A stretch of DNA of 64,000 nt from assembly GCF_900149695.1 (NCBI RefSeq), contig NZ_LT703007.1, forward strand, positions 186,001 through 250,000, given 5' to 3'. Below, piece after piece: positions 1 to 64,000 of this stretch (the stretch's first letter is position 1; each line of letters opens with the position of its first letter). Position numbers and translations under genes: made by a program. The notes beneath the pieces were generated by a model. It did not search any database, was not told the origin of the DNA, and saw nothing but the letters and a program-made list of their open reading frames with translations. This DNA comes from Anderseniella sp. Alg231-50 (GTDB lineage Bacteria; Pseudomonadota; Alphaproteobacteria; Rhizobiales; Aestuariivirgaceae).

Positions 1-1013
1 TCGACCGCGCTTCGACCCAGGTCATCATCGGAACCTTGCTGGGCGCGGCAGCCGCAATCGGTGCATCACAGGCTGGTGCGGCATCCAGCGGCGGGGCGAC
101 CGGGGCACTGGTCTTTGGCGGTGCGGAGTTTGCCAGGCGCAATTTGCTGACCTATGTCCGGGCCCAGGAAGCAGCGGCGGACGAAGGCGCATTGCGCTAT
201 CTGGAGGCATCGGGGCAATCCGGCCGGGGTATGCTGGAATTGTTTCAGAAGCTCTACAACCAGTCCATTGCCTCCCTGCAGTACGTCGATCCGTATGCCG
301 TGTCCCATCCGTTGCCCCTGCAGCGTATCCGGGTTCTGGAGAATCGCGTCCGGGCATCGAAGCATTACAACAAGAAGGACAAGGATTACCTGGTGTTCCG
401 CCACAAGATGGCACAGGCAAAACTTGCCGGTTTCACCCGTTCGGCGCAATCCGTGTACTCATCCTATCCAGCTGCGGACAAATCCATCCCTGCCCAGTAC
501 GCCCGCGCTATCGCTGCCTACAGGGTGGGCGACCTGCAGACCGCCATCCCTGCGATTGACAAGCTGATTGCAAGAATACCGAAGAACCCGTATTTTTGGG
601 AACTCAAGGGTCAGGCCCTGCTTGAAAAAGGTTTCCCGGCTGATGCCGTCGCACCATTGCGCCAGGCTCTGAAACTGTATCCGAAAAGCGGCCTGATCAG
701 CATTCTGCTGGCGCAGGCACTGCTTGCCGCCAATACCAAAGAAGCGGCGCGGACGGCATTGTCAGTGTTGTCCAAAGCGCAGAGATTTGAGGGTGAGTCG
801 GGCTCGCTGCATTTGCACAAGGCGCGGGCACACGGCATTTTGGGCGACTATGCTCGCGCAGAATTGTCCACTGCGGAAAGTGCCATGCTGCGCGGCGACA
901 AAAAGCTGGCAAAACGGAAGGCCGAAGGCGCCAAGCGGCGGTCAAAATCCGGTTCTACTGTGTGGATCAGGGCAACCGACATACTCAACGCCCTGAAAAA
1001 AAAGAAAAGTTGA
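1..1013 (+). CDS. M48-family metallopeptidase with TPR-like C-terminus (5' partial)
   Basis: This is the C-terminal 336 residues of a protease whose start and HExxH helix lie outside the window; the frame is open from base 3, so the TTG near base 36 is not a real start. The visible part opens with a run of small residues that may touch the membrane. Then comes RAQEAAADEGALRYL, which fits the third zinc-ligand region (E with a following D) of M48 enzymes. The second half is helical repeats with TPR character (pairs such as YRVGDLQTAIPAIDKLI and GFPADAVAPLRQALKLYP). This architecture resembles BepA/YfgC periplasmic proteases that police outer-membrane protein assembly. A DsbA-like protein follows, which fits an envelope quality-control role. 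Family assignment is good; the substrate is unknown. Confidence 0.8.
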   Translation, partial: DRASTQVIIGTLLGAAAAIGASQAGAASSGGATGALVFGGAEFARRNLLTYVRAQEAAADEGALRYLEASGQSGRGMLELFQKLYNQSIASLQYVDPYAVSHPLPLQRIRVLENRVRASKHYNKKDKDYLVFRHKMAQAKLAGFTRSAQSVYSSYPAADKSIPAQYARAIAAYRVGDLQTAIPAIDKLIARIPKNPYFWELKGQALLEKGFPADAVAPLRQALKLYPKSGLISILLAQALLAANTKEAARTALSVLSKAQRFEGESGSLHLHKARAHGILGDYARAELSTAESAMLRGDKKLAKRKAEGAKRRSKSGSTVWIRATDILNALKKKKS

Positions 1014-1094
1014 AGATGAAATTCCCCAAGGAACCGGTATAACCGGTCCAACAAACAGATCCGTCCGGTTTGGACAACACAGGAGTTTAGTTTC

Positions 1095-1874
1095 ATGCGC
1101 ACCAAATTCACAGCCCATCTTGTGGCCCTTGCACTTGCAGCCGGCAGTGTCGTGCTGCCTCAGCACGTGTCCGCGCAGGAAACTTTCTCAAAGGCGCAAA
1201 CCAATGAAATGCACAATATAATTCGTGAGTACCTGCTGGAGAACCCGGCCATTCTCAACGAGATGATCGCCAAGCTGCAGGTTGCTGAGCGTGATCAGCA
1301 GGACAAGCAGGCCCGCGAAGCCATCGCCAGCAACGCGAAACAGCTTTTCCGCGACGAGAATGACTTTGTTGTCGGAAATCCCGATGGCAATGTCACCATG
1401 GTCGAGTTCTTCGACTACAATTGCGGCTTCTGCAAGCGGTCTGTCGCAGACGTGCTTCGTTTCACCGAGGAAGACAAGAACCTGCGCATCGTCATGAAGG
1501 AATTTCCGATTCTGTCGGAAGGTTCGATCATCGCATCACGCGCGGCAATCGCAGCCAAGAAACAGGGCAAATACTGGGAGTTGCACCTCGCCTTGATGGC
1601 AGCCAGCGGCGGTATCGACAATGAGGCAATGGTCATGTCGATTGCCGCTGAGGCCGGCCTTGATGTGGAGAAGCTGAAAGCCGACATGACATCGGACGCG
1701 GACGCGATTGAGAAGAGTATCAATGACAACCGTGCACTTGCCCAGTCCCTCGGAATCAACGGAACCCCTGCGTTCGTTATCGACGACAATCTGGTCCCTG
1801 GCGCCATGCCTTACGAGCAACTTGCAACCAGTGTCAAAATTGTTCGCGACAAAGGCGGGTGCCAGTTCTGCTGA
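1095..1874 (+). CDS. DsbA-family thiol:disulfide oxidoreductase, secreted
   Basis: A 259-residue exported thioredoxin-fold protein. A signal peptide ends near residue 27 (QHVSA). A helical stretch at about 30-85 precedes the thioredoxin core, as in ScsC/BdbD-type members. The active site is C110-G-F-C113, and the cis-proline loop is GTPAF at about 223-227. Two more cysteines lie at the extreme C-terminus (CQFC), an unusual CxxC ending that could add a second redox centre. The start is an ATG with AGGAG ten bases upstream. It probably introduces or isomerises disulfides in periplasmic proteins; whether it acts as an oxidase or an isomerase cannot be told from sequence alone. It sits between the M48 protease and aroQ. 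Confidence 0.88.
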   Translation: MRTKFTAHLVALALAAGSVVLPQHVSAQETFSKAQTNEMHNIIREYLLENPAILNEMIAKLQVAERDQQDKQAREAIASNAKQLFRDENDFVVGNPDGNVTMVEFFDYNCGFCKRSVADVLRFTEEDKNLRIVMKEFPILSEGSIIASRAAIAAKKQGKYWELHLALMAASGGIDNEAMVMSIAAEAGLDVEKLKADMTSDADAIEKSINDNRALAQSLGINGTPAFVIDDNLVPGAMPYEQLATSVKIVRDKGGCQFC

Positions 1875-1888
1875 CGCCGCAACAGCAA

Positions 1889-1913
1889 ATCACAGGCTTC
1901 CGCTTCCTGTGAT
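1889..1913 (+). terminator. Possible terminator hairpin after dsbA-like gene
   Basis: An 8-bp perfect stem (ATCACAGG / CCTGTGAT) with a 9-base loop begins 15 bases after the dsbA-like stop codon. No T-run follows, so this is a candidate only. Confidence 0.35.
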
Positions 1914-2074
1914 CCATACATCCGTGGTGACCAGATAATCTCATCCACAGCCTGACCGGTGCCTACGCTTGGCCGGGCGCTGTTTTTGTGGCAATACCGG
2001 TGTACAAGAAAAGCACGGGACGGCATTTGCATGCTGTGAGCCTGCTGACCTGCCCCAATTGGAGATGATCTCTG

Positions 2075-2530
2075 TTGTCCGACACGATTCTGATACTTAA
2101 CGGTCCGAACCTGAACCTGCTCGGCACGCGCGAACCTGAGATATACGGCGCAACCACGTTGGCCAACATTGAAGCCCGTTGCCATGCCCATGCGGAAAAA
2201 CTCGGCGCCAAAGTCGATTTTCGCCAATCCAACACCGAGGGCGAACTGGTGGACTGGATACAGCAGGCGCGGGATACGGCTATCGCGATTGTCATCAATG
2301 CCGCCGCCTACACACATACGTCGGTCGCGTTGCACGACGCGCTGAAAGCCACCGGGCTGCCAGTCGTGGAACTGCACCTTTCAAATGTGTACAAGCGCGA
2401 GAGCTTCCGGCATAAGAGCTTCATCTCCAGCGTTGCTGACGGGGTCATGTGCGGGTTTGGAGCGCATGGCTATGTATTGGCAATCGACGCTGCAAAACAA
2501 ATCGCCGCCGACAGGGCTGGCAAAACCTGA
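2075..2530 (+). CDS. aroQ: Type II 3-dehydroquinate dehydratase
   Basis: This 151-residue enzyme converts 3-dehydroquinate to 3-dehydroshikimate in the cytoplasmic shikimate pathway. It has the standard type II features: the N-terminal [18 protein letters not shown] block with catalytic Tyr24, the [11 protein letters not shown] block, and [15 protein letters not shown] carrying the catalytic His and substrate-binding Arg. Length is typical of the dodecameric family. The start is TTG at 2075, with GGAG ten bases upstream; no in-frame ATG would preserve the conserved N-terminus. accB begins 23 bases after the stop, so aroQ, accB and accC probably form one transcript. Confidence 0.95.
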
Positions 2531-2553
2531 ACAACAGGACACCGGAATCAGAC

Positions 2554-3027
2554 ATGGCCAAGGACAACAAGACATTCGACAACGAGCAAATCCGCCAGCT
2601 TGCCGAAATTCTGACCGACACGGGTTTGAGTGAAATCGAGGTTGAACAGGATGGCCTGAAAATCCGGGTGGCGCGCGAGATCTCCGCCACCTACGCAGCG
2701 CCTGCACCGACGATCCAGGCACCTGCGCCGAGCATTGTCAGCGCACCCAGTGCACCTGCCGCAGAGGCTTCCGCCGCGCCTGCGGCAAAATCTGCCGGAA
2801 CCGTAAATTCACCGATGGTCGGCACCGCCTACATGTCGCCTTCACCGGAGGCTGCCCCGTTTGTACAGGTCGGCAGCAAGGTCAAGGCAGGCCAGGCCAT
2901 CATGATCATCGAGGCCATGAAGACGATGAACCAGATCCCTGCCCCGCACAGCGGCACCGTGACGGCGATTCTCGTCGGCAATGGGGATCCTGTTGAATAT
3001 GACGAGCCGCTGATGGTGATCGAGTAA
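2554..3027 (+). CDS. accB: Biotin carboxyl carrier protein of acetyl-CoA carboxylase
   Basis: A 157-residue carrier subunit of acetyl-CoA carboxylase, which shuttles carboxybiotin between AccC and the carboxyltransferase in the first step of fatty acid synthesis. The N-terminal domain (about 1-50) is followed by an Ala/Pro-rich linker (about 50-80) and the biotinyl domain. The biotinylated lysine is Lys123 in EAMKTMNQI, where Thr follows the lysine in place of the common Met. The reading frame extends upstream to 2449, but that part overlaps aroQ and encodes no family residues, so the ATG at 2554 is chosen. accC follows after 55 bases. Confidence 0.95.
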
Positions 3028-3082
3028 ATCCGCTGCACCCTGCACCCCAAAAACGGACCGCCCCTGTAAGGCCCAGATCCTG

Positions 3083-4420
3083 ATGTTTGAAAAAGTCCTG
3101 ATAGCCAACCGTGGTGAAATCGCACTTCGTGTCTTGCGCGCCTGCCGCGAGCTGGGCGTGCAGACGGTCGCTGTTCACTCGACCGCAGACGCAACGGCCA
3201 TGCATGTGCGCCTGGCAGATGAGAGCGTGTGCATCGGTCCGCCATCTGCAACAGACAGTTATCTCAATATCCCGGCCATCGTTGCCGCGTGCGAAATAAC
3301 AGGTGCCGATGCGGTGCATCCTGGCTACGGATTCCTGTCGGAGAATGCCAGGTTTGCCAAAATTCTCGAAGAGCATGACATCGCCTTCATCGGCCCATCG
3401 GCCGAACACATCTCGGTCATGGGGGACAAGATCGAGGCCAAGCTCACGGCCAAGAAGCTGGGCATCCCGGTGGTTCCAGGCTCGGACGGCGGGGTTTCAG
3501 GGTTTGATGAAGCCCGGCGTGTGGCGAAGGAAATCGGCTATCCGGTGCTGATCAAGGCCGCCGCCGGCGGCGGCGGGCGCGGCATGAAGGTCGCGTTGTC
3601 CGAGGACGAAATCGACACCGCGCTGTCCACCGCTCAGACCGAAGCGAAGGTCAACTTTGGTGACGATGCCGTATACATAGAACGGTATCTGGGCACGCCG
3701 CGCCATATCGAGGTGCAGGTGTTTGGCGACGGAAAAGGCAATGCCGTCTATCTGGGCGAGCGCGACTGTTCGTTACAGCGCCGGCACCAGAAGGTCTGGG
3801 AAGAAGCCCTGTCGCCGGCCCTGAATGCAGCCCAGCGCAAGGAAATCGGGGAGACCTGTTCCAAGGCGATGGCGGAAATGAAGTACTCCGGTGCCGGCAC
3901 TGTAGAGTTCCTCTACGAAGACGGCGAGTTTTTCTTTATTGAGATGAACACCAGGCTGCAGGTTGAGCACCCCGTAACAGAGGCAATTACCGGGCTTGAC
4001 CTGGTACAGGAGCAGTTGCGGGTTGCGTCAGGCGCCACGCTCGGCTTCAGGCAGGAAGACATACATTTTTCCGGCCACGCCATTGAGTGCCGCATCAACG
4101 CGGAAAACGCGGAAACCTTTGCGCCTTCTCCCGGCAGGGTAATCGGCGTTCATCAGCCGGGAGGCCTGGGTGTCCGGGTCGACTCAGGTATCTATGCCGG
4201 CTATTCAATCCCGCCCTACTATGACAGCCTGATCGGCAAGCTGATCGTACATGGCCGTGACCGCAATGAATGCCTGATGCGGTTGAGACGCGCGCTGGGG
4301 GAATATGTCATCGAGGGAATCGAAACCACGATTCCGCTGTTTCAGCGCCTGCTTGGCGAAACCGATATCATCGATGGTGAATACGATATTCACTGGCTGG
4401 AGAAGTTTCTGGCCAGGTAA
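3083..4420 (+). CDS. accC: Biotin carboxylase subunit of acetyl-CoA carboxylase
   Basis: This 445-residue ATP-grasp enzyme carboxylates AccB biotin using ATP and bicarbonate. It starts with the canonical FEKVLIANRGEIALRVLRA biotin-carboxylase N-domain. The glycine-rich ATP loop AAAGGGGRGMKVA lies near residues 158-170, the metal/ATP site FIEMNTRLQVEHPVTE near 287-302, and a C-terminal biotin carboxylase domain (HAIECRINAENAETFAPSPG onwards) completes it. Length is that of the free-standing bacterial subunit. It is the last gene of the aroQ-accB-accC run; the carboxyltransferase genes accAD are not in the window. Confidence 0.97.
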   Translation: MFEKVLIANRGEIALRVLRACRELGVQTVAVHSTADATAMHVRLADESVCIGPPSATDSYLNIPAIVAACEITGADAVHPGYGFLSENARFAKILEEHDIAFIGPSAEHISVMGDKIEAKLTAKKLGIPVVPGSDGGVSGFDEARRVAKEIGYPVLIKAAAGGGGRGMKVALSEDEIDTALSTAQTEAKVNFGDDAVYIERYLGTPRHIEVQVFGDGKGNAVYLGERDCSLQRRHQKVWEEALSPALNAAQRKEIGETCSKAMAEMKYSGAGTVEFLYEDGEFFFIEMNTRLQVEHPVTEAITGLDLVQEQLRVASGATLGFRQEDIHFSGHAIECRINAENAETFAPSPGRVIGVHQPGGLGVRVDSGIYAGYSIPPYYDSLIGKLIVHGRDRNECLMRLRRALGEYVIEGIETTIPLFQRLLGETDIIDGEYDIHWLEKFLAR

Positions 4421-4531
4421 TGATCTGGCCGCGAATTTGTTCAGCCCGTCGGCATGGAAACTTGCGAAATTTATCCTATATAAGTCGTTCGGTCCGGGCA
4501 TTTGTGTCCGGGCGATCCACGGGAACAGTCT

Positions 4532-5842
4532 ATGCCACCGATTTATCTTGATCCGGCACCAAGGTCCTATCCGGACTTTGTCCACCTGCTTGGCCGCGGC
4601 AATCGCGGCGAGGCGGCAGCTGGAACAACGTCTTCAATAACCGATCTTGAGGACTGGCTTCTGGGAGAAGCCATAAACGAAACCGACATGCTGTCGCTGA
4701 CAGAGTCACTGGCCTGGCGCATGGTCGCTGCCGGCCTGCCAATCGTGCGCGCCACGATCCATGTGGGGACACTGCATCCGCAACTGACCGGCTTCGGCTG
4801 GAGCTGGAACAAATTTGACGGTCTGTGCGACGAGATCGTTGTGAAGGCCATGTCAGCCCAGTCGGAAGCATACATGCGCAGCCCATTGCGCCCGGCAGTT
4901 GAAGATGGCCAATCACTGTTTCTGGACGTTAGCGACCCGGAAACCCAGGCCCGGTATCCGATCATCGAAGAACTCGCCGAACAGGGCATCAAGCATTACG
5001 CCGTCCTGCCAATGCCCAAGCGCATCGGGGCACAACGCTTCGACGTGGTTACAATCGCGACCGCTGAACAGGACGGTTTTACAAAGCAGCAGCAGCGTCA
5101 GCTTGACCGGGTACTCAAGTACCTTGCGCTGCATGTTCACCGTCACACATCGCGGCGTGTCGCCGAGAACGTCCTCAATGTCTATTTGGGTCACAGCGCC
5201 GGCAAGCAGGTGCTCGAGGGTTCGATCAGCCGGGGCGACGGCAACGCCATCGAGGCAGTAATCTGGTTTGCCGACATGCGCGGGTTCACCGAACTGACCG
5301 AAAAATATTCAGGCCCGCAGGTCAACCGGATTCTGAACGGATTCTTTGAGCAGGTGGTGAGCGCGGTTACGGGCAATGGCGGCGATGTGCTGAAATTCCT
5401 GGGTGACGGGGTGTTGGCGGTGTTTCCGTTCCAGTGTGCCGCATCGGCTGCAGATGCGGCAAAAGCGGCCATGGGCGCCGCCGACGAAGCGCTCAGAAAC
5501 CTTGATGCCTATAACGCCAATCCTTGCGAAGATGTCCGCAATCTGAATGGCTGGACCCCGATCCGATGCGGCATCGCCATGCATATCGGGGAAGTGTTCT
5601 TCGGCAATGTCGGCGGTCATGACCGGCTGGACTTTACAGTCATAGGCAGTGCGGTGAACGAGGCCGCCCGCCTGGAAGCTCTGACCAAGCGCGTCATGCG
5701 CCCGGTGGTGATGTCACAGCAGGTCGGCGACCTGCTTGAAATCCCGCTGGACGACATCGGTCACCATGAATTGAAAGGAATTGTTCAACCCGTCCGTGTT
5801 TTCGCCCCAAAGCACTGGAAGTCTACTGCTATACAAATCTGA
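4532..5842 (+). CDS. Class III adenylate/guanylate cyclase
   Basis: A 436-residue soluble nucleotide cyclase. Residues up to about 215 form a sensor-like domain I cannot name, possibly GAF-like. The C-terminal catalytic domain has WFADMRGFTELTEKY (metal-binding Asp), FLGDGVLAVFP (second metal Asp) and HIGEVFFGNVGGHDRLDFTVIG, ending in NEAARLEAL. Both metal Asp residues are kept, so it should be active; the base specificity (ATP or GTP) is not settled. The ATG at 4532 with GGGA upstream is preferred over a TTG at 4502. The N-terminal signal and the downstream target are unknown. It is not part of the usual accC-aat neighbourhood, so it may be an insertion into that cluster. Confidence 0.88.
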   Translation: MPPIYLDPAPRSYPDFVHLLGRGNRGEAAAGTTSSITDLEDWLLGEAINETDMLSLTESLAWRMVAAGLPIVRATIHVGTLHPQLTGFGWSWNKFDGLCDEIVVKAMSAQSEAYMRSPLRPAVEDGQSLFLDVSDPETQARYPIIEELAEQGIKHYAVLPMPKRIGAQRFDVVTIATAEQDGFTKQQQRQLDRVLKYLALHVHRHTSRRVAENVLNVYLGHSAGKQVLEGSISRGDGNAIEAVIWFADMRGFTELTEKYSGPQVNRILNGFFEQVVSAVTGNGGDVLKFLGDGVLAVFPFQCAASAADAAKAAMGAADEALRNLDAYNANPCEDVRNLNGWTPIRCGIAMHIGEVFFGNVGGHDRLDFTVIGSAVNEAARLEALTKRVMRPVVMSQQVGDLLEIPLDDIGHHELKGIVQPVRVFAPKHWKSTAIQI

Positions 5843-5854
5843 GAATCAGATTTT
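5835..5854 (+). terminator. Weak AT-rich hairpin overlapping cyclase stop
   Basis: AAATCTGA and TCAGATTT form an 8-bp stem with a 3-base loop, overlapping the cyclase stop codon and ending in TTTT. It is AT-rich and weak; it could be an attenuating terminator before the pentapeptide gene. Confidence 0.35.
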
Positions 5855-5886
5855 AAGGCGACAAAGATGTTCGGGAGGCATTCTCT

Positions 5887-6645
5887 ATGAAAATGGCTGC
5901 GCTGATAGCCACGGCAGTGATGCTGCTTGGTCTTGGCCCTGCAACGGCACTGGCCGGGTGCAAGGATCATGCGGGATCAGGCGTTGACTGGTCCGGCTGT
6001 TCAAAAAAGCTGCTGATGCTGGGGTCTGCTTCACTGGATGGCGCAAAGCTTGACGGCAGCAACCTGACCAGCACAGACCTTGGTGGTGCAAACCTCAACG
6101 GCGCAAACCTGGATAATGCCGACTTGAGTTATACCTCTTTGAAAGGAGCCTCTCTCAAGGGCGCATCGCTGGTGAAAACAGCAGGCAATCGCACAGTGCT
6201 CGCAGAAGCGGATCTGAGCGATGCCAAGATGCAGGCGATTGAGTTGTTCCGCGCTGATTTGAGCGGCGCCAACCTGACCAAGGCCAACTTGTCACGTTCC
6301 AGCCTGCCACGCGCCATGTTTGAAGGCGCAAACCTCAGTGGTGCGTCACTCGAAAAATCCGACGTCATCCGCAGCAATTTCAACGATGCCGACCTGACCG
6401 GTCTCGACTTCACCTACGCCATAGTCGCAAGGGCCTCATTCAGAAATGCCAAGCTGGCGGGATCCGACTGGACCAACGCCTACCTGTACCGCAGCAACCT
6501 GGTGGGTGCCGACCTGTCAGGCGTAAAGGGACTGACCTCGGCCCAGGTGGCGATTGCATGCGGAGACGGCACGACCAAACTCCCGGCAGGCGTTGATGCG
6601 CCAGATCCATGGCCGTGCAACAAGCAGGATGAAAGCGCTCTGTAG
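5887..6645 (+). CDS. Exported pentapeptide-repeat protein
   Basis: A 252-residue protein with a cleavable signal peptide (cut near residue 20, ATALA). Most of the rest is pentapeptide repeats of the A(D/N)LxX kind, for example GANLNGANLDNADLSYTSL and ADLSGANLTKANLSRSSL, predicted to form a right-handed quadrilateral beta-helix. Two cysteine pairs flank the helix (near residues 21 and 36 and at the C-terminal IACGDG / WPCNK). A strong GGGAGG ribosome site lies upstream. The periplasmic location argues against a gyrase-protecting Qnr-like role. Function is unknown. It is 44 bases after the cyclase and may be co-transcribed with it. Confidence 0.85.
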   Translation: MKMAALIATAVMLLGLGPATALAGCKDHAGSGVDWSGCSKKLLMLGSASLDGAKLDGSNLTSTDLGGANLNGANLDNADLSYTSLKGASLKGASLVKTAGNRTVLAEADLSDAKMQAIELFRADLSGANLTKANLSRSSLPRAMFEGANLSGASLEKSDVIRSNFNDADLTGLDFTYAIVARASFRNAKLAGSDWTNAYLYRSNLVGADLSGVKGLTSAQVAIACGDGTTKLPAGVDAPDPWPCNKQDESAL

Positions 6646-6662
6646 GGCCCTTACCCTGATTG

Positions 6663-7280
6663 TCAGCGAGCGACTTCGCGGGAGATCCCCTGCAGCACCA
6701 GTTCACCCTTGTGCCAGGAATAGGTCTTGGTGGTGATGTTGTTATGCTCGTCAACCAGGTAAGCCCGCACGACCTGTGACGCTGTACTTACTTCCGGATT
6801 CGGCAATTTGCTGAGTGCGCGGTGATACACAAATCTGTCGAGCACCTCATCCCACAACCAGAATTGCCAAGGCTCGTTTGCGCCGGTAAGAGCAAAATCC
6901 CTCAACCCGAAGTCCGGCATGCCGTCAAAATTCATGTCGCGAACAATGATCGATACATTTTCAGGGTCAATGAAAGGCCGGGCTGAAACCGCAATGCGCT
7001 GGACCGTTTCATTGCTTTCACTCCGGAACAAAACCTCTGTCACCCGGTTCGGCGCCTGCCCGACCAGTTCAACCGAGCCCTGGCTGCCTGCAAATTCGAC
7101 CTGACAACGGGCCAACACGCCATTGCTGCCGCTGGCAACAAGCGGCAGGTCGCAGGGCTGGAAGCTGGCCGTAAACGAAGCATTGCCGGGTGCAGGCACG
7201 GCCGTTGACGCGAGCCATAACATACAGCATGCAAGCGCACCCTGCCCGGCTGCTGTCCAACTCATCTTTGAAGCAGTCAT
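6663..7280 (-). CDS. Exported protein of unknown function with calcium-loop-like motif
   Basis: A 205-residue protein, read leftwards, with a hydrophobic signal segment at about 9-30. The start is ATG at 7280; the upstream reading frame carries no signal and is ignored. A DMNFDGMPDFGL segment near residue 125 follows the DxNxDGxxD calcium-binding pattern seen in FG-GAP, dockerin and XAC2610-type beta-propeller-like proteins. Three cysteines in the mature part may form a disulfide. The C-terminal half (YHRALSKLPNPEVS, YSWHKGELVLQ) resembles secreted proteins associated with lysozyme inhibition or XAC2610-like folds, but I cannot name a family with certainty. It converges on the pentapeptide gene with only 17 bases between the stops. 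Confidence 0.6.
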   Translation of the reverse strand: MTASKMSWTAAGQGALACCMLWLASTAVPAPGNASFTASFQPCDLPLVASGSNGVLARCQVEFAGSQGSVELVGQAPNRVTEVLFRSESNETVQRIAVSARPFIDPENVSIIVRDMNFDGMPDFGLRDFALTGANEPWQFWLWDEVLDRFVYHRALSKLPNPEVSTASQVVRAYLVDEHNNITTKTYSWHKGELVLQGISREVAR

Positions 7281-7342
7281 GATGCACCTTGTGTTTGCGA
7301 TCCGGACAGGCTCGCATCCGCATTCGGCATGACAACCCGATG

Positions 7343-7480
7343 TTAGCCGTTGACGTATCCGACAATGAGGAAACCAACCACCAGCAAGGTGATCGAAGTC
7401 ATCAGAATTTTCAGAATCCGGCCATTCTTCACGATCCGCCCGGCGCGAGCTTCCTCGCCTGTAATCTTGTCGTCCTGCAT
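7343..7480 (-). CDS. Small membrane protein (45 aa)
   Basis: A short reading frame of 45 residues beginning MQDDKITGEEARAGR, with a polar, charged N-terminal half and a single transmembrane helix at about 24-42 (ILKILMTSITLLVVGFLIVG), ending YVNG. The ATG at 7480 has a purine-rich GGGGAAA site 7-12 bases upstream. The charged head plus one helix and the clean codon structure support a real gene. It lies between aat (rightward, starting at 7608) and the secreted protein at 6663. Function is unknown; a small subunit or regulator of a membrane complex is possible. Confidence 0.6.
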   Translation of the reverse strand: MQDDKITGEEARAGRIVKNGRILKILMTSITLLVVGFLIVGYVNG

Positions 7481-7607
7481 TTCTCATTTCCCCGGTTTTC
7501 TGTCCAACAACCGGCAGGCCTAGCATGCCAGCCGATATTGCGCACCCTGCTTCACCAAGAATTGTTCTCTTGCCGGTCACACCGGCAATCCGGTAACACT
7601 ATCAGCC

Positions 7608-8297
7608 ATGTCGACGATCACACCCCAGGTTCTGCTGAAAGCTTACACTGCCGGGATTTTTCCGATGGCAGAAAGCGCTAATGACAGTGCGCTTTACTGG
7701 GTTGAACCGGAGGTGCGGGGAATTATCCCACTGGATGGTTTTCATGTATCACGCTCACTCGCCCGCCGAATCCGGTCCGGGCAGTTTTCCGTTACAGTGG
7801 ACACTGACTTCGACGGTGTAATCCGGGCGTGCTCGGGCCAGGCCGGCAGTGCCGGCGAAAATGCGGTTGTCGAGCGGCCCTCAACCTGGATCAACGCCAG
7901 AATCTCAGCATTGTACAACCAGTTGCATGCGATGGGGTGCTGTCATTCGGTTGAATGCCGCGACAGCGAAGGGACGCTGGCTGGCGGGCTTTATGGCGTA
8001 CGCATCGGCGCCGTGTTTTTCGGCGAAAGCATGTTTTCCGCACAGCGCGACGCTTCCAAGGTGGCGATGGTGCATCTCGTCGCGCGCCTAAAGGCAGGCA
8101 GCTTTCGCTTGCTGGACACCCAGTTTGTGACCGACCATCTGAAGACATTCGGTTGTGAGGAAGTCCCGCGCGACGACTATCGCAAACTGCTTGATGATGC
8201 TTTAGTGGCGCACGCGGACTTTACGGCATTTACAGACGACGACAATCCGGAGGCTGTACTGGCATCGGCAAAGTCCGGCCATCATGACGACACATAA
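7608..8297 (+). CDS. aat: Leucyl/phenylalanyl-tRNA--protein transferase
   Basis: A 229-residue N-end rule enzyme. It adds Leu or Phe from aminoacyl-tRNA to proteins with N-terminal Lys or Arg, marking them for ClpS/ClpAP. Family landmarks are the N-terminal [14 protein letters not shown] and [13 protein letters not shown] blocks, [19 protein letters not shown] with the conserved GESMFS, and [15 protein letters not shown] near the C-terminus. Length and start (ATG at 7608) are typical. In related alphaproteobacteria aat commonly follows accC and precedes the DUF2155 gene; here the cyclase, the pentapeptide protein and several small genes are interposed. Confidence 0.95.
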
Positions 8298-8414
8298 GAT
8301 GATCACAATTTTGCAGACACACAACGCACTGACCCCAGATCACACAATGTGCTCCACAAAATCGAGCTTGCTGCTATACTAGTTTAGAACCAATCAGTTA
8401 CGGTGTTATCCAAC

Positions 8415-8888
8415 ATGTTGAAACTCTCCTCCCTCCGGTCCATTCGCTGCATCGCCGTCGTCGCCTGGTCATGTGCGCTGGCAACGCCGGCAATTTCTGC
8501 AGACGTGTTTGTGTCGGTCACCGGGGTACGCAATGCAAGCGGTACGGTTCTGGCATGCCTGTGGAGTTCCGGCTGGGGTTTCCCGAGTTGTGAAGAAGGC
8601 CGCAGCAATGTCAGGCAGGTCAAGATTCCTGCTGTGCAGGGGACTGTAAGCTTCCTGTTTGAAAATGTGCCGGACGGGAAATACGCCATCTCCGTAGGAC
8701 ATGACCAGAACAATGACGGAGTTCTGGAACGGCACCGGTTCCTGAAATACCCGATCGAGGGTGCGGGCGTTTCAAATTACAATACACCGCCACGCTTCAT
8801 ACCACTTCATCACGAAGCGACATTTCCCGTAAAAGGTCCTGCTGTCACTGAAATCAGCATTCCGATGCATTACCCGCCGGACGACTAG
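8415..8888 (+). CDS. DUF2141 secreted protein
   Basis: A 157-residue exported protein with a signal peptide cut near residue 27 (PAISA). The mature part fits DUF2141: an opening beta strand (VFVSVTGVRNASGTVLACLW), then FENVPDGKYAISVGHDQNNDGVLERHRFLKYPIEGAGVSN split over two conserved blocks (GKYAISVGHDQNNDG and IEGAGVSNY). The DQNNDG segment looks calcium-loop-like. The ATG at 8415 puts the signal peptide at the very N-terminus; a GTG at 8403 would add four residues. The family is widespread but functionally undefined. Confidence 0.75.
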   Translation: MLKLSSLRSIRCIAVVAWSCALATPAISADVFVSVTGVRNASGTVLACLWSSGWGFPSCEEGRSNVRQVKIPAVQGTVSFLFENVPDGKYAISVGHDQNNDGVLERHRFLKYPIEGAGVSNYNTPPRFIPLHHEATFPVKGPAVTEISIPMHYPPDD

Positions 8889-8922
8889 TCCTCCTGGCAT
8901 CAGGGCGGGAGTACCGTCATTC

Positions 8923-9321
8923 CTACCGATTCAGCTGACCGGGACAGCCCGCAGCGGACCAGCGTTTGTTGACGTTGAAAATACGCCGTGATGCGGACGT
9001 CATCTGGGTCGCAAATTTGCGGCATGATTTCCTGTCCGAGCGCGAATCGCAGTTGGCCAGCATCGCCTTGTGGGTCTTGTTGATATCCGCAAGCGTCGGA
9101 TGCGCTCCTGATTGCTGCTTTTTCAGCGTCGCATGATACCAGTTGCTCAGATGGAATTCTTTCTTGGCCAACCTGAGAATTGACGGTCGTATCTTTTTCG
9201 AAAACTCTTTTTTCAGTGCCGAGCACGACGCAGAATGTGCCGGCGTGGCCGCCATGGGCACACAGATGATACATGCCGCCACTGCACCTGACAGAAAATT
9301 CACCAGCCGCTTTGTTACCAT
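8923..9321 (-). CDS. Small secreted basic protein, function unknown
   Basis: A 132-residue protein with a signal peptide (MVTKRLVNFLSGAVAACIIC..., cut near THSA/ASC at about residue 32) and a basic, helical mature part with five cysteines (for example SCSALKK, NCDSRSDRKSC and AAGCPGQ). Two adjacent ATGs (9324 and 9321) follow a GGCGGG ribosome site; the second has better spacing. It is the last gene of the leftward NDUFA12-mlaD-methyltransferase-DUF2155 run, 86 bases after the DUF2155 stop. I recognise no family. Confidence 0.6.
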   Translation of the reverse strand: MVTKRLVNFLSGAVAACIICVPMAATPAHSASCSALKKEFSKKIRPSILRLAKKEFHLSNWYHATLKKQQSGAHPTLADINKTHKAMLANCDSRSDRKSCRKFATQMTSASRRIFNVNKRWSAAGCPGQLNR

Positions 9322-9407
9322 CATGTTCCCGCCTGTCTCAGCATTGCCCGTTCGTATGTCTTGATCGCGCGGATGTGTGGCAAAACTAGGGTTCGCGCCC
9401 AAAGTCG

Positions 9408-9890
9408 TCATTCTTGTGGCGATGTTTGCTGCTCAGCTTCAGCGGGAGGCTCGTTTTGGGCCGGTGGAATGGTGCCCGGTTCATCGTCAACGCTTTTGCG
9501 ATTCGGATCATGACACCCAATGAGCCACACATCATAGACCGGGTGCTCAACTGCATTCAGGCCAGGGCTTTCGGCCAGCATCCACCCCGAAAATATTCTG
9601 CGCGTGCCGCCGCTCAGCAGGTTTTCATCAACCTGAACAAAAGAGGTCGTTTTCGGTTCCTCTGTCGGCGGCCTGGAATTGCAGATGCGCGGATACACAT
9701 TCAACGCCCCGAACCTGCGCACTTCATTGACGGGAATTTCAAACGTGGTGATGCGGCCGGTGATCTTGTCGAGCCCGGCAAAAACCGCCAGCGGGTTTTC
9801 AATGGCCTGCGCGCGCAAGGGACCTGGTGCAACAACCAGAACCCCTGCCAAAATCATACCCGAAACAAGGTATATCCCTGACAGCTTCAT
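9408..9890 (-). CDS. DUF2155 secreted protein
   Basis: A 160-residue protein with a signal peptide (cut near PLRAQA, residue 29). The DUF2155 core is clear: LDKITGRITTFEIPVNEVRRFGAL, then VYPRICNSRPPTEEP, then RIFSGWMLAESPGLNAVEHPVYDVWLIGC. The two cysteines flanking the core probably bond. DUF2155 is an alphaproteobacterial family found beside aat, NDUFA12 and acc genes; its function is not established. The C-terminus is a Pro/Glu/Gln-rich tail. Its ATG overlaps the stop of the methyltransferase gene by 4 bases, so translation is likely coupled. Confidence 0.85.
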   Translation of the reverse strand: MKLSGIYLVSGMILAGVLVVAPGPLRAQAIENPLAVFAGLDKITGRITTFEIPVNEVRRFGALNVYPRICNSRPPTEEPKTTSFVQVDENLLSGGTRRIFSGWMLAESPGLNAVEHPVYDVWLIGCHDPNRKSVDDEPGTIPPAQNEPPAEAEQQTSPQE

Positions 9891-10654
9891 AAAGGCTTCA
9901 CTGCCTCCACGCGAATACGCACATAGTCAGCCGTCCAATTACCGCGAGCATCACACAGGCTCGGCCGCAGCAATTGCTCGACCTCATCCAGGACGCTGTC
10001 CGCTTCGGTTCCAAACTGCTCGAAAAACGGCTTGCGGAAAAGCTTGAGCCATTCCTTCATGCCGGTCTTCAGAGGTGTCGGGCGCGGATACAGCCCCACC
10101 CTGCGCACGTCGAACCCTGCGTCTGCCAGCATATCGGCATAGACATCCGCAGACGGAAAAAACCATGGTCCCGCCAGGCTCTCGTCGCCTTCCCTGCGTG
10201 CGCTGACAGCCCGCATCGCAGTCACAATAGCTGCCACATTGCCATGCCCGCCAAATTCAGCAACGAACCGGCCACCAGGTTTCAGGGCACGCCATATGCC
10301 GTCAATGACCAGTTCCGGCTGGCTCATCCAGTGCAGCGCCGCATTGGAGAATACCGCGTCAAACTCTGCCGGAAAATCAAGCTTGTGACCATCACGGTTC
10401 ATAACCTTAAGGCCACGCTCGCGCGCCGCCGCCAGCAGATCATCGCTCATGTCGACGCCAAGCACATCGGCACCAATATCGGCTAGCTTGTGCGTCAGGG
10501 CACCGTCTCCGCATCCAAGGTCGAGAATCTTTTCGCCCGCCTGCGGAGCCAGCCACTCAAACACGGCACCGGCCAGATCGGCTACAAAACGGCCATGCGT
10601 AGAATAGGCATCGGCAGACCAGGTTTGCTTTGATGATGATGTGTTGAAGTTCAT
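9887..10654 (-). CDS. Class I SAM-dependent methyltransferase
   Basis: A 255-residue cytoplasmic methyltransferase resembling trans-aconitate or BioC-like enzymes. Motif I is ILDLGCGDGALTHKLA at about 43-58, the acidic motif II VLGVDMSDDLLAAARE follows, motif III is FDAVFSNAALHWM, and the post-III segment is ALKPGGRFVAEFGGHGN. The substrate cannot be read from the sequence; the small-molecule type is likely. It overlaps mlaD upstream and the DUF2155 gene downstream, each by 4 bases, so the three are co-translated. A methyltransferase is not a usual member of the NDUFA12-mlaD cluster. Confidence 0.85.
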   Translation of the reverse strand: MNFNTSSSKQTWSADAYSTHGRFVADLAGAVFEWLAPQAGEKILDLGCGDGALTHKLADIGADVLGVDMSDDLLAAARERGLKVMNRDGHKLDFPAEFDAVFSNAALHWMSQPELVIDGIWRALKPGGRFVAEFGGHGNVAAIVTAMRAVSARREGDESLAGPWFFPSADVYADMLADAGFDVRRVGLYPRPTPLKTGMKEWLKLFRKPFFEQFGTEADSVLDEVEQLLRPSLCDARGNWTADYVRIRVEAVKPL

Positions 10655-11142
10655 TGGCTTGACTGGGTCGAGTCGCCTTCCGATTTCTTGTCGTCCGACT
10701 TGCCTGAGCCAAGCACGAACTGGGAGACCAGTCCGAACAGGTCAATGGCGTCCTGGGTGAACTCTATCTCACCGCCGCTGGCAATCAGGGTGTCACTGCC
10801 GCCCGGCTCCAGCGAAATGAATTTTCCGCCAAGCAGACCTTCGGAAGCGATCTTGGCAGTGGTGTCCTCGGGCAATTTGACAGTGGAGTCGACCGCCAGT
10901 TCAAGATTTGCCCGATAGCTTTCACGATCAAGTTTCTGCGCCGTCACCGACCCGATCTTGATGCCGGCCATACGCACATCGGTACCAACCGAAATTCCGT
11001 CAACAGATCCGAACGATGCGTTGACGCTGTAACCGTTTGCAGGCCCGCCGAGCCCGCCTACGAAATACATGAAACCGAAAAATCCGACCGCAATGGCAAC
11101 AACGAACGCGCCAACAGCTGTCTCCGCCATGGAATTCTTCAT
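10651..11142 (-). CDS. mlaD: MlaD-like MCE-domain lipid transport protein
   Basis: A 163-residue inner-membrane-anchored protein with one transmembrane helix (about 8-30, VGAFVVAIAVGFFGFMYFVGGL), then an MCE domain at about 38-115 (YSVNASFGSVDGISVGTDVRMAGIKIG is the hallmark start, described here in parts: FGSVDGISVGTDV and VRMAGIKIGSV). The tail is Ser/Asp/Lys-rich. MlaD binds phospholipid in the periplasm and works with MlaE permease and MlaF ATPase to keep outer-membrane lipid asymmetry. An MlaF-like ATPase is encoded divergently 650 bases to the right, but no MlaE is present in the window. The gene lies 54 bases downstream of NDUFA12. Confidence 0.85.
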   Translation of the reverse strand: MKNSMAETAVGAFVVAIAVGFFGFMYFVGGLGGPANGYSVNASFGSVDGISVGTDVRMAGIKIGSVTAQKLDRESYRANLELAVDSTVKLPEDTTAKIASEGLLGGKFISLEPGGSDTLIASGGEIEFTQDAIDLFGLVSQFVLGSGKSDDKKSEGDSTQSSQ

Positions 11143-11196
11143 ATCCGGGGTGCTCCTGCCTCAATACCCGTGGTGTGAAAGTGCTTGACCAGGCCG

Positions 11197-11598
11197 CTAT
11201 TCAGGCTGCCATGCGTCGTAATCCGGTTTTGCCGCCTGCTTCGGCGTCGCACCCAACAGGCTGCCGGCGGGCCTGTAAGCTTTGGACGATCCGGTCAGGT
11301 TGGGATGATGCGGTTTTTGCCATTCGCGCGCGGCATACTCCACCTCGCTTGGCGGCGTATCGGTGCGGTGATGCATCCAGCCATGCCAGCCGGGCGGGAT
11401 CATCGACGCTTCCGCATAGTTGGCATAGATGACCCAGCGGCGCTCGGCAATCGACGCCGGCAATTTGGACGGGGCGCGGTAATAGGTGTTGCCGAATTCG
11501 TCGGAACCGACCTTCTCGCCGTGGCGCGCCGTGAACCAGCGCGTTCCCATGGTCTGACCGTTCCACCAGGTAAACAACTGCAGTAGTAAGTTTTTCAT
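11197..11598 (-). CDS. NADH:ubiquinone oxidoreductase accessory subunit NDUFA12
   Basis: A 133-residue homologue of mitochondrial complex I accessory subunit NDUFA12 (B17.2), which binds the peripheral arm. Diagnostic segments are TWWNGQTMGTRWFTARHG, EVGSDEFGNTYY-like VGSDEFGNTYYRA, RRWVIYANYAEASMIPPGWHGWMHH and the P-rich LPKPHHPN-like KPHHPNLTGSSKAYRPAGS. It is present in bacteria almost only in Alphaproteobacteria, so it supports the taxonomic call. The ATG at 11598 is used; the upstream 11 codons add nothing conserved. Confidence 0.93.
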   Translation of the reverse strand: MKNLLLQLFTWWNGQTMGTRWFTARHGEKVGSDEFGNTYYRAPSKLPASIAERRWVIYANYAEASMIPPGWHGWMHHRTDTPPSEVEYAAREWQKPHHPNLTGSSKAYRPAGSLLGATPKQAAKPDYDAWQPE

Positions 11599-11796
11599 GC
11601 CAGAAACCCGAGCTGCGCAAAGAGCAGACATATAACGTGAATTGCTGACCCGTTATGGCCTATTCGGAAGGCTCAAGTCTAGGGTGTGGCGACAATTACA
11701 AGCATGGAATTGAAACGCTGCAACGATTGAGAAAAGTGGCTGCACGCGGTACAAGCTCATATCCAACGCCGATGACAATCACTCCGGACCTGCCTC

Positions 11797-12585
11797 ATGA
11801 CCACCAGCACAAACACCGTGAAACTGTCCATTGCCGGTGTGAACATGTCATTTGACGATGCAAAAGTGCTGCATGACATCTCCATGGATATTCCGACCGG
11901 CCGCAAGACCGTGCTTATCGGGCCTGCCGCCTCAGGTAAAACCGTGTTGATGAAATGTGTCGCCGGTATTCATGCGCCGAACACGGGCACCATCAGGCTG
12001 GACGGTCAGCTGATTACGGGAATCAGTCAGCGGGACCGTAATGAACTGCTTGCCGATACCGGCGTGCTGTTTCAGCAAGGCGGCCTGTTCGACAGCCTCA
12101 TGGTCTGGGAGAACATTTCGTTCCGGCCAATCAACCATGACGGCATGAACCGGACGGAGGCCCGCGAGCTTGCAATTGACAAGCTGGCCCGTGTGAACCT
12201 GCCGGCCAGTACCGCGGACCTGTTGCCGTCCGAATTGTCCGGCGGAATGCAAAAACGGGTCGGCATCGCACGCGTCCTGGCCAGCCAGCCTTCGCTGATG
12301 CTTCTTGATGAGCCCACCGCCGGCCTTGACCCGATCACCACCAAGGCGATTTACCGCCTGCTCGACCGCTCCATTGAAGACAGCCACGCCACCGTGTTCG
12401 CCATTACCAGTGACATGGATGCTGCCCGCAGCGAATACGATCACATGTTCATGCTGCATGAAGGCCGGATTGTGTGGAGCGGTGCTGTGGCCGACATCGA
12501 CGCGTCGGAAAACCCATATGTCCTGCAGCTCGTCAACGGCCGGGCTGACGGACCGATCAAGATGCGCATGAAGGCGCGCGCCTGA
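11797..12585 (+). CDS. MlaF-like ABC transporter ATPase with altered switch histidine
   Basis: A 262-residue ABC ATPase close to the MlaF/Ttg2A type. Walker A is GPAASGKT at 42-49, the Q-loop is LFQQGGLFDSLMVWENISF (about 91-109), the signature LSGGMQKR starts at 147, and Walker B LMLLDEP ends with Glu172. The position that normally holds the switch histidine (I/V-T/S-H-D) reads ITSD, with Ser205 in place of His. This should weaken or change ATP hydrolysis. It is probably the partner of an MlaE permease encoded elsewhere; MlaD is on the other strand nearby. The 198-base gap to NDUFA12 must hold divergent promoters. Confidence 0.83.
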   Translation: MTTSTNTVKLSIAGVNMSFDDAKVLHDISMDIPTGRKTVLIGPAASGKTVLMKCVAGIHAPNTGTIRLDGQLITGISQRDRNELLADTGVLFQQGGLFDSLMVWENISFRPINHDGMNRTEARELAIDKLARVNLPASTADLLPSELSGGMQKRVGIARVLASQPSLMLLDEPTAGLDPITTKAIYRLLDRSIEDSHATVFAITSDMDAARSEYDHMFMLHEGRIVWSGAVADIDASENPYVLQLVNGRADGPIKMRMKARA

Positions 12586-12703
12586 CCATATAATGTTCAC
12601 TTCCTTCGGTATAATCACCGCATTCACACTGCCATGTGATTTGCACGTGACTTCTGTGACACCATAAATTGGCCACAAAACAAACCCGACCGGAGAAACC
12701 CTC

Positions 12704-13072
12704 ATGTTCAGATCAACCGCACTGGCCGTCGCCCTGCTGGCATTTGCTGCCAGCCCTTCGCTGGCTGCAAGCGGCAGCTTCAAAGGCGCCAAGGGCCACA
12801 CAACGACCGGATCGGTTACCGTGACCGAACAGGGCGGCAAGCTGGTCATCAAACTGGGCTCCAACTTCAGCCTAGATGGCGCGCCGGATCCTTATGTGTC
12901 ACTGGGCAACGGTTCCCGCCCCGTCAAGGGCGGCACGGCAGGTGTGCTGCGCAGGAACAAAGGTTCCGGCACCTATTCGGTTCGGGCAACAAAGGCCACC
13001 AAAGCCGCCAAAGAAGTGGTTATCTGGTGCAGGAAGTACTCTGTGCCGCTCGGTGTTGCCAGATTGAAATAG
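12704..13072 (+). CDS. DM13-domain secreted protein
   Basis: A 122-residue exported protein with a signal peptide (cut near SPSLA, residue 22) and one DM13 domain: GSFKGAKGHTTTGSVTV at the start, LGSNFSLDGAPDPYVSLGN in the middle, and VVIWCRKYSVPLGVARL at the end, with the single conserved cysteine. DM13 is proposed to be a cytochrome-like or redox domain of electron-transfer proteins, but this is a computational idea. The gene stands alone between the MlaF-like ATPase and a DMT exporter. Confidence 0.8.
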   Translation: MFRSTALAVALLAFAASPSLAASGSFKGAKGHTTTGSVTVTEQGGKLVIKLGSNFSLDGAPDPYVSLGNGSRPVKGGTAGVLRRNKGSGTYSVRATKATKAAKEVVIWCRKYSVPLGVARLK

Positions 13073-13227
13073 CCGTTTCCCGGCCTGACCCATTGTCAAT
13101 TCGCGACATTTAATCTGGCGTTTTTGAGCGAGACATCCTCAGGGCCTGCATGACAGGCTTTCAGTATCAAGACTTGGTCTCTGCGTTGCAGATGGCCGGC
13201 AATTGGTAAGGAAAGCGGCTGCAAGCG

Positions 13228-14217
13228 ATGAGCGTTCCAACCGGCGATTTCAGGCTGTCCGGCATGAGCGATACGGCTCGTGCGGTTTTGTTCTTGTGCG
13301 CCGGCATTTTCATCTTCTCGTTTCAGGACGTAATCGTCAAACAGCTGTCGGACCGCTATCCGGCACATCAGATCGTGTTTGTCCGCGCCATCATCGCCCT
13401 GCCCCTCATGTTCATGATCGTGCACTATGAATCAGGCCTGGGGACGCTGGCGACACGACATCCGATCATGCATGCGCTACGATCGTTCATCGGCTTCGGC
13501 GCATTTTTCTTCTATTATCTGGCACTTCCCACCATGCCCTTGACGGCGGTGGTGGCCATCTGGTTCACCGCGCCCCTGTTCATTACCGCGCTTGCCGTTC
13601 CCATCCTCGGGGAACGGGTTGGCTGGCGCAGATGGGCCGGAATCCTGTTCGGGTTTGCAGGTGCCATGGTGATTATTCAACCGGGCGCCGACACATTCCA
13701 GGCAACAGCCATCCTGCCGATCCTGGCGGCATTCTGCTATTCGATCTCGGCCCTGCTCGGCCGCAAGATGGGGATTACGGAATCAGGATCCGTAATGGCG
13801 TTCTACATGATGATCACCTTCTTCTACTGCGGCGGCGCGATCGGGGTGCTGGTCGCCAATCTTGACCCCCCGGCTGCAACCGACAGCGCACTGAAATTCC
13901 TGCTGCTGCCGTGGCACATGCCGGCAGGAACCGAACTGTTGATGATAGTGGTGATCGGGGTGATTTCAGCATTGGGGTTCTGGCTGCTGGCCACCGCCTA
14001 CCGCATCGGCAATGCTCCGACCGTTGCGCCATTCGAGTACACATCAATGCTGTGGGCCACTATCCTGTCATACCTGTTGTGGGGCGAAGTGCCGAAATCG
14101 ACCACCCTGGTCGGCGCCCTGATGATCATTGCGTCGGGTGTCTATGTGCTCCGGCGCGAGGCTGTGGTCAGAGACCGTCCGCTGGCGGGTAAAGGCATGT
14201 GGCGCTCGCGCAACTGA
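13228..14217 (+). CDS. DMT-superfamily (EamA) metabolite exporter
   Basis: A 329-residue inner-membrane protein with ten predicted helices in two EamA halves, starting VLFLCAGIFIFSFQDVIVKQLSDRYPAHQIVFVR. The N-terminal half ends near LFGFAGAMVIIQPGAD, and the second covers about 160-305. The family exports amino acids, nucleobases and other metabolites; the substrate is not predictable. The ATG at 13228 has GGAAAG upstream; an internal ATG at 13264 is also possible and would remove 12 polar residues. The stop is 15 bases before the convergent LysR gene's end. Confidence 0.87.
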   Translation: MSVPTGDFRLSGMSDTARAVLFLCAGIFIFSFQDVIVKQLSDRYPAHQIVFVRAIIALPLMFMIVHYESGLGTLATRHPIMHALRSFIGFGAFFFYYLALPTMPLTAVVAIWFTAPLFITALAVPILGERVGWRRWAGILFGFAGAMVIIQPGADTFQATAILPILAAFCYSISALLGRKMGITESGSVMAFYMMITFFYCGGAIGVLVANLDPPAATDSALKFLLLPWHMPAGTELLMIVVIGVISALGFWLLATAYRIGNAPTVAPFEYTSMLWATILSYLLWGEVPKSTTLVGALMIIASGVYVLRREAVVRDRPLAGKGMWRSRN

Positions 14218-14232
14218 CCTGAACCGGCCGAG

Positions 14233-15099
14233 TTACCGGTTTTGCTGCAGCCACCGCATAACCCGGTATGCCGCACCGCCTGGCTTGAGAGGCCTTTGCG
14301 ACCACAGCCTGAGCGAAGTGTTCAGCTCAACCCTGAGATCAAAGGGCGCCACCAGTTCACCGCTTGCCAGATGCGATGCGACCAGCGCCTCGTGTCCCAT
14401 CAGCACACCGGCACCGTTGACCGTCTCCTCAACCGCCAGCGTATAGAGTGAAAACACCGGGCCACGGGGTGTAAAATCCGAACCGGCAGTGCGAAACCAG
14501 ATTGCCCAGTCGTCGATCCAGGTTGAGTCAGACAGGCAGGAAACCTGCGCAAGGTCGGCCGGTGATCCAAGCTTTTCAGCCAACGCCGGCGAGCAGACCG
14601 GAAATATGACATCCCGGGCCAGAGTTCCCTTGGCGTCATCGCCGTAAAACAGGCTCAGCTCGTAAGGCGTGCGCTTGAGGTTGGGCGGAACTTCCATTGC
14701 CGTGATGGAGATTGATATATCCGGTGCTGCGGCACGCAAGGCCGGCAGGCGCGGCGACAACCACAATTGCGCCAGCGACGGCAAGGCGGCGATATGCACA
14801 GCACTTGGCGCCGCTTCGTTGCGCAGGGTCTGAACCGCGAGCCCGAGCCCGTCGAACGCCTCGGTGAACCCCGGCAGCACCGCCTGGCCCAGGGCGTTCA
14901 GCTGGACACCTCGCGGTGTACGTTCAAACAACACCGCGCCCAGTTCTGCCTCCAGCGACTTGATGTGCGCGGTGATGGCACCCGGTGTCACGCCCAGTTC
15001 CTGCGATGCCGCCGCAAATCCGCCCAGCCGGGCAGCAGCTTCAAAGGCCCTGAGCGCAGTCAGCGGAATGTCTTTGGGTCGTGGTGGTGCAACAGCCAT
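14233..15099 (-). CDS. LysR-family transcriptional regulator (GcvA-like)
   Basis: A 288-residue LysR regulator. The N-terminal winged helix is LTALRAFEAAARLGGFAAASQELGVTPGAITAHIKSLEAELGAVLFERTPRGVQL in sequence, of which the parts AAASQELGVTPGAITAHI and LGAVLFERTPRGVQL are the recognition elements. The effector domain follows. The LGVTPGAIT form is typical of GcvA-type members. ATG at 15099 with GAGG five bases upstream is chosen over 15135. It is divergent from the SHMT-like gene with a 117-base shared control region, so it most likely regulates that gene. Confidence 0.87.
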   Translation of the reverse strand: MAVAPPRPKDIPLTALRAFEAAARLGGFAAASQELGVTPGAITAHIKSLEAELGAVLFERTPRGVQLNALGQAVLPGFTEAFDGLGLAVQTLRNEAAPSAVHIAALPSLAQLWLSPRLPALRAAAPDISISITAMEVPPNLKRTPYELSLFYGDDAKGTLARDVIFPVCSPALAEKLGSPADLAQVSCLSDSTWIDDWAIWFRTAGSDFTPRGPVFSLYTLAVEETVNGAGVLMGHEALVASHLASGELVAPFDLRVELNTSLRLWSQRPLKPGGAAYRVMRWLQQNR

Positions 15100-15216
15100 T
15101 TTAGCCTCAATTTTTCTAACCCTAATATTTCGCAAAACTGATTTGCCTGCAAGCCCGTCCGCTGCTCTTGTGGGAAGATGATCGCGACACTACTTCTGCC
15201 CGCCAAGGAGACAGCC

Positions 15217-16539
15217 ATGACATCCATCTCACCAAGACCCTGGGTTCCGACCCACTGCGAGACCGTGGTACAGCGCATCGCCGACGAGACGGCGCGGGCC
15301 TCCAGCGCGCAGATAGATACCCGGCTTGAGCAACTGGTTGAAGACAACAAGACCATCCATGAGCGTGATTGCTTCAATCTCAACCCGGCCACCAATGTCA
15401 TGAACCCACGCGCCGAAGCCATGCTGTCGGCCGGCCTTGGATCACGTCCGTCGCTGGGATACCCGGGCGACAAGTATGAGATGGGGCTGGAAGCCATTGA
15501 AGAGATCGAAGTCATCACTGCTGAATTGTGTGCAGAAATTTTCGCGGCAAAGTATGCGGAAATCCGCGTGGCATCGGGTGCCATGGCCAACCTGTACGGC
15601 TTTATGGCACTGACCAGACCCGGCGATGCGGTGATCGTGCCGCCGGCATCAATCGGCGGTCATGTAACCCATCACGAGGCCGGATGTGCAGGCCTTTACG
15701 GCCTCGATATCCATCGTGCTCCGATCAGGGACGATGGTTACACCATCGATGTGGACGAGTTACGGGAACTTGCCCGCAAGGTTCGCCCCAGGCTGATCAC
15801 AATCGGCGGCAGCCTCAACCTGTCGCCGCATCCCGTGGCTGAGGTGCGCGCGATCGCCGATGAGGTAGATGCCCGCGTGTTGTTCGATGCGGCACACCAA
15901 TGCGGCATCATAGCGGGTCAGGCGTGGCCCAATCCCCTGGCGCAAGGTGCGCATATGATGACCATGAGCACCTATAAGAGCCTCGGCGGACCTGCCGGCG
16001 GGCTGATTGTCAGCAATGACGCCGAAATCGCGGAGCGGCTCGACCACATCGCATTTCCCGGCATGACTGCCAATTTCGACGCGGCAAAATCTGCAGCACT
16101 TGCCATCACCATGCTGGACTGGCGTGAGCATGGAAAAGCCTATGGCGCCGCCATGGTCGAGCTGGCAAAAACCCTGGCGTCAACGCTCGCCGCTCACGAC
16201 ATGCCGGTTCACGGCGAGGCATTCGGCTACACGCAGTCGCACCAGTTTGCCATCGAAGCCGCCCGCTTTGGCGGTGGCCAGGCTGCATCGAAAAAGCTGC
16301 GCAAGGCAGGATTTCTGGCCTGCGGTATCGGCCTGCCGGGAACCGAAGTCGCCGGAGACATGAACGGCCTGCGCATCGGCACGCCGGAACTCGTGCGCTG
16401 GGGCGTGACGCCGGATCACGCAGAGAAACTGGCCGGGCTGATTACACGTGCGCTGGGCACAAACGATCCAGCGTCGCTGGCCAGCGAGGTGACGGCCTTC
16501 CGGCAGCAGTTCGACCAATTGCAATTTGTCAGGAACTGA
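15217..16539 (+). CDS. SHMT-family PLP enzyme (serine hydroxymethyltransferase-like)
   Basis: A 440-residue fold-type I PLP enzyme. The family signs are NLNPATNVMNPRAEAMLSAGLGSRPSLGYPGDKYE in outline (segments FNLNPATNVMNPRAE and SRPSLGYPGDKYE), DAAHQCGIIAG (PLP ring Asp/His) and MSTYKSLGGPAGG with the Schiff-base lysine; canonical SHMT has T-x-H-K-T-L-R-G-P-R-G-G there. It is diverged from housekeeping GlyA, which matches the variant class that includes alpha-methylserine hydroxymethyltransferase and beta-hydroxy amino acid aldolases. AAGGAG precedes the ATG at 15217. The divergent GcvA-like LysR gene suggests substrate-induced amino acid catabolism. The actual substrate is not determined. 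Confidence 0.8.
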   Translation: MTSISPRPWVPTHCETVVQRIADETARASSAQIDTRLEQLVEDNKTIHERDCFNLNPATNVMNPRAEAMLSAGLGSRPSLGYPGDKYEMGLEAIEEIEVITAELCAEIFAAKYAEIRVASGAMANLYGFMALTRPGDAVIVPPASIGGHVTHHEAGCAGLYGLDIHRAPIRDDGYTIDVDELRELARKVRPRLITIGGSLNLSPHPVAEVRAIADEVDARVLFDAAHQCGIIAGQAWPNPLAQGAHMMTMSTYKSLGGPAGGLIVSNDAEIAERLDHIAFPGMTANFDAAKSAALAITMLDWREHGKAYGAAMVELAKTLASTLAAHDMPVHGEAFGYTQSHQFAIEAARFGGGQAASKKLRKAGFLACGIGLPGTEVAGDMNGLRIGTPELVRWGVTPDHAEKLAGLITRALGTNDPASLASEVTAFRQQFDQLQFVRN

Positions 16540-16675
16540 ACAGCCGGTGCCGCAATCCTGCCGGATCAGATCTTATCTTTCGTCAGGCTCAGGTGAAAAA
16601 TTTGTCATTACAACCTCCCGTGTTCTACAAGCACGATGAGAGTAACAACTGTTTGACACACCGGCAACTGGCATA

Positions 16676-17317
16676 CTATTGCGGCGGCAGTCCGCGCTGC
16701 TGCAGAACCTGCCGGATGAGATCTTCGGCGGATGCCGGGTTGTCGAAACAGCCTGAAATATTGCGGATGCGGCTGGCGATGCTGATCTCGGGGAACCCGA
16801 TCTTTGCCATGTCGGCGCGCAACGCGGCAGTCACCTTGTCGAACGCCGGCTTGCCGAAGCCTTCTTCATCGCGCAGACGGCGGATGGAAACGCAATCACT
16901 GATGGCTTCATTCATGAGATGTTCGGGACCATTGCGCGGCGGATGCGGCCGATCGACATCGCCGGTCTGGTGGTGAGCACATTCATGCCGGTCGATGAAC
17001 TGCTGGAACTCACGCGGTGCCGACGCGAAATTGGACCTGAGTACGACAGGTTTTCCGTTGCCATCCCTGATCGCCATGCCGGCTGCCAGGCCGGGACGGC
17101 CCCGGTCCGTCGTGTTGAACTGAACCTGCTCACCCTTGTTGTTGATACAGGCAGGAACCCTTGCGAGATCAGCAGCAGCGGCTTCATTGTCCCCCTGCGC
17201 TACTGCACCGCCGCCAAACATTGCCATGACCAGCACTGTTGCGGTCACAGCAACCGTGCCTGTGCGGCTACGTTTCTCGGCAACACCGCCTGCCATACTG
17301 TGCCGCAAACCTGTCAT
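16676..17317 (-). CDS. Exported HExxH zinc-protease-like protein coupled to mdeB
   Basis: A 213-residue protein with an N-terminal signal or anchor (about 20-41, TVAVTATVLVMAMFGGGAVA). The mature part carries H111-E-C-A-H115 (RHECAHHQTGD) and, 22 residues on, NEAISDC with Glu137 and Asp141. This HExxH plus distal E-x3-D layout matches gluzincin-type metallopeptidases such as M48. Flanking regions do not clearly match a named family. Cysteines at 57, 113, 142 and about 194 are candidates for disulfides. The ATG overlaps the mdeB stop by 4 bases (ATGA), so it is translated together with mdeB. Why an exported protease-like protein should be coupled to a cytoplasmic dehydrogenase is unclear. Confidence 0.7.
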   Translation of the reverse strand: MTGLRHSMAGGVAEKRSRTGTVAVTATVLVMAMFGGGAVAQGDNEAAAADLARVPACINNKGEQVQFNTTDRGRPGLAAGMAIRDGNGKPVVLRSNFASAPREFQQFIDRHECAHHQTGDVDRPHPPRNGPEHLMNEAISDCVSIRRLRDEEGFGKPAFDKVTAALRADMAKIGFPEISIASRIRNISGCFDNPASAEDLIRQVLQQRGLPPQ

Positions 17318-19704
17318 TGGTCGGTGAACAGCAGGGCCGGAATTTCCGAGCTTCCCTCTGTCAGACCGGTCGCGGCGTGCACGATGGCGTTGGCATCAAT
17401 GCCGAAATGATCGTACAGATCGGCAATACTGCCGGTCTGGCCGAAGTGCTCCACGCCGAGCGGGATTGTCCGGTGCCCGACCACGCCGCCCAGCCAGGCA
17501 AGCGTCGCCGGATGACCGTCAATGACGGTGACAATCGAGCAGTTGCCCGGCAGCGGCGACAACAATGCCTCGATGTGACTGCGCGCCCGGGCATTGCCGC
17601 GCCGGCGATCACGTTGCGCGGCTGTCCAACCGGCATTCAGTCTATCTGCCGACGTAACGGCCAGAACGCCGACGTCGCGCCGGACCTCGGCAATACGTGC
17701 CGCCGCCGCAATGGCCTGCGGTGCAACGCAGCCCTGATAGGCAATGACCACTTCGCAGTTCGGACCCGGCTCGCGCAGCCAGTAAGCCCCGTCAATGGTG
17801 CCCTGCCGGAAGTCGTCATTGGCACGGGTACCGGGCTGTTCAATCGGATTGGTGCTCAGGCGCAGATACACCGAGCCGCCGGTTTCGTCGCGCAGCCAGG
17901 TTCGTTCGTCACGGTCGCCTTCGCCATCCTTCTGCATGTAGTCGAATGCCCACTGCATGATGACCGCCAGTTCATCGACGAAGGCAGGCTCGAACGCCGC
18001 CAGCCCGTCCTGGCTCATACCGATCAGTGGTGAACCGACAGACTGATGGGCCCCGCCTTCAGGCGCCAGCGTGACGCCGGACGGGGTGCCGACGATCATG
18101 AAACGGGCATCCTGATAGCAGGCATAGTTCAGCGCATCGAGACCGCGGGCGACAAACGGGTCGTACACAGTGCCGACCGGCAGCAGGCGCTTGCCGAACA
18201 AGGAATGCGACAGGCCGGCAGCGCCGAGCAGCAGGAAGAGGTTCATTTCGGCAATGCCGAGCTCGATATGCTGGCCTTCCGGCGTGAACTCCCATTTCGC
18301 CGTGGACGGGATTTTCTCGCTGATGAAGGTGTCGGCCTGTTCGGTGCGGGCAAACAGCTTGCGCCGGTTGACCCAGGGGCCCAGGTTGGTGGTGCCGGTG
18401 ACATCCGGTGACGTGGTGACGATGCGCTCGGCCAGCACACTGTCACCCTTCGACAGGTCATCGAGCACCTTGCCGAAACCCATCTGGGTAGAAATTTCAC
18501 GTTCGCTGGAGGGTTCGATATCCGGCACCGGTATTGCCGGCTCGCTGAACCGGCGCACGCCTTTGGAAAAGAACGCCGTCTGGTCCAGAAATGCCTGCAG
18601 CGCATTGGCATCACTGACTGTTGCGAACCGGTCCCATTCCTCGCCCTCGGCCACGCCCATGTGCTGTTGCCACGCCGCCATCTGGGTCTTGTTCATCAGC
18701 CCGCCATGATTGTCCTTGTGGCCGGCAATGGGGGTGCCCCATCCCTTTACGGTATAGGCGAGGAAACAGACCGGCCGGTCATGGTCGACGGCAGCGAATG
18801 CCTCGGCCATAGTCGCCACGCAATTGCCGCCGAGGTTTTCCATCAGTTCGGCCAGTTGGTCATCCGACCTTGCATCGATCAGCGCCGTCACATCGCCCTG
18901 GTCGCCAAGATCATCCATGAGGCGCTTGCGCCAGACTGATCCGCCCATGAATGTCAGGGCTGAATAAAGCTGGTTCGGACAGGCATCGATCCAGGCTTGC
19001 AGCTTGTCGCCGCCGCGTTCTTCGAAAGCAGCGCGCTGCAGATGGCCGTATTTGACGCGCACCACATCCCAGCCGAATGTATCGAATATCTTTTCCACCT
19101 GTTGCCAGAGGCCTTCGCGCACCACGCCGTCCAGCGACTGGCGGTTATAATCGATGACCCACCAGGTGTTGCGCAGGTCGTTCTTCCAGCCTTCCTGCAA
19201 GGCTTCATAAATGTTGCCCTCGTCCAGTTCGGCGTCCCCGACCAGCGCCACCATCCTGCCGAGCGGCACTCCCTGCCCCCAGGCCTTGGCGGTGATGTAG
19301 TCCTGCACCAGCGAAGCAAATGAGGTTATCGCGACGCCAAGGCCCACCGACCCGGTCGAAAAGTCGACATCGTCGATATCCTTGGTGCGTGACGGATAGG
19401 ACTGGACCCCGCCGTACCCTCTAAAATTCTCCATCTTCTCACGCGTCTGGTTACCCATCAGATATTGAATGGCATGAAAGATCGGCGAGGCATGCGGTTT
19501 CACAGCCACCCGGTCCTCGGGCCTGAGTGCGGAGAAATACAGCGCGGTCATGATCGACACCATCGAGGCGGACGATGCCTGATGGCCGCCGACCTTGATA
19601 CCGTCAGCCTTGGGCCGGATGTGGTTGGCGTTGTGGATCATCCAGTGCGACAGCCACAAAAGCCGTTGCTCAATGGTCTTCAGATGGGTTTGTGTTTCGG
19701 TCAT
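17314..19704 (-). CDS. mdeB: MdeB-like homodimeric 2-oxoacid dehydrogenase E1 (AceE/transketolase family)
   Basis: A 796-residue thiamine diphosphate enzyme of the AceE-like E1 class. The ThDP motif is VALVGDAELDEGNIYEALQ with the downstream Asn in VIDYNRQSLDG (about residues 165-210). The N-terminal GGHQASSASMVSIMTALYF and KPHASPIFHAIQYLMG blocks are those of AceE. The C-terminal pyrimidine-binding and transketolase C domains follow. In Pseudomonas putida, MdeB, an E1 homologue beside methionine gamma-lyase, is linked to oxidation of 2-oxobutyrate; the arrangement here is the same. It starts 9 bases after mdeA. The E2/E3 partners are not in the window and may be shared with the pyruvate dehydrogenase complex. 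Confidence 0.88.
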   Translation of the reverse strand: MTETQTHLKTIEQRLLWLSHWMIHNANHIRPKADGIKVGGHQASSASMVSIMTALYFSALRPEDRVAVKPHASPIFHAIQYLMGNQTREKMENFRGYGGVQSYPSRTKDIDDVDFSTGSVGLGVAITSFASLVQDYITAKAWGQGVPLGRMVALVGDAELDEGNIYEALQEGWKNDLRNTWWVIDYNRQSLDGVVREGLWQQVEKIFDTFGWDVVRVKYGHLQRAAFEERGGDKLQAWIDACPNQLYSALTFMGGSVWRKRLMDDLGDQGDVTALIDARSDDQLAELMENLGGNCVATMAEAFAAVDHDRPVCFLAYTVKGWGTPIAGHKDNHGGLMNKTQMAAWQQHMGVAEGEEWDRFATVSDANALQAFLDQTAFFSKGVRRFSEPAIPVPDIEPSSEREISTQMGFGKVLDDLSKGDSVLAERIVTTSPDVTGTTNLGPWVNRRKLFARTEQADTFISEKIPSTAKWEFTPEGQHIELGIAEMNLFLLLGAAGLSHSLFGKRLLPVGTVYDPFVARGLDALNYACYQDARFMIVGTPSGVTLAPEGGAHQSVGSPLIGMSQDGLAAFEPAFVDELAVIMQWAFDYMQKDGEGDRDERTWLRDETGGSVYLRLSTNPIEQPGTRANDDFRQGTIDGAYWLREPGPNCEVVIAYQGCVAPQAIAAAARIAEVRRDVGVLAVTSADRLNAGWTAAQRDRRRGNARARSHIEALLSPLPGNCSIVTVIDGHPATLAWLGGVVGHRTIPLGVEHFGQTGSIADLYDHFGIDANAIVHAATGLTEGSSEIPALLFTDQ

Positions 19705-19713
19705 GAACCTGGT

Positions 19714-20919
19714 CTATGCAGCTTTCAAATTGGTGGCCCCCGGCAAGGCCTGCTCGAGATCTGCCAGTATATCGTCGACACCCTCAAGCCCGATCGACAG
19801 GCGGACAAGGCCATCGCTGATACCATGCACCATTCGTTCTTCCGCTGTATAGGTGGAATGCGTCATGCTGGCGGGGTGCTGGATCAGGGTTTCCGTGTCA
19901 CCCAGCGACACAGCGCGCCCGATCATCTCAAGGCGGTTCATCAGGGTGCGCCCGGCGTCAAGGCCGCCTTCAAGTTCAAAGGCAATCATGCCGCCAAAGC
20001 CGGACATCTGCCGGCAGGCCAGTTCATGCTGGTCAAATCCGGGCAAGCCGGGATAGCAGACCTTTGTGACGGCTGGATTTTCATCCAGCATGCGAGCAAC
20101 AGTCATGGCACTCTGGCAATGCCGGTCCATGCGCAATTCCAGGGTCTTGATGCCGCGCAGTATCAACATGGCATTGAACGGCGCCATGACGGCGCCGGTC
20201 ATGTCCTTCATCCCGAACATGCGGATTTCGGCGATCATCTCCGCACTTCCAACGACAAGTCCTGCAACCACGTCGCCATGTCCACCGAGATACTTTGTGG
20301 CCGAATGCACCACCAGATCAGCGCCCAGCGTGACAGGACGGGTCAGGTACGGTGTGGCATAGGTATTGTCGACCACGACCACCGCGCCTTGCGTGTGCGC
20401 AATCTCCGATACACGTTTAATATCAACCAGCCGCATGTTGGGATTGGCCGGGGTCTCGAAGTACACCACCTTGGTCCTGTCGCTGATTGCGCCGACCAGG
20501 TTGTCCGGCTCTGTCAGATCCACATGCGTAATCACGACGCCGAACTTACCCAGCCCGTGCTGCAGATAGGAGAATGTGCAGCCATACAGCGTCTTGTCGA
20601 CAATGATCTCATCGCCCGGGGCAACCAGGGTCCACAAGGTGGACGAGATGGCTCCCATGCCGGAAGCCAGCGCCAGGCCTGCCTCGGCCTCTTCCAGGTC
20701 GGCAATCCGCCGCTCCAGCAGGTCAAGCGTGGGGTTTGATATGCGCGAGTAGATGTGACCCTGCCTGTCTCCGCTGAACATTTCTCCGCCAGCTTCGGCG
20801 GTTTCGAATGCGAAGGTCGACGTGAGATGCACTGGCGGTGTCAGGGCACCTTCGTGGTCAGCCGGTTCATAGCCATGGTGAATTGCCCGCGTTGAAAAGC
20901 TCCTGGATGATGATTTCAT
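19714..20919 (-). CDS. mdeA: L-methionine gamma-lyase
   Basis: A 401-residue PLP enzyme of the Cys/Met metabolism family. It should split methionine into methanethiol, ammonia and 2-oxobutyrate. Key residues map with a constant offset of two onto the P. putida enzyme: Tyr57 and Arg59 (YSRISNPTL), Tyr112 and Cys114 (TLYGCTFSYL), Lys209 (SATKYLGGHGD), and Lys238-Asp239 (GMKDM). The cysteine at 114 is diagnostic of methionine gamma-lyase and separates it from cystathionine gamma-synthase and beta-lyase. GGAGGC lies five bases before the ATG at 20919; the longer frame to 20952 is not needed. It is followed by mdeB and is divergent from an Lrp-type regulator. Confidence 0.93.
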   Translation of the reverse strand: MKSSSRSFSTRAIHHGYEPADHEGALTPPVHLTSTFAFETAEAGGEMFSGDRQGHIYSRISNPTLDLLERRIADLEEAEAGLALASGMGAISSTLWTLVAPGDEIIVDKTLYGCTFSYLQHGLGKFGVVITHVDLTEPDNLVGAISDRTKVVYFETPANPNMRLVDIKRVSEIAHTQGAVVVVDNTYATPYLTRPVTLGADLVVHSATKYLGGHGDVVAGLVVGSAEMIAEIRMFGMKDMTGAVMAPFNAMLILRGIKTLELRMDRHCQSAMTVARMLDENPAVTKVCYPGLPGFDQHELACRQMSGFGGMIAFELEGGLDAGRTLMNRLEMIGRAVSLGDTETLIQHPASMTHSTYTAEERMVHGISDGLVRLSIGLEGVDDILADLEQALPGATNLKAA

Positions 20920-20959
20920 GACAGCCTCCGATGTTTGTACTCGGTCCAGCATATGTGAG

Positions 20960-21023
20960 GTTGGCAGGCTAAATATTGCTATTTATGCCAATATTACTGT
21001 ATTTATTGGAATTATATGCCAAC
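20960..21023. promoter_or_regulatory. Repeated TTGGCA/TGCCAA motifs between mdeA and mdeR
   Basis: The 104-base divergent region is AT-rich and holds GTTGGCA (20960-20966), TGCCAA (20986-20991) and TGCCAAC (21017-21023). The first and last are perfect inverted copies; the middle one repeats the last at a 31-base step, about three helical turns. Lrp-type regulators bind such phased sites, so this is a candidate MdeR operator. This is inference from arrangement only. Confidence 0.4.
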
Positions 21024-21494
21024 ATGGAATTCGATATGGACCCCAAAGACCGTCAGATCATACGCGCGCTGCAGCGCAATGGCCGCATGACCAACCAGGA
21101 CCTGGCAGCCGAAGTGAATTTGTCTCCGTCGCCCTGCCTCAGAAGACTGAAGAACCTTGAGGCCAGCGGCGCCATTCGCGGCTACAGCGTGAGCGTGGAC
21201 GCCAGGGCCTACGGCCTTCCGGTAAACGTGTTTGTACGTGTCAGCCTGGAAAGGCATACCGAAGATGTGGTGCAGCATTTCGAAAGCCGGGTCAGGGCCA
21301 TCGATGAAGTATTGGAATGCTATGTGATGACCGGCGTTTCGGATTATCTTCTGCGCGTCGTGGTGGCAGACCTCGATGACTATGAGAAATTCGTCCGCAA
21401 ACGGCTGCATCCCATTGGCGGCATTGGATCAATTGACACCAGCTTCGCCTACGGAACCGTCAAGAAAACCGATGTCTTTCCGGCAATTGACTGA
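21024..21494 (+). CDS. mdeR: Lrp/AsnC-family regulator, MdeR-like
   Basis: A 156-residue Lrp/AsnC transcription factor. The N-terminal helix-turn-helix is DRQIIRALQRNGRMTNQDLAAEVNLSPSPCLRRLKNLE (key parts: MTNQDLAAEVNLSPSPCLRR), and the C-terminal RAM ligand domain contains VFVRVSLERHTE and ECYVMTGVSDYLLRVVV. The ATG at 21024 is chosen; another ATG lies at 21036 and the frame opens at 20976. The gene is divergent from mdeA, as mdeR is in P. putida, so activation of mdeAB by methionine is the likely role. Confidence 0.85.
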   Translation: MEFDMDPKDRQIIRALQRNGRMTNQDLAAEVNLSPSPCLRRLKNLEASGAIRGYSVSVDARAYGLPVNVFVRVSLERHTEDVVQHFESRVRAIDEVLECYVMTGVSDYLLRVVVADLDDYEKFVRKRLHPIGGIGSIDTSFAYGTVKKTDVFPAID

Positions 21495-21547
21495 CCCTAC
21501 CTGCACTGCCTCGCAGTAAAGGTGTGCTGAAACAACTGCCCGGAACG

Positions 21548-21649
21548 CTACTTTTTCCCCTGACGATAGGACATGGTCGCCAGCACGATCCCGAACGATA
21601 CAAAGGCAACTATGACCATGGCGAGATACAATTGCTCATAGGTTGTCAT
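21548..21649 (-). CDS. Small membrane protein (33 aa)
   Basis: The sequence MTTYEQLYLAMVIVAFVSFG continues into a single transmembrane helix (about 8-26) and a basic tail (YRQGKK), giving inside-positive topology. GGAG lies 8 bases upstream of the ATG at 21649. Codon structure and ribosome site support a real gene although it is very short. It lies between mdeR and the nrdJ control region; the CtrA-type site 200 bases to its right could serve either gene. Function unknown; subunits of respiratory complexes look like this. Confidence 0.6.
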   Translation of the reverse strand: MTTYEQLYLAMVIVAFVSFGIVLATMSYRQGKK

Positions 21650-21824
21650 GACTTCATCTCCGTTGTTCAGATACCTGATCCGATGGAGAGTGTGTCGCCG
21701 GTGATGAAAATGCGTGTTGATCCAGATCAATCCAGCGAGACCGTTGAGCGCTCCGATTCCCGGCCACTCGCCTGATTCTCGCGATTATCACCATCACCAC
21801 AACTTAAACGTGTATTTTTAACTT

Positions 21825-21848
21825 CCAAAGCAACCCTGGGTGCTTTGG
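21825..21848. repeat. Inverted repeat CCAAAGCA / TGCTTTGG
   Basis: A perfect 8-bp inverted repeat with an 8-base spacer lies directly left of the CtrA-type site. It could be a small hairpin or a dyad operator. A short A/T run on its left side gives some terminator likeness for leftward transcription. Role uncertain. Confidence 0.35.
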
Positions 21849-21850
21849 CG

Positions 21851-21865
21851 TTAACCTGTCGTTAA
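21851..21865. promoter_or_regulatory. CtrA-type binding site TTAA-N7-TTAA
   Basis: TTAA at 21851-21854, seven bases (CCTGTCG), and TTAA at 21862-21865; both halves continue as TTAACC. This matches the full CtrA consensus known from Caulobacter and other Alphaproteobacteria. It sits 560 bases upstream of nrdJ and 200 bases upstream of the small leftward membrane protein gene, so which of the two it controls is open. Confidence 0.5.
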
Positions 21866-22028
21866 CCAAAAACTTCACCGGTTTGAAATGTGACCGGCAC
21901 TATATCTCGTGGTGTCAGCGCGGTGTTCAGAACCATGACGGTCGCGTGACGTCAGATATCTATGGATAGTTACTGCCGCAATGCCGCGGAATCGTTGAGG
22001 TTCGGGGGCGAATCGTGGCTATCTCCGG

Positions 22029-22060
22029 TTATCCACAGAACCTGTCAAGGCTGTGGATAC
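22029..22060. promoter_or_regulatory. Pair of DnaA-box-like sites in inverted order upstream of nrdJ
   Basis: TTATCCACA at 22029-22037 is a perfect match to the DnaA box TTATNCACA. TGTGGATAC at 22052-22060 is the reverse complement of GTATCCACA, one mismatch. Together they form the inverted repeat TATCCACAG / CTGTGGATA with a 12-base spacer. DnaA is known to regulate nrdAB in E. coli, so direct DnaA control of nrdJ is plausible; a replication-origin role is not supported because there are too few boxes and no AT-rich unwinding element beside them. Confidence 0.55.
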
Positions 22061-22072
22061 TATATGTTGTGT
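22057..22072. promoter_or_regulatory. NrdR-box-like site
   Basis: The 16-mer at 22057-22072, ATACTATATGTTGTGT, matches 14 of 16 positions of the NrdR box (ACACWATATAWWGTGT-type palindrome). It overlaps the second DnaA-like box. A weaker candidate (12 of 16) lies at 21897-21912. NrdR boxes are usually paired; the second partner at the normal spacing is not clear. It fits the class II reductase gene it precedes. Confidence 0.55.
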
Positions 22073-22100
22073 TAGGGTTTCGTTAACACACTAGGTATTG

Positions 22101-22422
22101 ACGAGAGCCCGCAATCGGCACTACATTCATGTGCATGGGAACGGGGCATGGGACGGCTCGGAGTTAGGGCCATCCCCAAGGTAATTTTAGTTACCGAACT
22201 CCAAGGTCTAACGATGGATAAAGCGGAGTAATACCGCACTATCCAAACGGGGAAGCTGTGACTTGTGCGTACGGGCTGGGAAGCCAGGTACGCGTGAAGG
22301 TAAAGCTTTGCTGCGAAGTCTTGTCTGTAGGGGGGCGTAAGAACAATGGGATCGCTGAAAAGCGCTTGAAAACAACAACTTGATCAATTGAAAGCAGATA
22401 GGCTGCTTTGAAGGGGAATACA
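22101..22422 (+). promoter_or_regulatory. Highly structured 5' leader of nrdJ (candidate cis-regulatory RNA)
   Basis: The roughly 300 bases before nrdJ hold many nested complementary arms. GGGG-C-ATGG (22143-22151) pairs CCAT-CCCC (22170-22177); GGAGTT in that loop (22160-22165) pairs AACTCC (22197-22202), making a pseudoknot around the hairpin GGTAA/TTACC (22180-22195). Next is TGGATA-GCGG / CCGC-TATCCA (22215-22245). Then GACTT (22260) and AAGTC (22316) enclose GCGTAC-CTGG / CCAG-GTACGC (22267-22293). CGCT-GAAA-AGCG (22353-22364) has a GNRA tetraloop. AAAGCAG/CTGCTTT (22391-22409) stands right before the ribosome site AAGGGG. This density is far above chance and suggests a ligand- or protein-sensing leader; the ligand is unknown. 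No cobalamin-riboswitch core was recognised. Confidence 0.6.
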
Positions 22423-25400
22423 ATGCGGGTAGAACGGCGCTTTACAGCCGAAGGTAAAGGTCCATATGCAGGTGTGGAGTTTCGCAAGGCGACCAGCGAA
22501 ATCAAGAACCCTGACGGGTCTATCGTGTTTCAGCTCAAGGACATCGAAGTCCCCAAGGCCTGGAGCCAGGTTGCCTCCGACATCATCGCACAGAAATACT
22601 TCCGCAAGGCCGGTGTACCCGCACGGCTGAAAAAGGTTGAGGAAAATTCCGTCCCGTCATGGCTGTGGCGCTCCGTGGAAGACACAGATGCGCTGGCAGA
22701 GTTGCCTGAAGACGAACGCTATTCTTCTGAAATGTCTGCACAGCAGGTGTTCAACCGGCTGGCCGGCACGTGGACCTACTGGGGCTGGAAAGGCGGTTAC
22801 TTCGATGCCGAAGAAGATGCGCTGGCGTTTTACGAAGAGATGGTCAACATGCTGGCGACCCAGCGTTGTGCACCAAACAGCCCGCAATGGTTCAACACCG
22901 GCCTGCACTGGGCCTATGGTATCGACGGTCCCGGCCAGGGCCACCACTATGTCGACTTTGAAACCGGCAAGCTGACCAAGTCCACTTCGTCTTATGAACA
23001 CCCGCAGCCACATGCCTGCTTCATCCAGTCGATCTCCGACGACCTGGTCAATGAAGGCGGCATCATGGACCTGTGGGTGCGCGAAGCCCGCCTGTTCAAA
23101 TACGGCTCCGGTACCGGATCCAACTTCTCCTTCATCCGCGGCGAGAACGAGCCCCTGTCAGGCGGCGGCAAATCCTCCGGCCTGATGAGCTTCCTGAAGA
23201 TCGGCGATCGCGCTGCCGGCGCCATCAAGTCCGGTGGCACGACGCGCCGCGCCGCCAAGATGGTGGTGGTGGATGTCGATCATCCCGACATCGAGGCCTA
23301 TATCGACTGGAAGGTGAAGGAAGAAGAAAAGGTTGCGGCACTGGTAACCGGCTCCAAGGTCACCCAGCAGCACCTGAAGATCATCATGAAGGCGTGCGTC
23401 AACTGCGACGGCCCTGGCGATGACTGCTACAATCCAGCCAAGAACCCTGCCCTGAAGCGCGCCATCAAGGATGCGCGCAAGTCACATGTGCCTGACAGCT
23501 ACATCAAGCGCGTCCTGCAGTTTGCGGCACAGGGCTTCAAGGAAATCGAATTCGACACCTATGACACCGACTGGGACGGCGAGGCCTACCGCACGGTATC
23601 CGGCCAGAATTCCAACAACTCGGTCCGCGTGACCGACGAGTTCCTGCGGGCCGTTGAAAACGGTTCTTCCTGGGACCTGAAATGGCGCCTGCAAGACGGG
23701 GTCGCCAAGACAATCGATGCCGGCGACCTGTGGGGCAAGATCGGCAATGCGGCGTGGGCCTGTGCCGACCCGGGTATCCAGTTCCACACCACCATCAATG
23801 ACTGGCACACCTGCCCGGCCTCCGGCGACATCCGCGCATCAAACCCATGTTCGGAATACATGTTCCTGGATGACACTGCCTGTAACCTGGCGTCGCTGAA
23901 CCTGTTGACCTTCCTCGACAAGTCCAACTCGAAGTTCGACATCGAAGGCTTTGAGCACGGTGTCCGCCTGTGGACCATGGTGCTGGAAATCTCCGTCCTG
24001 ATGGCACAGTTCCCGTCCAAGGAAATCGCCAAAAGGTCCTACGAGTACCGCACGCTGGGCCTCGGCTTCGCCAATATCGGCGGCATGCTGATGACGTCCG
24101 GCATCTCCTATGACTCAGATGAAGGCCGCGCCATCTGTGGCGCCATCTCGGCCATCATGACCGGTGTGTCCTACGCAACGTCTGCCGAAATGGCCGGCGA
24201 GCTTGGCCCCTTCCCCGGCTACAAGAAAAACGCAAAGGCCATGCTGCGGGTCATGAAGAACCATCAGCTTGCCGCGCGCGGATCTTCTCAAGGCTATGAG
24301 AAGCTGGCGGTGAACCCGGTGCCACTTGACCATGCAAACTGTGCCGACAAGGACCTGGTGGCACACGCTGTTGCCGCCTGGGACCGGGCCGTGAAGCTCG
24401 GCGCCAAGAACGGCTACCGCAATGCGCAGGCCACGGTGATCGCCCCGACCGGCACCATCGGGCTGGTCATGGATTGCGATACTACAGGTATCGAGCCTGA
24501 CTTTGCCCTGGTGAAGTTCAAGAAGCTGGCCGGCGGCGGTTACTTCAAGATCATCAACCGCGCCGTGCCTGCAGCCCTGCACACGCTGGGCTACAGCGAA
24601 GGCCAGATCGAAGGCATCATCAAATATGCCGTCGGCAACGGTACGCTGTCAGGTGCTCCCGCCATCAACCATGAAACGCTGAAAGCCAAGGGCTTCACGT
24701 CCAAGGAACTGCAGATCGTGGAAGATGGCCTGGCATCGGCGTTCGATATCAAGTTCGTGTTCAACAAGTGGACGCTGGGCGAAGAATTCTGCACCAAGAC
24801 ACTCGGCATCTCCGCCGAACAGCTTGACGATTTCAACTTCTGCGTGTTGAGCCACCTCGGTTTTGCCAAGGCGGACATCGAGGCAGCCAATGTCTTCGTC
24901 TGCGGTGCCATGACGCTGGAAGGCGCACCGGAACTGCAGGACGAGCACCTGCCCGTCTTCGACTGCGCCAATCCGTGCGGCCGTCTCGGCAAGCGCTACC
25001 TGTCGGTGGACAGCCACATCCGCATGATGGCGGCAGCACAGCCGTTCATCTCGGGTGCCATCTCGAAGACCATCAACATGCCGAACGAGGCAACCGTTGA
25101 GGACTGCCAGGCGGCCTACATGCTGTCGTGGAAGCTGGCCCTGAAGGCCAATGCGCTGTACCGCGACGGATCCAAGCTCAGCCAGCCGCTCAATGCAGCA
25201 CTGATCGAGGATGAGGACGAAGACGCCGATGACATGATCGATCAGGTCGCCGCCATGCCGCAGACACAGCGGGTGGAAAAGGTCGTCGAGAAGGTCATCG
25301 AAAAGGTGCTGGCGCGCGAGCGCGAAAAACTGCCGCAGCGGCGCAAGGGCTATACCCAGAAGGCCATTGTCGGCGGGCACAAGGTCTACCTGCGCACCGG

Positions 25401-26172
25401 AGAATATGACGACGGCAAGCTTGGCGAGATCTTCATCGACATGCACAAGGAAGGTGCCGCCTTCCGCGCCATGATGAACAACTTCGCCATCGCGGTGTCG
25501 CTCGGCCTGCAATATGGCGTGCCGTTGGAAGAGTATGTCGAGGCGTTCACCTTCACCCGCTTTGAGCCTGCGGGTCAGGTCCAGGGCAACGAGGCGATCA
25601 AGAACGCCACGTCGATCCTCGACTATGTGTTCCGCGAACTGGCCGTGTCCTATCTGAGCCGCAACGACCTGGCCCATGTCGAGCCAGCCGATATTCGCTT
25701 CGATGCCATGGGCAAGGGCGAAGACGAAGGCAAGCCCGGCGCGGCGCCGTGCCCTCCAGGCGGCATGCCGGCCATGGCGGTGGCATCATCGGGCTACACA
25801 CGGCAGAAGTTGTCGGACAATGTGTTCATGATGCCGAACAGCCTGACGTCGGCAGCCATAACCAATCCGGTTGCCGCCAGCCAGTCGCGTATTGAAGCGG
25901 CCTATGTGGCAGACGGCGCGGCTGCTCTTGATGTGGCTGTCGAGATGGCGGTTGAAGCCAGCCTGCAGCCGGCAATAGAGACCGAGGAAAGCGTGGCCCC
26001 GCTGGACATCGATTCAGACGGCCAGGTGAAAACCGAAGCCGAACGCCGGGTCGAGGCGCGCATGAAGGGATATGAAGGCGACAGCTGCGGCGAATGCGGC
26101 AACTTCACCCTGCTCCGCAACGGCACCTGCATGAAGTGCGATACCTGCGGGAGTACGAGTGGCTGCAGCTAA
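22423..26172 (+). CDS. nrdJ: Vitamin B12-dependent (class II) ribonucleotide reductase
   Basis: A 1249-residue adenosylcobalamin-dependent reductase that makes deoxyribonucleotides and works with or without oxygen. Recognisable segments are [19 protein letters not shown] and [21 protein letters not shown] near the N-terminus, [21 protein letters not shown] at the active-site barrel, [21 protein letters not shown], and [18 protein letters not shown] long variable region rich in Glu/Asp is followed by a C-terminal cysteine cluster [21 protein letters not shown], which is either a zinc ribbon or the redox tail that reduces the active site. Length matches the large alphaproteobacterial NrdJ. The start ATG at 22423 has AAGGGG 6-8 bases upstream. 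It is preceded by the structured leader and the DnaA- and NrdR-like sites. Confidence 0.96.
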
Positions 26173-26184
26173 ACAAATGTCGGA

Positions 26185-26206
26185 GGGTGGGGCTTGTGCC
26201 CCACCT
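26185..26206 (+). terminator. Hairpin downstream of nrdJ
   Basis: GGTGGGGC / GCCCCACC is a perfect 8-bp GC-rich stem with a TTGT loop (26186-26205), 14 bases after the nrdJ stop. The following sequence is only mildly T-rich (TGTTATC), so it may terminate weakly or protect the 3' end. Confidence 0.5.
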
Positions 26207-26368
26207 GTTATCAAACTTGACAGGCCAATACTCCGGTGTTGGCCATCAGCACGAGGAGAACAAAAAGTGATCATTTTTTAGGAAGAAGAAAGGGCACCGC
26301 GCTACTCGTAATAGCACGATGCCCCACATGCTTAGCCCCCAAAATTGACATACCAAGGACCTCACAAA

Positions 26369-26638
26369 ATGAGTTTACTACAAATGTTCGAGTCGGACAG
26401 CCGCAAGGTTGCCGCATGGCAAAAAGCTACAATTGTCCCCGGTTTTGACGCTTCTAGAATTAGGCGCGACAGGTTCGGCAATTACATCAGCTGGTTCGAC
26501 TATGGATTGAAAACTACCTACGGTTGGGAAATAGACCACGTCTGGCCCAGTTCACTCGGCGGCAGCGACGCCAACGGCAACCTCGCTGCGACCCATTGGC
26601 AAGCCAATAGAATAAAATCCAATAGATTTATTGGATAA
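26369..26638 (+). CDS. Small HNH-type endonuclease
   Basis: An 89-residue protein whose C-terminal half carries the HNH layout: GWEIDHVWPSSLGGSDANGN (IDH with the first metal His), then NLAATHWQANRIKSN, with the second His and the Asn/Lys of the alpha helix. The N-terminal half (AWQKATIVPGFDASRIRRDRFGNYISW) matches the beta strand region of small HNH families. The ATG at 26369 has AAGGA 10 bases upstream. Its AT content is well above the neighbours, so it was probably acquired. No partner (methylase, antitoxin, terminase) is recognisable next to it except the ImmA-like protein 160 bases downstream. Confidence 0.7.
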   Translation: MSLLQMFESDSRKVAAWQKATIVPGFDASRIRRDRFGNYISWFDYGLKTTYGWEIDHVWPSSLGGSDANGNLAATHWQANRIKSNRFIG

Positions 26639-26675
26639 CCCAACTGATGGCGGGGCAACTGCTCCGCCATATTGG
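26639..26675 (+). terminator. Long hairpin after HNH gene
   Basis: CCAA + ATGGCGG + GC pairs with GC + CCGCCAT + TTGG (26640-26675) with one G.T mismatch and a 4-base AACT loop. It starts at the HNH stop codon. It probably ends transcription or marks the border of the AT-rich islet. Confidence 0.5.
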
Positions 26676-26797
26676 TTGCTGCAAAGCTTAAAATATCGTC
26701 CACAATATTGCGACTCAGTCGCAAACTAGGATATCCTAAAAAGTCAATCAATTCAATTCGCTGACATTGCTCAAATACTGCGAGTTAGGCACAAATT

Positions 26798-27565
26798 ATG
26801 AAATCAATCAGCACAATTTCAAGAGTCGCAAATCTAGTGCGAATTAGGTTGTTTTGCTCTGATTCGTTTCCTTTACCAATCGAAATATTGCTACATCGCA
26901 TTAATGATATCGTACGCGGGGCGAAAATTATCGTCAAAACAGACAATACAATGCCTCATGACGAAGCTTATGCTGATTGCGAAGAAAAGATCATCTATCT
27001 CCGTAAGACAGTGGTCGACCAGCTTAGATCGAATAACCCGAGAGCGAGATGGACCTTAGCCCATGAGCTTGCTCACTTAGTGCTTTCTCATCGAGGCACA
27101 TTATCACGGGCAGTCACCAATTTGCGCGGCAGTCAGTCAACAGTGCGAGTTTACGAACGAGAAGCAAACATATTTGCGGAGCACTTTTTGGCCCCTGATA
27201 TGATGGTAGAGACTTGTGCGGATGCTGGAGAACTTTCAAAAAAGACCGGGATGTCCCTTTCCGCGGCACAAATCCGGTTCAACGAATTTCAAGCCTTAAA
27301 ACGTCAGGAGAAGGGCGAACTACGTGATCTGCCTGGATCGGCAAAAGCGTATCTGAAGAAGCAGATCGACAAGGGTTACAAACCGCGCCATGTCTCTGTC
27401 GACTCGATCAACGTACATTCACTTGGATCTGAGAAAGCCGCGATCGCACAAGGATATCTCGCGGAACCTTGCCCCCAATGCGGCGATAGAAAACTAGTTA
27501 GGCGATCCGGACGGATATTCTGCGAGTGTGGCTGGCCACCGGATGGTGACTTTGCGACAGATTGA
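26798..27565 (+). CDS. ImmA/IrrE-type metallopeptidase with C-terminal zinc ribbon
   Basis: A 255-residue cytoplasmic protein. The zinc site H89-E-L-A-H93 lies in WTLAHELAHLVLSHRG, and YEREANIFAEHFLAP (about 127-141) supplies the third ligand Glu, as in ImmA/IrrE peptidases that cleave repressors. The C-terminus adds a zinc ribbon CPQC...CEC (residues 225-244). ImmA proteins usually sit next to a xenobiotic-response repressor such as ImmR; none is visible here. DNA is AT-rich relative to the window. A role in a mobile element or defence is possible. The adjacent HNH gene makes a small unexplained module. Confidence 0.75.
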   Translation: MKSISTISRVANLVRIRLFCSDSFPLPIEILLHRINDIVRGAKIIVKTDNTMPHDEAYADCEEKIIYLRKTVVDQLRSNNPRARWTLAHELAHLVLSHRGTLSRAVTNLRGSQSTVRVYEREANIFAEHFLAPDMMVETCADAGELSKKTGMSLSAAQIRFNEFQALKRQEKGELRDLPGSAKAYLKKQIDKGYKPRHVSVDSINVHSLGSEKAAIAQGYLAEPCPQCGDRKLVRRSGRIFCECGWPPDGDFATD

Positions 27566-27602
27566 CTCGGAAAATGCCGTGGTTCCTGAGGGCATCATCG
27601 TT

Positions 27603-27682
27603 ATGCCAGCAAAGGCTGGCATCCATTTCCGTAACGACGCGTGTCCAAATTGCTGCCTATGGACCCCAGCCTTCGCTGGGGT
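27603..27682. repeat. Intergenic palindromic repeats of the PAKAGIH/PAFAGVT type
   Basis: Two perfect stem-loops: ATGCCAGC-AAAG-GCTGGCAT (27603-27622) and ACCCCAGC-CTTC-GCTGGGGT (27663-27682). Read as protein in either strand they yield the well-known PAKAGIH / PAFAGVT stretch found in dispersed intergenic repeats of many proteobacteria. No protein is coded. It marks the right border of the AT-rich islet. Confidence 0.7.
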
Positions 27683-27804
27683 GACAATTTGAATGGATTG
27701 CTGGCGAACTCCTCTTTCCAAACCGGCCTGTATTTCCCTATGCTCAACACTCGATATGAGCGCTCGGCAGCAAATCCCTCACACCATCAGGAAACACCCG
27801 ACAC

Positions 27805-28203
27805 ATGGCCCCTTCCCCGAAATCCGTTCATGACATGGCGGCAAAATATGCTGCTGCCTGGAGTTCCCAGTCACCGGAAGGCGTCGCGTCGTATTATGCG
27901 CCCGACGGCAAGATTGCCATCAATGGCGGCGATGAGATCGCGGGCCGGGCAGCGGTCGCGGAAATGGCGGCCGGGTTTTACGAGGAGTTTCCAGACCTGA
28001 TCGTGCATCTGGATGATATTCGTGCTGCCGGCAACCAGGCGATTTTCGTCTGGACCCTGGAAGGCACCCATTCAGGTACCGGCAACCGGGTCAAGGTACA
28101 GGGCTGGGAAGAATGGACCCTGAGCGATGATTGCCTGGTGGCAATGTCGCTGGGCCGGTTTGATGCAGTGGAATATGACCGCCAGATCGCCGAAGGCATC
28201 TGA
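27805..28203 (+). CDS. NTF2-like (SnoaL-type) protein
   Basis: A 132-residue soluble protein of the NTF2-like cone fold. Segments ASYYAPDGKIAINGGDEIAGRAAVAEM and FVWTLEGTHSGTGNRVKVQGWEEWTL have the pattern of SnoaL-like polyketide cyclase relatives: an N-terminal helix pair, then a curved sheet. The family covers many small-ligand binding and isomerase functions; none can be assigned. The ATG at 27805 is the first in frame before the fold. Confidence 0.7.
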   Translation: MAPSPKSVHDMAAKYAAAWSSQSPEGVASYYAPDGKIAINGGDEIAGRAAVAEMAAGFYEEFPDLIVHLDDIRAAGNQAIFVWTLEGTHSGTGNRVKVQGWEEWTLSDDCLVAMSLGRFDAVEYDRQIAEGI

Positions 28204-28245
28204 CGGGAGTTCGCATCGGCATCTCGTCTTCGCCGGATACCCGGA

Positions 28246-28509
28246 TCAGTTGATCAGCATGGCTTCCGTTGACGAATGGCCGCGGTCACATCCACCGCCA
28301 TACCCGGAATAAGACGGTACGGACTGTGACTGCTTGCCGGTCTTGCCGACTTCGCCCGTCGCCACTGTGGCGGCAGCTTCAGCGGCCGTTGTGGTCGTTA
28401 CTGCAGTGTTGGCATTTGTTGCCGGAGCGGGTGTTGCTTCAGGCATCGAGCCGGCGACAGCCGGCAATGCGAACAGGGCAATGAAAGCAGGAACAAGCAT
28501 TGTTTTCAT
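28246..28509 (-). CDS. Small secreted Ala/Thr-rich protein
   Basis: An 87-residue protein with a signal peptide (MKTMLVPAFIALFALPAVAG, cut near 19). The mature part is low-complexity Ala/Thr/Val (about 25-50), followed by SYSGYGGGCDRGHSSTE with a single cysteine. GGAGG sits 5 bases before the ATG at 28509. Longer frames to 28569 carry no signal and are not used. Unknown function; exported disordered protein. Confidence 0.6.
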   Translation of the reverse strand: MKTMLVPAFIALFALPAVAGSMPEATPAPATNANTAVTTTTAAEAAATVATGEVGKTGKQSQSVPSYSGYGGGCDRGHSSTEAMLIN

Positions 28510-28705
28510 GGTAACCTCCGATAAATCGACATGGTACTCATCAAGGCCGTCTGCCTTAGTGTAACGCACTCAATGCGGTTTTCCTATGGAGCTTTCGTGG
28601 TTTTGGCGATCAGGTAACCTGAGCCCCGGCGAGACCAGGCTGGCAACAACGCCTGTTGCTCCCCATATCTGACAGGTAGTGAAGTCGAACCAGGAGGATG
28701 CACAG

Positions 28706-29089
28706 ATGGCCGTAACCCAGATACTTGCCGCCCTGATCGGGCTCTATTTCATCTGCGGCGGCATCGCCATCCTGCGCGACCGCAAGGTGATGGCTGGCAT
28801 GATGGAGTCGCTTATTGATCAGCCGGTACTGGGCTATCTGGGCGGCGTCATGGCGTTTGCCATCGGCGGCACGATTTTGGCCGTGCATTCACTGTGGACC
28901 GGATGGCTGGCTGGTTTCGTGACGCTTGTCGGTTGGGTGGCGCTGGCAGAAGGCGTGCTGCTGATTGCGGCACGTGAACCATTTTTGAGGATTGTGTCGA
29001 AACTGAAACTGGACAATCGTTTCGGCACAATCTTGAGCCTGGGCATCATCGCGCTTGGCGGTGTGCTGCTGGCGGCGTCATTACTGTGA
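28706..29089 (+). CDS. Small multi-pass membrane protein
   Basis: A 127-residue protein with about four transmembrane helices (ILAALIGLYFICGGIAIL, GYLGGVMAFAIGGTILAV, GFVTLVGWVALAEGVLLIA and TILSLGIIALGGVLLAASL). AGGAGG lies 9-14 bases before the ATG at 28706. No family is recognised with certainty. Its partner genes on both sides are on the opposite strand, so it is probably transcribed alone. Confidence 0.65.
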   Translation: MAVTQILAALIGLYFICGGIAILRDRKVMAGMMESLIDQPVLGYLGGVMAFAIGGTILAVHSLWTGWLAGFVTLVGWVALAEGVLLIAAREPFLRIVSKLKLDNRFGTILSLGIIALGGVLLAASLL

Positions 29090-29146
29090 GATGCAAACCC
29101 TGAAAACCGGCCCGCGTTAAGCGGTTCGTGTCATTCCACAGAGCGT

Positions 29147-29416
29147 TCAAAGGTGGAACTTCGTTGGTGACTGGCGGGCCGTTTTTGGCTTGGCGGGCCG
29201 TTTCCTGGCAGGCGATTTCCGATTTCCGGCAGCAGCGTTGTTGGCTGTCAGCAACGGGATAAGGCGTGACAGACGTGCACTGCACTGCACCAGCAGTTTA
29301 AAATCGTCCTCGCTCAAGGTTCCGCCGCCTGCGGCCAGCTTTTCCAACACATCAAGATCAGCGGATACTGAATCCACAGCAATCGTCTCTTCGGAAAAAT
29401 TGTTCAACCCGGTCAT
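29147..29416 (-). CDS. Small hypothetical protein with basic tail
   Basis: An 89-residue soluble protein. Residues 1-55 are predicted helical (VSADLDVLEKLAAGGGTLSEDDFKLLVQCSARLSRL); the C-terminal third is Lys/Arg/Pro-rich (KSPARKRPAKPKTARQSPTK), reminiscent of DNA-binding tails. An AAAGG site is upstream of the ATG. No homologous family recognised. Confidence 0.45.
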   Translation of the reverse strand: MTGLNNFSEETIAVDSVSADLDVLEKLAAGGGTLSEDDFKLLVQCSARLSRLIPLLTANNAAAGNRKSPARKRPAKPKTARQSPTKFHL

Positions 29417-29592
29417 GTGATACGGGGCCTTTTACAAGGATGATCGACAACTTCACCTTCCCCCGATGGCGCGAACTCAACGCAACAAACATGTTTCTTT
29501 AAGCAGGTATTAGCAGATTCGGCGATTCTGCAGAATCCCGATCAGGCAAAGATTATACTGCAGTTATGATGAAATTGAGTTTTCTGCGTGCG

Positions 29593-30030
29593 TCAGTCGT
29601 CATCCGCACTCGGCACCTTGACCAGGGCCTCGCCTTCCAGCACCAGCAGATCTTCAACCGAGCAACTGCAGGCCAGCCTGACGCGATTGCCCTTGTCGCT
29701 CAATTCCAGCACTTCGACACGCGCCGTTACAATGTCACCAATGCGCACCGGAGCCTTGAAATTCAGTGTCTGCTTCATGTAGATCGCGCCGGGCCCCGGC
29801 AACCTGGTGCCGATCACTGCTGAAATCAGGCTGGCTGTGTAAAGGCCGTGGGCAATTCGACCCTTGAAAGGGGTCTGGGCTGCAAAGTGTTCCGACAGAT
29901 GGATCGGATTACGGTCACCTGATATCTCAGCGAAACCTATCACGTCGGACGACTTGACCTCCTTGGCATAGGTCTCCGACATGCCAACGGACAGATCTTC
30001 GAAATACAGGGTCTGGGTGGCAGGAAGCAT
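29593..30030 (-). CDS. MaoC-like (R)-enoyl-CoA hydratase
   Basis: A 145-residue single hot-dog domain protein. The hydratase signature is clear: SSDVIGFAEISGDRNPIHLSEHFA (catalytic Asp and His of the hydratase 2 motif), FKGRIAHGLYTASLISAV, then GAIYMKQTLNFKAPVRIGD. This is the PhaJ/MaoC layout that supplies (R)-3-hydroxyacyl-CoA from enoyl-CoA, for example for polyhydroxyalkanoate synthesis; PHA genes are not in the window. The ATG at 30030 is chosen because the longer frame (to 30156) has no family residues upstream. Confidence 0.87.
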   Translation of the reverse strand: MLPATQTLYFEDLSVGMSETYAKEVKSSDVIGFAEISGDRNPIHLSEHFAAQTPFKGRIAHGLYTASLISAVIGTRLPGPGAIYMKQTLNFKAPVRIGDIVTARVEVLELSDKGNRVRLACSCSVEDLLVLEGEALVKVPSADDD

Positions 30031-30159
30031 GGCTGGAATCTCGCTTAAAACTGGCGACAGACGAATTATATTGCACCGCAATATGCGCATCCGGGCAATT
30101 TCTGTCCAGCCCTGGTAGAAAGGATTCGGCGAACTGGTTTTCGCCCGCCTGGCCAAGCA

Positions 30160-30221
30160 AAAACAGGCCCCAAAAATGAGAGACCCCGGAACGCTTGAGC
30201 CCCCTCGTGCGTTCCGGGGTC
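30160..30221 (-). terminator. Terminator of the L,D-transpeptidase gene
   Basis: A perfect 13-bp inverted repeat (GACCCCGGAACGC at 30182-30194, GCGTTCCGGGGTC at 30209-30221) with a 14-base loop. In leftward reading it is followed by TCTCATTTTTGG, a T-run, which makes it a rho-independent terminator for the gene at 30274-30930. Confidence 0.75.
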
Positions 30222-30273
30222 AGGGTAACCCCCCAAGGCTCCCCTGCAAAACCAGTTATGTGGGCGCTGCCTG

Positions 30274-30930
30274 CTAGCGGCGCACGATCACCCTCGCACC
30301 GACGCGGGCGCGCTTGTGAAGATCGATAATGTCAGTGTTGGTCAGGCGAATGCAGCCCGACGATACAGCACCGCCGATTGAAGACGGGTTGTTGGTGCCA
30401 TGAATACGGTACAGCGAGCTGCCGATATAAAGTGAGCGGGCGCCCAGAGGATTGTTGGGACCGCCTTCCATGCGCGCCGGCAGGATAATGCCCTTTTTCT
30501 TTTCACGCGCGATCATTCGTTTTGGCGGTGTCCAGCTTGGCCACGTGGCCTTGCGGGAAATTTTCGCGCTGCCGGACCACTGGAAGCCCTGGCGGCCTAC
30601 GCCGACGCGGTATTTGTAGGCCTTGCCGCCGGGTTGAATGAGGTAGAGGTTGCGTTCGGACGTATCGACAATGATCGTGCCCGTCTTGTGTTTGGCCCCT
30701 TGCGGAAAACTGACCAATCTCCGCGTACTGGGTCCGTAGTTACCACCGCCCCCACCAAAATTGAAGCCGGAGCGGCTCCTGTCGCCGTTGTTGTTATTGC
30801 CGATTCCACCAAAAAGACATTCGATAAAATTACTGCACTGCTTGCCGTTTCGCGATTCTGCGCTTGCTGTTGGCACTGCCACAGCCGCTGCGAGTACAAT
30901 CGCGGAAAGTGATAGTAATGTGCGGCGCAT
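30274..30930 (-). CDS. L,D-transpeptidase (YkuD family)
   Basis: A 218-residue exported enzyme. Signal peptide at 1-24 (ILAAAVAVPTASA region). A Gly/Asn-rich linker (about 40-65, NNNNGDRSRSGFNFGGGGG) leads to the YkuD domain, with SLYRIHGTNNPSSIGGAVSSGCIRLTN holding the catalytic HxxxxxxxxxxxxxSxGCxR motif. Such enzymes form 3-3 cross-links in peptidoglycan or attach lipoproteins to it. AGGAGG lies 5 bases before the ATG at 30930; the frame to 31149 runs through intergenic sequence and is ignored. Confidence 0.9.
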   Translation of the reverse strand: MRRTLLSLSAIVLAAAVAVPTASAESRNGKQCSNFIECLFGGIGNNNNGDRSRSGFNFGGGGGNYGPSTRRLVSFPQGAKHKTGTIIVDTSERNLYLIQPGGKAYKYRVGVGRQGFQWSGSAKISRKATWPSWTPPKRMIAREKKKGIILPARMEGGPNNPLGARSLYIGSSLYRIHGTNNPSSIGGAVSSGCIRLTNTDIIDLHKRARVGARVIVRR

Positions 30931-31078
30931 GGAACCTCCTGCTCGCGAATCCCTTGAAGCAATCAGCTTCTCGATGACCTGACCATAGATGCGGCTGCGC
31001 AGCACATTCAAGGGCGAGTAGAGGCGTCGATGCATTATTTTGAAAAGTGTTGCATAAATGCCACGGTCGGCAAAAACC

Positions 31079-31507
31079 TTATACTTTAGTCTTACGACCG
31101 TACAATTCGAGCCGGTGATGGACAATTTCATAACCCAGTTCGCGGGCAATCTCTTCCTGCAGGCGTTCGATCTTCTCCGACTGGAACTCGATCACCGCGC
31201 CGGTGTCCATGTCTATCAGGTGATCATGGTGCGGCCCGTCTGCCGGCTCATAGCGCGACCTGCCGTCGACAAAGGCGTGGCGCTGGATGGCGCCATGTTC
31301 TTCCAGCATTTTCAAGGTGCGGTAGACAGTGGGCAGCGAGATGCGGCTGTCCTGCCTCACAGCACGCCGGAAAATATCCATGGCATCGGGATGCTCGTCC
31401 CCCTTGTCGGCCAATATCTGGATGATGAGTTTGCGCGGCTTGGTAATACGCGCCCCGCCCTCACGCAGGGCGTTCAAAAGTTCATCGCTGTCCAACGGTG
31501 TCGACAT
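31079..31507 (-). CDS. mur: Fur-family regulator, probably Mur (manganese)
   Basis: A 142-residue Fur-family repressor. The N-terminal winged helix is [31 protein letters not shown]... with the recognition helix [19 protein letters not shown]. The dimer domain holds [17 protein letters not shown], the typical metal ligands. The conserved CxxC zinc motif of classical E. coli Fur is absent, as in alphaproteobacterial Mur and Irr-related proteins. It is divergent from sitABCD with two putative operators between, so it most likely controls manganese uptake and its own synthesis. Irr is excluded by the lack of the haem motif. Metal specificity is inferred from context. Confidence 0.83.
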
Positions 31508-31524
31508 GGCGGCAAACTAGCAAG

Positions 31525-31543
31525 TTGATAATCATTTGCAATA
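31525..31543. promoter_or_regulatory. Fur-family operator near mur start
   Basis: The segment TTGATAATCATTTGCAATA has the GATAATCATT half of a Fur box and lies 18 bases upstream of the mur start codon. It may allow autoregulation. Less regular than the second site. Confidence 0.4.
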
Positions 31544-31570
31544 ACAAAATGCCGTTGTGAAATTCCTTAT

Positions 31571-31585
31571 TGCAAATAATTTGCA
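31571..31585. promoter_or_regulatory. sitA: Perfect 15-bp palindrome TGCAAATAATTTGCA (Mur/Fur operator)
   Basis: A perfect palindrome (TGCAAAT-A-ATTTGCA) lies 46 bases upstream of the GTG start of sitA. Its TGCAA ends and AT-rich core resemble the manganese-responsive sequences bound by Mur in rhizobia. It would repress sitABCD when manganese is sufficient. Confidence 0.6.
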
Positions 31586-31631
31586 TTTACATAAAGTAAC
31601 CGCCAGCAAACTGACAACCGGAGCATCGTAC

Positions 31632-32525
31632 GTGGGTCAAAACCTGAAACAGATCGCAATCCTGGCAACACTGGCGGTCGCCATGTTCGGCATGGCGCCA
31701 GGTGCCCATGCAAAACTGAAGGTTGTCACCACCTTCACCATCATTGCCGACATGGCGTCCAACGTGGCCGGAGATGCCGCTGAGGTCGTTTCCATCACCA
31801 AGCCCGGCGCGGAAATACACAACTACCAGCCGACCCCCAAAGACATTGTCCGCGCCCAGGATGCCGACCTGATATTGTGGAACGGGCTCAACCTGGAACA
31901 GTGGTTTGAGAAGTTTCTCGCCAACCTGTCCGGCGTTCCGTCCGTCGTCATCAGCGACGGGGTCCAGCCCATGAGCATTGTGGCAGGCCCCTACTCCGGA
32001 AAACCCAACCCGCATGCCTGGATGAGCCCGACAGATGCGCAAGTGTATGTCGACAACATGGCCCGTGCCATGGCTGAACAGGATCCGGAAAACGCAGATG
32101 TCTACAAAGCCAATGCAGAGAGTTACAAAGCCGAGATCGAAGCCCGCGTTGCCCCCATCCGCCAGTCACTTGCCGCCATTCCCGACAACGAACGCTGGCT
32201 GGTCACAAGCGAAGGCGCATTTTCCTACCTGGCCCGGGATTTCAATCTGAAGGAACTGTTCCTGTGGCCGATCAATGCCGACCAGCAGGGAACGCCACAG
32301 CAGGTGCGCCGGGTGATCGACGAGGTACGGGCCAACAATATCAGGTCGGTGTTCAGCGAAAGCACGATTTCGCCGGCTGCCGCAAAACAGGTGGCGCGTG
32401 AAACCGACGCCAGATACGCCGGGGTACTGTACGTGGACTCACTATCCGGCCCGGACGGTCCCGTGCCCACCTATCTCGACCTGCTCAGCGTCACAACCCA
32501 AACAATCGCGGCGGGATTGAAGTGA
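31632..32525 (+). CDS. sitA: Metal ABC transporter substrate-binding protein (Mn/Fe type)
   Basis: A 297-residue periplasmic binding protein of the cluster A-I family. The signal peptide (cut near GAHA, residue 27) precedes the mature [20 protein letters not shown]. Metal ligands fit the Mn/Fe set: His in [10 protein letters not shown], His in [10 protein letters not shown], Glu in [12 protein letters not shown] and Asp in YVDSLSGP. A third His and the His-rich loop of zinc-specific ZnuA are missing. GTG at 31632, with CCGGAG upstream, is the start; the longer frame (to 31557) would put the operator inside the gene. First gene of sitABCD. Confidence 0.9.
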
Positions 32526-33412
32526 TGCTAAACCCGGTCCGAACAGAGCAACACAACGACGACGGACTCCAAGTCCAGGATGTGACCGTTACATATCGTA
32601 ACGGTCACACTGCACTTTATGACGCCAGTTTCTCATTGCCGGCCGGCACGATTACGGCCCTCGTCGGCGTCAACGGATCCGGCAAGTCCACCCTGTTCAA
32701 GGCCATTATGGGATTTGTACCACTGGCCAAGGGCGACGTCAGAATGCTCGGCATGAGCGAGGAACAGGCGCTGGAGCGCAACCTTGTCGCCTATGTGCCG
32801 CAATCCGAAGAAGTCGACTGGAACTTTCCCGTCCTGGTCGAGGATGTGGTGATGATGGGCCGGTACGGCCACATGAACTGGCTGCGCATGCCGAAGCAAC
32901 GTGACCATGAAATGGTTGCCAGCGCACTTGAGCGGGTTGGCATGAGCGACTTCCGCAAACGCCAGATCGGCGAACTGTCCGGCGGCCAGAAAAAACGGGT
33001 GTTCCTGGCCCGGGCGCTCGCCCAGGAAGGCAGGATCATCCTGCTTGACGAACCGTTCACGGGCGTCGACGTGAAGACCGAGGACGCCATCATCAAACTG
33101 CTGCACGGTTTGCGCGATGAAGGACACATCATACTTGTCTCGACCCACAATCTCGGCTCGGTGCCACAGTTCTGCGACCGCGCCATCCTGATCAAGGGCA
33201 CCGTGCTTGCCGACGGACCGACGGCGCAGGTGTTCACGCAGGCCAATCTTGAACATGCCTTCGGCGGCGTGCTGCGCCAGTTCACCCTGGGCGGCGAAGA
33301 CCTGCATGACGACGATGATGCCCGCACCGTTACGGTTCTCACCGACGATGAGCGCCCGTTCGTGATTTACGGCGACAAGGAAAAGGAAGAAGAACAGGAG
33401 CGGCGAAAATGA
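32525..33412 (+). CDS. sitB: Metal ABC transporter ATPase
   Basis: A 295-residue ATPase. Walker A is [10 protein letters not shown], the signature [15 protein letters not shown], Walker [11 protein letters not shown], and the switch histidine is normal in [10 protein letters not shown]. It overlaps the sitA stop by one base (TGATG) and sitC by four. The C-terminal 50 residues are strongly acidic ([18 protein letters not shown]), which is an extension beyond most ATPases of this family. It supplies energy for Mn/Fe uptake. Confidence 0.92.
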
Positions 33413-34266
33413 ACCTGCTGCTGGAGCCGTTTGCCTACAACTACATGGTCAATGCCATGTGGGCTTGCGCGCTGGTCGGTGCCGTGTGCGGTTTCCTGTC
33501 GGCCTATCTGATGTTAAAGGGCTGGTCCCTGATCGGCGATGCCCTGTCGCACGCGATCGTGCCCGGCGTGGCCGGCGCCTACATGCTCGGATTGCCGTTC
33601 TCGATCGGGGCGTTTTTCTCCGGCGGCCTGGCGGCGCTGACCATGCTGTTTCTGAACCAGCGCACCAAGCTGCGCGAAGACGCCATCATCGGCCTGATCT
33701 TTACATCGTTCTTTGCGCTGGGACTGTTCATGGTCTCGCTGTCACCGACATCGGTCAACATCCAGACCATCGTGCTCGGCAATATCCTCGCCATTACCCC
33801 GGAAGACCTGGTCCAGCTGGTCATCATCTGCGGCGTTTCCATGACCGTGCTGCTGCTCAAATGGAAAGACCTGATGGTCACGTTCTTCGACGAGAACCAC
33901 GCCCGCTCAGTCGGGTTGAACACAACCGCCCTCAGGCTGGTGTTCTTCACCCTGCTGGCAGCGTGCACCGTTGCTGCACTGCAGACAGTCGGCGCGTTTC
34001 TGGTGATCGCAATGGTGGTGACACCGGGTGCCACCGCCTATCTGCTGACCGACCGGTTTTCCAGACTGATCATCCTGTCAGTGTCGATTGGAGCCGTCAC
34101 CAGCTTTCTCGGAGCCTATCTCAGCTATTTCCTCAACGGCGCGACCGGCGGGATCATCGTCATCCTGATGACTGCTGTTTTCCTTCTCGCTTTCTTGCTG
34201 GCGCCAAAGCACGGCATGCTGGCGGCAAGGGCAAAGGCCCGAGCCGTCCTGGAGACACGGTCATGA
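33409..34266 (+). CDS. sitC: Metal ABC transporter permease
   Basis: A 285-residue permease with about eight transmembrane helices, starting [42 protein letters not shown]. The ABC-3 (ZnuB/MntB-like) hallmarks are [18 protein letters not shown] and [23 protein letters not shown]. It overlaps its neighbours by 4 bases on both sides. It pairs with sitD to form the transmembrane channel; two different permeases are typical of sit-type Mn/Fe systems. Confidence 0.92.
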
Positions 34267-35132
34267 GCCCCGTCCTTGACTGGTTCATGCAGCCGTTTGC
34301 CTTCGAGTTCATGCAGAAGGCGTTCATCATCACTTTCCTGCTGTCGGTGCCGATGGCGGTCCTGTCCTGTTTCCTGGTGCTCAAGGGCTGGTCGCTGATG
34401 GGTGACGCCATTTCACACGCAGTGCTGCCCGGCATCGTGCTGGCCTACATTGTCGGCGCGCCCCTGGCCGCCGGTGCGTTCGCGGCGGGCATGGCATGTG
34501 CGATGGCAACCGGATTCCTGGACCGTAATTCCAGAATAAAGCAAGATACCGTAATGGGGGTGGTGTTCTCCGGCATGTTCGGCCTCGGCCTGGTGATGTA
34601 TGTCGCCATACAGACCGAGGTACATCTCGACCATATTCTGTTCGGCAACATTCTCGGACTGACCTGGGGCGATGTTACGGAAACAGCCGTCATCTCGATC
34701 ATTTGCAGCCTGGGCATGGCGATCTGGCGCAAGGACCTGCTGCTGCATGCGTTTGACGCACAGCACGCTCGTGCCATCGGGCTGAAAGTCCAGCTTTTGC
34801 ATTACGGGCTGCTGGCCGCCATCTCGCTGGCCATCGTCGGCGCGCTGAAAGCGTCCGGGATCATACTGGCGATTGCGTTGCTGATCGCGCCGGGAGCGAT
34901 CGCATTTCTTGTCACGCGGCGGTTTGAAACCATGCTGGGCGTCGCCGTCGCGGTCGCGGTCGGCTCAAGCCTTGCCGGTGTGTTTGCCAGTTTTCATCTG
35001 GATTCAGCCCCTGCGCCGACCATCGTACTGGTCATGACCGGCCTGTTCATCGCCGCCTTCATCCGCCAGCAGATGCGCTTTGCAAAGCTCAGTCGGCAGC
35101 CACGCCAGAGTTCTGACCCTACGCCTTCGTGA
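34263..35132 (+). CDS. sitD: Metal ABC transporter permease
   Basis: A 289-residue permease of the ABC-3 family, paralogous to sitC: GWSLMGDAISHAVLPGIVLAYIVGAPLAAG and LKASGIILAIALLIAPGAIAFLVTRRFE repeat its hallmarks. The ATG at 34263 overlaps the sitC stop by 4 bases. The open frame extends upstream to 33459 but only as an out-of-frame shadow of sitC. The 3' end overlaps the convergent maeB gene by 14 bases. Confidence 0.92.
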   Translation: MSPVLDWFMQPFAFEFMQKAFIITFLLSVPMAVLSCFLVLKGWSLMGDAISHAVLPGIVLAYIVGAPLAAGAFAAGMACAMATGFLDRNSRIKQDTVMGVVFSGMFGLGLVMYVAIQTEVHLDHILFGNILGLTWGDVTETAVISIICSLGMAIWRKDLLLHAFDAQHARAIGLKVQLLHYGLLAAISLAIVGALKASGIILAIALLIAPGAIAFLVTRRFETMLGVAVAVAVGSSLAGVFASFHLDSAPAPTIVLVMTGLFIAAFIRQQMRFAKLSRQPRQSSDPTPS

Positions 35133-37425
35133 TGGAGTTGGCGTAGTCGATACGCGCCTGCACTTCCACCGCGGCAACAGCCGATACATTGACCACCGAC
35201 CTGGTGGTGGCGGCCGGCACCAGCACATGGGCGGTTGCCGCGGCGCCCACCAGGATCGGGCCGATCGGTGTGCCGGCGCCGAGCTCCATGACCAGCTGGT
35301 AAGCCAGGTTGGCCGCGTCGGAGTTCGGGAACATGAACACATTGGCCTCGCCTGTCAGGGTGGATCCCGGGAACAGCCGCTGGCGCAAATCTTCGTTCAG
35401 CGCCGTGTTGCCATGCATCTCGCCATCAAACTCAAAGTCGGTGCCCTGCTCATGCAGCAGGTCGGCAGTGTCACGCATCAGCTGGATCTCTGCCGACTCG
35501 GCGGAGCCAAAGCTGGAATTGGCCAACAAGGCCACTTTGGGCTCGACGCCAAAGCGCTTGATGATGCCTGACACCCGCCGGGTCAGTTGCGCCATCTCCG
35601 CGGGCGAGCGCTCGACATTGCCGTAGGTATCGGCAAAGAAGTAGACGCCGCGATCCAGAATGCAGCCCGATATGGCAGCAAAATCACCGGTCCGTGGTCC
35701 CATGCCGATAATCCGGCGGATGTGGTCGAGATGGCTGTAAAACCGTCCTTCGAGTCCACAGATCATCGCGTCGGCGTCGCCGCGCTGAATGGCGAGTGCC
35801 GCGATCACGGTTGAATTGGTCCGCACCAGTGTCCTGGCGGCATTCAGCGGTACGCCCTTGCGGCCGGCGATTTCAACCAATGTGTTGACGTAATCCAGAT
35901 AGCGCGGGTCCGATTCCGGGTTGATGACCTCGACATCCTTTCCGGCCTTGAGATGAAGCCCGAAAGAGGCAGCCCTGCGCTCGATCACGTCAGGCCGGCC
36001 AATCAGGATCGGAATGGCCCAGCCGTCTGTCTTGGCCAGGGATGCAGCACGCATGGCACGCTCATCTTCACCTTCGGCGTAGATGATGCGCTTGGGGTTC
36101 TGCTTGGCAGCGGCAAACACCGGACGCATGATCATGCCGGAGCGGAATACGAAGCGTGTCAGGTGTTCGACGTAAGCGTCGAAATCCTCAATCGGCCTTG
36201 TCGCCACGCCTGTCTCCATGGCCGCCTTTGCAACGGCAGGTGCGATGCGCAATATCAGGCGCTGGTCAAACGGGTTGGGAATCAGGCTGTCTGTGCCGAA
36301 CGAAGAGACGCCACCTTCATAGGCACGTGCGGCGAGCTCGGAAACCGCTTCGTGGGCAAGGGCGGCAATAGCATGGGTTGCCGCAATCTTCATTTCCTCA
36401 TTGATCGCCGTCGCACCGACATCCAGGGCACCGCGAAAGATATACGGGAAGCACAGAACATTGTTTACCTGATTGGGGAAATCAGACCGGCCGGTGCAGA
36501 TCATGGCATCAGGTTTGACCTTGCGGGCTTCATCGGGGTGAATTTCCGGATTGGGATTGGCCAGCGCCATGATGAGCGGCTTGTCGCCCATCTTTTCGAC
36601 CATCGCCGGTTTCAGTACACCGCCTGCGGACAGCCCCAGGAACACGTCAGCCCCTTCAATGATATCGCCGAGGGTGCGGGCTTCGGTCTTCTTGGCGTAA
36701 GGCGCCATCCACTGGTTGATGCCGTCGCGGCCTTCATAGGCCACGCCGTCAATGTCTGAAATCCAGATGTTTTCCGGTTTTGCCCCCATGCCGACAACCA
36801 GGTTGAGGCAGGCCAGCGCTGCAGCACCTGCGCCGGAGGTCACAATCTTGCTGTCTTCCAGTTTCTTGCCGGCAATCTCCAGCCCGTTTACGATCGCAGC
36901 GGCGACAATGATTGCCGTGCCGTGCTGGTCGTCGTGAAACACCGGTATGTTCATGCGCTGCTTGAGCTCGTCTTCGATAATGAAGCATTCCGGCGCCTTG
37001 ATATCCTCCAGATTGATGCCCCCGAAGGTCGGTTCCAGTGCCGCGACAGTATTCACGAAGAGGTCGGAATCCTTGGCATCAAGCTCCAGATCAAATACGT
37101 CGATGTCGGCAAATTTCTTGAACAGGACCGCCTTGCCTTCCATCACCGGCTTGGACGCCAGCGGACCGATATCGCCAAGCCCCAAAACGGCGGTGCCGTT
37201 GGTGATCACCGCAACCATATTGCCGCGCGCCGTCAGCGAATGCGCTTCAGCGGGCTTGTCATGAATCTCCATGCACGCAGCCGCCACACCGGGTGAATAG
37301 GCCAGCGCCAGATCGCGCTGGTTGGACAAGGGTTTGGTGGCCTTGATCTCCAGTTTTCCCGGTTTCGGGTTGCGATGGTAGTGCAGCGCGTTTTCGCGCA
37401 GCTCGTCGGTTACAATGCGTGGCAT
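35119..37425 (-). CDS. maeB: NADP-dependent malic enzyme with phosphotransacetylase-like domain
   Basis: A 768-residue fusion. Residues 1 to about 430 are the malic enzyme: [15 protein letters not shown] (malate site), [43 protein letters not shown] (metal site) and [16 protein letters not shown] (NADP Rossmann). Residues from about 440 are the phosphotransacetylase-like domain ([20 protein letters not shown] and [18 protein letters not shown]), usually regulatory and inactive. It converts malate to pyruvate with CO2 release and supplies NADPH. Two types, NAD (Dme) and NADP (Tme), share this layout; cofactor preference is unproven. Convergent overlap with sitD is 14 bases. Confidence 0.93.
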
Positions 37426-37526
37426 GGAGGCGTTTCTTCCGGGTTGTTCATGTCCTGGCGGATCTTGTTATGGCTCCAAGCCTATAGCAGCGTAAGAAGA
37501 CATTCCACAGTATAGATTGCTGCGAA

Positions 37527-37606
37527 CCGAAGGTGTCACACAGCACAATACTCAGGACATGGAGCCGGGATCATGCAAACCGTGTTTGCAGGGAGGTCAC
37601 CTTCGG
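37527..37606. repeat. Nested inverted repeats downstream of aspS
   Basis: TGCAAAC / GTTTGCA forms a 7-bp hairpin with a 3-base loop (37574-37590), 24 bases past the aspS stop. A longer pair CCGAAGGTG (37527-37535) and CACCTTCGG (37598-37606) encloses it. No T-run follows. It may act as a weak terminator for leftward aspS or a transcript-end structure. Confidence 0.4.
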
Positions 37607-37613
37607 CCGGCGT

Positions 37614-39398
37614 TCACTCTTTCGGCAAGGACAACCGCACATGCAGTTCCCGCAACTGGCGCGGTTCTGCTTCGGACGGCGCGCCCATGAGCAGGTCGGA
37701 GGCCTGCTGGTTCATCGGGAACAGGGTGATCTCGCGCAGGTTTCGCGTACCGCACAGCAGCATCACAACCCGGTCGACACCAGCCGCCATGCCGCCATGG
37801 GGCGGTGCGCCATACTGGAACGCCCGGTAAAGGCCGCCGAAGCGTTCCTCGACCACGTCCTTTGGCAATCCGGCAATCTCGAACGCCTTGACCATGGTCT
37901 CCGGCTTGTGATTTCGGATACCGCCCGAGGCGATCTCGAAACCGTTGCACACCAGGTCATACTGGTAGGCCTTGATGGTCAGCGGGTCCTGGTTCTCCAG
38001 CGCATCCATCTCGCCCTGCGGCATCGAGAACGGGTTGTGCGAAAAATCGACCTTCTTTTCTTCCTCATTGAATTCGTAAAACGGGAAGTCGACGATCCAG
38101 GCCAGTTCGAAACGGTCTTCATCGATCAGCTTAAGTTCCGCCCCTGCCCGGTCACGCGCAGCGCCTGCGAAGCTGGCAAACTTTTCCGGCAGGCCGGCAA
38201 CAAAGAAACAGGCATCACCGTCATCCAGGCCCATCTGGGTGCGAATGGCATCAGTCCGCTCTGGTCCGATGTTCTTGGCCAACGGCCCCGCCCCTTCAAG
38301 GTTTTCACCTTCGCCGCGCCAGAAAATATAGCCCAGGCCGGGCTGGCCTTCGCCTTGCGCCCACGAGTTCATCCGGTCGCAGAAGGCGCGCGAGCCGCCG
38401 GTCTTTGCCGGGATCGCCCAGATTTCGACCTTCGGATCAGACGCGATCATGCCGGCAAACACCTTGAAACCAGAGCCGGCAAAGTGTTCGGTCACCGCCT
38501 GCATTTCAATCGGGTTGCGCAGGTCCGGCTTGTCGGAACCATACTTGCGGATGGCATCGGCATAGGCAATGCGCGGGAAGCTTTCGGTCACCGGCTTGCC
38601 GTCGGCAAATGCCTCGAACACGTTGCGCATCACCGGTTCAACAGTACTCAGTACATCGTCCTGGGTCACGAAGCTCATCTCAAGGTCGAGCTGGTAGAAC
38701 TCACCGGGCAACCGGTCGGCGCGCGGGTCTTCATCGCGGAAGCACGGCGCAATCTGAAAGTACTTGTCGAAACCCGACACCATCAGCAACTGCTTGTACT
38801 GCTGCGGCGCCTGCGGCAGCGCATAGAACTGGCCCGGGTGGATCCGGCTCGGCACCAGGAAGTCGCGCGCGCCCTCAGGCGACGATGCAGTCAGGATGGG
38901 CGTCGAAAACTCGTTGAAGCCGGCACCGGCCATTTCAGCCCGCATCTTGGCGATGATGGCTGACCGTTTCATGATGTTGGCATGCAGCGTCTCACGGCGC
39001 AGGTCGAGGAAACGGTATTTCAGCCGGATATCTTCGGGATAGTCAGGCTCGCCGAACACCGGCAGCGGCAACTCCGATGCTTTCGACAGCACCTCGATTT
39101 CGCGTGCGAACACCTCCACTTCTCCGGTCGGCAGGTTGGTGTTGACGGTTTCTTCCGAGCGCGCCTTGACTTCTCCGTCGACACGGATGACCCACTCACC
39201 GCGCACGGCTTCAGCAGTCTTGAAGGCGGGTGAGTCCGGGTCAGCCACGACCTGGGTCATGCCGTAGTGGTCGCGCAGGTCGATGAACAGCAAACCGCCA
39301 TGGTCGCGCACACGGTGAACCCAGCCTGAAAGGCGTGCGGTTTCACCTACATTGGTCTTGGAAAGCTGGGCGCAGGAATGGCTGCGATAGGCGTGCAT
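37614..39398 (-). CDS. aspS: Aspartyl-tRNA synthetase
   Basis: A 594-residue class II synthetase that charges tRNA-Asp (and often tRNA-Asn in alphaproteobacteria lacking AsnRS). The anticodon-binding OB fold starts at [24 protein letters not shown] in parts. Motif 2 is [24 protein letters not shown]-like (RDEDPRADR and QLDLEMSF), and motif 3 is [20 protein letters not shown] insertion domain lies between. The ATG at 39398 with AGAGGG upstream is used. It stands upstream of rnd in the alphaproteobacterial order, but an MFS gene is inserted between. Confidence 0.96.
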
Positions 39399-39553
39399 GG
39401 GTAACCCTCTTGGCAAACACGGAACTTGTGCGTTGGAATGCGCGGGAAAAGCGCACGAGGCAGCCTATTTGTCAAGGTTTTGGCTTGAGAACCCGAGGAC
39501 AGAAGTCTAGGACAGATGTACGCACTGATTTTGCTTCGCGCGGACGCACGTCG

Positions 39554-40798
39554 ATGAATTTCCTGCTTCCCCTGTCTCCCCTGCTCGCCGCCGCCGGCAT
39601 CCTGCTTGCCGGCAACGGATTGCAAGGCACGCTGATTGCCCTGCGTTCTGCTCACGAAGGGTTCGATCCGTCGCTGATCGGGCTCATGGGGACCGGCTAT
39701 TATGCAGGGTTCATGTTGTCATGCCTGTTTACCGCAAGGCTGATCCGCGCAGTAGGCCATATTCGCGTGTTCTCCGGACTGGCCGCCATAGCGGCATCGG
39801 CATCGCTGACCATGGTTTTGTGGCTTGACCCCGTTGCGTGGATTGGCCTGCGCTTCATTTCCGGCTTCTGCTTTGCCGGCCTGTTCATGGTCATCGAGAG
39901 CTGGCTCAATGCGTCCGTTGACAATGCCCATCGCGCCAGCACCTTGTCGGTTTACAGGCTGGTGGACCTTGCGGCGGTTACCGGATCGCAGTTCCTGCTG
40001 CCGGTGTTCGGTGCGTACGGCTTCGCCATTTTCGCCATCGCGGCGATCATGACCTGCCTGTCGCTGGTACCGATATCCCTGATGGACAGGACCGCCCCGA
40101 AACCGCCTGACGAGTTCCGGTTTTCCATCGCCAGCATCTGGGCCGTGTCACCGCTGGCCTGTTTCGGCTGCATCACCATCGGCATGACCAATTCGACCTT
40201 CCGGCTGATGGGGCCGATCTATGCATCAGACATCGGTTTTGACACGACCGGCGTTGCTACTTTCATGAGTGCAGGCATCATTGGCGGGGCGGTTTTGCAG
40301 TTGCCGCTCGGCTGGCTGTCGGACCGGCTCGACCGGCGCTGGGTCCTGATCATTGCCACACTGGGCGCTGCTGCTGCAGGCTTCGTATTGTCCTATGCAG
40401 CCGGGACATCACATTCGATGGCCCTGACCGGCATCTTCATGTTCGGCGCCTTTGCCCTGCCGCTGTACTCCTTGTCGGCAGCGCATGCCAATGACCGGGC
40501 AAAACGGGGACAGTATGTCATCGTGGCCGCCGGGTTGAGTTTCTTCTTTTCGCTGGGCGCGATGATCGGGCCGTTTGTGGCCGCACAGGTGCTGTTAATC
40601 TTCGGACCGGACTTCTTCTTCACCTACACCAGCATCGTGCACCTGAGCCTGGTAGCCGTAACCCTGTGGAGAATGACAGTGCGCCGGACACCTGACATGA
40701 AGGCGAAAAAACGCTATGCGACGCTGCTCAGAACCTCTCCGGTGATGTATCGCCTGGCCCACAAGGCCGCCAACAAAGGCCAACGCAAGAGCGATTGA
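39554..40798 (+). CDS. Major facilitator superfamily transporter
   Basis: A 414-residue 12-helix MFS protein. The first helix pair LSPLLAAAGILLAGNGLQGTLIALRSAHEGF and the loop GYYAGFMLSCLFTARLIRAVGHIRVF match YcaD-like members. The inter-half loop lies near residue 195, and a DRLDRRWVLI cytoplasmic loop with basic residues is retained. Substrate cannot be predicted. The ATG at 39554 is used; the frame extends left into aspS on the opposite strand. It is divergent from aspS, so promoter elements for both lie in 39399-39553. Confidence 0.85.
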   Translation: MNFLLPLSPLLAAAGILLAGNGLQGTLIALRSAHEGFDPSLIGLMGTGYYAGFMLSCLFTARLIRAVGHIRVFSGLAAIAASASLTMVLWLDPVAWIGLRFISGFCFAGLFMVIESWLNASVDNAHRASTLSVYRLVDLAAVTGSQFLLPVFGAYGFAIFAIAAIMTCLSLVPISLMDRTAPKPPDEFRFSIASIWAVSPLACFGCITIGMTNSTFRLMGPIYASDIGFDTTGVATFMSAGIIGGAVLQLPLGWLSDRLDRRWVLIIATLGAAAAGFVLSYAAGTSHSMALTGIFMFGAFALPLYSLSAAHANDRAKRGQYVIVAAGLSFFFSLGAMIGPFVAAQVLLIFGPDFFFTYTSIVHLSLVAVTLWRMTVRRTPDMKAKKRYATLLRTSPVMYRLAHKAANKGQRKSD

Positions 40799-40868
40799 CG
40801 GTGTTTTCAACCATAGATTGAAGCGATGCGCTTGATTTGCGGCCAACATTCTGGCTTTGTCCCTGCCC

Positions 40869-42020
40869 ATGCAAATAATTACCACCACCGACGACCTCGC
40901 CCGCCTCTGTAAAACGCTTTCCTCAGACGCTTATGTGACTGTTGATACCGAGTTCATGCGCGAGCACACGTTCTGGCCGATCCTGTGCCTGATCCAGATT
41001 GCGGGAACCAGCGAGGAGGCCATCATCGACCCGATGGCCGACGGCATCGACCTGGCTCCGTTCCATCAGTTGATGGCGAATGAGGCGGTGCTGAAAGTGT
41101 TCCATGCCGCCCGGCAGGATGTCGAGATTTTCGTTGAGGCAACCGGCGCCACGCCGACACCGATCTTCGATACGCAGATTGCCGCGATGGTGTGTGGGTT
41201 CGGCGACCAGGTCGGATATGAGGCACTGGTCCGCAAGCTGGCCAGCCAGCAGGTCGACAAGTCTTCCCGGTTCACCGACTGGGCCCGCCGGCCGCTGACC
41301 GACAAGCAGCTTGCCTATGCGCTGTCCGACGTCACCCATCTCCGGGTGGTCTATGAAAAGCTGCACGACATGCTGGCCGAAAACGGCCGCACGCCCTGGC
41401 TGGCGGAAGAAATGGCGGTCATTGCATCTGCCGATACATACATTTCCAGACCGGACGATGCGTGGAAGCGGCTGAAATTCCGCCCGCGCAATCCCAAGCA
41501 GATGGGAATTGCCGTTGCCCTGGCGAAGTGGCGTGAAGAGCGTGCGCAATTCAAGAACATGCCCAGAAACCGCATCATCAAGGACGATGCAATTTCTGAA
41601 CTGGCAACACAGGCGCCGCGCAACAAGGCCGGGCTGGCGAAACTGCGCGCTCTGCCGCGCGGGCTGGCGGATGGCGGGCTGGGAGACGAAATCCTGCGCG
41701 CCATCGAGGCAGGCCTTGCCATGTCGAAGGACAAACTTCCACGAATTGAACCGTCGAGAGGCCCGCAGCCGGAAGGTGCATCAGCCATTGCCGATGTATT
41801 GAAACTGGGCCTGAAAGTGGTCTGCGAGCGCGAAAACATCGCCCCGCGCCTGATTGCCAACGCGGCCGATATCGAGGAATTCGCCGGCAATGGCGGGGAT
41901 CACCTGCAGATGATGCGCGGCTGGCGGCATGAGCTGTTTGGCGAAGTCGCACAAGGCTTGAAAACCGGCAAGCTGGCGATTGGCATTCGCGACGGCAAAC
42001 CGGACATTTTCAGCGCTTAG
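40869..42020 (+). CDS. rnd: Ribonuclease D
   Basis: A 383-residue 3'-5' exoribonuclease for tRNA 3' maturation. The DEDD sites are visible: TVDTEFMRE (first Asp and Glu), FHAARQDVEIF (Asp), and the region LAYALSDVTHL (Tyr and Asp). An HRDC domain follows (WREERAQFKNMPRNRIIKDDAI). The ATG at 40869 is chosen over TTG at 40857 because the longer N-terminus is not conserved. In related genomes rnd sits between aspS and ppx; here cydAB is inserted after it on the opposite strand. Confidence 0.92.
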   Translation: MQIITTTDDLARLCKTLSSDAYVTVDTEFMREHTFWPILCLIQIAGTSEEAIIDPMADGIDLAPFHQLMANEAVLKVFHAARQDVEIFVEATGATPTPIFDTQIAAMVCGFGDQVGYEALVRKLASQQVDKSSRFTDWARRPLTDKQLAYALSDVTHLRVVYEKLHDMLAENGRTPWLAEEMAVIASADTYISRPDDAWKRLKFRPRNPKQMGIAVALAKWREERAQFKNMPRNRIIKDDAISELATQAPRNKAGLAKLRALPRGLADGGLGDEILRAIEAGLAMSKDKLPRIEPSRGPQPEGASAIADVLKLGLKVVCERENIAPRLIANAADIEEFAGNGGDHLQMMRGWRHELFGEVAQGLKTGKLAIGIRDGKPDIFSA

Positions 42021-42118
42021 AGCGGCATGGGTTCAGCTGAACTCATTTAGTTTCTCTAACATCTTATAAACAATCAGCTTTATGGCTTTTGATTGATTCA
42101 GTCAAACGCCATACGGAT

Positions 42119-42223
42119 CTAGACAAGCACAAGCTTGATCAGATAAGCGATGCTGCCGACGACGGCCACACCGGCCAGCCAGTAAGCGACGAACCACATC
42201 AGTTTGCCGGCAGAAGACGCCAT
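42119..42223 (-). CDS. DUF2474 small membrane protein of the cytochrome bd operon
   Basis: A 34-residue single-helix peptide (MASSAGKLMWFVAYWLAGVA, then VVGSIAYLIKLVLV). It matches the DUF2474 type found after cydB in alphaproteobacteria: a short charged head, a central helix with W and G, and a hydrophobic end. Its ATG overlaps the cydB stop (TGATG) by one base, so it is translationally coupled. By analogy with CydX it is likely a stabilising subunit of the oxidase. Confidence 0.75.
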   Translation of the reverse strand: MASSAGKLMWFVAYWLAGVAVVGSIAYLIKLVLV

Positions 42224-43227
42224 CAGTGGTAGCCCTCGTCCGGATCGATCTTGCCGCGAAATACCCAATATGAATAAGCCGTATAGGCGAGGATCAGCGG
42301 CAACAGCAAAGCGGCACCCACGAGGGTGAAGGCCAGGCTTGAATCGGGAGCGGCCGCTTCGGCAATCGTCAGGCTCGGCGGCACGATGTGCGGATAAAAG
42401 CTGATGCCGATGCCGGCAAAGCTCAGAATAAACAACACCAGAGACGCCAGAAACGGCGTGGCGTCGTGTTTGTCCCGCAGACCGGTGTACAGCTTCCATG
42501 CCGATGCAGCGAGCAACAAAGGCACAATCGCGGAGAAAATCGCGGTCGGCCAGGCGAACCAGCGATCAGCATAAACCGGGTCCAGAAACGGGGTTATGGC
42601 GCTGACAACGCCAATGAAGCCAAGCGTTATGACAGCCAGTCCCCGGGCCCTTGACCGCATTCTCTCCTGCAAGCCGCCTTCTGTCTTGTAAATCAGCCAG
42701 GTGGCCCCAAGCAGTGTGTAGCCAAACACCACCGCGACACCCGTCAACACGGAAAACGGGGTCAGCCAGTCCCACCAGCCACCGGAGTAAGCACGGTCGG
42801 TAACGGAGATGCCCTGCACGAGAGCCCCCAGTGCGACACCTTGCGTGAAGGCCGCAACAAACGAACCGCCCCAAAAGCCCCAGTTCCACAGAAACTGGCC
42901 GCGTGCCGTGCGCCAGCGATACTCGAACGCAACCCCGCGGAACACCAGTGCCAACAGCATGATGATCAACGGCATATAAAGCGCCGGAAGAACAGTCGCA
43001 TATGCCAGCGGAAACACCGCAAACAAGCCGCCGCCGCCCATCACGAGCCAGGTTTCGTTGCCGTCCCAGACAGGGGCCACCGAATTCATCATGATATCGC
43101 GATCATGCTTTTCATGTTCGACCACGAACAGCATGCCGACGCCGAGATCAAAACCGTCCAGCACCACATACATAAGAACGGCAAACGCGATGATGGCGGC
43201 CCAGATATGAGGAAGATCAAATTCCAT
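42223..43227 (-). CDS. cydB: Cytochrome bd-type ubiquinol oxidase subunit II
   Basis: A 334-residue membrane protein with nine predicted helices. It starts DLPHIWAAIIAFAVLMYVVLDGFDLGVGML, the invariant CydB N-terminus. SVAPVWDGNETWLVMGGGGLFAVFPLAYATVLPALYMP is the conserved quinol-side block in parts. The ATG at 43227 overlaps the cydA 3' end by 11 bases; the longer frame to 43314 is inside cydA. Together with CydA it reduces O2 to water using quinol, without pumping protons. Confidence 0.95.
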   Translation of the reverse strand: MEFDLPHIWAAIIAFAVLMYVVLDGFDLGVGMLFVVEHEKHDRDIMMNSVAPVWDGNETWLVMGGGGLFAVFPLAYATVLPALYMPLIIMLLALVFRGVAFEYRWRTARGQFLWNWGFWGGSFVAAFTQGVALGALVQGISVTDRAYSGGWWDWLTPFSVLTGVAVVFGYTLLGATWLIYKTEGGLQERMRSRARGLAVITLGFIGVVSAITPFLDPVYADRWFAWPTAIFSAIVPLLLAASAWKLYTGLRDKHDATPFLASLVLFILSFAGIGISFYPHIVPPSLTIAEAAAPDSSLAFTLVGAALLLPLILAYTAYSYWVFRGKIDPDEGYH

Positions 43228-44632
43228 TGCCCGTGCCCTCCTGTCCTGCCGCCTGCGCAACAGGCGTGATGCCTGCGCTGCGCAAGGGACCCAGTTTGAG
43301 TTCTGCTCCGCCACTGCCCGGGGGTTTGCTCATCATCCGGAGAATGTAGAACACGCCTGCCCCGAACACGAAGAAGTACACAATGATGAAGGCGACCAGC
43401 GATGTGGCGACGGCCGGTGCCGCTATGGGAGCAAGCGAGTCACTTGTCCTCAGCAAGCCGTAGACGGTGAACGGCTGGCGGCCGACTTCCGTTGTCACCC
43501 ATCCGGCCAGCACCGCGACAAACCCGGCAGGCCCCATGGCAATGGCAGCCATGTGCAACCAACTGTCGCGATAGAGCACATTGCGCCAGCGCGCCCACAG
43601 GCTCCAGATGCCGAGGCCAAGCATGGCGAAGCCCAGGCCGACCATGATGCGAAAACTCCAGAACACGATGGCAACCGGCGGTTCGTCTTTATCGTCAACT
43701 GTGTCCAGGCCCGCCAGTGGCGCGTTCAGGTCATGCTTCAGGATCAGGCTCGACAGTTTCGGAATTTCGATGGCGTAGTCGACGCGTTTTTCCGCCTGGT
43801 TCGGTATCCCGAACAGGATCAGCGGCGCGCCGTCCGGATAACTGTCGAAATGGCCTTCCATGGCCATGACCTTGACCGGTTGATGTTCAAGCGTGTTGAG
43901 CCCGTGCAGGTCGCCGGCGAATATCTGGACCGGCGTTACGATGGCCGCCATCCACATGGCCATGGAAAACATCACGCGGGCCGGTTTGTGCTTTCTGTCC
44001 TTCAGCAGATGCCAACCGCCAACCGCACCGACAACCAGGGCCGTGGTGAGAAACGCAGCCAGCACCATATGCACCAGCCGATAGGGAAAGGACGGGTTGA
44101 AGACAATCGCCCACCAATCCTCCGGCACAAACTGCCCTGCTTCGTTGATCGAGTATCCGACCGGTGTCTGCATCCATGAGTTGACCGACAGGATCCAGGT
44201 AGCCGACATCAAGGTGCCTGCTGCGACGACGGCTGTGGCAAACATGTGCAGCTTGTCGCCGACGCGTTTGCGCCCGAACAGCATGATGCCGAGGAAACCA
44301 GCCTCCAGGAAAAACGCGCTCAAGACCTCATAGGCCATCAGAGGCCCGAGAATGGGTCCGGTCTTGTCGGAAAACACGCTCCAGTTTGTGCCGAACTGGT
44401 AGGACATGACGATGCCCGACACGACGCCCATGCCAAAGGCCACCGCGAATATCTTTTTCCAGTACTCAAACAGGGTCAGATAGGTCTCGTCGCCGGTTTT
44501 CAACCACAATGCGTTGAGCACCGCGAGGTAGTTCGCCAGGCCAATGGAGAACGCCGGAAACACGATATGAAAAGAGACCGTAAACGCGAATTGAAAGCGC
44601 GCAAGCAATTCGGCAGAGAAGCCATCAAACAT
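43217..44632 (-). CDS. cydA: Cytochrome bd-type (cyanide-insensitive) ubiquinol oxidase subunit I
   Basis: A 471-residue membrane protein. The haem b595 ligand is in FTVSFHIVFPAFSIG and the b558 ligand in YRLVHMVLAAFLTTA; the quinol GRQP signature is TEVGRQPFTVYGLL. The Q-loop is short, the CIO (CioA) form rather than the long E. coli form. It accounts for low-oxygen or cyanide/sulfide-tolerant respiration. It is first in the leftward cydA-cydB-DUF2474 operon, placed between rnd and ppx. Confidence 0.95.
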   Translation of the reverse strand: MFDGFSAELLARFQFAFTVSFHIVFPAFSIGLANYLAVLNALWLKTGDETYLTLFEYWKKIFAVAFGMGVVSGIVMSYQFGTNWSVFSDKTGPILGPLMAYEVLSAFFLEAGFLGIMLFGRKRVGDKLHMFATAVVAAGTLMSATWILSVNSWMQTPVGYSINEAGQFVPEDWWAIVFNPSFPYRLVHMVLAAFLTTALVVGAVGGWHLLKDRKHKPARVMFSMAMWMAAIVTPVQIFAGDLHGLNTLEHQPVKVMAMEGHFDSYPDGAPLILFGIPNQAEKRVDYAIEIPKLSSLILKHDLNAPLAGLDTVDDKDEPPVAIVFWSFRIMVGLGFAMLGLGIWSLWARWRNVLYRDSWLHMAAIAMGPAGFVAVLAGWVTTEVGRQPFTVYGLLRTSDSLAPIAAPAVATSLVAFIIVYFFVFGAGVFYILRMMSKPPGSGGAELKLGPLRSAGITPVAQAAGQEGTGNGI

Positions 44633-44748
44633 CTGTCATGTTCCGGGTTCGATTGGAATGCCTATGGTTTCAAGATAGGCTTCCGCACTGACCAGCACAC
44701 TGGCGGATACTGTCGCAGGGCCAAATCGCCGCAAGGCGTAATCACCTG

Positions 44749-46260
44749 CTATCCGCGGCGGATTTCCGGTTCCAGCCCCATGGCGCCGGCCAGCTGGTTC
44801 AGCTTCTTTGCAACTGATTCACCGTAAAGGTCCGACAGCTTCTTCGGCATGTCCAAGACCAGTTTCTTGCCGTCAATGAACAGTTTTATCTTGGGCAGAA
44901 GGCCGGTCATGGCACCGGTCAGCACATATGCAAGGCGCATGGCGCCGGCCAGTATGCGCGCGCGCTCCAGCCAGTCTTCCGGAATCAGGTCGACGAATTC
45001 GCGCGGTGCATGTTTGGCATTGATGCCCTGGTAGCGGAAAAAGACGGCCAGTGCCAGGAACAGCCGGCCGGGATGATCGACGCCCACAATTGCCGCTTGC
45101 GAGATGATGGTCAGCGCGCGTCCCGACCGGTAATCAGGGTTTGCCCGCCAGGAAATGTCAGCCAGCATGCAGGCCGCGTGACGCAGGCGGCGCTCTTCTT
45201 CCGTCTCGGCCTGCTTGGCATCGGCAAACAGGTTGTTGGTCCATGCGCACAGTTCCAGTTCGTGATTGGGCGATCGTGCATAACGTTTTGCAAAGTCCCA
45301 ACTGGCGTTTAGCAACGGGTCGGAATCGCGGACACGCTTTTTGAGCTTGCCGAACAACAGGCCCTCACGAACACCGTAGATCGACGTCACCATGTCTTTT
45401 GGTTGCGTGCGCGCCAGCAGGCGCTCCAGCACCAGTGCCGCCAGCGGCAGTGTTTCCGACCGGCTCTTGGACACAGCGTCAATACCCTTGAGCGTGTCCG
45501 GAGACAGGCGTGACACAAAATCAGCCAGCGACAGGGCAGTTGAATGATCCATTGTGTAGCCCTGAACAATGATCAACGGATAGTGGATCTGGGCCATGTG
45601 CAGACGGGCAAGGTTACGCCAGGCGCCGCCAACGCCATAAAAGGTTCGCCCCTTCAGGTTTTGCAGCAGTTTCGCCCGATCAAGCTGCGCATCGATGTAT
45701 TGCTTGGCCGCATCGATGTCGGTGCCGGTTTCACCCAGAATCCGCAACGGGCCCAGAGGCAGGGTTATGCCATCGCGCAGCTTGCCCATCGACACATCAA
45801 CAAGTTCCAGGCTGCCGCCGCCCAGGTCGCCAACAACGCCATCGGCATCGGGTATGCCCGACAACACGCCCTTTGCCGCAAAGGCGGCTTCCTGGCGCCC
45901 GGTCAGAACACCGATATCGACGCCCAGGAGCTTTTTGGCTTTTGTTATGAAATCCCGGCCGTTGGATGCGTCGCGCACGGCAGCGGTTGCCACGGAAAAG
46001 ATTTCACTGACATTCATCTGACTGCACAGGGCGCGAAATCGCCGTATGGCGTTCAGGGCGCGTTCCGAGGCGTCATCATCAAGCGCGCCGGTTTCAGCCA
46101 CGCCGCGGCCAAGTGCGCACAATACCTTTTCATTGAACATGGGCGACGGCGCGCGCCTGAGGCCGTCATACACGACCATACGCACGGAGTTCGAGCCGAT
46201 ATCCACCACCGCTACCGGGGGTGCACCGGAAATCCTGTCGAGTCTCTTGGCCGGGTTCAC
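44749..46260 (-). CDS. ppx: Exopolyphosphatase / pppGpp phosphatase family protein
   Basis: A 503-residue Ppx/GppA phosphatase. The actin-like ATP-binding motifs are VAVVDIGSNSVRMVVYDG and VVGDLGGGSLELVDV. The C-terminal half has HD-domain-like helices (HAACMLADISW and ALAVFFRYQG). The GTG at 46260 is the start; the ppk stop lies 60 bases upstream. It is coupled to ppk, giving one unit for making and breaking polyphosphate. Whether it also degrades pppGpp is unknown. Confidence 0.92.
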   Translation of the reverse strand: MNPAKRLDRISGAPPVAVVDIGSNSVRMVVYDGLRRAPSPMFNEKVLCALGRGVAETGALDDDASERALNAIRRFRALCSQMNVSEIFSVATAAVRDASNGRDFITKAKKLLGVDIGVLTGRQEAAFAAKGVLSGIPDADGVVGDLGGGSLELVDVSMGKLRDGITLPLGPLRILGETGTDIDAAKQYIDAQLDRAKLLQNLKGRTFYGVGGAWRNLARLHMAQIHYPLIIVQGYTMDHSTALSLADFVSRLSPDTLKGIDAVSKSRSETLPLAALVLERLLARTQPKDMVTSIYGVREGLLFGKLKKRVRDSDPLLNASWDFAKRYARSPNHELELCAWTNNLFADAKQAETEEERRLRHAACMLADISWRANPDYRSGRALTIISQAAIVGVDHPGRLFLALAVFFRYQGINAKHAPREFVDLIPEDWLERARILAGAMRLAYVLTGAMTGLLPKIKLFIDGKKLVLDMPKKLSDLYGESVAKKLNQLAGAMGLEPEIRRG

Positions 46261-46319
46261 TCAGACCTGTCCCGCTACTGAAGTGCAGATCAGAATCACC
46301 CCCTGACCGCGCATTGCCT

Positions 46320-48524
46320 TTAACGACCGGCAATAGCAGGTGGAAGGCTATCTTTCAAAGAACTTCCGCGTCCGGATAGCGATGGGTTGTTCATAAAGTA
46401 GTCATGAGCGTTAAATGGCTCTTCGTCCGGACCCGCTGCGATGCGCTGCGAGCTGCCGTCAGGCATCAGTTGCCAGCTTTGCTGGTTATCCCTCAGGTTG
46501 GCGACCATGATCTGGTCAAGCACCTGTTCATGGACTGTCGGCGTATCCACCGGCACCAGGGTTTCCACGCGGCGGTGCAGGTTGCGCGGCATCCAGTCTG
46601 CCGATGAAATGTAAATGCGTGCCTTCTTGCTTGGCAGGCCTTCGCCATTGCCGAAACAGACAATGCGGGAATGTTCCAGAAAGCGGCCAATGATGGATTT
46701 AACGCGGATGTTCTCCGACAACTTGGGCACGCCCGGCCGCAGGCAGCAGATCCCGCGGATGACCAGTTCGATCTGAACACCGGCATTACTGGCGCGATAC
46801 AGCGCATCGATGATTTCCGGATCGACCAGCGAATTCATTTTTGCCCAGATGGCTGCCGGCCTGCCGGCCTTGGCGTGAACGATCTCTTCTTCGATATGCG
46901 ACAGCAGGCGCTTGCTCAGCGTCAATGGCGACAAGGCAATACGTTCCAGTTCGGTCGGCTCTGCATAGCTGGAAACATAGTTGAACAGCCGCGCCGCATC
47001 TCGGCACAGGGCCGGGTCGCAGGTAAAGAACGACATGTCGGTGTAAATGCGCGCGGTAACCGGGTGATAATTGCCGGTTCCGTAGTGGACGTAGGTTCTC
47101 AGGTGACCGCCTTCGCGGCGAACGACCATTGACGTCTTGGCGTGGGTCTTAAGTTCAACAAAGCCGAACACCACCTGGACACCGGCACGCTCCAGGTTGC
47201 GCGCCCATTGAATGTTCTTTTCCTCGTCGAATCGGGCTTTCAGCTCGACCACCGCCATGACGGATTTTCCCGCCTCCGCCGCCATGACCATCGCTTCGAC
47301 AATCGGGCTCTGGTTGGACGTGCGGTACAGGGTTTGCTTGATGGCCACGACATCAGGGTCGCGAGCCGCCTGACGGATAAACTGCACGACAGCATCAAAC
47401 GACTCATACGGGTGATGAACAATAATGTCCTTTTGCCGGATAGCGGCAAAACAGTCGCCACCATGGTCGCGGATGCGCTCCGGGAACCGCGGATTGTAAG
47501 GCGGAAACTTGTGTTCCGGCATATCGTCGATAATGAGCTGGGAGGTATCGGCATAGCCGACAACCCCGTCGCACATGACAATGGCATCGGCCTCCGCGTT
47601 GAGTTCGCGGGCAATGAAGGTTCTGAGGTTTTCCGGACAACCGGTATCGACTTCAAGGCGCACCACGCTGCCCCGGCGGCGGCGTTTCAGGGCTCGTTCA
47701 AAATAGCGAACCAGGTCCTCGGCCTCTTCTTCCACCTCGATGTCACTGTCGCGCAGGATGCGGAATATACCCCTGCCCTGCAATTGATATCCGGGGAACA
47801 GCCGCGGCGCAAAATGGGTGATCATGTCTTCGATCATGATGAAGCGCGCAACCGACAATCCGTCATCCGTTTCGCCATTCGGCAGACGGGTAAACCGCTC
47901 CAGCTGCTGCGGCACCTGCACCAGTGCCTTCATCGTCTCGCCATCCGACTTGCGCATGAGCTGCAGTGCAATCATCAGGCCACGGTTGGGCAGGAACGGA
48001 AACGGATGCGCAGGATCGATGGCGATCGGCGTCAGCACCAGCAACACCTGTTCATGGAACCGCTCATCAAGCCAGGCCCGGTCCTGCCGGGTCAGTTGAT
48101 CGGTATTGATGAGTTCAACCCGGTTTTGCTGCAGCTCATCACGCAGGGCATGCCAGCGCTCGTCCTGCTCGCCCATCAGTTCGGCCGCCTCCGCGCGCAC
48201 GCTGGACAACTGATCGGCCGGTGTCAGGCCATCTTGCGACAAACCGGTGACATGCTCGCGTATCTGGGCGGCGAGCCCGGCGACGCGGACCATGTAGAAT
48301 TCATCCAGGTTATTGCCGGATATGGACAGGAACCGAAGCCGTTCGAAAAGCGGATGGGCGGTGTTTCGTGCTTCCATGAGCACACGGTAATTGAACCCCA
48401 GCCACGACAGTTCGCGATTGAAAAACCGCTTGGGTGAATTGATCAAATCCGGACTGGCTACAGGACCGCCGGTTGTCGGGTTGGCAGTCGCCAGTTCCTT
48501 GGATTCCTTGCTCTCGAGATTCAT
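46320..48524 (-). CDS. ppk: Polyphosphate kinase 1
   Basis: A 734-residue kinase that polymerises the gamma-phosphate of ATP. The N-terminal head and core are read from [17 protein letters not shown] and [12 protein letters not shown]. The catalytic loop [22 protein letters not shown] contains the phosphorylated His, and [19 protein letters not shown] is the second ATP-site segment. The ATG at 48524 with AGGAAAC upstream is used; the frame to 48575 lacks conserved residues. It is followed by ppx and preceded by hdaA. Confidence 0.95.
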
Positions 48525-48648
48525 GTTTCCTGGTTCCGCGGGCTGATCAGAACCGCAAAAATTGCAGACGATCACCTATCTGATAGAAAAACATAACACA
48601 TCTATGACAGCGACCCCAATGACGCTGCGCAAAGAGTATTAATCAGGT

Positions 48649-49350
48649 TCAGTCGTCATCGAACGTGTCCTGCCCGGCATCGTCCTGCATTACACGGGCA
48701 ACCAGGTTGCGGGTGATTTCAGCGCGATCCGCCAATGCCCGTGCGTCGATTTTCGCCACCAGCGACCGGGCCGCCGCAAACGAGCGTTCCATCCGCAATA
48801 CCATATAACTGATAGCGGCTTCGTCGACATGCAACTGCCGGTCTGCAAATTGTTTCACCAGCAGTCCGCGCAACAATTCATCATCAGGATCACCCAGGCT
48901 TGCCACCTGTGCCGCCTTGAGGCGTGAAACGAGATCAGGCAATGCAACATTCCAATGCGACGGGTAATCGCAAGACGTGATCAATATGCTACCGGACGTT
49001 TCGCGTGCCAGATTGATCAGGTGAAACAAGGCAACTTCGTCGAACCCGTCACCCGGTGCATCTTCCACGGCAACCGCACCGGCGCGCATCAGGTCGGCCA
49101 CACCGGACATTTCCAATGCACTGGCCTGAACCACGCCGGCGTCAGCACGGGTACACCACACATCGCACAGATGGCTTTTGCCGGACCCTTCCGCGCCCAC
49201 CAGAATGAGCACTGGTGACGGCCAATCGGGCCATGCATCCACAGCCGCCACGGCAGCCTCATTGGCGCCTGAAACCAGGAAGTCATCACGCCCTGTCGCC
49301 ACCCGGTGCGGCAGGTCGAGCGTGAGTTGATGTGCAGGTCTTGCGGACAC
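48649..49350 (-). CDS. hdaA: HdaA-type DnaA-like regulator of replication initiation
   Basis: A 233-residue AAA+ protein related to the DnaA ATPase core. It opens with QLTLDLPHRV, the clamp-binding hexapeptide-like segment near the N-terminus typical of Hda, then Walker A VLILVGAEGSGKSHL, and VAVEDAPGDGFDE as Walker B. The DnaA DNA-binding domain IV is absent. HdaA stimulates ATP hydrolysis on DnaA after replication starts. The start is GTG at 49350, 5 bases after the perM stop, with GGCGG lying inside the perM end; TTG at 49359 is an alternative. Confidence 0.9.
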   Translation of the reverse strand: MSARPAHQLTLDLPHRVATGRDDFLVSGANEAAVAAVDAWPDWPSPVLILVGAEGSGKSHLCDVWCTRADAGVVQASALEMSGVADLMRAGAVAVEDAPGDGFDEVALFHLINLARETSGSILITSCDYPSHWNVALPDLVSRLKAAQVASLGDPDDELLRGLLVKQFADRQLHVDEAAISYMVLRMERSFAAARSLVAKIDARALADRAEITRNLVARVMQDDAGQDTFDDD

Positions 49351-49355
49351 GGCGT

Positions 49356-50450
49356 TCAACCGCCTTTGGGGGGTGCCGGCTGGCGACGTTTCCTGACCCC
49401 CAGATACAGTTTCGAGCCGAGGTACTTGTTCAGGAAAAACCGGGACAACACACCAATGGCGGCTGCAAGCGGCACTGCCAGCAATATACCGGCGAATCCG
49501 AACAGGTAACCGAACGCCAGCAAGGCAAACATCAGCCAGACCGGATGCACGCCGATGGACTGGCCAACCAGTTTCGGCGACAGGAAGTTACCCTCGATAA
49601 ACTGGCCAAACCCGAAGATGCCGGCAATGATGAGGATCTGCACCCAGTCCGGCCAGAACTGCACCAGCGCCGTGGCTATGGCGAGAATACCGCCAATAGC
49701 AGCACCGACAAACGGAATGAAGGACAACAAACCCGCTGTGAGGCCGATCAATAAGCCGAAATTCAAGCCAGCGGAAATCAGCGCCACGGCATAGAATATT
49801 CCAAGCAGCATGCAGACGGTGCCCTGCCCGCGAATGAACCCGGCCATGGCCGCATTTATGTCGCGGGCAACACCACGCACGGTATCAACATGATCGCGCG
49901 GCACCCAGCCGTCGATCCGCTCAACCATGCGGTCCCAGTCGTTCAGCATGTAGAAAGTGACAAGCGGCGTGATGATCAGCAGCGACATGAGATTGAACAG
50001 CGCCAGGCCACCTGTAAGAATGGACTGCAGGAGACTGGCTATCCACACCGCAGCCTTGGCAGCAATATCCGACCCCGATGCCGGCAGGGTTGAACTTGTT
50101 TTGGCAAGCGCTTCCTTCAGCCAGACCGGCGCCAGATCATTGAACAACGTTACAAGGGTCGAGACATTGGATGGCAAGCGCTCGGCGAATTTACCAATCT
50201 GGTCTCCGATGAGCGGTACAACCAGCAGCAGAACCAGCACGAGCACAAAAATACTGGTCAGGACAATAACCAGGGTTGCCGCCAGACGCGGCAGTTTCAG
50301 GCGTTCAAGGGCATCCGCTACGGGATCGAGAAAATAGGCCAGCACAATGCCTGCAATGAACGGAAGCATGATGTCGGCAAACAACCACATGAAGGCAATG
50401 AACGCGCCGAGCACGATCAGCCATACAGAGACCTGACGCTGGACAGTCAT
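49356..50450 (-). CDS. AI-2E family (PerM/TqsA-like) membrane protein
   Basis: A 364-residue protein with about eight transmembrane helices. The family segment is MLPFIAGIVLAYFLDPVADALERLKLPRLAATL and the later RGQGTVCMLLGIFYAVALI with the GxPxxLxIGxLxGLLSFIPFVGA-like signature (LIGLTAGLLSFIPFVGA). Functions proposed include autoinducer or metabolite export and sodium/proton exchange. The ATG at 50450 has GAGGGG 8 bases upstream, inside the preceding gene; it follows that gene by 5 bases and leads to hdaA after 5 more. Confidence 0.85.
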   Translation of the reverse strand: MTVQRQVSVWLIVLGAFIAFMWLFADIMLPFIAGIVLAYFLDPVADALERLKLPRLAATLVIVLTSIFVLVLVLLLVVPLIGDQIGKFAERLPSNVSTLVTLFNDLAPVWLKEALAKTSSTLPASGSDIAAKAAVWIASLLQSILTGGLALFNLMSLLIITPLVTFYMLNDWDRMVERIDGWVPRDHVDTVRGVARDINAAMAGFIRGQGTVCMLLGIFYAVALISAGLNFGLLIGLTAGLLSFIPFVGAAIGGILAIATALVQFWPDWVQILIIAGIFGFGQFIEGNFLSPKLVGQSIGVHPVWLMFALLAFGYLFGFAGILLAVPLAAAIGVLSRFFLNKYLGSKLYLGVRKRRQPAPPKGG

Positions 50451-50455
50451 GGCTT

Positions 50456-51028
50456 TCACCCCTCATCGGCAGAATCAGCAGAATGATCTCTAGCACCCGC
50501 TTTCGCCATATGTTGTAGCCAGTCACGCAAATAAACAGCAAGAGAGGCCAAGGTCAGAGCTGCCGTAAGCGATGCTCCTGCCATTACCATGGTTGAGTTC
50601 ACTGAAGAAAACGCTAACGCGGCAAGCAAGGCTATCACCAGCAGGATCTGCATTACCGTATTGGCTTTTGACACCATGTTCGGTTCCATCTTGACCGGCC
50701 TGTCCATCAGCCAGGACAGGATTACGGCACCGACAATCGCCACGTCCCGGCTGACTACGATAATCACGATCCAGGTCGGCAGGTGCTCGAATATACCGAG
50801 TACGACGTAGATGGTCACCAGCAACGCCTTGTCAGCGATAGGATCCAGATAGGCGCCGAGTTCGGACGCCAGGTCAAACTGCTTGGCCAGAAAACCGTCC
50901 ACGGCGTCCGAGATGCCGGCCAGGACGAAAACGAAGAACGCGGCCGGGTAAAGCGACTGATACAGCAGCCACACGATAACCGGCACCAGGAACAAACGCC
51001 CGATTGTGATGAAATTGGGAAGCGTCAT
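50456..51028 (-). CDS. CDP-alcohol phosphatidyltransferase
   Basis: A 190-residue multi-pass membrane enzyme. The signature SDAVDGFLAKQFDLASELGAYLDPIADK matches D-x2-D-G-x2-A-[RK]-x8-G-x3-D-x3-D (key parts: DAVDGFLAK and GAYLDPIADK). It probably is a PgsA-like phosphatidylglycerophosphate synthase or related cardiolipin enzyme; the exact alcohol acceptor cannot be read. The ATG at 51028 is used; the frame to 51088 overlaps the DUF2066 stop. Confidence 0.9.
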   Translation of the reverse strand: MTLPNFITIGRLFLVPVIVWLLYQSLYPAAFFVFVLAGISDAVDGFLAKQFDLASELGAYLDPIADKALLVTIYVVLGIFEHLPTWIVIIVVSRDVAIVGAVILSWLMDRPVKMEPNMVSKANTVMQILLVIALLAALAFSSVNSTMVMAGASLTAALTLASLAVYLRDWLQHMAKAGARDHSADSADEG

Positions 51029-51059
51029 TGCCGATGCACCGGCAAACCGCACCTGAGCA

Positions 51060-52142
51060 TCAACTTGCCTGCAACACCCATGTCCCACCTACGTTCTGCA
51101 ATGCAAGGCCAGCCGACCAAAGCGACTGGCGCAATTGTTCAAACCCCGTCACGTAAGACAACTGCACGATGGCGCCGCCTTGTGAAATGGTCGAAATATC
51201 GACGCCTGAGACCCCCGGTGTCGACAATATCCTTGCGCGCAATGCCGACCACTCTTCGGTCGAATAAAAGGCAACGGCGATCGGAAGCGTCGCGACAGGC
51301 AGACTCTGGGTTACGGGGCCTGTTTCGTTCTTCTTCTTCCAGCGCAACAGCATGACCTGATGGAAGCGCAAAGCCGCAATTCTTGCAGCTTCTGCGATAC
51401 CGCCGCCGTTCTCCGCGACATAAGCCTTGTCAAATTCCAGCCTTCCCACCGCGCTGGCGCCGACCATGGTCGCCTGGACCGTATCCTCGCCGACGGCCGA
51501 GGCTTCCGCGACCAGGATCGTATCCGCTTCATACCGCAATCTGATCGCCTCCAGCGACGCCTCATCGCGGCCGGCGGCAAGTTCGGCGGTCAGGGTATCG
51601 GTGTCGGCCAGATCGCCCAGCGGTACAATCAGGGGAACAGGCGAGTTCTCCGCCCGCAGTGACAGCCAGGCCGTCCGCCACGGGTTGTCTTCCCACAACA
51701 TCAAACTTTCCGGGGTGCGCCAGACCGGTATAATGACCGTCCTGCCGGCCAGCTTCTCGCTGTAACTGACCCCCAGTTCAGCCATTATCTTGCGCATTTC
51801 ACCGGGCAGGAAGCGCACTGTAAGTTTGCCGATATAGCGCTGCGGTCCGGTACGCTCTTCCTCAATCGACAGACTGTCTAGCATCGCGTCAATGCGTTTG
51901 GACGGGATGCCCGAGAGTTTGCCCGCAAGTGCATTACCACCGACGCGCTGCGCAAACAGGGCGAATGCTTTCACGTTTGCCTCAGTAATGGCCTGTTTTT
52001 TGGCCTCGGCTGCGGTTTCTGCCCGTACGTCCACCTCTACGCCGGTTATCGTGTACAACGGGTTTTCCCGGGCAAACGACGGTGATGCAGCAACAAGGCT
52101 TGCGAACCCGATCAGCAACGCGCAGACAACTGCGAAGCGCAT
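51060..52142 (-). CDS. DUF2066 secreted protein
   Basis: A 360-residue exported protein of the DUF2066 family, recognised by context (upstream of the CDP-alcohol transferase, divergent from purM) and by the pattern YTITGVEVDVRAETAAEAKKQAITEANVKAFALFAQRV near the mature N-terminus. The signal peptide (MRFAVVCALLIGFASLVAAS) supports the start at 52142, although the frame continues to 52304 with no better ribosome site. The function of the family is unknown. It opens the leftward run to hdaA and ppk-ppx. Confidence 0.75.
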   Translation of the reverse strand: MRFAVVCALLIGFASLVAASPSFARENPLYTITGVEVDVRAETAAEAKKQAITEANVKAFALFAQRVGGNALAGKLSGIPSKRIDAMLDSLSIEEERTGPQRYIGKLTVRFLPGEMRKIMAELGVSYSEKLAGRTVIIPVWRTPESLMLWEDNPWRTAWLSLRAENSPVPLIVPLGDLADTDTLTAELAAGRDEASLEAIRLRYEADTILVAEASAVGEDTVQATMVGASAVGRLEFDKAYVAENGGGIAEAARIAALRFHQVMLLRWKKKNETGPVTQSLPVATLPIAVAFYSTEEWSALRARILSTPGVSGVDISTISQGGAIVQLSYVTGFEQLRQSLWSAGLALQNVGGTWVLQAS

Positions 52143-52397
52143 GGCAGCGGCGGTCTGCCGGCACGTGCGCTTGAGGCGACCGGTCAAGTTGGCCGGCCCA
52201 TCTGCGGCAATCGTGGCCCTCGAGCTGTCGCACCTGTTCAGCACGTCGTGGATAAATGACTTCATTACCCGGCGATTTTCCTTGCAACCATCCCGTTCAA
52301 TCACCCAATAAGGGTGGCCTTCATGCCAGTGTCAACCGGCACAACAGTCAATGGCAGTGGCAGACGGAAAATTCAAGCGTAGTGTGCAGGCACAAAC

Positions 52398-53480
52398 ATG
52401 ACAAATGAGCACAACGGACTGACCTACAGCGATGCAGGGGTCAGCATTGAGGCGGGAAATTCACTGGTGGACGCCATCAAGCCATTGGCGGCTTCCACGA
52501 AGCGCAAGGGCTCAAGTCCGTCGCTCGGCGGTTTTGGCGGACTTTTCGACCTGAAGGCATGCGGGTTCAAAGACCCGGTCCTGGTCGCAGCCAATGACGG
52601 CGTCGGCACGAAGTTGCGGGTCGCGATTGAAAGCGGCATTCACTCCGGCGTCGGCATCGACCTGGTGGCCATGTCGGTCAACGACCTCATTGTGCAGGGT
52701 GCAGAGCCCCTGTTCTTCCTCGACTACTACGCAACCGGGAAACTCGATGTCGGTATCGCCCGCGATGTCGTTGCGGGCATTGCGGAAGGCTGCCGCCAGG
52801 CAGGCTGCGCGCTCATTGGCGGTGAAACAGCTGAAATGCCAGGCATGTATCATGGCGCCGATTACGACCTGGCGGGGTTTGCCGTCGGCGCGGTAGAACG
52901 GCGCAAGATACTGCCGAAGAAGGGCGTCGGAGCCGGAGACGTGATCCTTGGCCTGGCATCATCGGGTCCCCATTCAAACGGCTATTCACTGATCCGCAAG
53001 ATTGTCGAGGTGAGCGGCGCGAACTACAAGAATGCAGCGCCGTTCGACAGTTCGCGCACGCTCGGCGAGGCGTTGCTTGCCCCAACCCGGATTTATGTGA
53101 AACCTGTGTTGACTGCCCTGAAGGCACACACCGGCATAAAGGCGCTTGCGCATATAACCGGCGGCGGCTTCACGGAGAACATTCCGCGTGTGCTGCCGGA
53201 CGATTGTGCAGCTCATATCGACCTGGCAAGCGTCGGTTCGCCGCCGGTGTTCGGGTGGCTCGCAAAAAACGGCGGTATAGCGCAGAAAGAAATGCTGCGC
53301 ACCTTCAATTGCGGTATCGGCATGATTGTCGTGGTCAGCGCAGCCAAGGCCGATGATGTTATGCTGACCCTTGCCGAAGCCGGCGAACAGGTTGTGCGGC
53401 TGGGCGAGATTGCAAACCGCACGGGCCGGCAGGCGAGAGTGAAATTTGCCGGCGCATTGTCGTTGGGAGACAACAGCTGA
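52398..53480 (+). CDS. purM: Phosphoribosylformylglycinamidine cyclo-ligase
   Basis: A 360-residue enzyme of purine synthesis step 5, making AIR from FGAM with ATP. Conserved segments are [72 protein letters not shown] (in parts) and [24 protein letters not shown]. Length is standard. It is divergent from the DUF2066 gene and is followed by purN after one base, so both are in one operon. Confidence 0.96.
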
Positions 53481-53481
53481 C

Positions 53482-54129
53482 ATGAGCCGCAAACGGGTTG
53501 GCATACTGATTTCAGGGCGTGGCTCGAACATGGCTTCGCTTGTTGATGCGGCCCGGCGTGATGACTGCGCCTACGAGATTGCCTGTGTGATTTCAAACCG
53601 GCCCGATGCACCGGGTCTGCAGATCGCCAGAAATGCCGGTATCGAAGCTGTTGCCCTCGATCACAAGGCACTGGGCACGCGAGACGCACTGGACGCAGCC
53701 ATACATGAAGCTTTGCTCGCCAATGGGGCCGAACTGGTTGTGTGTGCCGGTTTCATGCGCATCATGACAGGCGATTTTATCGCCAAATGGGAAGGCAGCA
53801 TGATCAACATCCACCCTTCCCTGCTACCCTTGTTCAAAGGTCTGGATACCCATGAACAAGCACTGCAGGCCGGCGTGCGCGTGCATGGATGCTCGGTACA
53901 TTTCATCTCTGCGGAGCTGGATGCCGGTGCGATCATCGCACAAGGCGTAGTCAAAATCGGGCTGGATGATGACGCGGACACGCTGGCAGCGCGGGTGTTA
54001 CCGGTGGAACATCTCATTTATCCGGCAGTGCTGGGCGCGCTGGCTGAAGGCCGCATCCGGCTGGAGAACGGGCAGACAGTATTTGCTGACGACGATGCCG
54101 CCAGCCTGTCCATTCTGGCAACCGGTTAG
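53482..54129 (+). CDS. purN: Phosphoribosylglycinamide formyltransferase
   Basis: A 215-residue 10-formyl-THF-dependent enzyme of purine synthesis step 3. Key sites are VGILISGRGSNMASLVDA (phosphate loop), FMRIMTGDFIAKWEGSMINIHPSLLPLFKG with the catalytic Asn/His (NIHPSLLP) and Asp in VHFISAELDAGAII. ATG at 53482 is one base past the purM stop; the frame extends into purM but has no family residues. Confidence 0.96.
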   Translation: MSRKRVGILISGRGSNMASLVDAARRDDCAYEIACVISNRPDAPGLQIARNAGIEAVALDHKALGTRDALDAAIHEALLANGAELVVCAGFMRIMTGDFIAKWEGSMINIHPSLLPLFKGLDTHEQALQAGVRVHGCSVHFISAELDAGAIIAQGVVKIGLDDDADTLAARVLPVEHLIYPAVLGALAEGRIRLENGQTVFADDDAASLSILATG

Positions 54130-54214
54130 CGAGCACCTGTCTTGATATCGAGACCTTTTCCTACACGATAGTGTTACCTGCGGTACGCCCACTTGAACTG
54201 GCGACAGAAATGTC

Positions 54215-54239
54215 GGAACATAATAAGAACATTGATGTT
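54215..54239 (+). promoter_or_regulatory. EcfG-like stress promoter in front of the GST gene
   Basis: GGAAC (54215-54219), a 16-base spacer and TGTT (54236-54239). The alphaproteobacterial EcfG (general stress sigma) consensus is GGAAC-N16/17-CGTT; only the first base of the -10 differs. The start codon is 26 bases beyond. Suggestive, not proof. Confidence 0.35.
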
Positions 54240-54265
54240 TGTTCAACGCCTTCATGGAGTGTATT

Positions 54266-54970
54266 ATGTTGAAATTACAAATGTTTGGCACGGCATTCGG
54301 ATTGCCGGACCCCAGCCCGTTCGCCATGAAAGGTGAAATGCTGCTGAAGCTGGCTGGCCTCGAACACTCCACGGAAGTCGGAGATGTGCGAAAAGCACCG
54401 AAGGGCAAGATGCCGGTCCTGGTTGATGGCGACACGGTCATTCCGGATACGACCTTTATCCGGTTTCACCTGGAAGACAAACATGGCATCGACTTTGACA
54501 AGGGTCTTTCGGCACGTGATCGCGGTATCGCATGGTCGGTTGAGAAGATGCTGGAGGAAAGCCTGTACTTTGCGGTCATGCACGAACGCTGGGCGATAGA
54601 TGAGAATTTCGACCGTGGACCTCGGATGTTCTTTGACACCATTCCTGCGCCTGTGCGGGGTGTCTTGGTCGGGATGATCCGAAAACAGGTCAAGCGCAAC
54701 CTCTGGGGACAGGGAACCGGAAGGCATTCTCGTGCCGAAATCTGCCGACTGGCAGGGCGCATGCTGACATCATTGTCAGATGTGATGGGCGACAACAAAT
54801 ACCTGATGGGCTCTCGCACATGCGGGGCAGATGCTGCGGTATTCAGCTTCGTGGCGGGCAGCTTGTGCCCGGTGTTTGACAGTGAGGTCCTGGCACATGC
54901 GCAATCACACAAAAACCTGGTGGAGTACAATCAGCGCATGATGGCGGAATTCTATCCCGACCTGGCATAA
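54266..54970 (+). CDS. Glutathione S-transferase-family protein (FAXC/metaxin-like)
   Basis: A 234-residue GST-fold protein. The N-terminal thioredoxin-like part (LQMFGTAFGLPDPSPFAMKGEMLLKLAGL ... GKMPVLVDGDTVIPDTTFI) keeps the cis-Pro of the GSH site (KMPVLVDG), and the C-terminal helical domain ends SFVAGSLCPVFDSEVL. The pattern is like failed-axon-connections and metaxin proteins rather than classic GST A. GGAG precedes the ATG at 54266 by six bases. The substrate is unknown; the EcfG-like promoter hints at stress induction. Confidence 0.8.
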   Translation: MLKLQMFGTAFGLPDPSPFAMKGEMLLKLAGLEHSTEVGDVRKAPKGKMPVLVDGDTVIPDTTFIRFHLEDKHGIDFDKGLSARDRGIAWSVEKMLEESLYFAVMHERWAIDENFDRGPRMFFDTIPAPVRGVLVGMIRKQVKRNLWGQGTGRHSRAEICRLAGRMLTSLSDVMGDNKYLMGSRTCGADAAVFSFVAGSLCPVFDSEVLAHAQSHKNLVEYNQRMMAEFYPDLA

Positions 54971-55027
54971 GCAAAACCGGACACTTTCAGGAACAAAGCG
55001 GTTTCAAGAATTGCCTTGATCCGGATG

Positions 55028-55138
55028 TCAGGTCAGTGCAGAGGCCAGAACAGCCAGCGGAGCCAGCGTTGCAACGGCAATCAGACCTGCTATGCAGACC
55101 AGCTCCAACACAGGAGAACGTGTACGTACAAAAATCAT
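55028..55138 (-). CDS. Possible small membrane protein (36 aa)
   Basis: A 36-residue frame with the N-terminus MIFVRTRSPVLELVCIAGLI and a helix of Ala/Leu/Val (about 11-33). It is hydrophobic enough to span a membrane. There is no convincing ribosome site before the ATG at 55138, so this is weakly supported. It fills the only sizeable gap between the GST gene and the molybdopterin enzyme. Confidence 0.3.
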   Translation of the reverse strand: MIFVRTRSPVLELVCIAGLIAVATLAPLAVLASALT

Positions 55139-55229
55139 GGCCGAAAGATGCCGTGATTCTCGAAATCAGGAAACGATTCTTTTCAAGGGCTTGGCAGACA
55201 GAGATGACATTCTGCCTGAACTTTCGCGT

Positions 55230-57320
55230 TCAGGCTGGCCTGATCCAGACATGATTGTCGTGAAAGGCACCGCCGCCAACCGGCGCAGGCTGATCGGCAC
55301 CGACCAGGGTGTTAATGCCGCAACCGCCTTCAAAACTGCGGTTCGGCCAGATGCCCTCAGATACCACGACACCGCGCTTTACCTTGTCGTGCGTACGCAC
55401 ATGCAGGATCACGACACCCAGTTCATTACCGATTTTGACCTTCTGGCCATCAGAAAATCCACTTGCATCCATGTCGGCGGGATGCATCAGCAGTTCCGGC
55501 CGGCCTTCGCGCTTAACCGAACCGGGCGTTTCGTTGAACGTGGTGTTTAAAAAAGTCCGTGCAGGACTGGTGGCCAGCCGGAACGGATGGACTTCATCTG
55601 CCGCCATGATGACTTCCCAGTGATCCGGGAATCCGGGCATCTGTCCAACCGGGCCTTTTGAACTGACATGGGCCTTGTGCCGTACATCCTGCCATTCGGG
55701 TTTAAACCGGAACCTGCCGTCGGGATGGCCGAAACCGTTGAGAAAGTGAGCGGTTTCAAAATCGGGTTGAACATCGCACCACCTGGCCGCTTGAAGATCG
55801 TCGATACGCATCCGGCCGGAATTTTCAAGCGTCCAGTCAATCAGCTCACGTTCACTCATCGCGAATCCGGGATGCTCGGCGCCCACCCTGCCAGCCAAGT
55901 CACAAATTACCTGATGGTTGCTGCGGCATTCGCCCGGAGCATCAATCAGTTTCGCGCCGACCTGAATGAACTGATGTCCGCTGCCCTGATAAACGTCGTC
56001 GTGTTCCAGGAACATGGTGGCCGGCAGCACGATGTCCGCCAACTCAGCCGTTTCGGTCATGAACTGCTCGTGTACACAGACAAACAGATCATCTCTGGCA
56101 AAGCCCTGTTTCACCGCGTTCTGATCCGGCGCAACCGTGATCGGATTGGTGTTTTGCGTGAACAGGACAGTGACGGGCGGGCCACCCTGCAAATCATAAG
56201 GGTCATTGTTGAGGACAGCACCTATGCGGCACTGATCCAGCATACGGACCGCAGGGTCGAAGGCATCAAGGCCCTCGATCATCATCTTGTTCCATTTGTA
56301 GATACCGGAATTCGAATGCAGCGCGCCACCGCCTTCATGCTGCCAATGCCCCATCACCGCTGCAATACTGGTGACCGCATGCATGTTTGCCGAGCCGTTG
56401 CGCGATCTGGCAAAACCATAACCGAGGCGGAAATAGGTTGCGCTGGTGCGGCCCACAACTGCTGCAAAATTCTCGATCTCTTCGACACTCAATCCCGTGA
56501 CAGATGCGGCCCATTGCGGTGTCTTGTCTTTCAGGTGTGTCTCAAGTCCCGCCGGATCGTCGGTGTATTTTTCCATATAGGCGCGATCGGCGTAGCCATC
56601 TCGGAAGGCGACATGCATGACAGCGCACGCCAGCGCACCATCGGTGCCAGGGCGGATCACGAGGCCGATATCGGCTTTCTTGAGAGAGCCGGTTTCATAA
56701 ACGTCAACCACGGCGATTTTCGCACCCCGGGACTTTCTGGCCGCAGCGGCATGGGTCATGACATTGACCTGGGTGTTGACCGGGTTGGTGCCCCACAAAA
56801 CAACCAGGTCGGACTTGGCTATCTCGCTGGAACTGGTGCCGCTGAGACTGCCGGTGCCCGCCGTATAGCCTGCGATCGGCAGCGACGTGCAGATGGTATC
56901 GTACATGCCGGAGTATTTTTTTACGTGACGCAGGCGATGCATTCCATCGCGCATGACCAGCCCCATGGTGCCGGCAAAGTAGTATGGCCACACGGCTTCG
57001 GCCCCGTGTTTTTCTTCTGCGGCCAGCATTGCTGCTGCGACTTCGTCAAGTGCGTCTTCCCACGACAATTGCTGCCAGTTACCTGACCCGCGCGCGCCCT
57101 TGCGCTTCAGCGGATGCAGCAACCTGTCCGGATGATGGATACGCTCGGCATAGCGGCCGACCTTTTCGCAGATCACCCCGGCGGTGTAGGGGTTGTCCCT
57201 GGCACCGCGCACCCGGCCAATGGTGTAGGCGTCCAAGACCTCGACCTCCAGGGCACAGGTCGATGGACAGTCATGCGGACATACGGAGTGCATTGTCTTG
57301 ATATTCGGGCGCAGGTTCAT
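55230..57320 (-). CDS. Molybdopterin oxidoreductase (DMSO-reductase family)
   Basis: A 696-residue molybdenum enzyme. The N-terminal motif CPHDCPSTCALEVEV with a later CEK is the [4Fe-4S] site, and the MGD-binding helices follow (VVLWGTNPVNTQVNVMTH and RNGSANMHAVTSIAAVMGHW). The C-terminal molydopterin-binding beta domain starts near residue 560. No twin-arginine signal is seen, so it is probably cytoplasmic. The physiological substrate is unknown; formate dehydrogenase and thiosulfate reductase are related. No chaperone or electron-transfer partner gene is adjacent. Confidence 0.88.
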   Translation of the reverse strand: MNLRPNIKTMHSVCPHDCPSTCALEVEVLDAYTIGRVRGARDNPYTAGVICEKVGRYAERIHHPDRLLHPLKRKGARGSGNWQQLSWEDALDEVAAAMLAAEEKHGAEAVWPYYFAGTMGLVMRDGMHRLRHVKKYSGMYDTICTSLPIAGYTAGTGSLSGTSSSEIAKSDLVVLWGTNPVNTQVNVMTHAAAARKSRGAKIAVVDVYETGSLKKADIGLVIRPGTDGALACAVMHVAFRDGYADRAYMEKYTDDPAGLETHLKDKTPQWAASVTGLSVEEIENFAAVVGRTSATYFRLGYGFARSRNGSANMHAVTSIAAVMGHWQHEGGGALHSNSGIYKWNKMMIEGLDAFDPAVRMLDQCRIGAVLNNDPYDLQGGPPVTVLFTQNTNPITVAPDQNAVKQGFARDDLFVCVHEQFMTETAELADIVLPATMFLEHDDVYQGSGHQFIQVGAKLIDAPGECRSNHQVICDLAGRVGAEHPGFAMSERELIDWTLENSGRMRIDDLQAARWCDVQPDFETAHFLNGFGHPDGRFRFKPEWQDVRHKAHVSSKGPVGQMPGFPDHWEVIMAADEVHPFRLATSPARTFLNTTFNETPGSVKREGRPELLMHPADMDASGFSDGQKVKIGNELGVVILHVRTHDKVKRGVVVSEGIWPNRSFEGGCGINTLVGADQPAPVGGGAFHDNHVWIRPA

Positions 57321-57430
57321 ATTTGCACCGTAGCTTCATGATACTGTTACGCCAATGGTCTTTGAGATCATATCAGCAATGTGAAGACTGCTCAGCCGCA
57401 GGCGACGCCCGCGACAAGGCACGAATCACC

Positions 57431-57964
57431 ATGTTCCTATATCATCACCGCACCTGTATTGGACGCGAAGGGCGACAGTGGCCAGTGGAGTACAAATCGA
57501 TCAGAGACTGGCTTTCCGGGGCGGCGCAGATGTTTTCTGCCCGTAACTCAGCCCTGCAAATCGGTGCCCTGCCATGCCGCAAAGGCAACGGATCACTGGA
57601 GGTCTGCCTGATCACGTCCCGCGGCGGCGGCAGGTGGATCATCCCCAAGGGGTGGCCGGAAACAGACCTCAGCCATGTCGAGGTTGCGGCGCAGGAAGCC
57701 TGGGAAGAAGCTGGCCTGACCGGACCGGTAAACCGCGATCTTTATGCATCCTACACGGCATCAAAGGAACTTGAGCCGGGGGTTGGAATTCCGGTGCGCA
57801 TGGATGTCTACCTGATGATAAATCCTAAACAGGCCAAGAAGTTTCCGGAACTGGGAGAGCGCAAGGTCAAGTGGTTGTCCATAGACAAGGCTGCCGAACG
57901 AGTGGACGAAGACGGTTTGAAAGATGTGCTGATCAAACTGAAAACCGACGGCTTGCCCACCTAG
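57431..57964 (+). CDS. NUDIX hydrolase
   Basis: A 177-residue protein with the NUDIX box: GWPETDLSHVEVAAQEAWEEAGLTG, where the box arginine is replaced by Gln (AQEAWEEAGL). The three metal-binding Glu residues are kept. Such alphaproteobacterial members resemble diphosphoinositol polyphosphate or Ap4A hydrolases. The ATG at 57431 with AAGG upstream is used; a second ATG at 57530 would still leave the domain intact. A strong terminator follows directly. Confidence 0.83.
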   Translation: MFLYHHRTCIGREGRQWPVEYKSIRDWLSGAAQMFSARNSALQIGALPCRKGNGSLEVCLITSRGGGRWIIPKGWPETDLSHVEVAAQEAWEEAGLTGPVNRDLYASYTASKELEPGVGIPVRMDVYLMINPKQAKKFPELGERKVKWLSIDKAAERVDEDGLKDVLIKLKTDGLPT

Positions 57965-57995
57965 CCCGGCCAAATATTGGCGGGCATAACTTTTT
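57964..57995 (+). terminator. Rho-independent terminator of the NUDIX gene
   Basis: GCCCG-CCAA / TTGG-CGGGC stem (57964-57985, one bulged G, 3-base loop) followed by five T's at 57991-57995. The stem starts within the stop codon. A textbook terminator for the rightward gene. Confidence 0.8.
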
Positions 57996-58067
57996 CACAA
58001 TGATGGTGCCGCCACGTTGCATTTGATAGTCACAAAACTGTCATAAACCAGCGGAACGGCCATAAAG

Positions 58068-59588
58068 ATGAGTGACGACGTCCAACCAGATGCGCCCCAG
58101 TTGCGCAAGACTTCGCTCGACAAGGATCTGTCAAAACTCTCCAGTATGGAAACCGCCACCAGAGCGCTGTCCATGCAGCTTCTGGCACCTGGCCTGGCGA
58201 TTGTGTTTCTGGCCTGTGCCGGGTTGCTGGCCGCCGCTTATTCCGGTGAAAATCCGAACAGCGCGCTGATCGTTGCAGCCGCCATCATCGGTGGTTACAT
58301 GGCGCTTAACATCGGCGCAAATGACGTGGCCAACAATGTCGGCCCTGCCGTGGGCTCCAAGGCCATGTCCTTGATGGCCGCGCTGGTGATTGCGGCTGTT
58401 TTTGAAAGCGCAGGCGCCATTATCGCCGGCGGCGATGTTGTTTCAACCATCTCAAAGGGCATTGTCGACCCCAAACAGGTGGCCGATGCAAACACCTTCG
58501 TGTGGGCCATGATGGCTGCACTGCTGTCGTGCGCCATGTGGGTCAACCTGGCAACCTGGCTCGGCGCGCCGGTGTCTACCACCCATTCGGTTGTAGGCGG
58601 TGTGATGGGCGCCGGCATTGCCGCTGCCGGTTTCAGCGTGGTGAACTGGGGAGTGATGGGCGCCATTGCGGCAAGCTGGGTGATCTCACCGCTTCTGGGC
58701 GGCGGCATCGCCGCGCTGTTCTTGTGGTTCATCAAGTCGAACATCATCTACCAGGATGACAAGATTGCCGCAGCGCGCAAATGGGTTCCGGTGCTGGTCT
58801 CCATCATGCTCGCAGCGTTTACCTGTTACCTGGTCATGAAAGGCCTCAAAAAAGTGTGGAAACCTGACCTTTCGGTCATCGCCATGCTGGGCCTGGCGGT
58901 GTTCGGTGCTTCCGTTCTGGTACTGCGTCCGATCATCCGCACTCAGTCGCAGGGCATGGAAAACCGCAATCAATCTCTGCGAAAACTGTTTCATATTCCA
59001 TTGATCTTTTCCGCCATGCTGTTGTCTTTCGCCCATGGCGCCAACGATGTCGCAAACGCGGTCGGCCCGCTTGCCGCCATCCTGCACACCATCCAGTCCG
59101 GTTCGGTGGACGCCAAGGTCGGTATCCCCTTGTGGGTCATGATGATCGGCGCCTTCGGCATCAGCCTTGGTCTGTTTCTGTATGGTCCCAAACTCATCAG
59201 AATGGTCGGCGAACAGATCACCAAGATGAATCCGATGCGGGCATTCTGTGTGGCGCTTTCTGCGGCCATTACAGTGTTGATTGCCTCCGGACTGGGTCTG
59301 CCTGTCAGTTCCACCCACATTGCCGTGGGCGGGGTGTTCGGTGTTGGTTTCCTGCGCGAATATTACACAACGCATTCCAAACGCCGGCGCACCTATCTGG
59401 CCCGAAAGGCAGGCAATACCAGGTTCACACAGGTCCAGGCCGATGAGCGCAGCGAAGACGAAATCGTCTACCGCAAACTGGTGCGCAGATCACACTTCAT
59501 GACAATTGTCGCGGCATGGCTCATCACGGTACCGGCAACCGCCGTGCTGGCTGGGGCACTGTACTTCGTACTGCAGCAAATGGGTTGA
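58068..59588 (+). CDS. pitA: Inorganic phosphate transporter (PiT family)
   Basis: A 506-residue inner-membrane transporter with about eleven helices. The two PiT signature repeats are present: GANDVANNVGPAVGSKAMS near residue 85 and GANDVANAVGPLAAILHT near residue 325. The second half includes the QGMENRNQSLRKLFHIPLIF loop. Pit carriers move metal-phosphate with protons at low affinity. The start ATG at 58068 has only a weak ribosome site. Convergent with the anti-sigma gene, with 11 bases between. Confidence 0.92.
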   Translation: MSDDVQPDAPQLRKTSLDKDLSKLSSMETATRALSMQLLAPGLAIVFLACAGLLAAAYSGENPNSALIVAAAIIGGYMALNIGANDVANNVGPAVGSKAMSLMAALVIAAVFESAGAIIAGGDVVSTISKGIVDPKQVADANTFVWAMMAALLSCAMWVNLATWLGAPVSTTHSVVGGVMGAGIAAAGFSVVNWGVMGAIAASWVISPLLGGGIAALFLWFIKSNIIYQDDKIAAARKWVPVLVSIMLAAFTCYLVMKGLKKVWKPDLSVIAMLGLAVFGASVLVLRPIIRTQSQGMENRNQSLRKLFHIPLIFSAMLLSFAHGANDVANAVGPLAAILHTIQSGSVDAKVGIPLWVMMIGAFGISLGLFLYGPKLIRMVGEQITKMNPMRAFCVALSAAITVLIASGLGLPVSSTHIAVGGVFGVGFLREYYTTHSKRRRTYLARKAGNTRFTQVQADERSEDEIVYRKLVRRSHFMTIVAAWLITVPATAVLAGALYFVLQQMG

Positions 59589-59599
59589 ACGGAAAATAC

Positions 59600-60358
59600 C
59601 TACAACTGGCCGCGCAATGCCTGCGCCATGCCAACCAGTTGCTCGTTCGGAACATCACCTATGACCATGTAGCTGGTGCCGTTTCTGGCCCAGTGGACGA
59701 TGGGCAGACCTTCCCTGACCTCCGTCGCCAGATCTGCATCTGGCGCCCCATCCTGCGTGATGCAAAAGGCAACCGGTGTGACGCCGTCATGCAGATAGGC
59801 CAGTTGCACCAGCGGACGCGAACCGAACCTGAGCATCTGCCCACGCCTGAAATCGGCTATGGGAACTTTCAACGCCTGCCGGGTGAGCGTTACGCCGATA
59901 CGGCCGGACAAGTGTTCCAGCGTCTTGTCCACTTCGGCAGGCGCAATTGCGTTCCACTTCAGCGTTTCTGCCGAGTAAAGCACCTGATACTCAGCCACTG
60001 CTTCACGCCATGACTTGTCCGCGGTAGTCAAGTTACCTGAGCCTGATCCCACCAGCACACCTATCGCCAGACACGCCGCGCACGCTGCAGCTACCAGCAG
60101 TCTCCTGTTGCCAGCACCGGTTTTCACATCATTGGCGGGTTCTGCATCCATTGCCAGGGCAGATCGCAGTTCATCAACCGGCGCGCCTGCCCCGAGCGCC
60201 AGATAGTCTTTTGACATACGGTCACGATCGATCTGCAACTCCGCCAGTTCAGAGGCCAGCTGTGCATCGGCGAGGCTGCGCTCACGCACTTCCTTCGCCT
60301 GGTGTTCGTCCAGTTCACCATCAAGATATGCTGTGAGTGTTTCGGGCGTGATCTTCAT
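59600..60358 (-). CDS. Anti-sigma factor (transmembrane)
   Basis: A 252-residue protein. The N-terminal anti-sigma domain begins TAYLDGELDEHQAKEVRERS and continues to about residue 55; a transmembrane helix lies at about 88-106 (LLVAAACAACLAIGVLVG); and the C-terminal 145 residues form an extracytoplasmic sensor domain with no recognised fold. The sigma gene stop overlaps its ATG by 4 bases, as expected for sigma/anti-sigma pairs. It would hold the sigma factor inactive until an envelope signal. Confidence 0.85.
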   Translation of the reverse strand: MKITPETLTAYLDGELDEHQAKEVRERSLADAQLASELAELQIDRDRMSKDYLALGAGAPVDELRSALAMDAEPANDVKTGAGNRRLLVAAACAACLAIGVLVGSGSGNLTTADKSWREAVAEYQVLYSAETLKWNAIAPAEVDKTLEHLSGRIGVTLTRQALKVPIADFRRGQMLRFGSRPLVQLAYLHDGVTPVAFCITQDGAPDADLATEVREGLPIVHWARNGTSYMVIGDVPNEQLVGMAQALRGQL

Positions 60359-60852
60359 TTCGATTTCCTGACCGCATCGTTTTGCGGATTCATACCAGCC
60401 AATTTAGCCCGTGCCGCAGCCAACCTGCTCATAACAGTGCCGATTGGCACATCCAGCGCCTGAGCCGCTTCTGCATATGTCCATCCTTCGAGATAGACCA
60501 GCAGAACCGTTTCACGCTGGGCCTCTGGAAGCTCTGCTACTGCAGTTAACACCTGGGATGCGAAAATATTCGTTTCCACATGGCCGGCCCCGTCAAAACT
60601 CAACACGTTTTCCGCCTCAACCGTACCACTTCCCGTGCGCACCCGCGCCGCCCTGAGTTCATTGCGCCACACATTCATCATCATGGTCATCAACCAGCGG
60701 TCCAGCCTGGTGTCGGGATGGTACATGGCGGCCTTTTCCAGCGCGCGGACACATGTCGCCTGCACCAGATCCCGCGCGCGTTCCGCATCGCGGGTCAGCA
60801 CGAGGGCGAACCTCCACAAGGCGGACAGATGCTGTTCCAGTTCATCGCGCAC
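60355..60852 (-). CDS. ECF RNA polymerase sigma factor
   Basis: A 165-residue extracytoplasmic-function sigma factor. Region 2 is YHPDTRLDRWLMTMMMNVWRNELR, and region 4 is LPEAQRETVLLVYLEGWTYAEAAQALDVPIGTVMSRLAAARAKL in parts (ETVLLVYLEGWTYAEAAQAL and GTVMSRLAAARAKL). The start is GTG at 60852. The divergent gene's promoter region carries a matching motif, suggesting autoregulation and control of the DUF4399 gene. Confidence 0.9.
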   Translation of the reverse strand: MRDELEQHLSALWRFALVLTRDAERARDLVQATCVRALEKAAMYHPDTRLDRWLMTMMMNVWRNELRAARVRTGSGTVEAENVLSFDGAGHVETNIFASQVLTAVAELPEAQRETVLLVYLEGWTYAEAAQALDVPIGTVMSRLAAARAKLAGMNPQNDAVRKSK

Positions 60853-60884
60853 TACGCCGAGATCCCATAATTTGCTTCATGATC

Positions 60885-60914
60885 GAATAAACCGGGGCCT
60901 TGCGGTGTTTATCC
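60885..60914. promoter_or_regulatory. Two inverted GRATAAAC elements between sigma and DUF4399 genes
   Basis: GAATAAAC at 60885-60892 (rightward) and GGATAAAC on the other strand at 60907-60914. Each could be the -35 element of an ECF promoter, one for each divergent gene. No clear -10 consensus is known for this sigma, so this is inference. Confidence 0.35.
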
Positions 60915-60959
60915 CGCAGTACCGCAACGGCGTACTGACCTAACCTATGGAGAGAAACT

Positions 60960-61388
60960 ATGAACAAACTCATCTCAATCGCAAGCCTTGCCGCCACAAT
61001 TGCATTGTCCGGTGCAGCCCTTGCCGGCGAAACCCCTGCTCCTGAAGGTGCCGGTGTCTACTTCATCAATGTCAATGACGGAGACACCCTGACCAACCCC
61101 GTAACCATCCAGTTCGGCCTCAAGGGCATGGGTGTCGCGCCGGCCGGTACTGAAAAGGAACATACCGGCCATCATCACCTGATTATCAATGAAACCATTG
61201 AAGGTGAGGAACTGAACGAACCCATTCCTGCCGACGACCAGCATGTGCATTTCGGCGGCGGCCAGACAGAAAAGACACTGGACCTGCCGGCAGGCACACA
61301 CACCCTGCAACTGGTCCTGGGCGACTGGAGCCACATTCCGCACAATCCGCCGGTCATGTCCGAAAAGATCACCGTAACCGTGAAATAA
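60960..61388 (+). CDS. DUF4399 secreted protein
   Basis: A 142-residue exported protein with signal peptide (cut near AALA, residue 22). The DUF4399 core is GVYFINVNDGDTLTNPVTIQFGLKGMGV, then HTGHHHLIINETI, then DQHVHFGGGQTE, ending GDWSHIPHNPPVMSEKITVTV. The His clusters suggest metal (perhaps copper) binding. It is divergent from the ECF sigma gene and a likely member of its regulon. Confidence 0.83.
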   Translation: MNKLISIASLAATIALSGAALAGETPAPEGAGVYFINVNDGDTLTNPVTIQFGLKGMGVAPAGTEKEHTGHHHLIINETIEGEELNEPIPADDQHVHFGGGQTEKTLDLPAGTHTLQLVLGDWSHIPHNPPVMSEKITVTVK

Positions 61389-61550
61389 CACTCTGCATGC
61401 GTGAAGCCGCTTCATCTGATGGTGAGGCGCCTTCACCTTGCTCCGACCAGAGAGGAATATTTGTCAGAGCCACGATGTGTCGCTTCTTGCCGATACAGTT
61501 GAATACGGTGTCTAATGGGTCAGTATTTTTTCCCTTGAAGGACATAGAGC

Positions 61551-63971
61551 ATGAAATCGACTGCGCGGGTTGTCATCGTTGGCGGCGGTGTAATGGGCGT
61601 CGGCCTGTTGTATTCTCTGGTAAAAGAAGGCTGGAGCGATGTGGTACTGGTTGAAAAGGGCGAGCTGACGTCGGGCTCTACCTGGCATGCAGCGGGCCAG
61701 TGCCCGCATTTCACCGGCTCACTTAACCTGGCCAAGATCCATCACGAAGGCACACTGGTCTATCCCAGGCTGGAGGAAGAGACCGGGGAAGCGGTGTCCT
61801 GGCACGGCTGCGGCGGCCTGCGTCTTGCCATCACCGACGCGGAAGTCGAATGGTTCAAGCAGGTCTACGGCGTTTCCAAGCTCATCGGCTATGAAGCTGC
61901 CCTGATCGGACCTGACGAAATCAAGAAGTACCATCCCTATCTCGAGACCTTCGGGGTCAAGATGGCCTATGTCACCGTAACCGACGGCCATGTGGCACCG
62001 GCGGATGTCACCAACTCCATGGCAGCAGGCGCGCGCCAGGGTGGCGCGGAAATCTATCGCCGCACCATGGTTGAGAACATTGAACTGCTGCCCACCGGCG
62101 AATGGAAAGTCATCACCGACAAGGGCAGTATTGTGTGCGAACACGTGGTCAATGCGGCCGGCTCCTATGCCGACGTGGTGGGCGCATGGACCGGACATAA
62201 TGTGCCGATCTGCAACATGCTGCACCATTACCTCATCACCGAACCGGTTCAGGAGCTGATCGACCTGAAAGACGAACTGCCGGTGGTTCGCGATCCCTAC
62301 TCCCATTCCTACCTGCGTGAAGAAACAAACGGTGTTCTGGTTGGTCCTTATGAAACCGAAGGCGCACATGTGTGCTGGGACGGCAAGCCACCGACATGGG
62401 ACTTTGAGAACGAACTGATCACACCGGAACTGGACCGGTTGATGCCGTGGCTGGAAAAGGCCACCGAGCGCATGCCGATCTTTGCCAATGCCGGCATCAA
62501 GTCGGTTATCTCCGGCGCCATCACCCACACCCCGGACGCCAACTTCCTGCTTGGTCCGGCACCCGGGCCGGCAAACTACTGGATGGCAACCGGCGCTTCC
62601 ATCGGTGTCTGCCAGGGCGCAGGCGCGGGCAAGTACCTGGCACAATGGATGGTGCATGGCGCAACCGACATCAACATGGCTGAATTCGATCCACGCCGGT
62701 TCGGCAACTGGGCCGACAAGGACTATGCGACCGAGCTGTCCATCGTTGACTATCAGCACATGTATTACTGCTATCGCCACGGCGAGCAGCACATGAACAA
62801 ACGGCCATTGCGCACATCGTCCCTGTATGACCGCCTGAAGGACCGCGGTGCCCAGTTCCAGGCTGTGTTCGGCTGGGAGCGCGCACGCTGGTTCTCCACC
62901 GACGGCAAGAGCGAAGACTATTCCTTCCGCCGCTCCAACTGGTTTGATGTGGTGGCTGAAGAGTGCAAGGCGGTGCGCGAAACCGCCGGTCTCATGGACC
63001 TCACGACATTTGCCAAGTTCGACGTGAAAGGCAAGGACGCAGAAAGCTTCCTGGAGCGCATATGCGCCAATCGCATCCCCAAGAAGGTCGGCGGCATCAT
63101 GCTGGGCCACCTGGTCAAGGAAGGCGGGCGTATCGAGAGCGAGATCACCGTCACCCGCCTCGGCGAAGAGCACTTTTATGTCCTGTCAGCCGCCGTTGCC
63201 CAGTTGCATGACATGGATGCGTTGCGCTGGCGCCGCAGCAAGGACGAAGTCGTTACAATTACGGACGTAACGGATGATTTTGGCGTCCTGGCGCTGGCCG
63301 GTCCGTTGTCGCGGGATATTCTGCAGCCGCATACGCCGCAGGACCTGTCCAATGACGGACTGCGCTGGCTGCGCGGTACTATCACCGAGGTTGCCGGTAT
63401 CAAGGATGTCCGTCTGATGCGGGTCAATTATGTGGGTGAACTGGGTTGGGAAATACATGCCCCGATGGATGGCCTGCCGGCAATCTTCGACGCCTTGATG
63501 GCAACCGGTGAACCATTGGGAATGCGACTCTTCGGCGCCTATGCCATGAACTCGCTTCGCATGGAGAAGGCCTATCGCGGTTGGGGAACCGAGCTGACCC
63601 AGGAAGTCACCCTGATCGAGGGCGACATGGAACGCTTCTGCCGTCTGGACAAGGAGTTCATCGGCAAAGCGGCTACACAGGCATCGAAACAGCGCGGCCC
63701 GCGTATCCAGCTTGTCTACATGGAGGTTGAAACAACCGATGCAGACTGTGCCGGCAATGAACCGATCTATCAGAACGGTGAGATTGTTGGCCTGACCACC
63801 GGCGGTGCCTATGGTCATGCGGTGAAAAAATCACTGACCTTTGCGTACCTGGATCCGAAAAAGGCCGACATGGCCAAGGACTTCGAGATCATGATGTTCG
63901 ATGAAATGCAGCCTGCCAGGATCATCGAGCAACCGGCCTGGGATCCGGAGAATGTCCGCCTGAGAGCGTAG
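61551..63971 (+). CDS. Dimethylglycine/sarcosine dehydrogenase-like FAD enzyme
   Basis: An 806-residue two-domain enzyme. The N-terminal DAO-type oxidoreductase has VVIVGGGVMGVGLLYSLVKEGWSDVVLVEKGEL (Rossmann, shown in parts VVIVGGGVMGVGLL and VVLVEKGEL) and TSGSTWHAAGQCPHF with the histidine used for covalent FAD in the dimethylglycine dehydrogenases. The C-terminal half (from about residue 430) is a GcvT-like folate domain (YDRLKDRGAQFQAVFGWER, then RVNYVGELGWEIHAP). It probably oxidises N-methylglycine compounds and passes the methyl to tetrahydrofolate. The 3' end is 29 bases from the window edge. Exact substrate is unproven. Confidence 0.87.
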   Translation: MKSTARVVIVGGGVMGVGLLYSLVKEGWSDVVLVEKGELTSGSTWHAAGQCPHFTGSLNLAKIHHEGTLVYPRLEEETGEAVSWHGCGGLRLAITDAEVEWFKQVYGVSKLIGYEAALIGPDEIKKYHPYLETFGVKMAYVTVTDGHVAPADVTNSMAAGARQGGAEIYRRTMVENIELLPTGEWKVITDKGSIVCEHVVNAAGSYADVVGAWTGHNVPICNMLHHYLITEPVQELIDLKDELPVVRDPYSHSYLREETNGVLVGPYETEGAHVCWDGKPPTWDFENELITPELDRLMPWLEKATERMPIFANAGIKSVISGAITHTPDANFLLGPAPGPANYWMATGASIGVCQGAGAGKYLAQWMVHGATDINMAEFDPRRFGNWADKDYATELSIVDYQHMYYCYRHGEQHMNKRPLRTSSLYDRLKDRGAQFQAVFGWERARWFSTDGKSEDYSFRRSNWFDVVAEECKAVRETAGLMDLTTFAKFDVKGKDAESFLERICANRIPKKVGGIMLGHLVKEGGRIESEITVTRLGEEHFYVLSAAVAQLHDMDALRWRRSKDEVVTITDVTDDFGVLALAGPLSRDILQPHTPQDLSNDGLRWLRGTITEVAGIKDVRLMRVNYVGELGWEIHAPMDGLPAIFDALMATGEPLGMRLFGAYAMNSLRMEKAYRGWGTELTQEVTLIEGDMERFCRLDKEFIGKAATQASKQRGPRIQLVYMEVETTDADCAGNEPIYQNGEIVGLTTGGAYGHAVKKSLTFAYLDPKKADMAKDFEIMMFDEMQPARIIEQPAWDPENVRLRA

Positions 63972-64000
63972 TTCTCCTTCACCTCAACATGAACCGTGGG

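Follow-up and report, generated by a model that had tools for sequence, protein, structure and literature searches.

The nrdJ locus and the ribonucleotide reductase genes of the genome

The analysed DNA, hereafter the window, is a stretch of 64,000 nucleotides from Anderseniella sp. Alg231-50. On its forward strand, at 22423-26172, it carries nrdJ, encoding a class II (adenosylcobalamin-dependent) ribonucleotide reductase of 1249 amino acids, which scored 2264.1 bits against the NCBIfam model PRK07562.1 (cut-off 1737). The ATG at 22423 is preceded on the same strand by a ribosome-binding site (AAGGGGA, 22411-22417). Downstream of nrdJ, a small HNH-domain frame (26345-26638) and a frame with an IrrE/ImmA-like peptidase domain (26798-27565) were found.

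Two large-subunit genes were found in the genome (G000), both of class II by NCBIfam; the second (L031:835-3210, reverse strand) belongs to another adenosylcobalamin-dependent subtype (TIGR02504, 575 bits over 399.95). The class I small subunit (PF00268) had no match in the genome, the same search being positive in 7 of 14 control genomes. With two adenosylcobalamin-dependent reductases and no class I small subunit found, aerobic DNA-precursor synthesis of this genome seems to depend on B12. Moreover, the genome has one NrdR gene (TIGR00244, 170.8 bits, cut-off 124.65).

Predicted promoter and upstream sites

A promoter was predicted by consensus scan on the forward strand at 22098-22127 (TTGACG-18-TACATT, with the -35 hexamer at 22098-22103 and the -10 hexamer at 22122-22127), and a similar spacing was seen by eye in relatives. 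Given these hexamers, the 5′ end of the RNA should lie near 22134, around 7 nt after the -10, which would leave a leader of approximately 289 bases (about 22134-22422). The original prediction had started the RNA at 22101, and this part of it fell away, as its first 30 bases (22101-22130) are predicted promoter.

Two forward-strand sites, ATACTATATGTTGTGT (22057-22072) and ACACTAGGTATTGACG (22088-22103, overlapping the -35), look like NrdR boxes, judged by eye against the consensus; they are spaced by 31 bp, about three helical turns being the spacing expected in the NrdR regulon. Similar sites precede nrdJ in relatives by eye, and the second site was also covered by the DNA search described below. 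With these two look-alike sites and an NrdR gene in the genome, nrdJ is a candidate member of the NrdR regulon. Further upstream, TTATCCACA (22029-22037, forward strand) fits the DnaA-box consensus and has a near-inverse copy, TGTGGATA, at 22052-22059; similar pairs were seen by eye upstream of nrdJ in some relatives. Between the two NrdR-like sites, the motif TTAG-N7-TTAAC (22072-22087) resembles a CtrA site. The crowding of DnaA-box-like, CtrA-like and NrdR-like sites at 22029-22103 suggests, from the sequence, cell-cycle as well as dNTP control.

A DNA search with a query beginning at 22080 covered 150 relatives, 82 of which gave a match at E<=1. Outside the genus, the better matches spanned only about query bases 1-30, that is, the promoter block. 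All 30 loci fetched from this search carry nrdJ by protein search, and the promoter block lies upstream of nrdJ wherever the leaders were read; of the site cluster at 22029-22103, the portion from about 22080 is thus conserved before nrdJ in relatives.

Parts and predicted fold of the leader

All the pairing arms listed in the original prediction were found in place by a sequence check. The candidate leader lies between the promoter (a consensus prediction only) and the start codon of one gene, on the same strand, and relatives look alike by eye. At the 5′ end expected for the RNA stands a box, CAUGGGAACGGGGC (22134-22147), recognized by eye, and similar boxes (CAUGGnnGAGGGGC and CAAGGnnGnGGGGC) occur in other genera. 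The consensus fold then gives a helix P2 (GGGG 22143-22146 with CUCC 22199-22202) enclosing two hairpins. P2 had a pair probability of 0.01-0.12 in the single-sequence fold, and shows no covariation because it is invariant in all five genus sequences. Hairpin A (22150-22176) has a GGGA/UCCC base, a GGCUC/GGGCC top and the loop GGAGUUA; it appears in the consensus fold, and its base had a mean pair probability of 0.18-0.30 in the pseudoknot-free fold. Hairpin B (GGUAA/UUACC, 22180-22195), followed by GAACUCC, reached 0.95-0.99. Next comes P4 (GGAUA/UAUCC with GCGG/CCGC inside, 22216-22244; probability 0.98-1.0), followed by AAACGGGGAA; one of its pairs is changed on both sides within the genus, and by eye other genera have a hairpin in the corresponding position. 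P6 (GCGUAC 22267-22272 with GUACGC 22288-22293, nesting GGCU[GGGA]AGCC) is given by both the genus alignment and the fold. Overall, hairpin B, P4 and P6 had mean pair probabilities of at least 0.94 in the pseudoknot-free fold.

Two further hairpins lie nearer to the gene. The CGCU-GAAA-AGCG hairpin (22353-22364, probability 0.59-0.90) is kept in three of the five genus sequences by eye, so that it does not stand as a conserved element. The 7-bp hairpin AAAGCAG/CTGCTTT (22391-22397 with 22403-22409, probability 0.99) adjoins the ribosome-binding site, and in genus leader L005 its place is taken by a CGAGGG/CCCTCG hairpin (by eye).

The pseudoknot of the original prediction, GGAGUU (22160-22165) with AACUCC (22197-22202), competes with P2 for the same CUCC (22199-22202). 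Its arms are invariant in four of the five genus sequences, and the fifth loses two of the six pairs, keeping 4 bp; they were not found by eye in leaders of other genera of the family, and the genus alignment scores about the same with the pseudoknot as without it. As a conserved element, the pseudoknot is therefore not supported.

The minimum folding energy of 22096-22422 corresponded to z = -2.61 (1 of 100 shuffles as low), and that of the opposite strand to -2.75 (0 of 100). Among 51 of 52 leaders (all but L201), the mean z was -1.29 in the sense versus -0.81 in the antisense direction, 12 versus 8 falling below -2. Since the antisense strand folds nearly as low, folding energy alone is weak evidence for structure in the leader.

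A short upstream frame runs from AUG 22129 or 22135 (one frame) to UAG 22165-22167, and control by a leader peptide was weighed for it. The frame is open in four of the five genus sequences, but L005 and the leaders of the sister genus g5 lack an AUG there, and other genera have frames of other lengths and residues (all by eye). This reading was rejected as extremely improbable.

Conservation of the leader within the genus

Across the window's genus and family, nrdJ has a long leader in this position. Of six genomes available for the genus, five gave the leader. The leader DNA is 80-93% identical in three other genomes of the genus and matches over 97 bases in a fourth (leaders L002, L003, L004 and L005; L034 is a record of the same genome as L003). 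In the genus alignment (five sequences, 35 pairs in five helices), 90.2% of the cells were paired, and three of the 35 pairs were changed on both sides, a count that 52 of 500 shuffles also reached. Covariation inside the genus is therefore too weak to prove the listed helices. The comparison was widened with 20 more stretches from the family (19 with an nrdJ leader and L213 without one) and 80 from the order.

Search against known RNA families

The Rfam comparison proposed along with the original prediction gave no credible match to the leader at gathering or permissive thresholds. With Rfam 15, the window had no match at the gathering score, and the region 21800-22600 had none at E 10, including the cobalamin riboswitch RF00174. 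The sole match for 22090-22430, to an lncRNA on the antisense strand at E 1.9, is spurious. Among related loci, 18 had no match at the gathering score, and 20 further ones at E 5 had two spurious matches only. A canonical B12 riboswitch in the nrdJ leader was rejected accordingly, in agreement with the first reading of the sequence, which saw no classical cobalamin riboswitch core; canonical riboswitches of this family are present elsewhere in the same genome, where RF00174 has two clear matches (E 5.1e-36 and 3.8e-23).

An nrdJ RNA motif has reportedly been described by Weinberg et al. 2017 (NAR 45:10811). The original prediction had left membership in such a motif undecided, and no match to it was obtained in the window or in the 38 related loci (18 at the gathering score and 20 at E 5). 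That the Rfam copy used contains this motif is deduced from PMC8388888, where it is listed for Streptomyces with other Rfam predictions. Among the literature matches listed, judged by title or by the start of the abstract, there was no report of such a leader. The window leader is thus a structured RNA that Rfam 15 did not match and not a described riboswitch.

Covariation of nrdJ leaders in the sister genus

Leaders of g5, the sister genus of the window's genus in the same family, were used for a covariance model (R1) built from eight leaders, in which the helices P1, P4 and P6 were entered manually. In the unfitted g5 alignment (A3), 6 of 24 pairs were changed on both sides, which 23 of 500 shuffles equalled; the paired cells, the cells changed on both sides and the covariation score were each reached by none of the 500 shuffles, and in the number of further pair types the alignment did not exceed its shuffles (226 of 500). 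In the model-fitted alignment (A6, 22 g5 sequences), 17 of 24 pairs and 49 cells were changed on both sides, and 90.6% of 470 cells were paired; no shuffle was as high on any of five measures, and slid controls gave 31-61% paired cells and at most five pairs. The A6 figures are inflated, because the alignment was fitted to the model and its members were chosen, namely 22 g5 loci matching R1, leaving out L010, L017, L022, L131, L135, L202-L207 and L070 (the latter having the same leader as L018). With the same caveat of a fitted and chosen alignment, the A6 pairs comprised 62 G-U versus 6 A-C cells out of 470, and this excess of G-U indicates an RNA of the sense strand. Plain MAFFT alignments were excluded from the pair counts (A1, 14 g5 leaders; A2, 12 others; A5, nine leaders drawn from the window's genus and from elsewhere in the family), A1 and A5 being visibly misaligned in hairpins, and a custom structure-aware aligner was used for architecture only.

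The g5 nrdJ leaders thus contain covarying helices. The covariation asked for by the original prediction thus has a mixed outcome: it was found in this sister genus, and in the window's own genus the signal was weak (3 of 35 pairs, matched by 52 of 500 shuffles). The same data bear on a reading in which only the DNA is conserved, through the promoter and NrdR sites, and the structure of the leader is incidental. Such a reading would draw on the promoter block being the strongest DNA conservation across genera and on the weakness of the folding energy; it is strained for g5 by the covariation and the G-U bias, and the fact that matches of a model from the window's genus (R2, below) fall in nrdJ leaders also argues against it, so that we hold it to be very improbable.

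When R1 was run against the window and 99 of 193 loci, 25 matches were obtained at E<=10, of which 21 fell below 0.001; all 21 were g5 nrdJ leaders and 13 of them had not been used for training. The g5 leaders L010, L017, L022 and L135 were missed, and L131 scored 8.6 bits only. In 19 further loci, L208, L206 and L212 fell below 0.01. Across 69 genomes of the family, 23 matches had E<0.01, 22 of them in nrdJ leaders (14 of the 22 untrained); these nrdJ-leader matches cover 22 of the 37 g5 genomes, and the other 15 had no match below 0.01. The only match below 0.01 outside nrdJ leaders in the 69 genomes was on contig G017:C64. Weak matches outside nrdJ were L215, L216 (inside a coding frame) and L217 (mostly between listed frames).

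Genome G017 holds a second g5 leader core (L214:3562-3650; P4 hairpin and ACAGGGTTTGTCGAACAC; R1 E 1.6e-7 in the genome), located directly upstream of a hicA/hicB toxin-antitoxin pair (Pfam PF07927 and PF15919) and lacking a match in Rfam.

Relation of the window leader to the leaders of the family

With its filters off, R1 gave only short matches of up to 1.2 bits in 21800-22600. A second covariance model (R2) was built from five leaders of the window's genus only. Searched against 98 other loci (159 kb) up to E 10, R2 matched L021 (E 0.0012), L208 (0.041), L199 (0.091) and L201 (0.91); each of these four matches falls within an nrdJ leader and has its orientation. Unfiltered, in 16 selected loci, the best 5 of 47 matches (L208, L199, L196, L201 and L195) lay in leaders on the right strand with E 0.0027-0.1, L194 standing among the background at E 1.4; some of the R2 alignments pair poorly. 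In the 69 genomes, R2 recovered the nrdJ leader in each of the five genus genomes and a partial contig copy in one of these, other matches being G040:C15 (E 0.015) and G057:C198 (E 0.155).

By eye, L194, L195, L196 and L201 show the 5′ box (CAUGGnnGAGGGGC and variants), a B-like hairpin with UCC behind it, and P4 with its subsequent G-rich box. A script applied to 16 leaders found equivalents of hairpin B with different paired letters, followed by UCC, in three of them (L194, L195 and L196; pair probability 0.77-0.99); by the same rule the hairpin was absent from the other 13, which had other hairpins or none listed. One motif of g5 occurred in 16 of 34 g5 leaders, in none of 6 from the window's genus and in 2 of 13 others of the family. 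Since R2 matches fall in nrdJ leaders and the box, hairpin B, P4 and the G-rich box recur, the window leader is probably, with moderate confidence, a member of a family-wide and fast-changing RNA. As R1 has no convincing match in the window, its homology to the g5 leaders rests on the modest and rough E-values of R2.

Beyond the family, the sole hint was the L090 leader, which R1 matched at E 0.24. The motif GTYRAACRC occurred outside the family in 6 of 151 leaders in the sense direction (five of them from Bradyrhizobium) and in 6 in the antisense direction. The pattern CAGG-N{3,12}-GTYRAACRCNGG was tried and rejected: its hits, in 227 of 397 genomes, were judged by eye to be about as numerous per genome as those of the reversed control.

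Furthermore, 16 Bradyrhizobium-like and related loci (L054, L059, L060, L065, L068, L072, L077, L085, L089, L091, L092, L097, L098, L099, L101 and L102) carry a TTGAC hexamer 364-492 nt before nrdJ. These have a long leader with a consensus fold of its own.

Possible modes of action

The central claim of the original prediction, a long structured leader on nrdJ, was supported; the leader has no Rfam match, and related nrdJ leaders covary. On balance, and somewhat beyond an even judgement, we favour reading these nrdJ leaders as a new RNA family that is structured, evolves fast, probably regulates in cis and lies under an NrdR-type promoter. Transcription, cis action and regulation by the leader are deduced from the arrangement of these elements. 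Transcription from a promoter with NrdR-type sites would give the nrdJ mRNA a leader of about 289 bases, folded as a series of helices (hairpins A and B with the G-rich box at the 5′ end, P4, a G-rich box and P6); the ribosome site would lie in a short region of its own after them. Acting in cis, the leader would most likely determine how much NrdJ is made once the gene has been transcribed, as a level of control under NrdR. The candidate steps are translation, decay of the RNA and Rho-dependent termination, and a scan found no intrinsic terminator.

The leader could alternatively be a new class of riboswitch, whose 5′ domain would bind a small molecule, such as adenosylcobalamin or a dNTP, and thereby switch the translation or transcription of NrdJ. 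A multi-helix domain before a single metabolic gene would suit it, as would the reductase inventory: since only class II large subunits and no class I small subunit were found, NrdJ output must follow the supply of cofactor and dNTPs. Moreover, in the minimum-energy structure computed from 22134 the ribosome site is paired with UCCCC (22173-22177), and a truncated RNA is predicted to pair the same UCCCC with the GGGG box after P4 (22249-22252), an alternation that looks like a switch in these model folds. The CCGUG of g5 leaders has two alternatives, pairing to a CACGG upstream of it (94.5% of 110 cells) or taking part in P6. However, the CACGG/CCGUG helix showed no covariation, its score being reached by 177 of 500 shuffles, and across 45 leaders the complementarity between ribosome site and leader was not above that of shuffled controls (mean z 0.04; 8 of 45 below -1), with a middling predicted accessibility of the site (mean 0.47-0.60 by group). 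An anti-ribosome-site switch as a conserved feature was rejected on this basis. Against the riboswitch also stand the canonical cobalamin riboswitches elsewhere in the genome and the lack of a long invariant unpaired stretch common to alignments A1, A2 and A5, which a ligand pocket should leave. A riboswitch is therefore unlikely in our view, and its more specific form, a new class sensing adenosylcobalamin or a deoxynucleotide and gating NrdJ as a second control below NrdR, is more doubtful still; of the B12, deoxynucleotide or metal signals thought plausible in the original prediction, a ligand such as adenosylcobalamin or a dNTP is possible but unsupported.

The leader might instead be a passive structured 5′ untranslated region, protecting or insulating the messenger with its helices kept and no signal sensed. 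The fast sequence change with helices kept in g5, the hairpin beside the ribosome site in the genus (by eye) and the failure to find either a conserved switch or an intrinsic terminator would all agree with this, but the length of the leader, its recurring 5′ box and the G-rich box after P4 (by eye) suggest more than insulation. We regard it as a serious yet somewhat unlikely explanation.

Autogenous control by NrdJ, or binding of another RNA-binding protein, would need only a fast-evolving structure with short recurring boxes. A class II reductase of the Bradyrhizobium phage BDU-MI-1 (L219:1501-4971), 62% identical to the window NrdJ, has no leader, as the preceding gene ends where its start codon begins; this single leaderless copy lends itself to control by a bound protein and fits a regulatory role of the nrdJ leader more generally. 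We consider this explanation quite improbable. With no conserved sequestration of the ribosome site, intrinsic terminator or covarying alternative helix, we commit to a cis-acting structured leader for which no signal is named.

To our knowledge, descriptions of how class II ribonucleotide reductases are controlled centre on the promoter, through NrdR. In a lineage whose DNA-precursor supply seemingly relies on B12-dependent enzymes, a structured leader would suggest that control also acts after transcription; it offers a covarying RNA family without a match in Rfam 15 and a concrete RNA for the question of cobamide or dNTP binding. Were the riboswitch reading true, it would provide an RNA-based second control below NrdR in bacteria apparently dependent on class II reductases.

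Comparison with known systems

Like the cobalamin riboswitch RF00174, the window leader precedes a B12-related gene; it differs in having no match to that family at E 10, whereas the same genome has two clear matches elsewhere. With the nrdJ RNA motif it shares being a candidate structured RNA associated with nrdJ; the motif differs in being listed with the Rfam predictions for Streptomyces (PMC8388888). Finally, the arrangement resembles the NrdR-regulated nrdJ promoter of Pseudomonas aeruginosa, which has NrdR-type boxes (PMC4409342), in that two putative boxes of this type precede nrdJ in the window and NrdR is present in the genome. The control described there for P. aeruginosa is transcriptional, whereas in the window the predicted promoter is followed by a long structured leader.
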